From Alphaproteobacteria bacterium (GTDB lineage Bacteria; Pseudomonadota; Alphaproteobacteria; Rs-D84): a stretch of 38,683 nt of DNA. Numbering within the stretch: the stretch's first letter is position 1; each line of letters begins with the position of its first letter. Shown piece by piece: positions 1-38,683 of this stretch. Below the pieces are notes generated by a model, which was given only the letters and a program-made list of their open reading frames with translations, ran no database searches and was not told where the DNA came from. The DNA lies in contig SUUL01000009.1 in the NCBI GenBank assembly GCA_015062545.1, forward strand, positions 1-38,683, in the 5' to 3' direction. The translations under genes and the position numbers were made by a program.

Positions 1-83
1 GTGTTGTTGCCACGCGTGATGATACAGTGGTGGTACGCGGGGTGATGTTTTGTGAACGTGTGGTCGTGGCGCGTGAATTTGTG
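1..83. repeat. Left arm of an exact 83-bp inverted repeat
   Basis: The reverse complement of 1-83 is identical, base for base, to 37530-37612. Identity ends at base 84, and the left limit is unknown because the window starts inside the repeat. The arm codes for part of the Arg/Thr/Ser-rich stretch of the secreted protein on the minus strand. Identity includes synonymous positions, which implies recent duplication, gene conversion or an assembly overlap. Confidence 0.93.
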
Positions 84-253
84 TTTGATGTCTGGGTGCG
101 TGTGGATGTGGTACGTGTTGCGTTATTACGTGTGGCAGATGTGGTAACACGATTCGTATTTGAAAGTTCGTTCGCAATATTACGTGCAGGCACCCCCGCG
201 CCAACCGTGCAGGTTATCAGCATAAATGCCAATGCGAACAATCGGACGTTCAT
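1..253 (-). CDS. Secreted low-complexity protein, N-terminal part only (runs off left edge)
   Basis: The ATG at 253-251 follows a good ribosome binding site (GGAAGGA). The visible 84 or so residues begin with a signal peptide: a short basic start, a hydrophobic core at about residues 4-18 and small residues near 18-20. A stretch very rich in Thr, Arg, Asn, Ser and Ala follows, built from loose repeats of the type T-R-T/N. The reading frame is open to the window edge, so the C-terminal part is not seen. From residue 58 onward the protein is identical to residues 56-81 of the protein starting at 37369. That makes it very likely a member of the same family, whose later part carries a cysteine-rich domain, but that domain lies outside the window. 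A plausible promoter is at 277-306. Function unknown. Confidence 0.8.
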   Translation of the reverse strand, partial: MNVRLFALAFMLITCTVGAGVPARNIANELSNTNRVTTSATRNNATRTTSTRTQTSNTNSRATTTRSQNITPRTTTVSSRVATT

Positions 254-276
254 AAAAATTCCTTCCGTACAGGATG

Positions 277-306
277 AGTATAGAAAAAATGTGGCAATCG
301 GCGCAA
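277..306 (-). promoter_or_regulatory. Candidate sigma-70 promoter for the left-edge secreted protein
   Basis: On the minus strand TTGCGC (306-301), an 18-base spacer and TATACT (282-277) lie about 24 bases upstream of the start codon. The -10 matches consensus 5/6 and the -35 is weak. Confidence 0.4.
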
Positions 307-365
307 CAAAAAACCTATTACCGTTTACAGGAATGACAAATTGCATCGCCATAATAAGACGATGC

Positions 366-400
366 AATAAAAAACCGTTCCAGAAGAACGGTTTTTGTTT
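366..400 (-). terminator. Rho-independent terminator of rplM-rpsI
   Basis: A perfect 11-bp stem (370-380 with 386-396) with a 5-base loop is flanked by A-rich sequence on one side and T-rich on the other. It lies just beyond the rpsI stop codon. It could work in both directions. Confidence 0.85.
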
Positions 401-414
401 CCCACAAAACGATA

Positions 415-903
415 TTAACGTTTTGAGAACTGTGTAGAACGACGTGCCTTGCGGTAACCGTAGTGTTTACGTTCAACAACACGGCTGTCACGTGTCAAGA
501 AGCCTGCAGACTTTAATGCAGCGCGTAATTCTGGTTCTACTTTTTCCAATGCCTTGGAAATACCATGTTTTACAGCACCTGCCTGACCAGACAAGCCACC
601 ACCTTCAACCATGGCAACAATGTCGTAAGATGTTTCACGTTTTGTTACACCGAATGGTTGTGCGATAATCATCTGTAATACCGCACGGCGGAAGTATTCA
701 CTGGATGGTTTGCCGTTAACAGTGATGTTACCTTTACCTGGCATCAAATATACGCGTGCAACGGAATCTTTACGTTTGCCGGTTGCATAGGTTGCGTCAT
801 TCAATTTTGGTGTTGCAACTGGTGCTTTCTTTGCAGCAGTTGTTTTCTTTGCAGGGGCAGTTTTTTTAACTGTCTTTGCTGTTGTCTTTTTTTCTTCTGC
901 CAT
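415..903 (-). CDS. rpsI: 30S ribosomal protein S9 (uS9)
   Basis: A 162-residue uS9 protein, a small-subunit component whose C-terminal tail reaches the P-site tRNA. The core begins near residue 40 with the family pattern [12 protein letters not shown], continues with the GKG and G-x-P loop near residues 57-66, and ends in the typical basic tail with terminal SKR. The first 35 or so residues are an added Lys/Ala/Thr-rich extension, seen in some alphaproteobacterial S9 proteins. Its ATG overlaps the stop codon of rplM by one base (TAATG), so the two are translationally coupled. The order rplM-rpsI is conserved across bacteria. The operon ends at the hairpin at 370-396. Confidence 0.97.
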
Positions 904-1376
904 TATTCGCCCCTTTTGTTCTTGCGGTTCAAGCCTGCGAAATCAATAACGGTCGGTTTCTGGGCTTCGTGTTTGTGTTCGCTGCCTGCATATACGTGCA
1001 GTTTTGTCAAGCGTTGATTTGCCAATGCAACAGCTGTGCGGCGGCCCATCATACGTTTTACTGCGTTGAAGACCAATTTTTCTGGTTTTTCAGAACGCAT
1101 CTGACCCAATGTGCGAGACTTCAAAGAACCTGTCCACAAAGAATGCCAGAAAAAACGATCTTTGTCAGCCTTGTGACCAGATAATGCAACTTTGTCCGCG
1201 TTAATGATAATTACATGATCACCACAATCCATGTTTGGTGTCCATGTAGGCTTGTGCTTGCCGCGCAGGATGTTTGCGGTGTATGCCGCCAAACGACCCA
1301 ATGTGCAGTCTGTCGCGTCAATCAGATACCATTTGGCATCCAATTCACACTTTTTTAACGATTTTGTCGCTGCCAT
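903..1376 (-). CDS. rplM: 50S ribosomal protein L13 (uL13)
   Basis: A 157-residue uL13 protein, an early-assembling large-subunit component. Recognised by W-Y-L-I-D-A near residues 16-22, LGRLA near 27-31, the segment [12 protein letters not shown] and the stretch [20 protein letters not shown], all typical of the family. Length is normal apart from a slightly longer C-terminal end. The start at 1376 is preceded by AAGGG about ten bases upstream and by a very good promoter at 1415-1443. It is the first gene of a two-gene operon with rpsI. Confidence 0.97.
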
Positions 1377-1414
1377 TTTTGTTTTACCCTTGGTTTATTT
1401 ATTAAAGCGCGGTT

Positions 1415-1443
1415 ATTATGCCCCAACCCACTGGAAAAGTCAA
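1415..1443 (-). promoter_or_regulatory. Strong sigma-70-type promoter of rplM-rpsI
   Basis: The minus strand reads TTGACT (1443-1438), a 17-base spacer and CATAAT (1420-1415), each hexamer one mismatch from consensus. A start site near 1408 gives a leader of about 30 bases. It fits the high expression needed for ribosomal proteins. Confidence 0.75.
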
Positions 1444-1487
1444 GAAAAAATGATACGGTATTATTGTACCGCAAAAAATGATAAAGT

Positions 1488-1516
1488 TTGTGTTTTGGGG
1501 TATGTTATGTTATAAT
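1488..1516 (+). promoter_or_regulatory. Sigma-70-type promoter of the 1561 gene
   Basis: TTGTGT (1488-1493), a 17-base spacer and a perfect TATAAT (1511-1516) lie 45 bases upstream of the start codon. The predicted leader is about 38 bases and contains AAGGGG. Confidence 0.65.
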
Positions 1517-1560
1517 TATTTGTAAGGTTAATAACTTATGAAAAAATAAGGGGATGTGTG

Positions 1561-2547
1561 ATGATTGTTAGACCAGGTGAAACCAGCGAAGAAGTAAGTG
1601 CTAATTTTGGAAAAATGCGAGTGAAGCATTTGTTACAAGAATTGAGAACTCTTAGCTTAGAAAATTTCAAAAAATATTATGATGGTCGATACGAAATTAA
1701 AGAGATAAAACCACCACTAGATGGTGTCGCATATTATTCTGCGTATGAATATATACACCATACCATGCCAGAGCTTAATGCATCTGTTGGGATGCAGTGG
1801 GACAAAGATGGCAATCCTGTGGGGTTTGTGTTGAATGGAAAAACGTATTTGTTTGCAGATGCAGATAGACCTAATGTAAGTATCGCGTTAAATAGCGATT
1901 TGGCAAAGGATATGAAATCACCGCTGAATACAGAGGCACGTATCATAGAACCTGCGTTTGGTGGAGTAGCCTATGCGGTCAAAGGACGCGGAGTTACGGC
2001 CATGCGCCCCAAGGGCTATATTAATGGGCGCGGATTTGTCAAGTCTGTTTGGTTTGATGTAATAAGAAAGTATGATGCGCACGGACGATATTTAGGCGCG
2101 GAAATAATAGATGAAGATGTTTTGGCAAGTTATGAAATACCAGCAGAATATTATCAGCCGGCAAATCCCCTTATGTTGGAATTGTATGCCAAGGCAACGT
2201 ATAAATTGGTGGCAGAAAAAGATGCTTTGGGGCAAATATTAGGATTCCAATCAGTGCCTGTGAAAGAACTGACGAATGATAATGATGTTGTGCAGCAAAA
2301 ATTTAACAATGCGCGTGCGCGAGTTGGAGGAAGAAATAATCGTAATGTGCCAGAACATAGTGAATTGACAAAGTATTTGGAACAGTATCCAGATGCAATA
2401 TTAACACCAGATAGTAAATGGGGATGGGTAACTAAGTTGCCCGAAGGTAGCCATCCAGAAATTACAATGCCCGCAAATAGAATTAAAATTTGGGACAAGG
2501 ATGGTAACTTTATGTCTGTGATAAAAGGTATGCAGGCAGAGAGATAA
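1561..2547 (+). CDS. Hypothetical protein with recurring D-x2-G hairpin-like units
   Basis: I do not recognise this 328-residue protein. The ATG at 1561 is chosen over the in-frame GTG at 1558 because AAGGGG at 1548-1553 is then seven bases away. There is no signal peptide and no membrane segment, so it is predicted cytoplasmic. Four short segments share a D-x-x/D-G-x-x-x-G/S pattern, at about residues 80-92 (starting WDKDGNPVG), 171-183 (YDAHGRYLG), 220-232 (KDALGQILG) and 311-323 (WDKDGNFMS). They look like the turn of a beta hairpin, as in YD/RHS-type repeats, although the spacing is irregular. The gene stands alone, with its own promoter and a bidirectional terminator right after the stop codon. 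Base usage resembles its neighbours. Confidence 0.85.
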   Translation: MIVRPGETSEEVSANFGKMRVKHLLQELRTLSLENFKKYYDGRYEIKEIKPPLDGVAYYSAYEYIHHTMPELNASVGMQWDKDGNPVGFVLNGKTYLFADADRPNVSIALNSDLAKDMKSPLNTEARIIEPAFGGVAYAVKGRGVTAMRPKGYINGRGFVKSVWFDVIRKYDAHGRYLGAEIIDEDVLASYEIPAEYYQPANPLMLELYAKATYKLVAEKDALGQILGFQSVPVKELTNDNDVVQQKFNNARARVGGRNNRNVPEHSELTKYLEQYPDAILTPDSKWGWVTKLPEGSHPEITMPANRIKIWDKDGNFMSVIKGMQAER

Positions 2548-2570
2548 AAACGCCCAATCGGGCGTTTTTT
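2546..2570. terminator. Bidirectional rho-independent terminator between convergent genes
   Basis: The core CGCCC (2551-2555), loop AATC and GGGCG (2560-2564) are flanked by five A and six T, giving a 10-bp stem. It sits between the stop codon at 2547 and the end of the opposite-strand histidine kinase gene at 2569. Confidence 0.88.
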
Positions 2571-3849
2571 ATATCGGTAATACGATACGGACACGCAGAC
2601 CGCCCAGTTCGCTGTTTTCCAAGAACAGTTGGCCGCCATGATTTTCAATCGCCGTTTGGGCAATAGATAAGCCCAATCCGGTGCCACCGGTGTCTGTGCC
2701 ACGCGCATCGTCCAAGCGTACAAATGGACGCAAGGCTTCTTTCTTGCGATTGTCTGGGATGCCAGGACCATCGTCTTCGATAATGATTTCAACAGTTTCA
2801 TCATGGTCGTGTTCGGTAATACGGATTTGTGATTTTGCATATCGCGCTGCGTTTTCAATTATATTACTAAACGCACGTGCCAAAGCCATCGGACGAGCAT
2901 AAAACTGCACAGGTGTGTCAGGAAAGTTTGTAATAATTTCCTTGGTCGGGGCGGCATCGCGTGCAATACGTGTTAACATAGGTGGTAATTCTGTGGCCTG
3001 CTCTATTTCTGGGGCTTCGCCACGTGCAAATGCCAGATACCCGTTTACCATTTCTGTCATACGGTCAATGTCGTGTATCAAATCGTCTTTGGTCGCAGAA
3101 TCTGTTTCCAAACCCAAACGCATGCGTGTCAATGGCGCTTTGAGGTCATGGCTGACCGCGTTTAACATGTCTGTACGTGTGCGGTTGTATCTGTCCAGAC
3201 GCTCTTTCATCGTAATCATTGATTTTGCAGCATTACGAATTTCTTTTGACCCAGTTGGAACAAATCCAGGTGCGTCCAGACCACGACCAAAGCGACTGGC
3301 CGCGTTGGCAATACGGCGAATGCTGCGTGTGTGCATAATGATAAATGGTGAAATCAATATTGATACAATCAAAATCGAGCCAATCAACCATATAATAAAT
3401 ACTTCTGTACTGGTTGAATATATGCGGTAAAGGGATGTGCCAAATGTTGCGATTTTGTTGTCTTGGGTTGGGATGTCAACAAATACCAACCGTTTGCCCT
3501 TGTCCATGTAAATGTTGGCAGGACGTTTTAACCGTTTGGATAATTCTGATGCCAGACGGCCTGTTTCGTGGGCGTGATTGTCGTTGTGCTTGGGACGCTT
3601 TAATGTTTCGTTGATTGTTGCGTTGATGCCAATGCTGCGCGCCATCTTTTCTGCCGCAACGGTGTCGCCTTCGTCCAAAAAATTCATCATTGTTGTGATT
3701 TCGCCCGCCAATGTGCGCGCCAATGTATCGTGTACGCGTGACCAGTGATTGCCAAAAAACGCGTTGGCAACAATTACCTGGGCGATGACCAATGGAATAA
3801 GTATCATTAAAATCGTTCTGGTTAAAAAGCTGCGCGGAATTAATCTCAT
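2569..3849 (-). CDS. EnvZ-type sensor histidine kinase
   Basis: A 426-residue inner-membrane kinase that should autophosphorylate on His and pass the phosphate to the response regulator encoded just upstream. Visible parts in order: membrane segment at about 9-30, periplasmic domain to about 148, second membrane segment at about 150-172, HAMP linker, then the dimerisation domain with H-box VSHDLKAPLTRMRL (His234). The ATPase domain follows, with N-box (Asn333), G1 box DDGPGIP (359-365), F-box near RPFVRLDD and G2 box GTGLGLSI (389-396). The H-box and order are those of EnvZ. The start codon overlaps the regulator stop by four bases (ATGA). The ligand cannot be told from sequence. All catalytic residues are present. 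Confidence 0.93.
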   Translation of the reverse strand: MRLIPRSFLTRTILMILIPLVIAQVIVANAFFGNHWSRVHDTLARTLAGEITTMMNFLDEGDTVAAEKMARSIGINATINETLKRPKHNDNHAHETGRLASELSKRLKRPANIYMDKGKRLVFVDIPTQDNKIATFGTSLYRIYSTSTEVFIIWLIGSILIVSILISPFIIMHTRSIRRIANAASRFGRGLDAPGFVPTGSKEIRNAAKSMITMKERLDRYNRTRTDMLNAVSHDLKAPLTRMRLGLETDSATKDDLIHDIDRMTEMVNGYLAFARGEAPEIEQATELPPMLTRIARDAAPTKEIITNFPDTPVQFYARPMALARAFSNIIENAARYAKSQIRITEHDHDETVEIIIEDDGPGIPDNRKKEALRPFVRLDDARGTDTGGTGLGLSIAQTAIENHGGQLFLENSELGGLRVRIVLPI

Positions 3850-4505
3850 GCTGTGGTACCGTTTTGTTGCGGGGTGTGTACGTTTAAGTCAACCAACTTA
3901 TAGCCCTGACCCCTGATTGTTAATATGTCTAAGGATGATAATACTATATTTAATTTACTTCGCAAGCGTTTTGCAACCATTGGTGATGCGGGCGTAATAT
4001 TACCCATTGGACTGGTTAAATTTAATAATAACTTCTTTTCTTCACCGGACAGTGATAATATGCGCGCGTTATCTGGGGTGCCGATGAAAAATTCGTTGTC
4101 AATCAGCATTAACCCATTAGGCATCTTGGGCGCGACAGTTTGATTGTGTCGCATAATATTATTCAGACGTAGAACCAGTTCGCGTATTTGAAATGGCTTG
4201 GCCAAGTAATCGTTTGCACCACCAGACAGACCCGCAATCGTGTTTTCGGCACCTGTCATCGCAGTTAACATAATAACAGGTGTTTGGTTGCCGGATGCGC
4301 GTATCTGGGTCAAAAATGTTAAACCATCCATGCCGGTCATCATTCTGTCCAGAACAATGGCATCAACACTGATGCGTGACAGTATTTCTGATGCAGTTTC
4401 GGCGGATTCGGCGGTTATTGTATGAAAGCCATCCGCGCGCAACCCCTTGGACAGGGCTGTGCGTAACATATTGTCGTCATCAACAATTAGAATGGTATTG
4501 TTCAT
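3846..4505 (-). CDS. OmpR-family response regulator
   Basis: A 219-residue two-domain regulator. The receiver domain (1-118) keeps the acidic pair at residues 9-11, the phosphoacceptor Asp53 (in VLDRMM), Thr81 and Lys103 (in AKPF). The C-terminal winged helix (about 135-208) is weaker than usual but keeps the recognition-helix pattern around VAKRLRSKLN and the final hairpin signature IRGQGYKL. The last ten residues are polar. It overlaps the kinase gene by four bases, so the two are coupled and form a cognate pair. The gene upstream (4561-5481) is on the same strand only 55 bases away and is probably in the same transcript. The DNA target is unknown. Confidence 0.9.
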   Translation of the reverse strand: MNNTILIVDDDNMLRTALSKGLRADGFHTITAESAETASEILSRISVDAIVLDRMMTGMDGLTFLTQIRASGNQTPVIMLTAMTGAENTIAGLSGGANDYLAKPFQIRELVLRLNNIMRHNQTVAPKMPNGLMLIDNEFFIGTPDNARILSLSGEEKKLLLNLTSPMGNITPASPMVAKRLRSKLNIVLSSLDILTIRGQGYKLVDLNVHTPQQNGTTA

Positions 4506-4560
4506 TTAGTCATTTGCCTGTATGTTGAAATCATTAGTGCTTATGACCAATGATTGTATA

Positions 4561-5481
4561 TTATTTACGCATAGGTTCAACCGCGTATTCGCCAGGCTGA
4601 ATCGTGCGCATTGCATTGTTTGCACCGGTCATGTCTTCTTCCATGTTTGCCGCTGCACGGAATTGCATGCCACTGGTTGCAAATTCCGTTTTGAACAATG
4701 CATAACCTGTGCCGCCACCTGTGGTTGGCCCTTGCATGCCCAGTGAATAATAGCCACCCAAAATGCCATAATCAAGATCAATATAGTCAATGTTTACCAT
4801 TAATGAAACATTGCTGAAACCATCGCTGGTAATATTGCATGCAAATTCACGGTTGGACAATGTGGCTTGGGAGTTTGCAGGTATTACAATGTCCATCACC
4901 GTTGGTTCACAACGTCTGTCAATGCCATTTACCAAGAATTCATAAGTCATACCAACAGTCGCTTTGGACAAGCCTGTGGATACATTAACTTGGGAAATCG
5001 TTGCCTTTGGGATTTTTACCATTGCATTGGCAATACCGCTGCGTACGGGAAAAGATATGCCAGATTGCAGGCAATCGCGCGAGAATGGGTCGGCTTCACA
5101 AATATATACGCGCGAATGGGCATTCATCATGAACATATTTGCCAGACTGTTAAATAAAAATGTGCGCGTGATTCTGTCGTTCAGACGTGTGCAACCAAAA
5201 TCACGGCATATAACCATTGGGCGGTCTGCAAAAATCACACCCGGGTGGGCCGCCTGTTCGGCATCGCGGGCCGCGATAATATTTGCATCATAATCTAAGC
5301 TGTCTGCGCGTTCCATAAACGTTGTTTCCGGAATAAAGTTCGGATCATCAGGGTATGCATAGTAAGATTGCACAGGTGTTTCTGTGTAAATCGTTTGCAT
5401 ATCTTCATACACAACATCGTTCGCGTGTGCAGAAATTCCGTACATTACAGCGATAATTGCAGATAAAAACAGTCTTGTCAT
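4561..5481 (-). CDS. Secreted six-cysteine protein of unknown function
   Basis: 306 residues, not recognised. A clear signal peptide (residues 1-20, cleavage after SAHA) sends it to the periplasm or beyond. There are six Cys in the mature part (92, 97, 128, 137, 191, 215), enough for three disulfides. Long stretches alternate hydrophobic and polar residues, and a Gly-rich segment GGGTGY lies near 255-260, which suggests mostly beta structure. There is no lipobox, no second membrane segment and no repeat. Translation starts at 5481 behind an AAAGG site and a promoter at 5512-5541. The two-component genes follow 55 bases downstream on the same strand. It may therefore be part of the stimulus, output or accessory layer of that system, but this is inference from position only. 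Confidence 0.85.
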   Translation of the reverse strand: MTRLFLSAIIAVMYGISAHANDVVYEDMQTIYTETPVQSYYAYPDDPNFIPETTFMERADSLDYDANIIAARDAEQAAHPGVIFADRPMVICRDFGCTRLNDRITRTFLFNSLANMFMMNAHSRVYICEADPFSRDCLQSGISFPVRSGIANAMVKIPKATISQVNVSTGLSKATVGMTYEFLVNGIDRRCEPTVMDIVIPANSQATLSNREFACNITSDGFSNVSLMVNIDYIDLDYGILGGYYSLGMQGPTTGGGTGYALFKTEFATSGMQFRAAANMEEDMTGANNAMRTIQPGEYAVEPMRK

Positions 5482-5511
5482 GATAGTGCCTTTGGTTCTC
5501 CTTTGAGATAA

Positions 5512-5541
5512 ATCTTAGAACATTTTAGATAATTGTGTCAA
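5512..5541 (-). promoter_or_regulatory. Candidate promoter for the secreted protein / two-component operon
   Basis: On the minus strand a perfect TTGACA (5541-5536), an 18-base spacer and TAAGAT (5517-5512, 4/6) lie about 30 bases upstream of the start codon at 5481. Confidence 0.55.
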
Positions 5542-5575
5542 AACAAAAATATTTTTATTGAAATTTAGGTGTGCT

Positions 5576-5602
5576 TTGTTCTAAGTTAGGGGTGAATATA
5601 AT
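5576..5602 (+). promoter_or_regulatory. Candidate promoter for the hydrolase-ruvB-tol operon
   Basis: A perfect TATAAT (5597-5602) is preceded by a weak TTGTTC (5576-5581) at 15 bases. It would give a very short leader carrying AAAGAAAGGTGG before the ATG at 5622. The -10 is convincing and the -35 is not. Confidence 0.4.
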
Positions 5603-5621
5603 TAAAGAAAGGTGGAATCAG

Positions 5622-6281
5622 ATGGTTGATTTAATCATTACAGGTGAATCTGGCAAGTTGCATGCAGTATATCATAAATCTGCACAACCATGTGCGCCAT
5701 TGGCGGTGGTGCTGTCCGGAAATCCGCGTCAGAAGTATCATATGAATGATCGTGTGACGTATGCAATGTTTCGTGCGTTTATGGATGCAGGTTTTTCAGT
5801 CGTACGATTTGACTATCGCGGGGTAAATGATTCCGAAGGGGCGATTGGAACAACGTCTGAAAATATGTTGGATATCGCAACTGTGATTGATTGGATTCAA
5901 AATCATAATGAAGATAGCGATAAAATATGGCTGGCGGGGAATCAGTTGGGGGCATGGTATGTTCTGCAGGCAATGATGCGCCGTCCAGAAATATCTGGGT
6001 TTGCGTTGGTGTCGCCAGATCCATCTGTGTCTGATTTTGCATTTTTGTCGCCGCGCCCAAATCGTGGGTTGTTGTTACAGGGGGCGGCAGAATCTGATGA
6101 TGCACGTGCATTTGCCACCCATTTAACACAAATCTTGAAAAAGCAGGCGCAAATTGATTTGGAAACAATTCGTATCAAGGGGGCGGATGCCACATACGGT
6201 CAGCCGGCAGACCTGCGTCAGATGTATAATGACCTGAAGGCGTATGTCGGTCGTGAAAACGCAGAGGACAAGTTGCTGTAA
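5622..6281 (+). CDS. Alpha/beta hydrolase fold protein (COG2945-like) lacking the catalytic serine
   Basis: A 219-residue protein. The ATG at 5622 is chosen over the upstream in-frame GTG at 5571 because of the site AAAGAAAGGTGG. Family resemblance shows in the strand-loop [14 protein letters not shown] (61-73), in the nucleophile-elbow region followed by AW (residues 111-112), and in [14 protein letters not shown] (119-132) with the following S-D-F-A-F-L segment. These match the small alphaproteobacterial hydrolases of COG2945. Yet the elbow, normally G-x-S-x-G, reads GNQLG (106-110) with Gln108 in place of the nucleophilic Ser. The early H-P-H-P motif is replaced by SGNPRQ (32-37), and the late His is not evident. 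It is probably a pseudo-enzyme. It is the first gene of the operon leading to ruvB, whose start is one base after its stop. Confidence 0.85.
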
Positions 6282-6282
6282 T

Positions 6283-7272
6283 ATGATGAACAAAGAAAGA
6301 TTTTTAGATGCAAATATCCCAGATGATATGGCGGCAAGCATTCGTCCGCGCGCGTTATCTGATTTTATTGGACATGAAAGTTTGAAGCAGAATTTGTCTG
6401 TGTTTGTATCTGGTGCGCGTTCCCGCGGTGAAGCGATGGATCATGTTTTGCTGTATGGTCCCCCGGGGTTGGGCAAGACAACGTTGGCGCATATTGTGGC
6501 GAATGAATTAGGAACTAATTTTCGCGCGACAGCGGCACCTATGTTGACCAAACAGGGTGATTTGGCGGCAATATTGACATCCTTGGAACCGATGGATGTG
6601 TTGTTTATTGATGAAATTCATCGTTTGCCAACCGCAATCGAAGAAGTTTTATATTCCGCAATGGAAGACTTTAAGTTAGATATTATGCTGGGCGAAGGCC
6701 CCAGTGCAAAAAGTGTGCGGATTGACCTGCCCCCGTTTACGTTGGTTGGCGCAACAACCAGAACCGGGTTGCTGTCTAATCCGTTGCGTGACAGATTTGG
6801 AATTGACTTGCGGTTGTCTTTCTATTCACCCGAAGATTTGGCAAAAATTATTCAACGCAGTGCAAATATCTTGGGTACACCGATTGATACAGATGGTGCG
6901 CTGATGTTGGCGCGGTCTGCGCGTGGAACGCCACGTATTGCAAACCGACTGCTGAAACGTGCGCGCGACTTTGCATCCGCGTTGGGCAAAGGCAACATTA
7001 CTGCAGATACAATCAAGACCACCCTGTTCCAGTTGCATATTGATGGATGCGGGTTGGATGAAATTGACCGTGAATATATGCAGACTATTATTAAACATTA
7101 TGCAGGCGGACCGGTTGGGATTGAAAATCTGGCGGCGGCATTGTCAGAACCGGCGGATACAATAGAAGATGTTATTGAGCCATACCTGATGCAGTTGGGG
7201 TTTGTACAACGTACGCCACGTGGTCGTATTATCACAGATGCAGGATACGCACATTTGGGATTGGAAAAGTAA
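6283..7272 (+). CDS. ruvB: Holliday junction branch migration helicase RuvB
   Basis: A 329-residue AAA+ motor that drives Holliday junction branch migration together with RuvA. Walker A is GPPGLGKTT (59-67), Walker B is LFIDEIHR, sensor 1 is GATTRTG, the Arg-finger region is LRDRFG, and the C-terminal winged helix ends near residue 325. All are intact and the length is standard. The ATG at 6283 or the adjacent ATG at 6286 is the start; the longer upstream in-frame reading would overlap the hydrolase gene. RuvA and RuvC are not in the window, so the usual ruvCAB cluster is broken here. It is joined instead to ybgC-tolQRA; in many proteobacteria ruv genes also lie directly upstream of the tol cluster, so the neighbourhood is partly ancestral. 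Confidence 0.97.
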
Positions 7273-7277
7273 ATCTT

Positions 7278-7652
7278 ATGAAAACACACATATTTCCTTT
7301 TACGGTTGCGTATGCGGATACTGATGCCGAAGGTATTGTTTATCATGCGCGTTATCTGGAAATTGCAGAACGTGCGCGTATGAATTGGCTGCGTGGGCAT
7401 GTTGTTGTTGGTGATGATATTGGTTTTGTTGTACGCGAATTAAATATTAAGTATATGTCACCATTACATGCCGGTGAAGATTTTGTTGTTGAAACACAAA
7501 TGGTGGATGTGGGGGCTGCAATCGTGCGTGTGGAACAAAAATTCGTGAAAGATGGGAATGTTTGTGCTATAATAAATCTTAAGGTTGCGTATTTGGGTGC
7601 GGATATGCATCCAAAACGGATACCTGCGGAATTTTTAGATGGTTTGATATAG
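7278..7652 (+). CDS. ybgC: Hot-dog fold acyl-CoA thioesterase of the Tol-Pal cluster (YbgC-like)
   Basis: 124 residues. The YbgC/4-hydroxybenzoyl-CoA thioesterase signature is at residues 12-34, with YADTDAEG, VYHARYLE and ERAR, containing the presumed catalytic Asp16. The family hydrolyses acyl-CoA or acyl-ACP thioesters and is linked to phospholipid metabolism at the inner membrane. The gene is placed, as in most proteobacteria, directly before tolQ, with which it is clearly co-transcribed (22-base gap carrying AAGGAAGGAAAG). It follows ruvB by five bases. Slightly shorter than E. coli YbgC but complete. Confidence 0.93.
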   Translation: MKTHIFPFTVAYADTDAEGIVYHARYLEIAERARMNWLRGHVVVGDDIGFVVRELNIKYMSPLHAGEDFVVETQMVDVGAAIVRVEQKFVKDGNVCAIINLKVAYLGADMHPKRIPAEFLDGLI

Positions 7653-7674
7653 AAATATAAAAGGAAGGAAAGAA

Positions 7675-8166
7675 ATGGAAAATAATTTTTCGTTGTTAAG
7701 CTTATTCACTGGTGACTGGATGACTGTGTTTGTGTCGTTGGTGCTGGTGGTGTTTAGTGTTATGTCTTGGGCGATTATTGTGGAAAAAATTCGTTTGTGG
7801 CGGGCTTTCAAGAAAAATCCACCAAAGATTAAGCCAACAGATAACTTGTCGGTTATTGTGGACAAGTTAATTCGTCCATTTGACAAGAATTTGTGGTTCT
7901 TGTCCATGGTGGCATATATTTCCCCTTTTATTGGTTTGTTTGGAACAGTTTGGGGGGTTATGGATTCTTTTGCAGCGATTGGTGTTAATCAGTCGGTCAG
8001 TATTGGTGTTATTGCACCTGGGTTGGCGGTTGCGCTGGGGACAACTGCGTTGGGGCTGATTGCGGCTGTGCCTGCAGCGATTGCACATCAATATTTTGCA
8101 AAAAAATCGGATGATTTGTATGAACGTTTGGATGAAGTTCGCCGTGAATTGAAATCAAAGAAATAA
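7675..8166 (+). CDS. tolQ: TolQ-type proton channel subunit, unusually short
   Basis: 163 residues against about 230 for E. coli TolQ. TolQ forms the pentameric inner-membrane channel that, with TolR, uses the proton gradient to energise TolA. Three membrane segments are visible at about 16-36, 76-98 and 107-140. The MotA/TolQ/ExbB core is intact, from ISPFIGLFGTVWGVM (82-96) through GLAVALGTTALGLIAAVPA. The missing length is in the cytoplasmic loop between segments 1 and 2, here about 35 residues instead of nearly 100. The start at 7675 has an excellent site (AAGGAAGG). The position between ybgC and tolR fixes it as TolQ rather than ExbB. Confidence 0.92.
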   Translation: MENNFSLLSLFTGDWMTVFVSLVLVVFSVMSWAIIVEKIRLWRAFKKNPPKIKPTDNLSVIVDKLIRPFDKNLWFLSMVAYISPFIGLFGTVWGVMDSFAAIGVNQSVSIGVIAPGLAVALGTTALGLIAAVPAAIAHQYFAKKSDDLYERLDEVRRELKSKK

Positions 8167-8176
8167 GGATTTTATA

Positions 8177-8578
8177 ATGAGTCGTATTCGACGTAGACAG
8201 TTTGATGCCAGTATCCAATTAACGCCGATGATTGACGTAATGACGGTGTTGTTGGCGGTGTTTATGGTGACAACCCCATTGATGACCACGGGTATCGATT
8301 TGGAATTACCGCGTGCAGGAACATCAGCCATGACGGGTAACGATCATGCAATTCAGATTAGTGTTGATGCGGGTGGCAATTACTATCTGTCGGAAATGAA
8401 ATTGTCACGTGATGAAATTGTGACTCGTGCAATCGCCATGCGTGGGGAAAATCCAAACCTGACCATAATGATAAGTGGGGATGCGCATGCGGACTATGGC
8501 GCGGTTATGTCAATGATGGGCAAATTAAAAGATTCAGGATTTCAAAAAGTGGGGTTGAGAACACAACCAGAAAAATAA
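8177..8578 (+). CDS. tolR: TolR, peptidoglycan-binding partner of TolQ
   Basis: 133 residues of the ExbD/TolR family. A short basic cytoplasmic start is followed by one membrane helix beginning QLTPMIDVMTVLLAVFMV, which holds the proton-path Asp20, and then a periplasmic domain of about 95 residues. TolR sits in the TolQ channel and couples proton flow to TolA movement and to peptidoglycan binding. It follows tolQ by ten bases and precedes tolA by three, so all three are one translational unit. Length and key residue are normal. Confidence 0.94.
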   Translation: MSRIRRRQFDASIQLTPMIDVMTVLLAVFMVTTPLMTTGIDLELPRAGTSAMTGNDHAIQISVDAGGNYYLSEMKLSRDEIVTRAIAMRGENPNLTIMISGDAHADYGAVMSMMGKLKDSGFQKVGLRTQPEK

Positions 8579-8581
8579 TAA

Positions 8582-9367
8582 ATGATTAGATTTAACCAAT
8601 TTTCGTCAGAAAACTTGTTAATTTCCATTTGTGGGCATTTGGCCCTGTTGGCGATAATGATTACATCTGTATCTGTGATGGTTAATCGTGCAAAATTGGT
8701 GACCCCAGATAGAATTCAGATTATGGAAATTGACCTGAATGATGTCAAGGTTTCTGGGGAAGAAACAAAATTGTACAATGTGGGGCAAGTCACCAAAACA
8801 GAGCCAGATGCAAAAAAGCCTGCGCCAAAGGCAAAACCAGATAAAAAAGAAGAAAAAGCAGAAGAGCCAGAAAAAGTAGAACTGGAAAAACCTGCGTTGG
8901 TTGAAGAAGAAAAACCAAAAGAAAAAAAATCCGAAGATAAAAAAGAAGAAACAAAAAAAGACGAAGAAAAATCTAAGCCGGTGGAAGATGCACCTGTACC
9001 AAAGAAAAAGCGCGTTGTTCGTGTTAATCGTGAAGTGTTATCTTTGGACAGAACGTTGACTGTATCTGTTGTTGATGCGTTGCGTGTTGCCATGACGCGC
9101 TGTTGGGTAATTGACAGCAAACGGCCAGATATTTCTGATATTCGTGCGGTGGCACATTTAACAATGCGCAGAAATGGAACAGTGCGTGATGTGTGGTTTG
9201 AATCTGCGGCGCGCGCGGAAAATGATCCAGCATTTGCGTATGTTTTGGAAACAATAAAGTCTGCGATAAATACGTGTCAGCCATTCCGTATGCTGCCGAC
9301 AAATGAATTTGATAAATGGGAAAAAATTCAATTAACTTTCTATCCAACCCAGGGTAAAGTTATGTAG
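8582..9367 (+). CDS. tolA: TolA-like energy transducer
   Basis: 261 residues. An N-terminal membrane helix (about 12-35) includes a HLALLA segment comparable to the S-H-L-S helix that contacts TolQ/R. A Lys/Glu/Pro-rich periplasmic rod follows (about 70-145, dense in K, E and P). The C-terminal domain of about 110 residues keeps the TolA/TonB C-terminal pattern (AVAHLTMRRNGTVRDV, then conserved aromatic and Cys positions). It spans the periplasm to pull on outer-membrane partners during division. The E/K/P-rich linker makes it compositionally distinct but it is not foreign. tolB and pal, which usually follow, are not present here; the next element is rnpB on the other strand. Confidence 0.88.
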   Translation: MIRFNQFSSENLLISICGHLALLAIMITSVSVMVNRAKLVTPDRIQIMEIDLNDVKVSGEETKLYNVGQVTKTEPDAKKPAPKAKPDKKEEKAEEPEKVELEKPALVEEEKPKEKKSEDKKEETKKDEEKSKPVEDAPVPKKKRVVRVNREVLSLDRTLTVSVVDALRVAMTRCWVIDSKRPDISDIRAVAHLTMRRNGTVRDVWFESAARAENDPAFAYVLETIKSAINTCQPFRMLPTNEFDKWEKIQLTFYPTQGKVM

Positions 9368-9398
9368 CAGAAAATGTTTAATGTTATGCAAAGATAAA

Positions 9399-9420
9399 AC
9401 ACGCACCCATGGGTGCGTGT
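9399..9420 (-). terminator. Perfect 22-bp palindrome, terminator of rnpB (and possibly tolA)
   Basis: 9399-9408 is the exact reverse complement of 9411-9420. On the minus strand the stem is followed by TTTTATC, a good T-run immediately after the RNase P RNA 3' end. It can also serve the converging tolA transcript. Confidence 0.8.
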
Positions 9421-9754
9421 CGCAGATGGGCATATAAGCCGGATTCTGTTCTGCCATCGGCACAGTGTGTTTCGCACACCACACCGTGGTAGTGAACATG
9501 ATTAATCTGCATACCACATTACTGTGATACGTCAAGCCTTCTACCCGCCCCCGATGCGGGACACATATAGGGGGCCTATTTGAAGTTGCTGCGCGCAGAG
9601 ATTGCCCGTTTCACTCGAATTTAATCGTTTACGTCACTGTTGCTCTAATCGTCAGGTCGCCCTGCCCGGTAAATTAGCCGGTACGCCGTCCCGTGCAGTC
9701 CGGACTTTCCTCGTTCTCTGAATAGAGACCACCATGTTCCGCCCATCTTACGGT
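9421..9754 (-). ncRNA. rnpB: RNase P RNA (bacterial type A)
   Basis: This is the catalytic RNA that trims the 5' leader of pre-tRNAs. Read on the minus strand it contains the conserved block GAGGAAAGTCCGGAC (complement at 9698-9712) and the block around GTGAAACGGGCAATCTC. The 3' conserved ACAGAATCCGGCTTATA is the complement of 9433-9449. The P1 helix closes the ends: AGATGGGC near the 5' end (complement at 9741-9748) pairs with GCCCATCT near the 3' end (complement of 9424-9431). The ends are estimated from P1, giving about 334 nucleotides, normal for alphaproteobacteria. A promoter lies just upstream and a perfect hairpin terminator just downstream. The protein partner rnpA is not in the window. 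Confidence 0.96.
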
Positions 9755-9759
9755 GGAAT

Positions 9760-9787
9760 ATCTTAGCATGATTTTGAAAAAATGCAA
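9760..9787 (-). promoter_or_regulatory. Promoter of rnpB
   Basis: On the minus strand TTGCAT (9787-9782), a 16-base spacer and TAAGAT (9765-9760) stand at the right distance to start transcription at about 9753, the 5' end predicted from the P1 helix. Confidence 0.65.
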
Positions 9788-9805
9788 TATTTTTGCGTGG
9801 GGTGT

Positions 9806-10015
9806 TTATTCGCCCTGCTTTTTCGCCGCCCCCAATGCATGACGCAGGGCTTGTTCGGCAATTTGGCGGATTTTCGGGGCAAATGTGCGCATGTTCATTG
9901 TGTCGGCAACGGTATTACCAAAAAGACGGGCGATATATTCAATCTGTGTCGGTGCAATAACATATACGTCACTGGTAATATCGGCTGTTTTTAGGTTCTG
10001 AATTGGTTCGCGCAT
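9806..10015 (-). CDS. Small hypothetical protein (69 residues)
   Basis: Not recognised. The start at 10015 is preceded by a G-rich site (AGGGGGGAT) at a workable distance. The protein is polar with an amphipathic, Ala-rich C-terminal half (about residues 45-65) and no signal peptide or membrane segment. It lies alone between rnpB and the divergent secA and fills most of that gap, which favours a real gene. The rnpB promoter begins 19 bases after its stop. It might be transcribed through into rnpB. Coding status is moderately supported only. Confidence 0.5.
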   Translation of the reverse strand: MREPIQNLKTADITSDVYVIAPTQIEYIARLFGNTVADTMNMRTFAPKIRQIAEQALRHALGAAKKQGE

Positions 10016-10038
10016 GATTTTATCCCCCCTATTTACCC

Positions 10039-10097
10039 ATATAATATCATATTTTTTTTATTTTCGCACTTGTTTAGTTGACTGGTTGATATTATAT
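10039..10097. promoter_or_regulatory. AT-rich inverted repeat in the divergent secA / small-ORF intergenic region
   Basis: ATATAATATC (10039-10048) is repeated inverted as GATATTATAT (10088-10097), with 39 bases between. It lies upstream of the secA promoter and could be a binding site for a dimeric regulator or simply AT-rich coincidence. No function is shown by sequence. Confidence 0.3.
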
Positions 10098-10108
10098 CAT
10101 AAAGTAAC

Positions 10109-10137
10109 TTGACCGCAAGGCGCAAAATTGCTATATA
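10109..10137 (+). promoter_or_regulatory. Promoter of secA
   Basis: TTGACC (10109-10114), a 17-base spacer and TATATA (10132-10137). The predicted start near 10144 leaves a short leader with AAGGAAAG before the ATG at 10166. Confidence 0.7.
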
Positions 10138-10165
10138 TTTCGTGATAAAATAAGGAAAGATGGTT

Positions 10166-12775
10166 ATGAAAAATATATTAAGTAAAATATTGGGATCTGC
10201 GAATGACAGATTGATTAAAAGTTATGATAAGACTGTGTCCCTAATCAATGATTTGGAACCAAAATATCATGAAATGTCTGATGAACAATTACGTGAACAA
10301 ACAGATGTGTTGCGTGCGCGATTGACTGCGGGCGAAAAAGAAAAAGATATTTTGCCAGATGCGTTCGCATTGGTGCGCGAGGCATCAATTCGTACAATCG
10401 GATTGCGGCATTTTAATGTGCAGATGATTGGTGGAATGGTGCTGACCAATGGACAAATTGCAGAAATGAAAACCGGTGAAGGAAAAACACTGGTCGCAAC
10501 GTTGGCGATGTACCTGAAAGCGTTGCATGGCAAGGGTGCGCATTTGATTACGGTTAATGACTATTTGGCATCACGTGACGCAGAATGGATGGGTGAAATT
10601 TATCGTTTCTTGGGGCTGACGGTTGGTATTATTCAGCATGATATGACAGACGAAGAAAGACGTGACGCGTATGCGTGTGATATAACGTATGTTACTAATT
10701 CTGAATTGGGCTTTGATTATCTGCGTGATAATATGAAATTTACCAAAAAACAACAGGTATTGCGCCCGTTCTTTTATGCGATTGTTGACGAAGTGGACAG
10801 TATTTTAATTGACGAAGCGCGTACGCCATTGATTATTTCTGGGCCGGCTGAAGATACCAGCGAATTGTATGCCAAGGTTGATGCGGTTGTTGCGCAATTT
10901 ACAGAATCTGATTTCAAGAAAGATGAAAAAGATAGGCATGTTACATTAACAGAAAGTGGCGTTGATACGGCAACACGTTTGTTAAAAGATTGTGGTTTGT
11001 TGGTTGGTGATAATTTGTATGCATCTGAAAATGCTGCGTTGGTGATGCATATTCAACAGTCGTTGTTGGCACATCACTTGTATCAGAAAAATGTTAACTA
11101 TGTTGTGCGTAACGGCGAAATCTTAATCGTTGATGAATTTACAGGTCGTGTTATGAGTGGCCGCCGCTTTGGCAAAGGACTGCATCAGGCGATTGAAGCA
11201 AAAGAACATGTTAAAGTACAGCCTGAAAATCAGACTGTATCCAGTATCTCGTATCAGAATTTGTTCCGTTTGTATCCGACCTTGTCGGGTATGACGGGAA
11301 CCGCGATGACCGAAGCCGCAGAATTTGAGGAAATATATAAATTGCGTGTGGTGTCTATCCCAACAAATCGTCCGGTGGCGCGTAATGATCATCATGATGA
11401 GATTTATCTGAACAAGGATGAAAAGTATGATGCGATCTTGAAGCAAATCGCGGATTGTATGAACAGAAAACAACCTGTGTTGGTTGGTACGGTGTCTATT
11501 GAAAAGTCAGAAGAATTGGCCGCGATTGTGCGCAAAAAATTAAAAATTGAACCTGCGGTGCTGAATGCAAAACACCATGAATCCGAAGCAAAAATTGTTG
11601 CACAGGCCGGTGCACCAGGTGCAATTACAATCGCAACAAATATGGCAGGACGTGGTACTGATATTAAATTGGGCGGTAATGCCGAGGCTTTGATTGCAGA
11701 ATTAGATTCCACAGCAGATGACTTTGAAGACAAGAAAAAAGAAATCTATGCAAAAATTGAAGAAAATAAAAAACAAGTTTTGAATGCAGGTGGTTTGTAT
11801 GTTATTGGTACGGAACGTCACGAATCGCGCCGTATTGATAATCAGTTGCGCGGGCGTTCAGGCCGTCAAGGCGACCCTGGTGATTCCAAATTTTTCTTGG
11901 CATTAGATGATGATTTAATGCGTATCTTTGGTGCGGCACGTCTGCAAGGTATGCTGACAACGTTGGGGTTGAAGTCTGGCGAGGCGATTACCCATCCATG
12001 GATTACCAAAGCTTTGGAAAAGGCACAAAAACGTGTCGAAGCCCGTTATTTTGAAGCGCGTAAGGAATTGCTGAAATATGATGATGTGGCAAATGAACAA
12101 CGTACAGTTATATACAAACAGCGCGATGATTTGATGGTGTCGGCAGACTTGTCACCGTTGGCAAATGAAATGATTGCTGATGTTGTGGAAATTATTTGTG
12201 AAAATAATATCCCTGAAAAAACAATGCCTGCAGATTGGAATCTGAATGGTATTCATAATGCGATGATGCGTGTGTTTGCATTAGATATTACTGATATGGA
12301 AAAGTGGAAGTCTGATGAAGAAATTACCGAACGCAAGGCGTATGAAACATTGGTAAATTTGGCAAAACGTAGATATGCGCATCAGGCAGCAAAATATGGC
12401 CCAGAATTGATGCAGATGGCATCACGCCAAATGATGTTGGGTGCATTGGATGCAGTCTGGAAAAAGCACTTGCAACAAATGGATTATCTGCAGAGTGCGA
12501 TTGGTTTGCGTGGTTATGCACAGAAAAATCCGTTGTATGAATATAAACGCGAAGCACTGGATTTGTTCAAAAATACAATTAATAATTTCAAGATAATGTC
12601 TGTATCTTATATCTGTCGCATGGAATTAACACGCGATGATGTGGCGGCAACAGAAGCCGCGCGCGCCAAGCATGATGCGGGTTTGAATCAGGCAACCGGA
12701 AATGAACGCCGCAATTCACCTTGTCCATGTGGATCTGGTTTGAAATACAAACATTGTTGTGGTAAATTGCACTAA
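10166..12775 (+). CDS. secA: Preprotein translocase ATPase SecA
   Basis: 869 residues, the motor that pushes unfolded preproteins through SecYEG. The ATG at 10166 is chosen over that at 10160 because AAGGAAAG (10152-10159) lies directly against the latter. Seen in order: N-terminal NDR segment; Walker A around TGEGKT (103-108); Walker B with DEVDSILIDEA near 207-217; a preprotein-binding domain; the second helicase half with GRGTDIKLGGN and the arginine-rich motif HESRRIDNQLRGRSGRQGDPG; then the scaffold. The C-terminal zinc-binding SEC-C tail, CPCGSG, carries Cys853, 855, 864 and 865 and binds SecB and ribosomes. Intact and of normal length. It supplies the export route needed by the many signal-peptide proteins in this window. 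Confidence 0.98.
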   Translation: MKNILSKILGSANDRLIKSYDKTVSLINDLEPKYHEMSDEQLREQTDVLRARLTAGEKEKDILPDAFALVREASIRTIGLRHFNVQMIGGMVLTNGQIAEMKTGEGKTLVATLAMYLKALHGKGAHLITVNDYLASRDAEWMGEIYRFLGLTVGIIQHDMTDEERRDAYACDITYVTNSELGFDYLRDNMKFTKKQQVLRPFFYAIVDEVDSILIDEARTPLIISGPAEDTSELYAKVDAVVAQFTESDFKKDEKDRHVTLTESGVDTATRLLKDCGLLVGDNLYASENAALVMHIQQSLLAHHLYQKNVNYVVRNGEILIVDEFTGRVMSGRRFGKGLHQAIEAKEHVKVQPENQTVSSISYQNLFRLYPTLSGMTGTAMTEAAEFEEIYKLRVVSIPTNRPVARNDHHDEIYLNKDEKYDAILKQIADCMNRKQPVLVGTVSIEKSEELAAIVRKKLKIEPAVLNAKHHESEAKIVAQAGAPGAITIATNMAGRGTDIKLGGNAEALIAELDSTADDFEDKKKEIYAKIEENKKQVLNAGGLYVIGTERHESRRIDNQLRGRSGRQGDPGDSKFFLALDDDLMRIFGAARLQGMLTTLGLKSGEAITHPWITKALEKAQKRVEARYFEARKELLKYDDVANEQRTVIYKQRDDLMVSADLSPLANEMIADVVEIICENNIPEKTMPADWNLNGIHNAMMRVFALDITDMEKWKSDEEITERKAYETLVNLAKRRYAHQAAKYGPELMQMASRQMMLGALDAVWKKHLQQMDYLQSAIGLRGYAQKNPLYEYKREALDLFKNTINNFKIMSVSYICRMELTRDDVAATEAARAKHDAGLNQATGNERRNSPCPCGSGLKYKHCCGKLH

Positions 12776-12793
12776 ATCTTGGTGCAATTTATC
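12761..12793 (+). other. Stem-loop spanning the secA stop codon
   Basis: 12763-12772 is the exact reverse complement of 12782-12791, and two further outer pairs (one G-U) extend it to about 12 bp. The loop holds the end of secA. No T-run follows, so it is not a standard terminator. It might stabilise secA mRNA or partly separate it from dnaE, which starts 54 bases later. Confidence 0.5.
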
Positions 12794-12847
12794 ATAGGTT
12801 ATTTGATTGTCATATTTGCTGATGCACAAGGTTAAAGGAAAGGGGTT

Positions 12848-15800
12848 ATGCAGCAATTTATTCATCTTCGTACACATTCGCGTTTTTCTGTCGGGGCCAG
12901 TACACTGACGATTAAACAGATACCTAAATTATGTTTGGCTGCAGGTATGCCTGCGTGTGCGTTGACTGATACTAATTTGATGTCTGGGTGTGCGGAATTT
13001 TCAGATGTTATGCCCAGTAGTAAGGTTCAACCAATTATTGGTATTGAAATAACACTGAATCAACATAGTGCTGACCCAAAAATTTTACGCGTAAATTCTT
13101 TGTCCAAGGTGGTTTTGTTGGCCCAGAATCATGATGGGTATCTGAATCTGTGTGAATTAAATCGTATTATGTATATGCGCCCAGATAATCATCATTTGGG
13201 ACCGTATGTAACATTTGATGAACTGCAATCGCACAGTAATGGTTTGATTTGTTTGTCTGGGGCGCATTTGGGGCCGATTGGTATGGCAATTCTGAATTCG
13301 CAAAACGATTTGGCGCGAACATACGCAAAACGATTTTTGGATGTTTTTGGCGACAGGTTTTATATTGAAATTCAACGCCATGGGCTGGAAGATGAAATTA
13401 AAACCGAGCCAGATTTTTTGGCAATCGCACAAGAATTGAATATCCCAATCGTTGCAACCAATGACGTTTGTTTCGCCGCAGATACAGATTATGAACCTGC
13501 AGATGCGTTGGGGTGTGTGTTGGGGCAGACAAAAGTTATCGATCCAGAACGACCAAGAAAATCTTCGGAACAATATTTCAAGTCCACAGAACAGATGGCA
13601 GAAATCTTTTCAGATTTGCCCGAAGCAATAGAAAATACGCTTGTTATTTCACAGCGTTGTGGGTTTATGGTAAATGTTCATGAAAAACCTTTGTTGCCGC
13701 GTTTTGGTGATGATTTGGAAACAGAGTGTCAAATGCTGCGCGATAATACAATGTCTGGGTTAAAGCGCAGATTGGAACAACATAATATTACAGACACCGC
13801 CCCATATTATGAACAGGCAGAATTTGAGTTGGGGGTTATTATCGGTATGGGTTTCCCAGGATATTTCCTGATTGTTGCGGACTATATTGATTGGTGCAGA
13901 AATAACAATGTTCTGACGGGGCCTGGTCGTGGTTCTGGTGCGGGGTCTATTGTGGCGTGGGCCTTGGGGATTACAAATGTTGACCCGTTAAAGTACGGTT
14001 TGCTGTTTGAAAGATTCTTGAACCCAGATCGTATTTCCATGCCGGACTTTGACGTTGATTTTGAGCCAACCGGTATTGAACGTGTATTGGCGTATGTATG
14101 TGATAAATATGGGCATGATTCTGTGTGTCGTATTATTACGTTTGGTAAATTGTTGGCGCGTGGTGCAATTCGTGATATTGGGCGCGTGTATGGAATCCCC
14201 TATTCCAAGTCAGACAGATTATCCAAATTAGTGCCACAAGATGCCAAAACGTTAAAAGATGCGGTTGATATGTCTGGCGAAATTCAGGGGATATTGAATA
14301 ATGACGAAGACTTGAACAAAGTTGTAACTGTTGCAGAAGAATTAGAGGGGTCTTTGCGTAACTTGGGACAGCATGCGTGCGGTGTTGTTATCGGGGACAG
14401 ACCCACAACCAAGATTGCGCCTGTTTATCGTGATCCTGCCAACCCGTTGCCGTCATGTCAATTTGATGGTAAGTATTTGGAAAAATCTGGATTGATTAAA
14501 TTTGACTTTTTGGGCTTGGAAACATTGGTGGTGCTGAAGTATGCAATACAATTAATTCAGCAAACACGTGGTATCAATATCGACTTGGATCAAATACCAA
14601 CAGACGACCCAAAAACAATGCATCTGTGGCAACAGGGATTGACCGAAGGTATATTCCAATTTGATGCCCCATTTGTTCAGCAGACTTTGCGTAAAATGCA
14701 CCCAACAAATTTCTTGGAAATTTCTGCGTTGAATGCGTTGAATCGTCCAGGGCCAATCGCATTTATTCCACAGTTTATTGCACGTATGCATGGTGAAGAA
14801 TCAATCGAATATGTGCATCCGCGTGCAGAACCAATCTTGAAAGAAACGTATGGTATTATTGTTTATCAAGAACAGGTTATGCAATTAACACGTGTGCTGG
14901 CGGGATTTACACGTGGGCAGTCTGATAACGTGCGCAAGGCAATGGGTAAAAAAATTATTGCCATGTTGGATGAACTGGAAGGTAAATTCTATGAGGGGTG
15001 CGAAAAAGAAGGCACGCTGGATAGAGCAACCGCAAAAGACTTGTGGGAAAAGTTCAAAGATTTTGCCAAATATGCATTTAACAAGTCGCATGCGATTGCG
15101 TATTCCATTGTGGCAAATCAATGCGCATATCTGAAGGCTAATTATACCCCAGAATTTTTGGCGGCTTCTATGTCCAGTAACTTGAATGATACGGATCAGT
15201 TGGCAATCTTTGTTGATGATGCCAAGTCAAATTTTGGAATTCAAATTGTTGCACCAGATATTAATCAAAGTGAATCTTTGTTCACGGTGCGTGATGGAAA
15301 GATTATATATGGATTGGCGGCATTAAAGGGGGTCGGAACGGTCGCAACAGATGCAATCGTTGCAGAACGTGAAAAGAACGGAAAATTCAAGAACCTGACA
15401 GACTTTGCCAAACGTTGCGCGCCAATTATGAATAAACGCATCTTAGAAGCGTTTGCGAAAACGGGGGTGCTGGATTCTTTGGAGAAAAATCGTGCGGCAA
15501 TTTATATGAATGCTGATGCGATATTGTCTTATGCGGCAAAATCAAAAGATAGTGCAAATATGTTGTCTTTGTTCGCGAATACGGTTGAAGATGATGTGGA
15601 CGAAGACAGATTGCGCAAGAATTTGCCCAAGACGGAACCGTGGACGTTTGGACAGAAATTGGAAAATGAATTGTCTGCGTTGGGATTTTATATTTCTGCC
15701 CACCCGCTGGATCAGTACAAACATCTGATTGAACGTGCCAATTTGGCAACCAGCGCGACCTTGGAATCTATGGGTGACAGAAAGCCTGTACAGATTGCTG

Positions 15801-16255
15801 CCAATGTAAATTCGTTTAGTCGCCGCAGAACAAAAACAGGCAAGGAAATGATTACTATTAACGCGTCTGACAGTTTTGGAAATATTGATGCGGTGGCATT
15901 TGGTGATGCGGCAATCGGCTTTGCCCAGGTGTTGTCTGGGGAAAATGTGGTTTTGATTTCTGGTAAAACATCAAATCGTGACGACAGGGTTTCTGTATTC
16001 GTGGATTCTATTGTGCCTTTGACACAATGGGTCGCAAAAATCGCCAAGAAAATAACACTGGATATTCGTGATGGTGCGGTGCTGCAAGATGTTAAAAAGG
16101 CTTTGGCGGCGTTGTCACGTGGGTATACGCGTGTGGAATTGGTCTTGCATGGCGCGGACAAGACCGCAACGGTGGCATTGCCAGGCGGGGTTGAATTGGG
16201 AAATACAACGGTTGCTGACTTGGTGGCGTTGGGAATCAAGGTGGGGATTGAATAA
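12848..16255 (+). CDS. dnaE: DNA polymerase III alpha subunit DnaE
   Basis: 1135 residues, the replicative polymerase. An N-terminal PHP domain starts with HLRTHS (His6, His10). In the polymerase core GPGRGSGAGSIVAWALG precedes PDFDVDFE, where Asp402 and Asp404 correspond to the E. coli catalytic pair. The third Asp is Asp553 in KFDFLGLETL. The fingers, the helix-hairpin-helix region and the OB domain near 940-1040 (SRRRTKTGKEMI) follow. The C-terminal tail is shorter than in E. coli. The start has a strong site (AAAGGAAAGGGG). It lies 72 bases after secA and ends one base before rsmH. Nothing essential is missing. It is DnaE1-type by length and PHP domain rather than the error-prone DnaE2. 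Confidence 0.97.
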   Translation: MQQFIHLRTHSRFSVGASTLTIKQIPKLCLAAGMPACALTDTNLMSGCAEFSDVMPSSKVQPIIGIEITLNQHSADPKILRVNSLSKVVLLAQNHDGYLNLCELNRIMYMRPDNHHLGPYVTFDELQSHSNGLICLSGAHLGPIGMAILNSQNDLARTYAKRFLDVFGDRFYIEIQRHGLEDEIKTEPDFLAIAQELNIPIVATNDVCFAADTDYEPADALGCVLGQTKVIDPERPRKSSEQYFKSTEQMAEIFSDLPEAIENTLVISQRCGFMVNVHEKPLLPRFGDDLETECQMLRDNTMSGLKRRLEQHNITDTAPYYEQAEFELGVIIGMGFPGYFLIVADYIDWCRNNNVLTGPGRGSGAGSIVAWALGITNVDPLKYGLLFERFLNPDRISMPDFDVDFEPTGIERVLAYVCDKYGHDSVCRIITFGKLLARGAIRDIGRVYGIPYSKSDRLSKLVPQDAKTLKDAVDMSGEIQGILNNDEDLNKVVTVAEELEGSLRNLGQHACGVVIGDRPTTKIAPVYRDPANPLPSCQFDGKYLEKSGLIKFDFLGLETLVVLKYAIQLIQQTRGINIDLDQIPTDDPKTMHLWQQGLTEGIFQFDAPFVQQTLRKMHPTNFLEISALNALNRPGPIAFIPQFIARMHGEESIEYVHPRAEPILKETYGIIVYQEQVMQLTRVLAGFTRGQSDNVRKAMGKKIIAMLDELEGKFYEGCEKEGTLDRATAKDLWEKFKDFAKYAFNKSHAIAYSIVANQCAYLKANYTPEFLAASMSSNLNDTDQLAIFVDDAKSNFGIQIVAPDINQSESLFTVRDGKIIYGLAALKGVGTVATDAIVAEREKNGKFKNLTDFAKRCAPIMNKRILEAFAKTGVLDSLEKNRAAIYMNADAILSYAAKSKDSANMLSLFANTVEDDVDEDRLRKNLPKTEPWTFGQKLENELSALGFYISAHPLDQYKHLIERANLATSATLESMGDRKPVQIAANVNSFSRRRTKTGKEMITINASDSFGNIDAVAFGDAAIGFAQVLSGENVVLISGKTSNRDDRVSVFVDSIVPLTQWVAKIAKKITLDIRDGAVLQDVKKALAALSRGYTRVELVLHGADKTATVALPGGVELGNTTVADLVALGIKVGIE

Positions 16256-16256
16256 A

Positions 16257-17102
16257 ATGAAACATATTCCTGTATTGTTAAATGCGGTGTTGAATGCATT
16301 GGGCGATATTAATGGGCGCACGATTGTTGATTGTACGTTTGGGGCGGGTGGTTATTCGCGCGCGTTTTTGGCGCGTGGTGCAAACGTGATTGCGTTTGAT
16401 CGTGATCCAAATGTTGTGACAGATGCAAATGCAATGCGTGCCGAATTTGGTGACAGGTTTACTTTTATTCCGCGGCCGTTTTCTAATATTGCAGATTTGG
16501 AACAAGATGTTGATGCGATTGTATTTGATTTGGGTATATCTTCTATGCAGATTGATGTCGCAGAACGTGGTTTTTCGTTCCGTATGGATGCGCCCCTGGA
16601 TATGCGTATGGAATCAAGCGGAATGACGGCCGCAGATTTGATAAGGCAAAAGTCTGTGGCAGATTTGGCGGAAATTCTGCGCGTATATGGTGATGTAAAG
16701 AAAGCAAATATCTTGGCGCGTGCGATGAAGGATTCCCTGCCCCAGACCACATTTGAATTGCGCGATTTGATTCACAACCCAAAAGATATTGCACCGGTAT
16801 TTCAGGCATTGCGTATTGCGGTAAATGATGAAATGGGCGAACTGGAACGCGCGCTGGTGGTTGTGCCGGATTTATTGCGGGTGGGCGGCAAGTGTATTTG
16901 TGTGACCTTTCATTCGCTGGAAGATAGAATTGTAAAGAATAAATTCCGCGAATGGACAACTGTGCCTGGTGATCCACGTATGCCAACTGTGGCAAATGCG
17001 CCGTTTGAATTAATCAAAACTGCCCTGCCCGATGCGCAAGAGGTGGAAAATAACCTGCGGGCGCGGTCTGCGCACATGCGTGGTGTGATTAAATTGCAAT
17101 AA
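16257..17102 (+). CDS. rsmH: 16S rRNA (cytosine1402-N4)-methyltransferase RsmH
   Basis: 281 residues. It methylates N4 of C1402 in 16S rRNA at the P site using S-adenosylmethionine. The start HIPVLL, motif I DCTFGAGGYSRAF (25-37), the FDLGISSMQID segment, the RGFSFRMDAPLDMRM stretch and the late VTFHSLEDRIVK are all family hallmarks. The ATG at 16257 follows the dnaE stop by one base with AAGGTGGGG as binding site; the longer in-frame reading from 16068 lies inside dnaE. It is somewhat shorter than E. coli RsmH (313). In most bacteria the gene opens the mraZ-rsmH-ftsL-ftsI division cluster. Here neither mraZ nor ftsL/ftsI is adjacent. Confidence 0.96.
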   Translation: MKHIPVLLNAVLNALGDINGRTIVDCTFGAGGYSRAFLARGANVIAFDRDPNVVTDANAMRAEFGDRFTFIPRPFSNIADLEQDVDAIVFDLGISSMQIDVAERGFSFRMDAPLDMRMESSGMTAADLIRQKSVADLAEILRVYGDVKKANILARAMKDSLPQTTFELRDLIHNPKDIAPVFQALRIAVNDEMGELERALVVVPDLLRVGGKCICVTFHSLEDRIVKNKFREWTTVPGDPRMPTVANAPFELIKTALPDAQEVENNLRARSAHMRGVIKLQ

Positions 17103-17123
17103 AAATCAAAGGGAATAATCAAG

Positions 17124-17534
17124 ATGGCAAAGAACAAAACAGCAATGATAAAATCGGTTGAAAAATTAGATTCGCGCAAGAAAGCCAATCCGTTGGATTT
17201 GTCTGCAGATCAAGATTTGACGATTGCTTTGATGAATCTGGCCGCCATCGAAGATGGTTTTAGTGCGCCATCCGATTTGATTAACTTTGTGCGTGATGTG
17301 CGCAGGGATTTAATGGCACGAATTGTACATGGTGATGATAAAATTTGGGATACGTCATGGCGTTTGTTGGTGTTGGCGGCGCAATTAATGGACCAAGGTA
17401 ATAAATCGTCTGGGGCGGCTGCATATCAGTATTTTAATCGTTCTTATGAATTGTATTCGATGTTTTTGGGAATAAATATGGGGTTGATAAGTCCAAAAGA
17501 GGTAAAAAAAGCAGTATCAGATATAGATAATTGA
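17124..17534 (+). CDS. Hypothetical protein (136 residues)
   Basis: Not recognised. It starts 22 bases after rsmH with AAAGGG as binding site, so it is probably in the dnaE-rsmH transcript. It has a basic, Lys-rich first 25 residues, then mostly alpha-helical sequence without signal peptide, membrane segment or cysteine. It occupies the place where ftsL would sit in a standard division cluster but lacks the FtsL membrane helix, so it is not FtsL. Predicted soluble and cytoplasmic. Confidence 0.8.
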   Translation: MAKNKTAMIKSVEKLDSRKKANPLDLSADQDLTIALMNLAAIEDGFSAPSDLINFVRDVRRDLMARIVHGDDKIWDTSWRLLVLAAQLMDQGNKSSGAAAYQYFNRSYELYSMFLGINMGLISPKEVKKAVSDIDN

Positions 17535-17554
17535 ATGATTAGTGTAATTTGGTG

Positions 17555-17584
17555 TTGATTCACATATCAAAAAAATGATAAAAT
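17555..17584 (+). promoter_or_regulatory. Candidate promoter of the 17605-21335 Cys-rich pair
   Basis: TTGATT (17555-17560), an 18-base spacer and TAAAAT (17579-17584, 5/6). The predicted start near 17591 lies downstream of the ATG at 17575, which argues for the GTG start at 17605. Confidence 0.5.
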
Positions 17585-17604
17585 GCAAAAAAGAGAGAAG
17601 TAAA

Positions 17605-19995
17605 GTGAAGCGAATTTTTAATAATTTTTATTGGTTTTTTGCTTGTTGCACGGCGTTTTTATGGGCGGGCGAATTGTCTGCGGCCCAGATGCCAAATCCT
17701 CGTTCAGCGTCTGTGACATCTGTATCTGGGGCACGAAATTCTTCTGACAAGGTTGTGACGCGTGGTAATGGTGGTGCGGTTGTATCGCGCAGTGCGACCG
17801 GTGCAAACAATTCGCGTGTTGCGGCGCGTTCGGCATCTGATTCACGTATGGTTGCGCGTTCGGGGGCGAATGTTTCGAATCGTTCTGCGATGCCTGCGGT
17901 TAATCGTTCTGCAACGGTGGCGCGTTCTGCAGCGGCGCGTGGTTTGCCGGCGCGTAATGCATCGTTGGTTTCGGATATGGGGATAATGCGTGCCGCCACG
18001 CGTTCGCGCGCAACGGCGGTTTTTGATGATATTTCCAAGATTGGTGGTGGTTATGCCAAATGTCGCGAGGCTTATGCCACATGCATGGATCAGTTTTGTG
18101 CGAAATCTAATGATGAATATCGCAGATGTTACTGCAGTTCACGTTTTATAGATTTTCGCGATACCAAGGCTGCCTTTGATCAGGCGATGACCCTGTTGGC
18201 ACAATTTGAAGACAATAATTTGAATGCGGTTGATAAAACCGCAGCCGAAGTTGATGCAATGTATTCTGCCACCGTGGGCGAAGCGGCGATTAAACGTGAT
18301 ACCAGTGGTGCGCAAAGCGTTTTGAATGAAATTGGTGATTTGTTGTCTGGCAAGAAAAAGGTAAATAATGACAATTCTATGGGGTTGATTGAACTGGATT
18401 TTTCAACCAGTATGGATGATATTTGGGGTGGTGGCGGTTCATCAATATTTGATTCGGACAGCGGTACAAATATTTCTGAACTGGAAGGGGTTTCTTTGTA
18501 TAATGCCGCAAATAAACAGTGTTTGGAAATCATCGCGGACAGCTGTGAAAGTTCGGCAATCTTGAACATGTCAACCAGTGCATATAACATTATGATTACC
18601 CAGGATTGTAATGCATACGAAAAGGTTATAGAAACACAACGCGACAAAGTTGAACAAACCGTTCGTCAGGCAGAAAAATACCTGCGCGAGGCCAGATTAG
18701 AAGAATATCGTGCGCATAATTCTGCGGATGTTAACGAATGTGTTGATAAAGTCCGTGCGGCAATATTGGCTGATACGGCATGTGGCGCGAATTATAATCG
18801 CTGTTTGGATTTCAGCGGCTTGTTCATCAATCAGTCAACAGGTGAACCAATATACGGTCCCCAGTTGTTCAAATTGGCGGAACAAATTGAATTAGACGGC
18901 AGTTCGGATGTTGTTGGCAAAAATTCAGACTTTAGCAAATTCTTGGATACCAAGCGGTTGTTTGCCAACAGTGCCTTGGATACATGTCGTGATAATGCGG
19001 ATTTGGTATGGAATGAATTCAAACGTACCGCCATCATTGAAATCGCCCAGGCCCAGGACGAGAAGATAGAAGAAGTAAAAATGTCTTGTGTTTCTACAAT
19101 GAAAGAATGTTATGACACACAAAGTGGCGCGTTGAAGTCTTTTGATGACACATCGGCCCAGGTGACAGGTGCTTTGTCGGCGGCGGCGGCACGTGATATG
19201 TGTAAAGACAAGGTTATCGCCTGCGCGGCATTGTACGGCGACAGTGATAGCTGTAAGTTTGATAAATCTGGGCGTTTTGATAAGAAGGCATCAACAGATA
19301 AATGTGGATTGCAATCATTGTTGAACTTTGTTAATGTGGTTGATGAAACACGTATTGCCGAAGGGTGTGAAAGCGCGTTGCAGTCTTATGCAAATGAATT
19401 GTGCACACCAACCACCACTGGTAAATCTGGCACAACAACGGCCAAGCAGTATCCATGGAAATGTCGCCTGATGAAGATTGATGATGGTAAATATAATGAA
19501 GAAACGGGCGCGGTGGAGACTAAGGCAACACAGAAGTCTTTGAAGGGAATATTAGACTATCGTGCAGAAACAGTATGTCGTGATATTAATGAGGTTCAGG
19601 ACAATCTGGTAGGTGACCAAATTGATACAATCATCAGTGATATTTCTGAACAGCTGGGCGGTATGTTAAAGACAGAATGTGAAAGCATGGGGGCCACGTG
19701 GTATGATGGTCAAAGCCTGGAAAACAATCCAAATATAATAAATAAAGGGACGTTTAATTCTGGGGTGTTTGTTGGTGAAGGGTTAAATGATTCTGGATTG
19801 GGATATTGTATTAATGATCCAAAGCTGTCTGCATGTCTGGGATATAACGATGGTGATGACGACAGCGCGGTTGCAATCTATTATGACATGGGCGCGCGCA
19901 CATGTAAATTCACGACCGATTGGTTGCAGGAAAAATGTACACTGTTGGGTGGTGAATGGCAGGATGACGCAATGTGTTATATAAGGAAGCATTAA
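17605..19995 (+). CDS. Large secreted Cys-rich protein with R/S/A/N-rich N-terminal stretch (paralog of the 37369 protein)
   Basis: 796 residues from the GTG at 17605, chosen because it has an AGAGAGAAG site, the promoter start falls after the ATG at 17575, and it gives a clean signal peptide (1-26, cleavage after ELSA). Residues 27-140 are low complexity with repeated A-R-S, N-R-S and similar triplets. A cysteine signature follows: C153-x6-C160-x4-C165-x9-C175-x-C177, then about 600 residues with many more Cys and acidic, helical stretches (likely coiled coil near 345-375). The protein starting at 37369 has the same signature with the same spacing and two further shared blocks. Not a family I can name. 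Exported, probably disulfide-bonded and at the cell surface or in the periplasm. The stop overlaps the next start by one base. Confidence 0.88.
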   Translation: MKRIFNNFYWFFACCTAFLWAGELSAAQMPNPRSASVTSVSGARNSSDKVVTRGNGGAVVSRSATGANNSRVAARSASDSRMVARSGANVSNRSAMPAVNRSATVARSAAARGLPARNASLVSDMGIMRAATRSRATAVFDDISKIGGGYAKCREAYATCMDQFCAKSNDEYRRCYCSSRFIDFRDTKAAFDQAMTLLAQFEDNNLNAVDKTAAEVDAMYSATVGEAAIKRDTSGAQSVLNEIGDLLSGKKKVNNDNSMGLIELDFSTSMDDIWGGGGSSIFDSDSGTNISELEGVSLYNAANKQCLEIIADSCESSAILNMSTSAYNIMITQDCNAYEKVIETQRDKVEQTVRQAEKYLREARLEEYRAHNSADVNECVDKVRAAILADTACGANYNRCLDFSGLFINQSTGEPIYGPQLFKLAEQIELDGSSDVVGKNSDFSKFLDTKRLFANSALDTCRDNADLVWNEFKRTAIIEIAQAQDEKIEEVKMSCVSTMKECYDTQSGALKSFDDTSAQVTGALSAAAARDMCKDKVIACAALYGDSDSCKFDKSGRFDKKASTDKCGLQSLLNFVNVVDETRIAEGCESALQSYANELCTPTTTGKSGTTTAKQYPWKCRLMKIDDGKYNEETGAVETKATQKSLKGILDYRAETVCRDINEVQDNLVGDQIDTIISDISEQLGGMLKTECESMGATWYDGQSLENNPNIINKGTFNSGVFVGEGLNDSGLGYCINDPKLSACLGYNDGDDDSAVAIYYDMGARTCKFTTDWLQEKCTLLGGEWQDDAMCYIRKH

Positions 19996-21335
19996 TGATG
20001 AAAAAGATGAAATATTTTTCGGTGTTACTTGGGGTGATGATGTCGGCAACGCCCGCATTTGCGATAAAGTATGCGGGTGATGGTTTGGCCAAAGTGTGGG
20101 GCGGACGACCACAGACCACATGTGTGTCAGAGTCTAATTTCCCAGGGGCTGCATACATAGATAATAATGCGGGAAGTGATGGTGTGAATGCTTTTAATGG
20201 CGATTGTCGCCGAGGATATGGACGCAAGTTGATGGTTGCGTTGGATATTACCGACAAGGGGGCACGTTTTTGTCCGTTGTTTGTTTATGGGTTGGCGTAT
20301 GGGTGGCACGACCCCACGTATACACGATATGGGCGTTATGGTGATGACAGTAATTGTGTTTGGTTGTGTTTGCCGGGGTATACAGGAACGGAATGTCAAG
20401 ATACAATCAGTGCAAGTTATGCCCCATCATCTGCGGATGCGGCAGTATTGAATAGAGATACATACCTGGGCAAGTATGACGGCAAGGCCAGTGCGGAGAT
20501 AGAAACCAGTGTTCCTGGATTCTATGAACATTCCCAAAATAAGTGTTATGGTAAGGATACTACGTCAGAAAATGATATGATTTTGGCGATAACGGGATTC
20601 GTGCCCAGTGGACATGGCGCATGGGTGCAACAGACCGCAGTTACAGCGTGGAGATTTTATGGTTGGGGGTGGCACGGATTTGATTGTCATTGTGGCAGCA
20701 CAAAATTTTCTCCAACAAAGAGATGTGAAAAACACAAGGTTTCGATGAACGTTTTGCACACGGATAGTGCCGGTGAAAATATGGGATACAAGGGAACCTT
20801 GGTGTGTATGAATGGTTATGAACCCAATGTGGCGATGGATGATTGTGTTGTTATTGAACCTGCAACAGCACCAAATCCCGACAGATGTGTTGCCGCGGAC
20901 AAGGATTTTGATGCGGCAGAACACAAGGTTGTGGAATTTACGCGTGCCGTTGGAACAACACCTGCATCCTGTAAATTCAGGTGCACCCAAGATGGATATG
21001 GGTTTGAATCCGCCGCGTCCAAGAAGTGTGTTTCTTGCCCAACGGAATCAACAGGAATTCCAAAGCAAGGTGTATCTGCATCAACGGGTGTATGTGTGAC
21101 ATGTGCGGACAATTATATGTATGATGTTACCACTGGTGAATGTGAAGAACTGATGATACTGAAAGAATCTGATTTGATGTATGGTGTTGGAAAACAGGCA
21201 TCTAAATCTTCGACACCATGTTGGATGGCAATGGATTTGGAAGATTATAGAAAGTGTATTTTTGGTGAATCTTGGGATGAAGGTAAAAAAGCCGCGGAAT
21301 CGGGGGCTTCGAAAACATCCGATGCTTCTAAGTAA
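19995..21335 (+). CDS. Secreted Cys-rich protein with EGF-like and receptor-like Cys modules
   Basis: 446 residues (445 if the adjacent ATG at 19998 is used; AAGGAAG is at 19983-19989). Signal peptide with cleavage after TPAFA, about residue 23. The mature protein has many Cys arranged in short modules. One reads C-x3-C-x-PGYTG-x2-C (about 127-140), which resembles the second half of an EGF-like domain. The C-terminal third has C-x2-C pairs spaced as in eukaryotic growth-factor-receptor-type Cys-rich domains. Aromatic and Gly-rich segments lie between them, and the tail is Ser/Lys/Ala-rich. It overlaps the upstream gene's stop by one base, so the two are co-translated and probably work together outside the cytoplasm. 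No enzyme motif seen. Exact family not recognised. Confidence 0.85.
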   Translation: MMKKMKYFSVLLGVMMSATPAFAIKYAGDGLAKVWGGRPQTTCVSESNFPGAAYIDNNAGSDGVNAFNGDCRRGYGRKLMVALDITDKGARFCPLFVYGLAYGWHDPTYTRYGRYGDDSNCVWLCLPGYTGTECQDTISASYAPSSADAAVLNRDTYLGKYDGKASAEIETSVPGFYEHSQNKCYGKDTTSENDMILAITGFVPSGHGAWVQQTAVTAWRFYGWGWHGFDCHCGSTKFSPTKRCEKHKVSMNVLHTDSAGENMGYKGTLVCMNGYEPNVAMDDCVVIEPATAPNPDRCVAADKDFDAAEHKVVEFTRAVGTTPASCKFRCTQDGYGFESAASKKCVSCPTESTGIPKQGVSASTGVCVTCADNYMYDVTTGECEELMILKESDLMYGVGKQASKSSTPCWMAMDLEDYRKCIFGESWDEGKKAAESGASKTSDASK

Positions 21336-21359
21336 ATCCCCCCGTTTGGGGGATTTTTT
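21334..21359 (+). terminator. Rho-independent terminator after the Cys-rich pair
   Basis: A perfect 9-bp stem (21334-21342 with 21348-21356), a 5-base loop and a run of T to 21359, overlapping the stop codon. Confidence 0.9.
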
Positions 21360-21434
21360 CTGTTGTTTATCACACCAAATTATATTGTGATTTTTGCCCT
21401 GCTCTTTATTTTTAAGAAAAAATGCTAATTGCCA

Positions 21435-21462
21435 CTTGAAATGTTTTTCTGATTAACTATAT
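21435..21462 (+). promoter_or_regulatory. Heat-shock (RpoH-type) promoter of dnaK
   Basis: CTTG (21435-21438), 17 bases, then ACTATAT (21456-21462). The known alphaproteobacterial RpoH pattern is CTTG-N17/18-CYTATNT, so the downstream element has one mismatch. The position, about 35 bases before the dnaK start, fits. CTTGAA also agrees with the enterobacterial RpoH -35. Confidence 0.65.
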
Positions 21463-21496
21463 GGTGGGTAAGCAAAAATTTTAAGGAGTGAAAATT

Positions 21497-23389
21497 ATGG
21501 CAAAAGTATTGGGTATTGACTTGGGGACAACTAATTCCGCCATGGCATTCATGGACGGCAATGATCCAAAAATTATTGAAAATGCCGAAGGGCAACGTAC
21601 AACACCATCTGTGGTCGCACTGACAAATTCTGGTGAACAGTTGGTTGGTATTACCGCAAAAAATCAGGCTGTGACAAATCCTGAAAATACAATTTATGAA
21701 ATCAAACGTTTGATGGGATTGCGATTTGACAGTCCTGCGGTTAAAGAAATCGCGGCACGTGTACCATATAAAATTGTCGCAGGCGACAATGGGGATGCAT
21801 GGGTGGAAATGGATGGTAAAAAATATGCCCCATCACAGATTTCTGCGATGATTTTGGCAAAATTGAAAAAAGATGCAGAAAGTTATTTGGGTGAAACGGT
21901 AACTGATGCAGTTATTACAGTTCCTGCGTACTTTAATGACTCACAACGTCAGGCAACAAAAGATGCCGGTCGTATTGCGGGCTTGAACGTATTGCGTATT
22001 GTTAATGAACCAACCGCCGCCGCATTGGCGTATGGCCTGGATAAAGGCAAAGATGGCACTATCGCAGTATATGACCTTGGGGGTGGTACGTTTGACGTAT
22101 CCATCTTGGAAATTGTTGATGGTGTGTTTGAGGTAAAATCAACAAATGGCGATACTGCGTTGGGTGGTTCTGACTTTGATGCGCGTGTCTTGGAACATTT
22201 GATTGCAGAATTCAAGGCGCAATCTGGTATTGATTTGTCCGGTGATAAATTGGCGTTGCAACGCTTGAAAGAAGCCGCAGAAAAGGCCAAAATTGAATTG
22301 TCGTCTAAGACATCAACAGACATCAATCTGCCTTATTTGACTGCAGATGCCACAGGTCCAAAGCACTTTAATACAACATTAACACGCGCCAAGTTGGAAT
22401 CTTTGGTTGCGGATTTGATTGAACGCACCATTGAACCTTGCAAAAAAGCATTAAAAGATGCAGGCTTGGAAAAATCACAGATTGACGAAGTTATCTTGGT
22501 CGGTGGTCAGACACGTATGCCAAAGGTTGCGGAAACAGTTAAAGAATTCTTTGGGCGCGAACCACACAAGGGTGTTAACCCAGACGAAGTTGTTGGTATG
22601 GGCGCAGCCATCCAAGGTGGCGTTCTGAAAGGTGATGTAAAAGACGTTCTGTTGTTGGATGTAACACCATTGTCTTTGGGAATTGAAACATTGGGCGGTG
22701 TGTTCACGCGATTGATTGACCGCAATACAACAATCCCAACCAAGAAATCACAAGTGTTCAGCACCGCAGAAGATAATCAATCCGCTGTGACAATTCGTGT
22801 TTTCCAGGGTGAACGCGATATGGCGGCTGATAACAAGTTGTTGGGTCAGTTTAATCTGGAAGGTATTGCACCTGCCCCACGCGGTATGCCACAGATTGAA
22901 GTGTCTTTTGATATTGACGCAAATGGTATCGTTCATGTATCTGCAAAAGATAAAGGTACTGGTAAAGAACAGGCGATTTCAATTAAATCTGATGGTGGGT
23001 TGAGTGAAGATGAAATCAAACGCATGGTTGATGAAGCAGCCGCAAATGCCGAAGCAGATAAGTTGAAACGCGAACTGGCCGAAGCAAAAAATACCGCTGA
23101 AACTGCTATCTTTAGCATTGAAAAATCGCTGAAAGAACACGGTGATAAAATCAGCGAAGATGAAAAGAAAATCATCGAAGATGCCAAAAAAGAATTGGCA
23201 GATGAATTGGCCAAGGCAGATGCCACAGCAGAATCTTTGAAAGCCAAAACAGATGCGTTGTCTGAAAAAGCCATGAAGTTGGGCGAAGCAGTATATAAAG
23301 CTGCACAGGCAGAACAACAGGCATCTGAAAGCGCAGAAAAGAAAAATGAAGATGGCACAGTTGATGCAGACTTTTCTGAAAAGAAATAA
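21497..23389 (+). CDS. dnaK: Chaperone protein DnaK (Hsp70)
   Basis: 630 residues. The ATG at 21497 has the site AAGGAGTG and gives the canonical start [14 protein letters not shown]; the GTG at 21488 lies too close to the site. The ATPase domain shows GIDLGTTNS, the stretch [26 protein letters not shown] and VGGQTRMP. The substrate-binding domain begins after the conserved interdomain linker region ([16 protein letters not shown]), with the helical lid and an acidic, Lys/Glu-rich tail. It folds and protects proteins with DnaJ and GrpE, neither of which is adjacent. It is transcribed alone from a heat-shock-type promoter and closed by a hairpin. Normal length, no missing residue. Confidence 0.98.
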
Positions 23390-23411
23390 TGTGTTGTATC
23401 CCTTCCTTCTG

Positions 23412-23439
23412 AAAAGCCCCGTTGATAGGGGCTTTTTTT
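23412..23439 (+). terminator. Rho-independent terminator of dnaK
   Basis: AAAAGCCCC (23412-23420), a 7-base loop and GGGGCTTTT (23428-23436) with further T. Confidence 0.92.
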
Positions 23440-23449
23440 GTGCGCATCC

Positions 23450-23477
23450 TTGACACTTATGAATTTTGCGCTATATA
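23450..23477 (+). promoter_or_regulatory. Promoter of the ACP-like gene
   Basis: A perfect TTGACA (23450-23455), a 16-base spacer and TATATA (23472-23477), with the start codon about 35 bases downstream. Confidence 0.65.
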
Positions 23478-23512
23478 TGGTGTACGATGTTAAATTAAGG
23501 ATATAGAAAAAT

Positions 23513-23962
23513 ATGATTGCAAAGAAAGTTAAAGAAATTCTGAAAAGCAAATTTGGTCTGACGCGTGTCGAAGATGATATGGTCTTGGATTGGGACTTGG
23601 GCTTGGATGAATTAGATTTTGTGGAACTGGTCATGGCGTTGGAAAAGGAATTTCGTATTCATTTACCGGATGCTTTTGATGCGTGGTTTAAGGTGGAAAT
23701 GAGGGTGTCTGACTTGGTGCGTGTCGTAGAAGAACATCTGCCTGTTCGCGGAATGGAAACTAAGGTACAACAGACGTTAAACCCGATTGCTGGGTTATAT
23801 ACAATGCGTAATGGTGTGCCGATGTGCTGTATTACCGGTGATAAATGCAAGAAATTAACCAAGAACGATGTAAAAAACAATAATGCGCTGCATAATTTAT
23901 GCAGTCGTCATGCGTGTATAATCGAAAGTAATTTTCAACGTTTGGCACAAAAGGTAAAATAA
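23513..23962 (+). CDS. Acyl-carrier-protein-like domain without the phosphopantetheine Ser, plus Cys/His tail
   Basis: 149 residues. Residues 1-78 have the ACP fold pattern: helix I, then DWDLGLDELDFVELVMALE (26-44), the counterpart of the ACP motif D-x-G-x-D-S-L-D-x-V-E-L-V-M-A-L-E, then EFRIHLPD. The Ser that carries 4'-phosphopantetheine is Glu33, so this protein cannot be a normal carrier. Residues 79-149 are not part of ACP and contain Cys105, 106, 112, 130 and 135 with His127 and His133, a likely metal-binding or disulfide cluster. The gene stands alone with its own promoter and terminator. It may be a regulatory or scaffold relative of ACP. No function assigned. Confidence 0.87.
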   Translation: MIAKKVKEILKSKFGLTRVEDDMVLDWDLGLDELDFVELVMALEKEFRIHLPDAFDAWFKVEMRVSDLVRVVEEHLPVRGMETKVQQTLNPIAGLYTMRNGVPMCCITGDKCKKLTKNDVKNNNALHNLCSRHACIIESNFQRLAQKVK

Positions 23963-23990
23963 GAAACGGGCAGATTGCCCGTTTCTTTTT
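23961..23990. terminator. Bidirectional rho-independent terminator between convergent genes
   Basis: A perfect 11-bp stem (23961-23971 with 23977-23987), a 5-base loop, then T on the plus strand. On the minus strand it overlaps the last codon of the phosphofructokinase gene. Confidence 0.85.
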
Positions 23991-25068
23991 ATTTCTGTTC
24001 CCCGATATAGATTCCCATATTGTATGCCACGGCCAGTAATGGGTCTGCGGGCGATACGTATGCGTTTGATGTCATTAAATCTGGAATCTTGGGATCGTGA
24101 ACAACATCACCTGCGGCAACAAAATCAGATAATGGCACAGTATGTACGTTATCACATTCCAATGCGGTCATAACATACGTTTCGCCATTTTCAATCGCGT
24201 TTAATGCGCAATCTGCAAAACGTGTTGCCAGGATTCTGTCGGTGGCGGTTGTGTCCCCTGACCGCTGGGTATGTTCTGGAAATGCCGTACGATTTACGAT
24301 ACCGGCAGCAGTCAATTTGCGTGAAATCATATCTGCAGGACGACCAGAATGACCGCGTAATGATATGCCTTCGGATACAACAATAATGCCGTAATCAGTT
24401 GGAGAATCTTGGATATGCTTTATCAATGCATCAATATCAAATTTTATTTCAGGAATTAAAATTGCGCGCGCGCCAATCGCAACACCAGCATTTAATGCCA
24501 GGTTACCACAGTCGCGACCCATTGCCTGCACTACAAACCAACGATGATGACTGCGTGCTGTTAACATTAATTGGTCACAATACGATGTTAACTGTTGAAC
24601 CGCGGTATCAAAGCCGATTGTGCGTTCTGTTAATGGCATGTCCATATCAATCGTTTTTGGAATACATATCAGCTGTAAATCACGATAGATGTCACGATGC
24701 GCCCATGCCAAAGAAAGACTGCCGTTGCCACCAATTAAAATCAATGCGTCCAATTTTAGTGCTTGTAACGATTTGCGTAACTGTTTGTTGAATTTATCTA
24801 CCTGTCCGCGCTCGATAGCGGTTTCAAAATTTAACGCAGTGGCGCGTCCATTGTGAAGAAAACTGCCCGCAAGGCGAGCGTTTTCAATAGGTAACATCAT
24901 GTCTGTTAATTTTATCACTGCGGGTGGTGTCACGCACAGACCGTCTGTGCCATCCAATATCCCAAAAACCTGCCAGCCACGCAACGTTGCACCGTGCATA
25001 ATACGTTGAATTGCGGTGTTCAAGCCACTGCAATCGCCGCCAGTGGTCATAATTCCTATTTTCTTCAT
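23989..25068 (-). CDS. 6-phosphofructokinase family protein with atypical active-site motif
   Basis: 359 residues of the PfkA family, which phosphorylates fructose 6-phosphate to the 1,6-bisphosphate. The N-terminal phosphate loop TTGGDCSGLN is at 8-17. The nucleotide-site motif is GGNGS (113-117), where ATP enzymes have GGDGS and pyrophosphate enzymes GGDD. The catalytic motif is PKTIDMD (137-143) with both Asp retained (141, 143); the Lys in P-K-T is typical of the pyrophosphate lineage and of its ATP-using relatives. The MGRDCG segment near 188-193 matches the sugar-phosphate site. Gly after Asn suggests ATP use, but the Asp-to-Asn change at residue 115 is unusual. Single gene behind its own promoter, divergent from the LysM gene. 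Confidence 0.9.
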   Translation of the reverse strand: MKKIGIMTTGGDCSGLNTAIQRIMHGATLRGWQVFGILDGTDGLCVTPPAVIKLTDMMLPIENARLAGSFLHNGRATALNFETAIERGQVDKFNKQLRKSLQALKLDALILIGGNGSLSLAWAHRDIYRDLQLICIPKTIDMDMPLTERTIGFDTAVQQLTSYCDQLMLTARSHHRWFVVQAMGRDCGNLALNAGVAIGARAILIPEIKFDIDALIKHIQDSPTDYGIIVVSEGISLRGHSGRPADMISRKLTAAGIVNRTAFPEHTQRSGDTTATDRILATRFADCALNAIENGETYVMTALECDNVHTVPLSDFVAAGDVVHDPKIPDLMTSNAYVSPADPLLAVAYNMGIYIGEQK

Positions 25069-25092
25069 CCTTGTCCCCTATAAGTCAAACGA

Positions 25093-25121
25093 ATTATACC
25101 ATAAATAAATTGACAAAGAAA
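25093..25121 (-). promoter_or_regulatory. Candidate promoter of the phosphofructokinase gene
   Basis: On the minus strand a perfect TATAAT (25098-25093) has a weak TTTCTT (25121-25116) 17 bases upstream. AGGGGA lies just before the start codon. Confidence 0.5.
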
Positions 25122-25137
25122 TATTATTTGCAATAAT
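25110..25137 (+). promoter_or_regulatory. Promoter of the LysM gene
   Basis: A perfect TTGACA (25110-25115), a 16-base spacer and AATAAT (25132-25137, 5/6). It overlaps the divergent phosphofructokinase promoter. Confidence 0.6.
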
Positions 25138-25179
25138 TTGTCCAAGTTAAAATAATTTCAATTTTCAGGAGTTTCTGGT

Positions 25180-26328
25180 ATGGCCAAAAAAGATAAAAAT
25201 AACATGGGAAAAACAAAACGTTCCACAGATGATTTAATCGATGGGGCAATCGCACAGCAAAATGATTGGTTGGAAAATCGCCGTGAATATACACGTGGAT
25301 TTCTGAAGGCGTTGGATACGTTTGCAAAGCCGTCAAATAAAAAAGAAAATGTATCTGATGCGACAGAACAAAAAAATACCAGAAAAGAAAAAAATCGCCG
25401 TATATTGAAAGCTTATTGGTTCCCAATCACATGTGCGTTGATTGTAGTATTAATTGCAATTTGGGTGATGTTTATTCGTGGCACAACAGAACCGCGTGTC
25501 GTGGTGGTGCCCGCAATACCAGAACCTGTGGTGCAAAAGGTTGAAGAAATTAAAACGCCTGAATTTGATATTGTTCGCATCGAAAAAGATGGTGGTATTG
25601 TTATCGCAGGACGTTGGTTGCCACATCAGAATATTTCGATTGTTTCTAATGGCAAAGTAATCGCCACAGAACGCACAGATTGGCGTGGGGAATTTGTTTA
25701 TGCGCCTGCAACTGCATGGAAGGCAGGTAACTATACAATCGCCCTGTTGGGGACAGATCCAGAAGTTAAATCCGCAGATAAAGTGTTTGTATATATTTCC
25801 GAAGCGGGCGCAAAAAGTTCTTTGTCTTTGTTGATGACCAAAGATGGCAGTACTGTTCTGCAATCGCCAGTTGTTTTGCAAGATGGCGATTTGCGTGTGT
25901 CCAAGATTGACTATTTGGATAATGGGCGTTTGGTTGTAACAGGTGATGCGTTACCCAGATTGCGTGTGTCAATGGCAATGAATGGTAAATATTTGGGGTT
26001 CGCACGCGTGTCTGACCATAAACATTTCGGATTGGGCGCGGATATTGATGAGTTGGAGCCAGGTAAAGAATATAATCTGGCGGTACGTTTGCACGATGGT
26101 GATGGTAAAACAGTTTCTGCGGTAATGCACAGATTTGTTATGCCAGAAATGACGGGCGATGATGATACTTATTATACCGTGCGCCGTGGGGATTGCTTGT
26201 GGGTAATTGCACGTAACTTCTTGCGCCGTGGTTTGTTATTTAGTATTATTGCAGAACGTAATAATATAACAGACCCAGATTTGATTTTCCCAAAACAGGA
26301 ATTGCAAATCCCAACAGATGCAAAATAA
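25180..26328 (+). CDS. Membrane-anchored LysM-domain protein
   Basis: 382 residues. A basic cytoplasmic region of about 78 residues is followed by one membrane helix (about 80-100). Two beta-sandwich-like segments then lie in the periplasm, with FDIVRIEKDGGIVIAGRWLP and TDWRGEFVYAP typical of an alphaproteobacterial group of Ig-like plus LysM proteins. The C-terminal LysM domain (about 334-379) starts YYTVRRGDCLWVIA and includes the N-x-I-x-D-P-D-x-I-x-P pattern that binds peptidoglycan glycan chains. It probably links the inner membrane to the cell wall. The start has CAGGAG upstream. Single gene between its own promoter and the next operon. Enzymatic motifs are absent, so the role is structural or regulatory by inference. 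Confidence 0.9.
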   Translation: MAKKDKNNMGKTKRSTDDLIDGAIAQQNDWLENRREYTRGFLKALDTFAKPSNKKENVSDATEQKNTRKEKNRRILKAYWFPITCALIVVLIAIWVMFIRGTTEPRVVVVPAIPEPVVQKVEEIKTPEFDIVRIEKDGGIVIAGRWLPHQNISIVSNGKVIATERTDWRGEFVYAPATAWKAGNYTIALLGTDPEVKSADKVFVYISEAGAKSSLSLLMTKDGSTVLQSPVVLQDGDLRVSKIDYLDNGRLVVTGDALPRLRVSMAMNGKYLGFARVSDHKHFGLGADIDELEPGKEYNLAVRLHDGDGKTVSAVMHRFVMPEMTGDDDTYYTVRRGDCLWVIARNFLRRGLLFSIIAERNNITDPDLIFPKQELQIPTDAK

Positions 26329-26393
26329 GCAAGAAATGAATTTGTTATAATTTAGTCTGGTTGTGTGTGGGGAATAATAAACCCTTTATGGGT

Positions 26394-26422
26394 TTGACAT
26401 ATTCGCTTGGTGGGGGTATCAT
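26394..26422 (+). promoter_or_regulatory. Candidate promoter ending right before the DUF2155 start codon
   Basis: A perfect TTGACA (26394-26399), a 17-base spacer and TATCAT (26417-26422, 5/6). The expected transcription start is 26429-26430, the first base of the ATG. This would give a leaderless message. A second TATAAT at 26346-26351 without a good -35 could give a longer leader. Confidence 0.45.
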
Positions 26423-26429
26423 AAAGAAG

Positions 26430-26774
26430 ATGAAAAAAATAATAATATATTTGATTGTGTGTGTAATGCCATGTTTGGCAAATGCCTATATTAATCGTGA
26501 CGCGGCGGTTTTACGTGTCATGAACAAAGATGCCGGCAAGGTGCAAGAAATTGTTATCCCTGTGGGCCAGGAAATTCAGTTTGAAAAGCTGTTTATTAAT
26601 ATGCGTACGTGCAAGCAGTCTGACCCTTTTGATGCAGAAAACTTCTGGGCGTTTGTTGAAATCGCAGAATCCGACAAGGGACTATTATTTAGTAATTGGA
26701 TGAACCGTAATGAACCTGGGGAAAATCCGTTGCAGCATCCTGATTATGATGTGTGGTTGGTTCGGTGCGAATAA
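26430..26774 (+). CDS. DUF2155 secreted protein
   Basis: 114 residues. Signal peptide with cleavage after ANA at about residue 19. The mature part has the DUF2155 features: V-x-N/D-K-x-x-G-K-x-x-E-I-x-x-P-V-G near the start, a Cys after the V/M-R segment (MRTC), and the C-terminal signature FSNWMNRNEPGENPLQHP followed by YDVW and a final Cys. Two Cys in the mature chain probably form a disulfide. The family is nearly restricted to alphaproteobacteria, periplasmic and of unknown role. The ATG at 26430 is chosen over earlier in-frame ATGs because it gives a clean signal peptide and has AAAGAAG in front. First gene of the run leading to tsaD and xseA. Confidence 0.88.
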   Translation: MKKIIIYLIVCVMPCLANAYINRDAAVLRVMNKDAGKVQEIVIPVGQEIQFEKLFINMRTCKQSDPFDAENFWAFVEIAESDKGLLFSNWMNRNEPGENPLQHPDYDVWLVRCE

Positions 26775-26783
26775 GGTGTCGCT

Positions 26784-27176
26784 ATGAAAGTCAAAAGCTT
26801 AACGGGGTTTATGTTGGGGAATGAACGTTGTGCGCATCATATTGGCAGTGTGTGGGCAGATTATGATACCAGGGTTTGGATATGCCCTAATTTAGCCAAG
26901 GCGGAAAAGGTGCTGCAGAATTCGCAACAAAATCGTTTAGAGCCTGCCACGATGTGGACGACTATATATCAAATACATGCCAAGGATATTGTGTGCGAAC
27001 AGTCTGGAAATGGATTGTTATATACAAATACACCAACAAAAATTATTGTGGATAGAATTGTCGCACACCACGAACCGCGTGTAAAGACAGAACAAGAGTT
27101 GCTGAATAATGTACGCAGTACCAGGCAGAAATTTATGAGATTGTTAGAGGGATTAAATAAAGAGGATGAAAAATGA
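26784..27176 (+). CDS. Hypothetical protein (130 residues)
   Basis: Not recognised. The start has AAGGTG seven to eight bases upstream and follows the DUF2155 gene by nine bases. No signal peptide or membrane helix. It has three Cys (16, 34, 71), a central region rich in Ile/Thr/Tyr, and a basic helical C-terminus from about residue 95. Its last four bases overlap the start of the next gene, so these genes are co-translated. Confidence 0.78.
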   Translation: MKVKSLTGFMLGNERCAHHIGSVWADYDTRVWICPNLAKAEKVLQNSQQNRLEPATMWTTIYQIHAKDIVCEQSGNGLLYTNTPTKIIVDRIVAHHEPRVKTEQELLNNVRSTRQKFMRLLEGLNKEDEK

Positions 27177-27478
27177 ACTTTGTAAAAAAATATTTCAAAT
27201 TATTTATTGGCGTTGGTGTACTGATTTTGGTGTTGGTCGTATTCTTTTTTGCACAACGCAGCGGTGTGTTGGAATCTGGAACATTAAAGGATTGGCGTGC
27301 AGCCCCCATGGACAGACGTATCGCGGCCGCGCAAATCATGACGGGCGAAGGTAAAAATATAGATTTGTTGGTGGCTTGTGTTGATAAAATGGCGACTTTG
27401 CCGGATAGTGGGGAAATGGCTGTGCGTGATGCGGCATCTTTGTGTCATACAGGAATAAAATTAAAAGAAAATTTGTAA
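27173..27478 (+). CDS. Small single-pass membrane protein
   Basis: 101 residues, not recognised. A short basic start, one membrane helix (about residues 9-27) and a soluble part of about 70 residues, probably periplasmic, with two Cys (69 and 91) that could form a disulfide. ATGA overlap with the preceding gene, and one base before the tsaD start. Positive residues before the helix suggest N-in topology. Confidence 0.78.
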   Translation: MNFVKKYFKLFIGVGVLILVLVVFFFAQRSGVLESGTLKDWRAAPMDRRIAAAQIMTGEGKNIDLLVACVDKMATLPDSGEMAVRDAASLCHTGIKLKENL

Positions 27479-27479
27479 A

Positions 27480-28601
27480 ATGACTGATGAAAAAATTATT
27501 CAAATGGATATGGGAACTTTGACGGGCGATGTGTGCGACAATCGCCCCGCCCTGTGTTTGGGTATAGAATCTTCTTGTGATGAAACGTCTGCGGCATTGG
27601 TGGATTCAAACAGAAATATTCTGGCGCATATTATCTATTCCCAAATTCCAGAACATCAAAAATATGGTGGGGTCGTTCCAGAACTGGCGGCGCGCGCACA
27701 TATATTGGCAATAGATGCAGTTGTGAATCAAACGTTGGCACGCGCAGGAAAAAACATAGATGATATTGACGTTGTGGCGGCAACCGCAGGCCCAGGATTA
27801 ATCGGCGGTGTTCTGGTTGGATGGATGGCAGCAACCGGTATTGCACAGTCTGCCGGTAAACCATTGATTGCTGTTAATCATTTAGAAGGACACGCATTGG
27901 TGCCGCGTTTGCGCGCAACATTGGCGGATGGAACAGATGCGCCACGTGGTGTGGAATTTCCCTATTTGTTAATGTTGGCATCTGGGGGACATTGTCAGAT
28001 TTTGTTGGTGCGTGGTGTTGGGCAATATGAACTGGTCGGGCAGACCTTGGATGACAGCGCAGGCGAAGCATTTGATAAAGTTGCAAAAATGTTGGGTTTG
28101 GGTTACCCAGGTGGGCCAATCGTGGATGCGCGTGCGCAGCAAGGTAATCCAAAAGCGTTTAGATTCCCGCGCCCGCTGTGTGATAAACCGGGGTGTGATT
28201 TTTCATTCAGTGGTATAAAAACTGCGGCGCGTACATTCTTGGAACGTGCGGAAATGCCCCTGACAGAAAAATATATTAATGATTTTTGCGCATCGTTTCA
28301 GGCGGCGGTTGTAGATTGTATAACAAATCGCTTGGAAAATGCATTAAAAGATGAACGTGTGCGTCACGGCGCGCCGCAGACGCTGGTTGTGGCAGGCGGT
28401 GTGGCAAAAAACAGTGCCATTCGTGCCGCGATGGAAAAAATGGCAATAAAAAACAATATGATATTTGCTGCGCCGCCAATGAATTTATGCACAGATAATG
28501 GCGCGATGATTGCGTGGGCCGGGTTGGAAAACTATGCGGTTGGCAAGGTTGTACATGAACCTATTGCGCCACGTCCCAGATGGCCATTGACAGAATTATA
28601 A
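27480..28601 (+). CDS. tsaD: tRNA N6-adenosine threonylcarbamoyltransferase TsaD
   Basis: 373 residues. It transfers the threonylcarbamoyl group made by TsaC to A37 of ANN-reading tRNAs, with TsaB and TsaE. The ASKHA core starts LGIESSCDETSAAL (27-40). The metal ligands are His134 and His138 in NHLEGHAL and Asp339 in CTDNGAM. The segments SGGHCQ, DDSAGEAFDKVAKMLGLGYPGG and FSFSGIKTA are all canonical. The first 24 residues are an extension compared with the usual M-x-V-L-G-I-E start; in-frame ATGs at 27504 and 27510 are alternatives, since no strong binding site precedes 27480. tsaB, tsaC and tsaE are not in the window. Co-transcribed with its small neighbours. Confidence 0.96.
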   Translation: MTDEKIIQMDMGTLTGDVCDNRPALCLGIESSCDETSAALVDSNRNILAHIIYSQIPEHQKYGGVVPELAARAHILAIDAVVNQTLARAGKNIDDIDVVAATAGPGLIGGVLVGWMAATGIAQSAGKPLIAVNHLEGHALVPRLRATLADGTDAPRGVEFPYLLMLASGGHCQILLVRGVGQYELVGQTLDDSAGEAFDKVAKMLGLGYPGGPIVDARAQQGNPKAFRFPRPLCDKPGCDFSFSGIKTAARTFLERAEMPLTEKYINDFCASFQAAVVDCITNRLENALKDERVRHGAPQTLVVAGGVAKNSAIRAAMEKMAIKNNMIFAAPPMNLCTDNGAMIAWAGLENYAVGKVVHEPIAPRPRWPLTEL

Positions 28602-28638
28602 ATTGAAAAATTCCCAGAAGTGTGTTAACCTGTTCTGC

Positions 28639-29127
28639 ATGGACAGGAACAAGGAAGATTTTTATAAGTCCGCAACACGTAAATTGCTGAATCAGTTGGA
28701 TACAATGAATATGAATCCAACGGACAGGTTGGCTGCAAAAAAACTGACGTTGTTGTTCCGTAATAAATTCCAAGATTATGATGTAAAGATGGCTACCTTT
28801 GGGCCGGATTTGAATTATGACATTTCAATGTTTTCGTATGATGCAGACGGTTTCTGCAAGGCTTCAAGCTTTACATTTATGAATCAGATGGGGCCAAAAG
28901 ATTGGCAACTGATGTATATTGATGAATTGTGGACGTTTGGGCCACATCATTTCTTGATGCATTTGCCCAGTCGCCAGGTGTTTGATTTGACCGCAGATCA
29001 ATATACTATTTATGGTATAGAAGTTCCGTATAATATGGGGTATCCCGTGCAGCTGAATAAAAATGAACGACAAAGCGCAGAACGATTTGCGGCTGCGTTG
29101 GCGCTGAACCAAAAACAAAACGATTAA
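28639..29127 (+). CDS. Unknown protein with a possible papain-like Cys-His-Asp order
   Basis: 162 residues from the ATG at 28639; an in-frame TTG at 28603 would add 12. The binding site is weak either way. No signal peptide. The first 60 residues are basic and helical. The middle has DGFCKASSF, then about 30 residues later GPHHFLMHL, then VFDLTADQY. This C...H...D order with the D-L-T-A-D-Q pattern resembles small NlpC/transglutaminase-like cysteine hydrolases. The resemblance is by eye and the fold is inference. It lies 37 bases after tsaD and three bases before xseA, so it is in the same transcript. No function is claimed. Confidence 0.78.
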   Translation: MDRNKEDFYKSATRKLLNQLDTMNMNPTDRLAAKKLTLLFRNKFQDYDVKMATFGPDLNYDISMFSYDADGFCKASSFTFMNQMGPKDWQLMYIDELWTFGPHHFLMHLPSRQVFDLTADQYTIYGIEVPYNMGYPVQLNKNERQSAERFAAALALNQKQND

Positions 29128-29130
29128 GAT

Positions 29131-30363
29131 ATGCAAAAACCAGAACCTTTTGTAAGTGGAGATATGATTTTTAGTGTGACAGATGCATCCGCATTGTTGA
29201 AAGGGGTTGTGGAAACAGCATTTCCGCGCATAAAAATTCGTGGGGAATTATCGCAAATTACGCGTGCAACATCTGGACATATTTATATGACAATCAAAGA
29301 TTCTGGCGCGGCAATTTCTGTAATCGTATGGCGCGGTACACCAATATCTTTCAAATTAGAAGAAGGGATGGAGGTTGTTCTGACCGGACGATTTACGACA
29401 TATCCTGCGCGCAGCAATTATCAGATTATTGCCAGTGAAATTGAAATGGCAGGTGTTGGGGCAATCTTGAAAATGCTGGAAGAGCGTAAACAAAAACTGG
29501 CACGCGAAGGGCTGTTTGATGAGTCGCGCAAGAAGCCCCTGCCCCGATTGCCACAAGTTATTGGGGTGGTTACCAGTCCAACCGGTGCCGCGTTCCAAGA
29601 TATTCAAAATCGTTTGCGTGAAAGATTTCCGGTGCGCGTGATGCTGTATCCTGCAACAGTTCAAGGTGCCACGGCTGCCGCAGAAGTTGCCGCGGGTATT
29701 GAATACTTTAATCGTATGAATAATGTGGATGTTATTATTGTGGCACGTGGTGGTGGGGCATTAGAAGATTTATTACCCTTTTCTGAAGAGATTGTTGTGC
29801 GTGCCGCCGCAGCCAGTAAAATACCATTGATTTCTGGGGTTGGACACGAACCGGACTGGATGTTAATTGATTTTGCCGCAGATTATCGTGCGCCAACACC
29901 GACCGGTGCCGCCGAAGCTGTGGTGCCAACAAAATTGGCTTTGATTCAAGAGTTGGATAATATGTGGGTACGTTTGTCTGGCAATTTTATGACACGCTTG
30001 GAAAATGCAAAACAACGTGTTGAATCAATTAATATTAAAAGTCCGCAACAGCTTGTTATGGAACATGCACAACGTTTGGATGATATAGGACGTACGATGA
30101 ATGTTTTTTTGGGGGCAAAATTGACTGTGGCGCATCAAAAAATGGCTGTAATATCAAATTTGCCAAATATTTTACAAAATCGTATGTCGGTCTTGACACA
30201 GTCGTTGTCACATTTGGGGCAGATGTTGGGGTCGCTGTCGTATAAAAGTGTTTTGTCGCGTGGGTATGCGATTGTGCGTGATGCAGATGGCAAGATTATC
30301 AGTCGCAGCGATGCAGGGGTGCCTGCAGTAATCGAATTTGCAGATGGTGTTGTGAAAGTATAA
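29131..30363 (+). CDS. xseA: Exodeoxyribonuclease VII large subunit XseA
   Basis: 410 residues. It cuts single-stranded DNA from both ends as a complex with XseB. The N-terminal OB domain is at about 10-110 (with RGELSQITRATSGHIYMTIKD). The catalytic core has IGVVTSPTGAAFQDI, DVIIVARGGGALEDLLPF and GHEPDW, then DFAADYRAPTPTGAAE. A helical, coiled-coil region for the small subunit and a C-terminal beta segment (SVLSRGYAIV) follow. Slightly shorter than E. coli XseA (456). xseB, which often lies nearby, is not in the window; the 83-residue gene that follows is not XseB. The gene completes a repair theme with the recN/addA operon on the other strand. Confidence 0.95.
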   Translation: MQKPEPFVSGDMIFSVTDASALLKGVVETAFPRIKIRGELSQITRATSGHIYMTIKDSGAAISVIVWRGTPISFKLEEGMEVVLTGRFTTYPARSNYQIIASEIEMAGVGAILKMLEERKQKLAREGLFDESRKKPLPRLPQVIGVVTSPTGAAFQDIQNRLRERFPVRVMLYPATVQGATAAAEVAAGIEYFNRMNNVDVIIVARGGGALEDLLPFSEEIVVRAAAASKIPLISGVGHEPDWMLIDFAADYRAPTPTGAAEAVVPTKLALIQELDNMWVRLSGNFMTRLENAKQRVESINIKSPQQLVMEHAQRLDDIGRTMNVFLGAKLTVAHQKMAVISNLPNILQNRMSVLTQSLSHLGQMLGSLSYKSVLSRGYAIVRDADGKIISRSDAGVPAVIEFADGVVKV

Positions 30364-30372
30364 AGGTGTATT

Positions 30373-30624
30373 ATGAAATATTGCAATGGTTGCAGTGAAC
30401 GTTGTAAATTGGGTTATACAATAACAGATGGGGCGCGTCATATTGCGCCATGTGTTGGTGGGGTTACATATTGGGTTTATGACATTTATTCATCGGGAAT
30501 ACAACGGGTCTTGTTTGAACGTGTTGCAGATACCGCCACAGCAAGGGCGCATCAGGTGACTTTGGCCGTCAAACGTGCCAAGGATATTGCCAGATATTGC
30601 ACAGAACAAAAATGTCAAAGATAA
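30373..30624 (+). CDS. Small Cys-rich protein with CxxCxxxC
   Basis: 83 residues, not recognised. The start has AAAGGTG seven bases upstream and follows xseA by nine bases. It has Cys4, 7, 11, 27, 76 and 81. The early C-x2-C-x3-C looks like a metal or iron-sulfur ligand set. The middle is aromatic and Gly-rich, the last 30 residues are basic and helical. No signal peptide. It is not XseB: it lacks the acidic helical hairpin of that family. Last gene of the operon, closed by a hairpin. Confidence 0.75.
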   Translation: MKYCNGCSERCKLGYTITDGARHIAPCVGGVTYWVYDIYSSGIQRVLFERVADTATARAHQVTLAVKRAKDIARYCTEQKCQR

Positions 30625-30648
30625 ATCCCGCGTTTGCGGGATTTTTTA
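30623..30648. terminator. Bidirectional rho-independent terminator
   Basis: AAATCCCGC (30623-30631), loop GTTT and GCGGGATTT (30636-30644) followed by T. It lies between the convergent 30373 gene and recN and overlaps both ends. Confidence 0.88.
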
Positions 30649-32298
30649 TCCTTTTATCAATGTTTTCGCCATGGTAATGGATTCAGGGGTTATTTCGGCA
30701 CCACTGATTATGCGGGCAACTTCGTTTATGCGGTCGTCATCCATTATTTCGTGCACGGATGTTGTTGTTTTGTTGTCTGTGACAGATTTTGATATTTTGA
30801 AGTGGTGGTCGGCAAAGCCTGCAACTTGGGCAGAATGGGTAATAACCAGTGCCTGATTTGCAGATGCCAATTTGTTTAGGCGTGCGCCCACCGCAGATGC
30901 GGTCGCGCCACTGATACCTGTGTCAATTTCATCAAATACAAATGTGTGTGTGTCATTAGTGCCCGCCAATACCACGCGCATTGCCAACATTAAACGTGCC
31001 AGTTCGCCACCAGATGCGGCACGATGTAGTGGTGCAAATGGTGCGCCGGGGTTGGTTTTTATCATGAATGTTATATCATCTGTGCCATACGATGATGGCG
31101 TGGTTTCTGTAATATCAACAGTAAAATCTGCGTTCCCCAGTTTCAAATCTGGTAATTCATGTAACAGCTGTGTGCGTAATTTTGTGGCCGCGGAAATTCG
31201 TGCATTGTGTAAATCGGATGCGGCGTTGATAAATTCTGAACGTGCTGTTTTTAGTATTGTGGTCAGTTTTTGTAATTCCGCATCTGAATTGTCGATTGCG
31301 TTCAACTGTGTGGACATTTCACGTAATTTTTCGGGCAATTCGTCCGCAGTTACGCGATGTTTTCTGGCCGCTGCGCGTATTGCAAACAAGCGTTCTTCGA
31401 TTGAATCCATGTCGTCCATGTCGGTGGATTTGGGGGTTAAAGATTGACTGATTTCTGCGATGGATTCTGCCACGGCATACAACCTGTCAATCTGTTCAGA
31501 ATATGGGTTTTCGTCACCGCGAATACGTTGCAGTATGTGGGCAACATTGAATATTTGCGAATCCAGTGAATTGCCATGTGGGGATAATGCCTCTAGTGCT
31601 TCGTTCAAAATAGCAGTGTTTTTTTCGGCATTCATCATGTTTGCGCGCTTTGTCGCCAGTGACTCTTCTTCGCCGGGTTGTGGATTTAATGCACGCAATT
31701 CGGCAACGTTATGTTCCAAAAATTCACGTTCGGATGCACTGCGTTCTAGTAATTCTTGTAATTCGGCAAGGCGCTTTTGTGTGCAGTTGTATGTATGATA
31801 TTTTTCTTTAACGTTTTGTAAAATCTGTTTGAAATCACTGATATTATTTTCTGCAAACAAATCCAATGTTTGACGATGTGTTGTTTGGTTTAATAATGTA
31901 TGATTGGCGAATTGACCATGGATTTCAACCAATGTATCCCCAACGGATTTTAGGGTCTTTATAGATACGGGGGTGTCATTAATCCACGCCCTGCTTTTTC
32001 CGTCCGCCGCCAATGTACGGCGCAAAATCAGGCCGTCAGAACAGTCAATGTCGTATTCGGACAAAATCGTATTTGCGTCTGATGGCACATAATCAAATTC
32101 TGCGATAACAGATGCACTGTCGCAGCCATGACGCACCAGTCCAATATCAGATCGGGCCCCCAGTGCCAATGACAGTGCATCCATTAAAATACTTTTTCCT
32201 GCACCCGTTTCACCGGTAAGTACGTTCAACCCAACGCCGAATTCCAAATTCAGTTTTTCAATTAATACGATGTTAGAAATACTTAATCCAATTAACAT
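30646..32298 (-). CDS. recN: DNA repair protein RecN
   Basis: 550 residues, an SMC-like ATPase that acts early in double-strand break repair. Walker A is GETGAGKS (29-36) in the N-terminal half, a long coiled coil lies between about 150 and 370, the ABC signature is SGGELARLMLAMR, and Walker B is TFVFDEIDTGISG near 455-470. Normal length and all motifs present. It starts seven bases after the stop of the nuclease gene and is the last gene of the operon, ending at the bidirectional hairpin. Joining recN to an AddA-type helicase and nuclease gives a coherent break-repair operon. Confidence 0.96.
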   Translation of the reverse strand: MLIGLSISNIVLIEKLNLEFGVGLNVLTGETGAGKSILMDALSLALGARSDIGLVRHGCDSASVIAEFDYVPSDANTILSEYDIDCSDGLILRRTLAADGKSRAWINDTPVSIKTLKSVGDTLVEIHGQFANHTLLNQTTHRQTLDLFAENNISDFKQILQNVKEKYHTYNCTQKRLAELQELLERSASEREFLEHNVAELRALNPQPGEEESLATKRANMMNAEKNTAILNEALEALSPHGNSLDSQIFNVAHILQRIRGDENPYSEQIDRLYAVAESIAEISQSLTPKSTDMDDMDSIEERLFAIRAAARKHRVTADELPEKLREMSTQLNAIDNSDAELQKLTTILKTARSEFINAASDLHNARISAATKLRTQLLHELPDLKLGNADFTVDITETTPSSYGTDDITFMIKTNPGAPFAPLHRAASGGELARLMLAMRVVLAGTNDTHTFVFDEIDTGISGATASAVGARLNKLASANQALVITHSAQVAGFADHHFKISKSVTDNKTTTSVHEIMDDDRINEVARIISGAEITPESITMAKTLIKG

Positions 32299-32305
32299 GC
32301 CAGGA

Positions 32306-32761
32306 TTATAGCGGTTTTATGTGTACATTTTCCAGTGAAAAATCATGTGTCCACAAGATATATCCGCGAATCTTGTATGTTGCATATATTGCACGCAACA
32401 ATAAGGCGTATTCATTAATCTGTGCAATATACATGTTGCGATAAGTATCGCGATTTGTGTCTGTTTTATAATCCAGGATATGTATTGTATTTGTGTTATC
32501 GTCAATCGTCAGGCGGTCGATGCGGCGACTGATAAAACGGCCGTTTATAGTACCTGCGATTGGAACTTCTGTTCGAGATTTTGCAGTGAATAACTTTGCG
32601 ATTTCAGGGACAGCATAAATCTTTGCAACCAAGTCCGCGTCACCGTGTGTGTTTGTGCCATCAATATATACGCGCTGTAAACGTTGGTGCATTTTTGTGC
32701 CGGTGTCCGTTGCGTGTTTTGTTTGTTCATGCGCGCGCAAAAGTTTATGCAATGTCGTCAT
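32306..32761 (-). CDS. Stand-alone RecB/AddA-type PD-(D/E)xK nuclease
   Basis: 151 residues. The nuclease motif set of the AddA/RecB C-terminal domain is complete: His25 near GTKMHQRL, Glu65, Asp82 in R-R-I-D-R-L, the D-Y-K triad (97-99) in ILDYKT, and Q114-x3-Y118. In AddA this domain is fused behind the helicase; here it is a separate gene in another frame. Its ATG lies inside the last codons of the helicase gene (17-base overlap) and has its own site CAGGA seven bases upstream. That points to a real split with translational coupling rather than a sequencing slip. It probably binds the helicase to rebuild an AddA-like helicase-nuclease. Seven bases later recN begins. Confidence 0.9.
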   Translation of the reverse strand: MTTLHKLLRAHEQTKHATDTGTKMHQRLQRVYIDGTNTHGDADLVAKIYAVPEIAKLFTAKSRTEVPIAGTINGRFISRRIDRLTIDDNTNTIHILDYKTDTNRDTYRNMYIAQINEYALLLRAIYATYKIRGYILWTHDFSLENVHIKPL

Positions 32762-35363
32762 TTGTTATCCTGATATATTCTGATGATGTATTGTTCGCCA
32801 GTACACGCCACAGCTGGGGGTGCCATGCGTTTTCGTTTGCGTGTCTATGTGGTGTAAAACCGTAAATGTACAGTTCGTCACGCGCGCGTGTCATTGCCAC
32901 ATACAGCAAGCGATAATATTCTGCCGTATGTACAGATGCAGATTGTTCGGATGCGATGGCGCGTTGTGCGCTGAAATCACCGCGTGCTGCCCATAACCAT
33001 ACCGGCATGTCGCGGGCAGACGCTATTGGCAAAACGGTATCTGTTTTTGGTGTGCGCACAGTATCGATTAAAAAGATTACTGGTGCCTCTAGGCCTTTGC
33101 TGCCATGAACTGTTACGATGCGTACGCCATTAGATGCGTTCAAATCACGTTTGATTTCACTGTTGCCGGTGATAAACCATTTCAGGAAATGGTGCAGCGT
33201 ACCGGGTTGCGTGCGTTCGTATGCCAGGCATATTGTTATAAATTCTTCTAAGGGGGCTATAACCTGTTCGCCCAGTGCCGAAACAAAATTTTTGCGTGCG
33301 CCATAATGGTTCAAAATGTGTGAGTAAAATGTGTGTGGTGCGGCGTATGCAGACAGGTCTTTGATTTGCAATAACGTGGTATGAATATCTGGATGTGTTG
33401 CTTCCAGGACCTCAAACAAAGCGACAGGAGTTGCATCTTTGTCTTCTTGTTTTCGTGAGTGGTTTATGGTGTTTCGCTGTTGACACAAATTAAAAATATC
33501 CACTTGATTCATGCGAAAAACAGGACTTCTTAGAGTGCAACATAAACTAAAATCATCGGCTGGATTAAGACACCACCTGGTAAGATTCAGCAAGTCGCGT
33601 ATCGCAGGAAATTGTGGTAAAACGATACGGTCGCTGCCTGCAACTGCAATGTTGCGCCGTTTTAATGCCATTTCTAGCGGTGATGACATCGGGTTGCGCT
33701 GTTGCACTAATACCATTATATCACTTGCTGTATATTTTCCAGACACAATCAAAGATTGTATTTTGTCGGCAATCTGTGTGATATAGTCAGACAATGTTGT
33801 GCCGCTTTCTTGTTTTGCGACTAATTTATGTAACTCTACTGCGCCTGCATCGTTTTTGCGAAAGCATTTATGGTCGTTGTTTGCAAATCTGGACACAGAA
33901 ACAATGCCGGGGTCAGTAAAAAACTTGTCCACAGTGTGCAGAATTGGCGCGGTGGAACGAAAGCTTTGCGACAGTGGTATTTCACGAATTGTACGCAGGT
34001 TTTGCTTGATTTGTTCGGCAATTTCACTGCGACTGTTTGCAAAAGCGGCAGGGTCTGCCCCCTGAAAACCATATATAGATTGTTTGGTATCGCCGACAAC
34101 AAATAACGAATTTGGTATTTCGGTTGTGTTGCCACCCGAAAAGAAATCGCCAGACAACATTCGCAAGATGTCCCACTGTTGCGGTGAAGTGTCTTGCGCT
34201 TCGTCAACCAATATATGAGATAGCGATAAATCCAACTGGGACAGCACCCATCCCATTGATGCGCTGTTGGAAAACAGTTTGCGTGTATAAAGAATAAGGT
34301 CTTCAAAATCTAGTAAATTGTGTGCGCGTTTGATTTGCTGGTATTCTGATGCAAATGCGGCAGACAAATCAAACAAGGCAACAGTATCTTCAAATAACAT
34401 TTTGTTCGCGTTGCGCTGATTCAGCCTGTAAACACGTTCTTGTTCGGCGGTCAAATAGTCTTTTTTTGATACGGTGCTTTTTTTTGTGCCAGATTGGGTT
34501 AAGTATGCATTTTTATAATCTTCAAAATCAATAGTATTCTCAATATATTGTTTTGTTAAGTTAATAATGTCTGCCAGGTATTTTGCCGGTTTTTTTGCAC
34601 TGTTTTGTTCGTTTGATGCCAAGAAGATGATTTCTGACAGTCTTTCAGCTGAAAAATCTAAATTTTCACTGGTTGATAATTCAAGAAAATTCTTTGTTGT
34701 ATCAATAAAGTATTTGCGATATTTGATAATATCACTTATCTGAAAAAAGTGTTTATATTGTTCGCTTAGTATATCCAGTAATTTGTCCATATATGTTTCA
34801 GAAATGCGGCCAACAATATGTTCAAACGCGGCATACGTTTTTGTATCAGATGCAGGATTGTTTATCATGTTTTGAAACGCATCTTGCAATAATATACGCT
34901 GTGCCGTGTCGGATACCAATGACCATGACGGGGATATTCCAGCCTCTAGTGGGAAACGGCGCAAGATTTCTTCGCAAAAACCATGTATTGTTTTTATTTT
35001 TAGTATATCTGGATTGTCAATATAGGTAAAAAATATTGTGCGTGCGCGTTGAATGTCTGTGGGAGTAACAGGATTGTTTTCTGATATCCCTTCGAGCAGT
35101 TCAGTCAATTCTGCATCAGATGCCAATGCCCATGTACGCAGATCTGCCAAAATACGGTTGCGCATTTCGCCCGCCCCCGCATTAGTATATGTCAGGCACA
35201 GTATCCCATTACGCGTGATGTCGGGGGTGCGAAACAAAATACGCAATAAACGACCGACTAAAACCTTGGTTTTGCCGGTACCTGCGTTTGCCTGAACCCA
35301 TACATTTTCCAATGGGTTGGCCGCATTGTTTTGATCTGGTGAAAAAGTAATTTTTTTTGCCAT
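32745..35363 (-). CDS. addA: AddA-type UvrD/RecB helicase lacking the nuclease domain
   Basis: 872 residues. A superfamily 1 helicase of the AddA type, which unwinds DNA from a double-strand break. Q-motif near residues 10-12; Walker A ANAGTGKT (25-32); motif Ia near LCLTYTNAGAGEM; FCEEILRRFPLEAGI, very typical of AddA; Walker B LVDEAQDTSPQQWD; motif III VVGDTKQSIYGFQGADP; motif IV SQSFRS; motif V TVHGSKGLEAPVIFL; motif VI LLYVAMTRARDELYIYGF. The chain ends about 35 residues after motif VI, where a complete AddA would go on into the nuclease; that domain is the next gene. addB is not adjacent on either side. Start at 35363 with AAGGG upstream. Confidence 0.94.
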   Translation of the reverse strand: MAKKITFSPDQNNAANPLENVWVQANAGTGKTKVLVGRLLRILFRTPDITRNGILCLTYTNAGAGEMRNRILADLRTWALASDAELTELLEGISENNPVTPTDIQRARTIFFTYIDNPDILKIKTIHGFCEEILRRFPLEAGISPSWSLVSDTAQRILLQDAFQNMINNPASDTKTYAAFEHIVGRISETYMDKLLDILSEQYKHFFQISDIIKYRKYFIDTTKNFLELSTSENLDFSAERLSEIIFLASNEQNSAKKPAKYLADIINLTKQYIENTIDFEDYKNAYLTQSGTKKSTVSKKDYLTAEQERVYRLNQRNANKMLFEDTVALFDLSAAFASEYQQIKRAHNLLDFEDLILYTRKLFSNSASMGWVLSQLDLSLSHILVDEAQDTSPQQWDILRMLSGDFFSGGNTTEIPNSLFVVGDTKQSIYGFQGADPAAFANSRSEIAEQIKQNLRTIREIPLSQSFRSTAPILHTVDKFFTDPGIVSVSRFANNDHKCFRKNDAGAVELHKLVAKQESGTTLSDYITQIADKIQSLIVSGKYTASDIMVLVQQRNPMSSPLEMALKRRNIAVAGSDRIVLPQFPAIRDLLNLTRWCLNPADDFSLCCTLRSPVFRMNQVDIFNLCQQRNTINHSRKQEDKDATPVALFEVLEATHPDIHTTLLQIKDLSAYAAPHTFYSHILNHYGARKNFVSALGEQVIAPLEEFITICLAYERTQPGTLHHFLKWFITGNSEIKRDLNASNGVRIVTVHGSKGLEAPVIFLIDTVRTPKTDTVLPIASARDMPVWLWAARGDFSAQRAIASEQSASVHTAEYYRLLYVAMTRARDELYIYGFTPHRHANENAWHPQLWRVLANNTSSEYIRITNDDIA

Positions 35364-35371
35364 TTCTGCCC

Positions 35372-35400
35372 TTGCATTATTAAACAGATTTTAGTATAAA
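35372..35400 (+). promoter_or_regulatory. Promoter of the coiled-coil / secreted protein pair
   Basis: TTGCAT (35372-35377), a 17-base spacer and TATAAA (35395-35400). A start near 35407 gives a leader of about 44 bases and rules out the GTG at 35406 as translation start. Confidence 0.6.
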
Positions 35401-35416
35401 TCCAAGTGAACTGCAA
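35388..35416 (-). promoter_or_regulatory. Promoter of the addA-nuclease-recN operon
   Basis: The minus strand reads TTGCAG (35416-35411), a 17-base spacer and TAAAAT (35393-35388, 5/6). It overlaps the plus-strand promoter at 35372-35400, so polymerases at the two promoters would compete. Confidence 0.5.
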
Positions 35417-35450
35417 GTTTTATAAATACAGTATTGCACAGGGGGAAAGA

Positions 35451-37376
35451 ATGGAAATGTCGGATGTTTTGTTGGTCGCCGCAGGCGTTATGGGTGGTTT
35501 GCTGTTTGTCGCGTTGGTGGTTTTGTTTTTTGTGTCGCGAAAATCACAAAAGGTTATGAAGTCTTTGTTGGATATAATGATCCGACCTGAACGCGCCAAA
35601 GTTGCAGATGCAGTACGCGTGTTGAATACTATATTGGCTGATGAAATACACAAGATAGAACAAAGCTTTCAAACAATGCGCGATACATTAAATGCGCAGA
35701 TTGCATCCGCGAATGAATTAAAAAATGTTTTGAGTTTGCAAAATGAACAGTTGGTTGGGTTGGCGGATGATGCCACCAAGAAAATTGCCGCCATGTCAGG
35801 GCGTTTGGACAATACGGTTACGGGGCTGGGCGAAATAGTTGCATCACAATCTTGGGGGGATGTAGAAAATTCTACGGACAGATTTAGCAAGTCTGTCAGT
35901 GAAATATTGGCACGTATTGATGAAACCACCCAGGAAACAACAGAAAAGACAGCGCAAATACAATCGCAAATAGATTCTTGGATAGAAAGTGGCAAGGGGT
36001 TATCAGAACATTTGCAGAACGAATTTAATACGAATGTAGAACAGATGAAAAATATTGCGTCTGAATCTGAAACAACCCAGGCAAAATTGTCTGAATTGGC
36101 AAAATCTGTATCTGATGGATTTGGTGATGTAAAATCTGCAGCGGCAAATTATGAGGAATTAATGATACGTAATGACAGACTGTTGGATGGGTATTTGGAA
36201 AAATTGGACACGTTTGGTACACAATCAAAAAAACAGCTGACAGGACAAATGAACACATTAACCAATACGGCCAATGTCGTTGCAGGTCAGGTGCGTCTGG
36301 CCGAATCTTCCATAGACAAGCAAACACGTAAATTGACCGATGCGGTAGAAATATTGATGTCTTCTGCCACATCGACCGAAGGGGCAGTTCGTGGAATATC
36401 AACAGAATTAGCAACCTTGACCAATCGTTTTGACGGTGAAATCAAGGAATTTGCCACAGGGGTTGTATCAGAACTGAAAACTGTGTCTGGGGTGACAAAT
36501 GTTACACTGGAAAACACAAAAACCGCCGCAAATGCGTTTTCAGAATCTGTGCGCGCAATGGCAACCGGTGTACGTGAAACACTGATAGAAATGAATACGG
36601 CGCATACACAACTGTCGGGCCAGTCTGAACATCTGATTAAGATGTCTGCAGAAACAACCGCACAATTACAGCCATTATCTGAATTGATTGAAAAATATTA
36701 TGCTGCCCTGCCCGACTTGTCACGTGGCAGTGTCGAGGCCAGCGAAACATTAGAAAAAATAGTGGCCAGTCTGAATGAAAAACTGAATTTGATGAAGGCG
36801 ACTGTGGCAGAATCAACAGAAACTGTTTCTGAATCTGCTGTCAAATTAGAGGATTTGGCGGGCCAGTCACGTCAGCAAATGATTGATTTGATGTCTGATT
36901 ATGCCAAGGCGGTTGATACAATGCAAACATTGAACAAGCAAATGATGGTTGCGCGCGCATCTGCACCGATGGACGCAATTAAATCTGCACCCAACGAATC
37001 GTTCGGCCATGTCAGCAGTCAAGATTTTCTGAAACAAAGTGAACGTATGTTTGAAAAGTTGCATGAACAGTCTATGGATTTGACACGTGCAACAGGGGCG
37101 GATATCCCAGACGTTGTATGGAAGAAATATCATAGTGGGGATAAAACAATATTTTCAAAGTGGTTGGCAAAGATGTTGGGGGCGGCTGATAAAAAACGCC
37201 TGAAAGAGATGTTAAAGGCGGATGCAGTATTCCGTTCACAGGCAACACAATTTGTGCGCAGTTTTGATAAAATATTATTGGCTGCGCAACAAACTGATAA
37301 TCCAGATCGTGTATCTGCTGCGTTGATAAAAACAGATTTGGGTCAGGTGTATATATCATTAAAGAGTCATGTATAG
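35451..37376 (+). CDS. Membrane-anchored coiled-coil protein
   Basis: 641 residues from the ATG at 35451 (site GGGGGAAAGA). One membrane helix at about 5-28, then about 480 residues of predicted coiled coil rich in Ala, Glu, Lys, Ser and Thr. The pattern somewhat resembles the signalling part of chemoreceptors, but there is no HAMP and no conserved hairpin tip. The last 90 or so residues form a separate compact domain (from PDVVWKKYHSGD to DLGQVYISLKSHV). That tail resembles the end of uncharacterised alphaproteobacterial coiled-coil envelope proteins as I remember them; this is not certain. No enzyme motif. The last eight bases overlap the start of the secreted Cys-rich gene, so the two are translationally linked. 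Confidence 0.85.
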   Translation: MEMSDVLLVAAGVMGGLLFVALVVLFFVSRKSQKVMKSLLDIMIRPERAKVADAVRVLNTILADEIHKIEQSFQTMRDTLNAQIASANELKNVLSLQNEQLVGLADDATKKIAAMSGRLDNTVTGLGEIVASQSWGDVENSTDRFSKSVSEILARIDETTQETTEKTAQIQSQIDSWIESGKGLSEHLQNEFNTNVEQMKNIASESETTQAKLSELAKSVSDGFGDVKSAAANYEELMIRNDRLLDGYLEKLDTFGTQSKKQLTGQMNTLTNTANVVAGQVRLAESSIDKQTRKLTDAVEILMSSATSTEGAVRGISTELATLTNRFDGEIKEFATGVVSELKTVSGVTNVTLENTKTAANAFSESVRAMATGVRETLIEMNTAHTQLSGQSEHLIKMSAETTAQLQPLSELIEKYYAALPDLSRGSVEASETLEKIVASLNEKLNLMKATVAESTETVSESAVKLEDLAGQSRQQMIDLMSDYAKAVDTMQTLNKQMMVARASAPMDAIKSAPNESFGHVSSQDFLKQSERMFEKLHEQSMDLTRATGADIPDVVWKKYHSGDKTIFSKWLAKMLGAADKKRLKEMLKADAVFRSQATQFVRSFDKILLAAQQTDNPDRVSAALIKTDLGQVYISLKSHV

Positions 37377-38683
37377 TGGTGTGTTGAAGGAGACATACAT
37401 ATCAAAGTGGGTGATTATTTTGTTAACGTTGGGGTTGTCAACGCATGTGGGTGCGGTGACTGTGCGTGATGGAACAAATATCAGTCGCGCAATTCCATCA
37501 GAACAAAACCTGCGGGCGCAATCAAATGTCACAAATTCACGCGCCACGACCACACGTTCACAAAACATCACCCCGCGTACCACCACTGTATCATCACGCG
37601 TGGCAACAACACGTGACAATTCGGGCGTTGTATCGCGTGCCGCAACCGCCACAGGGGCGGGTAAAAAAGCCCGGAATTTCGCAGAAAAATCGGTCACGGC
37701 ACGTGCCACAGCAACCAACAATGTATCACGCGCGGCGGCCGCACCAAAAACAAACACACGCACGCAATCACAACGTGTGGCCACACGCGCACGTACCGCA
37801 ACAACAAACAATCTGCAAGAACAACTGACCAACATGGCACAACTGCAACAAACGTGTCTGACACAGTATACAGAATGTATGGATAATTACTGTAATGTGT
37901 TGGATGAGAATATGGGGCGATGCGCATGTTCTAAAAATATTACTAATTACAAGAAAACATCGGACGCATTAAAAGAATCTAATACCGCCTTGCAAGACGT
38001 TGCACAACAGATTCAATATATCGGGCTGAACAAGGTGCAAATCGAAACACTGTTTGCCGAGACCGAGGCAGAAATGGCAATGTCTGCCGGGGGCGACAAC
38101 ACCAAACTGAAAAACAGTTTAGATAAAATCAAAGACATGGTGATTGATATTAAAACACCGTCTGCATCATCCACACAAAAATCATCAACATTGGATTTAT
38201 CTGGGTTGCTGGATTTTAGTTCGGACGGTACGTTTGGGGATATTATGTCACTGTTTGGTGGTAATGATGGGGACGTGGCCAGTATATCTAATCAACGTGG
38301 TGCAACGTTATATAATACTGCGGCGGCGCGATGCAGAAAGACAGTATTAGACACCTGCAAGGTCCAAGGTGTTGACAGTGCATTGATTACCAACACGTAT
38401 GATATGACGATTGACAAGGACTGTCTGGCGTATGAAAGTTATCTGACGGAACAGAATGATGAAATGTTGGCAACGATACGTAATGCGACCAATGTTCTGC
38501 AGCGTGCGCGATTATCTGTTGCGGCGAACAAGAACAGTTATGACCTGCGTGGATGTATTGGTGCGTTGGAAACGTGTATGACGGATGAATATATGTGTGG
38601 CGGTGATTATGAATACTGCCTGGATTACGAAGGTAAATACATTGTTGCTGGCGAAGTTGTATTGGGCAGTGAAATTGGCGAGT
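37369..38683 (+). CDS. Secreted Cys-rich protein, N-terminal 438 residues (runs off right edge)
   Basis: The frame is open from the ATG at 37369 to the window end with no stop. A hydrophobic core at residues 13-24 with cleavage after HVGA (about 29) forms the signal peptide. Residues 30-150 are rich in Thr, Arg, Asn, Ala and Ser. Then comes the cysteine signature C163-x6-C170-x4-C175-x9-C185-x-C187, identical in spacing to the 17605 protein. Two later blocks are also shared: L-Y-N-x-A-x3-C ... D-C-x-A-Y-E, and C-G-x2-Y-x2-C-L-D-x3-G. TTG and GTG codons at 37381-37386 are possible alternative starts. Residues 56-81 are identical to the left-edge protein. Coupled to the coiled-coil gene by overlap. 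Function unknown. Confidence 0.86.
   Translation, partial: MYSGVLKETYISKWVIILLTLGLSTHVGAVTVRDGTNISRAIPSEQNLRAQSNVTNSRATTTRSQNITPRTTTVSSRVATTRDNSGVVSRAATATGAGKKARNFAEKSVTARATATNNVSRAAAAPKTNTRTQSQRVATRARTATTNNLQEQLTNMAQLQQTCLTQYTECMDNYCNVLDENMGRCACSKNITNYKKTSDALKESNTALQDVAQQIQYIGLNKVQIETLFAETEAEMAMSAGGDNTKLKNSLDKIKDMVIDIKTPSASSTQKSSTLDLSGLLDFSSDGTFGDIMSLFGGNDGDVASISNQRGATLYNTAAARCRKTVLDTCKVQGVDSALITNTYDMTIDKDCLAYESYLTEQNDEMLATIRNATNVLQRARLSVAANKNSYDLRGCIGALETCMTDEYMCGGDYEYCLDYEGKYIVAGEVVLGSEIGE
37530..37612. repeat. Right arm of the exact 83-bp inverted repeat
   Basis: Exact reverse complement of 1-83. It lies within the low-complexity coding stretch of the secreted protein that starts at 37369. 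Beyond 37612 a comparison is impossible because the left copy meets the window edge. Confidence 0.93.

Follow-up and report, generated by a model that had tools for sequence, protein, structure and literature searches.

The locus between dnaK and the phosphofructokinase gene

The window, i.e., the whole 38,683-nucleotide stretch of DNA that was analysed, belongs to a 0.94-Mb host genome (97% complete) of a reduced-genome alphaproteobacterial genus, probably Candidatus Enterousia, with which its size, its class and its gut relatives agree; the genomes of Candidatus Enterousia (order Rs-D84) are described as reduced and symbiont-like (PMC12306168). At 23513-23962, on the + strand, an ORF with an ATG start encodes a 149-amino acid protein, in which an acyl carrier protein (ACP)-like domain devoid of the phosphopantetheine (PPant) Ser is followed by a Cys tail, and whose orthologs are found at the same place in other members of the genus. 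The gene is framed by two syntenic neighbours, dnaK on the left (21488-23389, +; Pfam HSP70) and a convergent gene of the 6-phosphofructokinase family on the right (PFK; 23989-25068, -; Pfam PFK). The ACP-like domain spans residues 1-75 (23513-23737, +), with a four-helix fold recognised by Pfam PP-binding, the AlphaFold (AF2) model and Foldseek, and the C-terminal Cys4 module, delineated by alignments, profile search and model, spans the 55 residues 95-149 (23795-23959, +).

A first-pass annotation had credited the gene with its own promoter and terminator, and the latter is borne out. A bidirectional intrinsic terminator, located by the scan at 23961-23987 and common to the ACP-Cys4 gene and the convergent PFK gene, has a 12-bp stem and a T run on both strands. 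The promoter is only plausible: downstream of a terminator-like hairpin 3' of dnaK (AAAAGCCCC GTTGATA GGGGCTTTT; 23412-23436, +), a perfect TTGACA at 23450 is followed, 16 nt on, by TATATA (23450-23477, +), both elements being read by eye and absent from the scan list, and the promoter-like one being weak. None of the promoters listed by the consensus scan falls in the gap between dnaK and the ACP-Cys4 gene, and its regional count (3 vs 2.0 in shuffles) is not higher. A Shine-Dalgarno-like AAGGA was also read by eye at 23497-23501 (+).

The content of the dnaK-PFK junction (window 23390-23988; L065-L124) varies across the genus: depending on the genome, it is empty or occupied by ACP-Cys4 genes, by a 421-aa protein or by unrelated proteins of 126-207 aa, and three consecutive ACP-like ORFs are found at the junction of genome G060 (L071 830-2470). 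Elsewhere in the window are an RNase P RNA (RF00010; 9419-9749, -; 170 bits) and an 83-aa Cys-rich ORF (30373-30624, +; CNGCSERC ... YCTEQKCQR), directly 3' of xseA, where xseB might be expected. The latter belongs to no Pfam family, and small Cys-rich ORFs resembling it lie near fabF in G060 (L163).

The ACP head and its recognition face

The head of the window protein is of ACP-family ancestry. Pfam PF00550 (PP-binding) matches residues 5-54 (E 7e-6, 26.6 bits vs a cut-off of 20.8), which places it in the ACP fold family, and the AF2 model gives ACP helices with a pLDDT mostly of 70-95 over residues 1-78. Foldseek matches many ACP structures (TMt about 0.8), and the best structural relatives in the PDB, by sequence and by fold, are solved ACPs. 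The protein is not, however, an AcpP-type equivalog: its TIGR00517 score is 39.9 bits vs a cut-off of 70.45, the matches to the NCBIfam ACP models stay below their cut-offs, and the Ser of the DSL motif is replaced. As the first-pass annotation had pointed out, the prosthetic-group Ser is Glu in the motif DLGLD-E33-LDFVELVMALE, codon 33 being GAA (23609-23611, +) and falling at the PPant-Ser position in the alignment. The description of a carrier unable to carry thus fits an ACP-fold protein that would escape phosphopantetheinylation at the usual site.

The resemblance to AcpP is concentrated in helix II, the partner-recognition helix of AcpP, which corresponds to residues 33-47 (23609-23653, +) as positioned by the AF2 model and by comparison with AcpP. 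Over residues 4-76, the head is 47% identical to the AcpP of its own genome, and the eight acidic-face recognition positions that were compared read DDEEKEDA in both proteins, the window copy being the sole family member to match the AcpP of its own genome at all eight. Identity is higher in helix II (11/15) than elsewhere (18/55), with a Fisher p of 0.006 that is uncorrected and comes from one of 17 comparisons. With this AcpP recognition helix preserved, the window protein could credibly bind fatty-acid enzymes; the likeness of helix II is nevertheless weakened as evidence for docking, since its residues are also structural in ACPs.

Only two PP-binding matches were found in the host genome, namely a normal AcpP (DLGADSLD) beside FabF and the window gene, and this genome also encodes AcpS and a FabD-type transacylase. 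With a normal AcpP and its partner enzymes in the genome, the window gene is an extra ACP gene and not the housekeeping one. In the genus-wide PF00550 census, the reduced genomes of some species had as many as six PP-binding domains, among them ACP domains within ORFs of ~220-320 aa. At another locus (L162; G002:C4:100000-105000), a pair of small DSID-bearing ACPs lies beside acyltransferase-like and AMP-ligase-like genes, in an arrangement that resembles an aryl-polyene type cluster.

The ACP-Cys4 family and its tail

The first search retrieved diverged tailed relatives within the genus, several of them at the dnaK-PFK junction; further members came to light in 60 PFK-side intervals, and a tail profile was finally used. 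The profile has 16 matches in 11 of the 156 genus genomes (E < 1e-11), every one ACP-linked, and with the copy of G096, added by synteny, the family has 17 members in 12 of these 156 genomes. The window gene itself matches the profile with an E of 1.6e-22 and combines the ACP domain with the C-x6-C...C-x4-C pattern of the family. No tail devoid of an ACP head was found among the profile matches in the 156 genus genomes, so that head and tail occur together in every member, and no match was found in the other genera of the order. All 12 family-bearing genomes are among the 19 whose PFK is most identical to that of the window (79-86%). The closest orthologs, those of G060 and G088, are 40-43% identical to the window protein, none being nearer than about 43%.

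Ten members lie in the dnaK-PFK interval (window, G060, G088, G010, G015a, G048, G096, G013a, G134a and G116a) and that of G164 adjoins dnaK. Synteny holds on both sides, as dnaK - X - PFK, in the window, G010, G015, G013, G060, G134 and G116, and on one side in G048, G088 and G096 (PFK side) and in G164 (dnaK side). Other copies, i.e., G015b (by mreB/nth), G013b, G116b, G116c, G134b and that of G082, are located elsewhere. The family is best explained as a young, clade-restricted one, in which stand-alone paralogs of ACP carry a four-Cys module at their C-terminus. It is named neither in Pfam or NCBIfam nor in the paper on reduced-genome gut bacteria (PMC12306168). A phage or viral origin was also considered and rejected, no match being found.

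A second class of fusions (L156-L159) joins an ACP, with DSLD intact, to a larger Cys-rich domain, most of these tails ending in ...KYGKQR or KYEKQR; G115, G077, G107 and G144 have one or two copies, with ftsH-like and metallo-hydrolase-like genes as neighbours.

The five Cys (105, 106, 112, 130 and 135) and two His (127 and 133) noted earlier in the window tail are all present, and only a part of them is conserved. C105 (23825-23827, +), C112 (23846-23848, +), C130 (23900-23902, +) and C135 (23915-23917, +), which form the pattern C-x6-C...C-x4-C, are found in every one of the 14 rows of the tail alignment, and a single family member, G096, lacks the second one. C106, H127 and H133 vary in the tail alignments, and a metal set made of all seven residues is therefore ruled out. 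Loss of the Cys set in relatives, an outcome put forward in the first-pass annotation as a refutation, is not what we observed, the four Cys being retained. As the association of an ACP domain with a Cys tail is common to 17 members, it exceeds chance, and the four-Cys tail is a true family feature; the gene is hence, in agreement with the first-pass annotation, not random debris.

In the AlphaFold model, the tail has three helices in addition to a single beta hairpin, a fold for which no match was found by PDB sequence, Pfam or Foldseek, and the C-x6-C / C-x4-C spacing differs from that of a standard zinc ribbon. In profile comparisons, neither small Cys proteins nor the second ACP-Cys class of the genus were supported as homologs of the tail. 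The Cys4 tail is a putative metal-binding module.

Loss of the Ser and possible role

Glu33 had been proposed for a conservation check, in which it did not hold up: 12 of the 17 members keep Ser, and so do the nearest orthologs among them (G060 and G088). Homologs with Ser had been named in the first-pass annotation as a refutation, and their existence rules out Glu33 as a conserved trait of the family. The other members carry Glu (window and G013a), Asp (G134a and G116a) or Val (G116c). In a family tree built without the Ser column, in which most inner branches are weakly supported, three changes explain this pattern; the Ser would therefore have been lost about three times, twice to Glu/Asp and once to Val, the tail being retained. 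A recent single mutation, envisaged at the outset, is unlikely, as at least two base changes are needed to convert the Ser codons of the homologs (AGC or TCN) into GAA. Together with the presence of Glu/Asp in a second lineage, this led us to reject a single recent mutation or a sequencing error at Glu33.

The window protein probably has a docking or regulatory role rather than a carrier one. Our preferred reading, tentative and with a probability of about 0.4, is that it could be a PPant-free ACP mimic docking on a partner of AcpP and endowed with a metal-binding tail. The ACP ancestry, the missing Ser, the retained recognition face and the conserved Cys4 are observed; partner binding, a metal and a regulatory effect are what we infer. 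AcpS would be unable to load the protein, Glu33 being at the Ser position, and helix II would dock on at least one AcpP partner in the cell, e.g., FabD, FabF or AcpS. Glu33 would stand in for the negative charge of the phosphate, without the acyl chain, and the Cys4 tail would wrap around a metal, zinc being the most likely one, and serve as a tether or as a metal- or redox-responsive part.

The main rival to this reading is a decaying or diversifying paralog. As a decaying accessory paralog, the gene would have lost its carrier role, its head would be drifting and its intact ORF would be transient in the dnaK-PFK insertion hot spot, which we consider somewhat unlikely. The family is indeed patchy (12/156 genus genomes), its interval is highly variable, being empty or filled by unrelated genes in many relatives, and the repeated loss of the Ser points in the same direction, as does a pN/pS of the ACP domain of ~1.0 in G060/G088 and ~3.2 in G013b/G134b. 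The constraint on the head appears from these comparisons to vary among sub-groups, two Ser-bearing ones evolving in a near-neutral or faster way with conserved tails, which makes it less likely that partners generally constrain the heads strongly. Decay is nevertheless difficult to reconcile with an intact ORF that is preceded by a plausible Shine-Dalgarno site and followed by a terminator, with the Cys tail retained in every Ser-less copy, with the preferential preservation of helix II in the window copy and with the two or more base changes that separate Ser from Glu. Furthermore, the head of the Ser-less a-clade is under strong purifying selection, G116a and G134a differing in this domain by 7 synonymous changes and 1 nonsynonymous change. 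Ser-less heads are thus able to stay functional, and the loss of the Ser is not simply decay.

Alternatively, the tail could be the working part, as a module conserved for metal binding or for targeting, and the head a diversifying adaptor, for instance in a conflict with phages or competitors, a proposal that we regard as unlikely. Between G013b and G134b, the heads display ~29 nonsynonymous and 2 synonymous differences and the tails 0 and 5, respectively (Fisher p 6e-5); this is repeated in G060/G088, with ~26 and 6 in the head and ~1 and 4 in the tail (Fisher p 0.014). Multiple copies, scattered loci and the hot spot would also fit such an adaptor. However, the situation is reversed in G116a/G134a, whose heads are better conserved than their tails; in addition, neither a headless tail nor a phage or viral relative was found, and the nonsynonymous excess is by itself weak (p 0.03). 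That the protein would still be a carrier, with an acyl or PPant group on another residue such as one of its five tail Cys, is hardly plausible: Cys residues can be acylated, but AcpS acts on the Ser of the DSL motif, absent here, and the Ser-keeping copies conserve the tail Cys just as well, so that these are no replacement for the Ser.

A more elaborate form of the docking mimic that we favour would be a charge-mimicking, permanently apo ACP, competing with AcpP or regulating it at fatty-acid or lipid A enzymes of a gut bacterium with a reduced genome, with a four-Cys metal or redox gate, diversifying heads and a fixed tail; so complete a scheme seems improbable. At three other places (L040 5020-5826, L131 859-1647 and L132 664-1647), ACP heads show near-zero synonymous and many nonsynonymous differences, and the Cys4 tail, to which they are linked by tandem repeats of variable length (KEQTQESPEPVAD-type), is identical. 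Positive selection on the ACP is possible in these heads.

Comparison with known systems shows what is shared and what is not. Like AcpP (TIGR00517 / PF00550), the window protein has the four-helix fold and a helix II face identical at eight positions, but it lacks the PPant Ser, bears an added Cys4 tail and coexists with a separate, normal AcpP. Mitochondrial ACP, whose structures are among the matches, similarly has the ACP fold, which serves there as a structural subunit of complex I and of the NFS1-ISD11 complex; it has no Cys tail. In both complexes, mitochondrial ACPs keep the PPant and its acyl chain. The L156-L159 fusions also combine an ACP head and a Cys-rich tail in a lineage-specific manner, but with DSLD intact, at another locus and with a tail that is not detectably homologous by profile comparison. 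IacP of Salmonella, described as 4'-PP-modified on Ser38 (PMC5279801), and the sphingolipid ACP (PMC9386255) are extra ACPs that exist beside AcpP for a lineage-specific partner; unlike them, the window protein has no Ser and no adjoining known partner gene, and it has a Cys tail.

Both the ACP fold and extra ACPs with a dedicated role are well known. No precedent for Ser-less or zinc-tailed ACPs was found in the open literature, and searches of Pfam, NCBIfam, the PDB (with the tail sequence and fold) and the open literature yielded no clade-specific ACP-Cys4 fusion family that had repeatedly lost the PPant Ser. Few bacterial proteins are as constrained as ACP, and its Ser is usually deemed its defining feature. 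A natural family in which the fold and a Cys4 tail are kept, and from which the Ser has disappeared about three times, would be evidence that selection can act on the ACP surface for binding only, and would also provide a ready probe for the regulation of fatty-acid synthesis.
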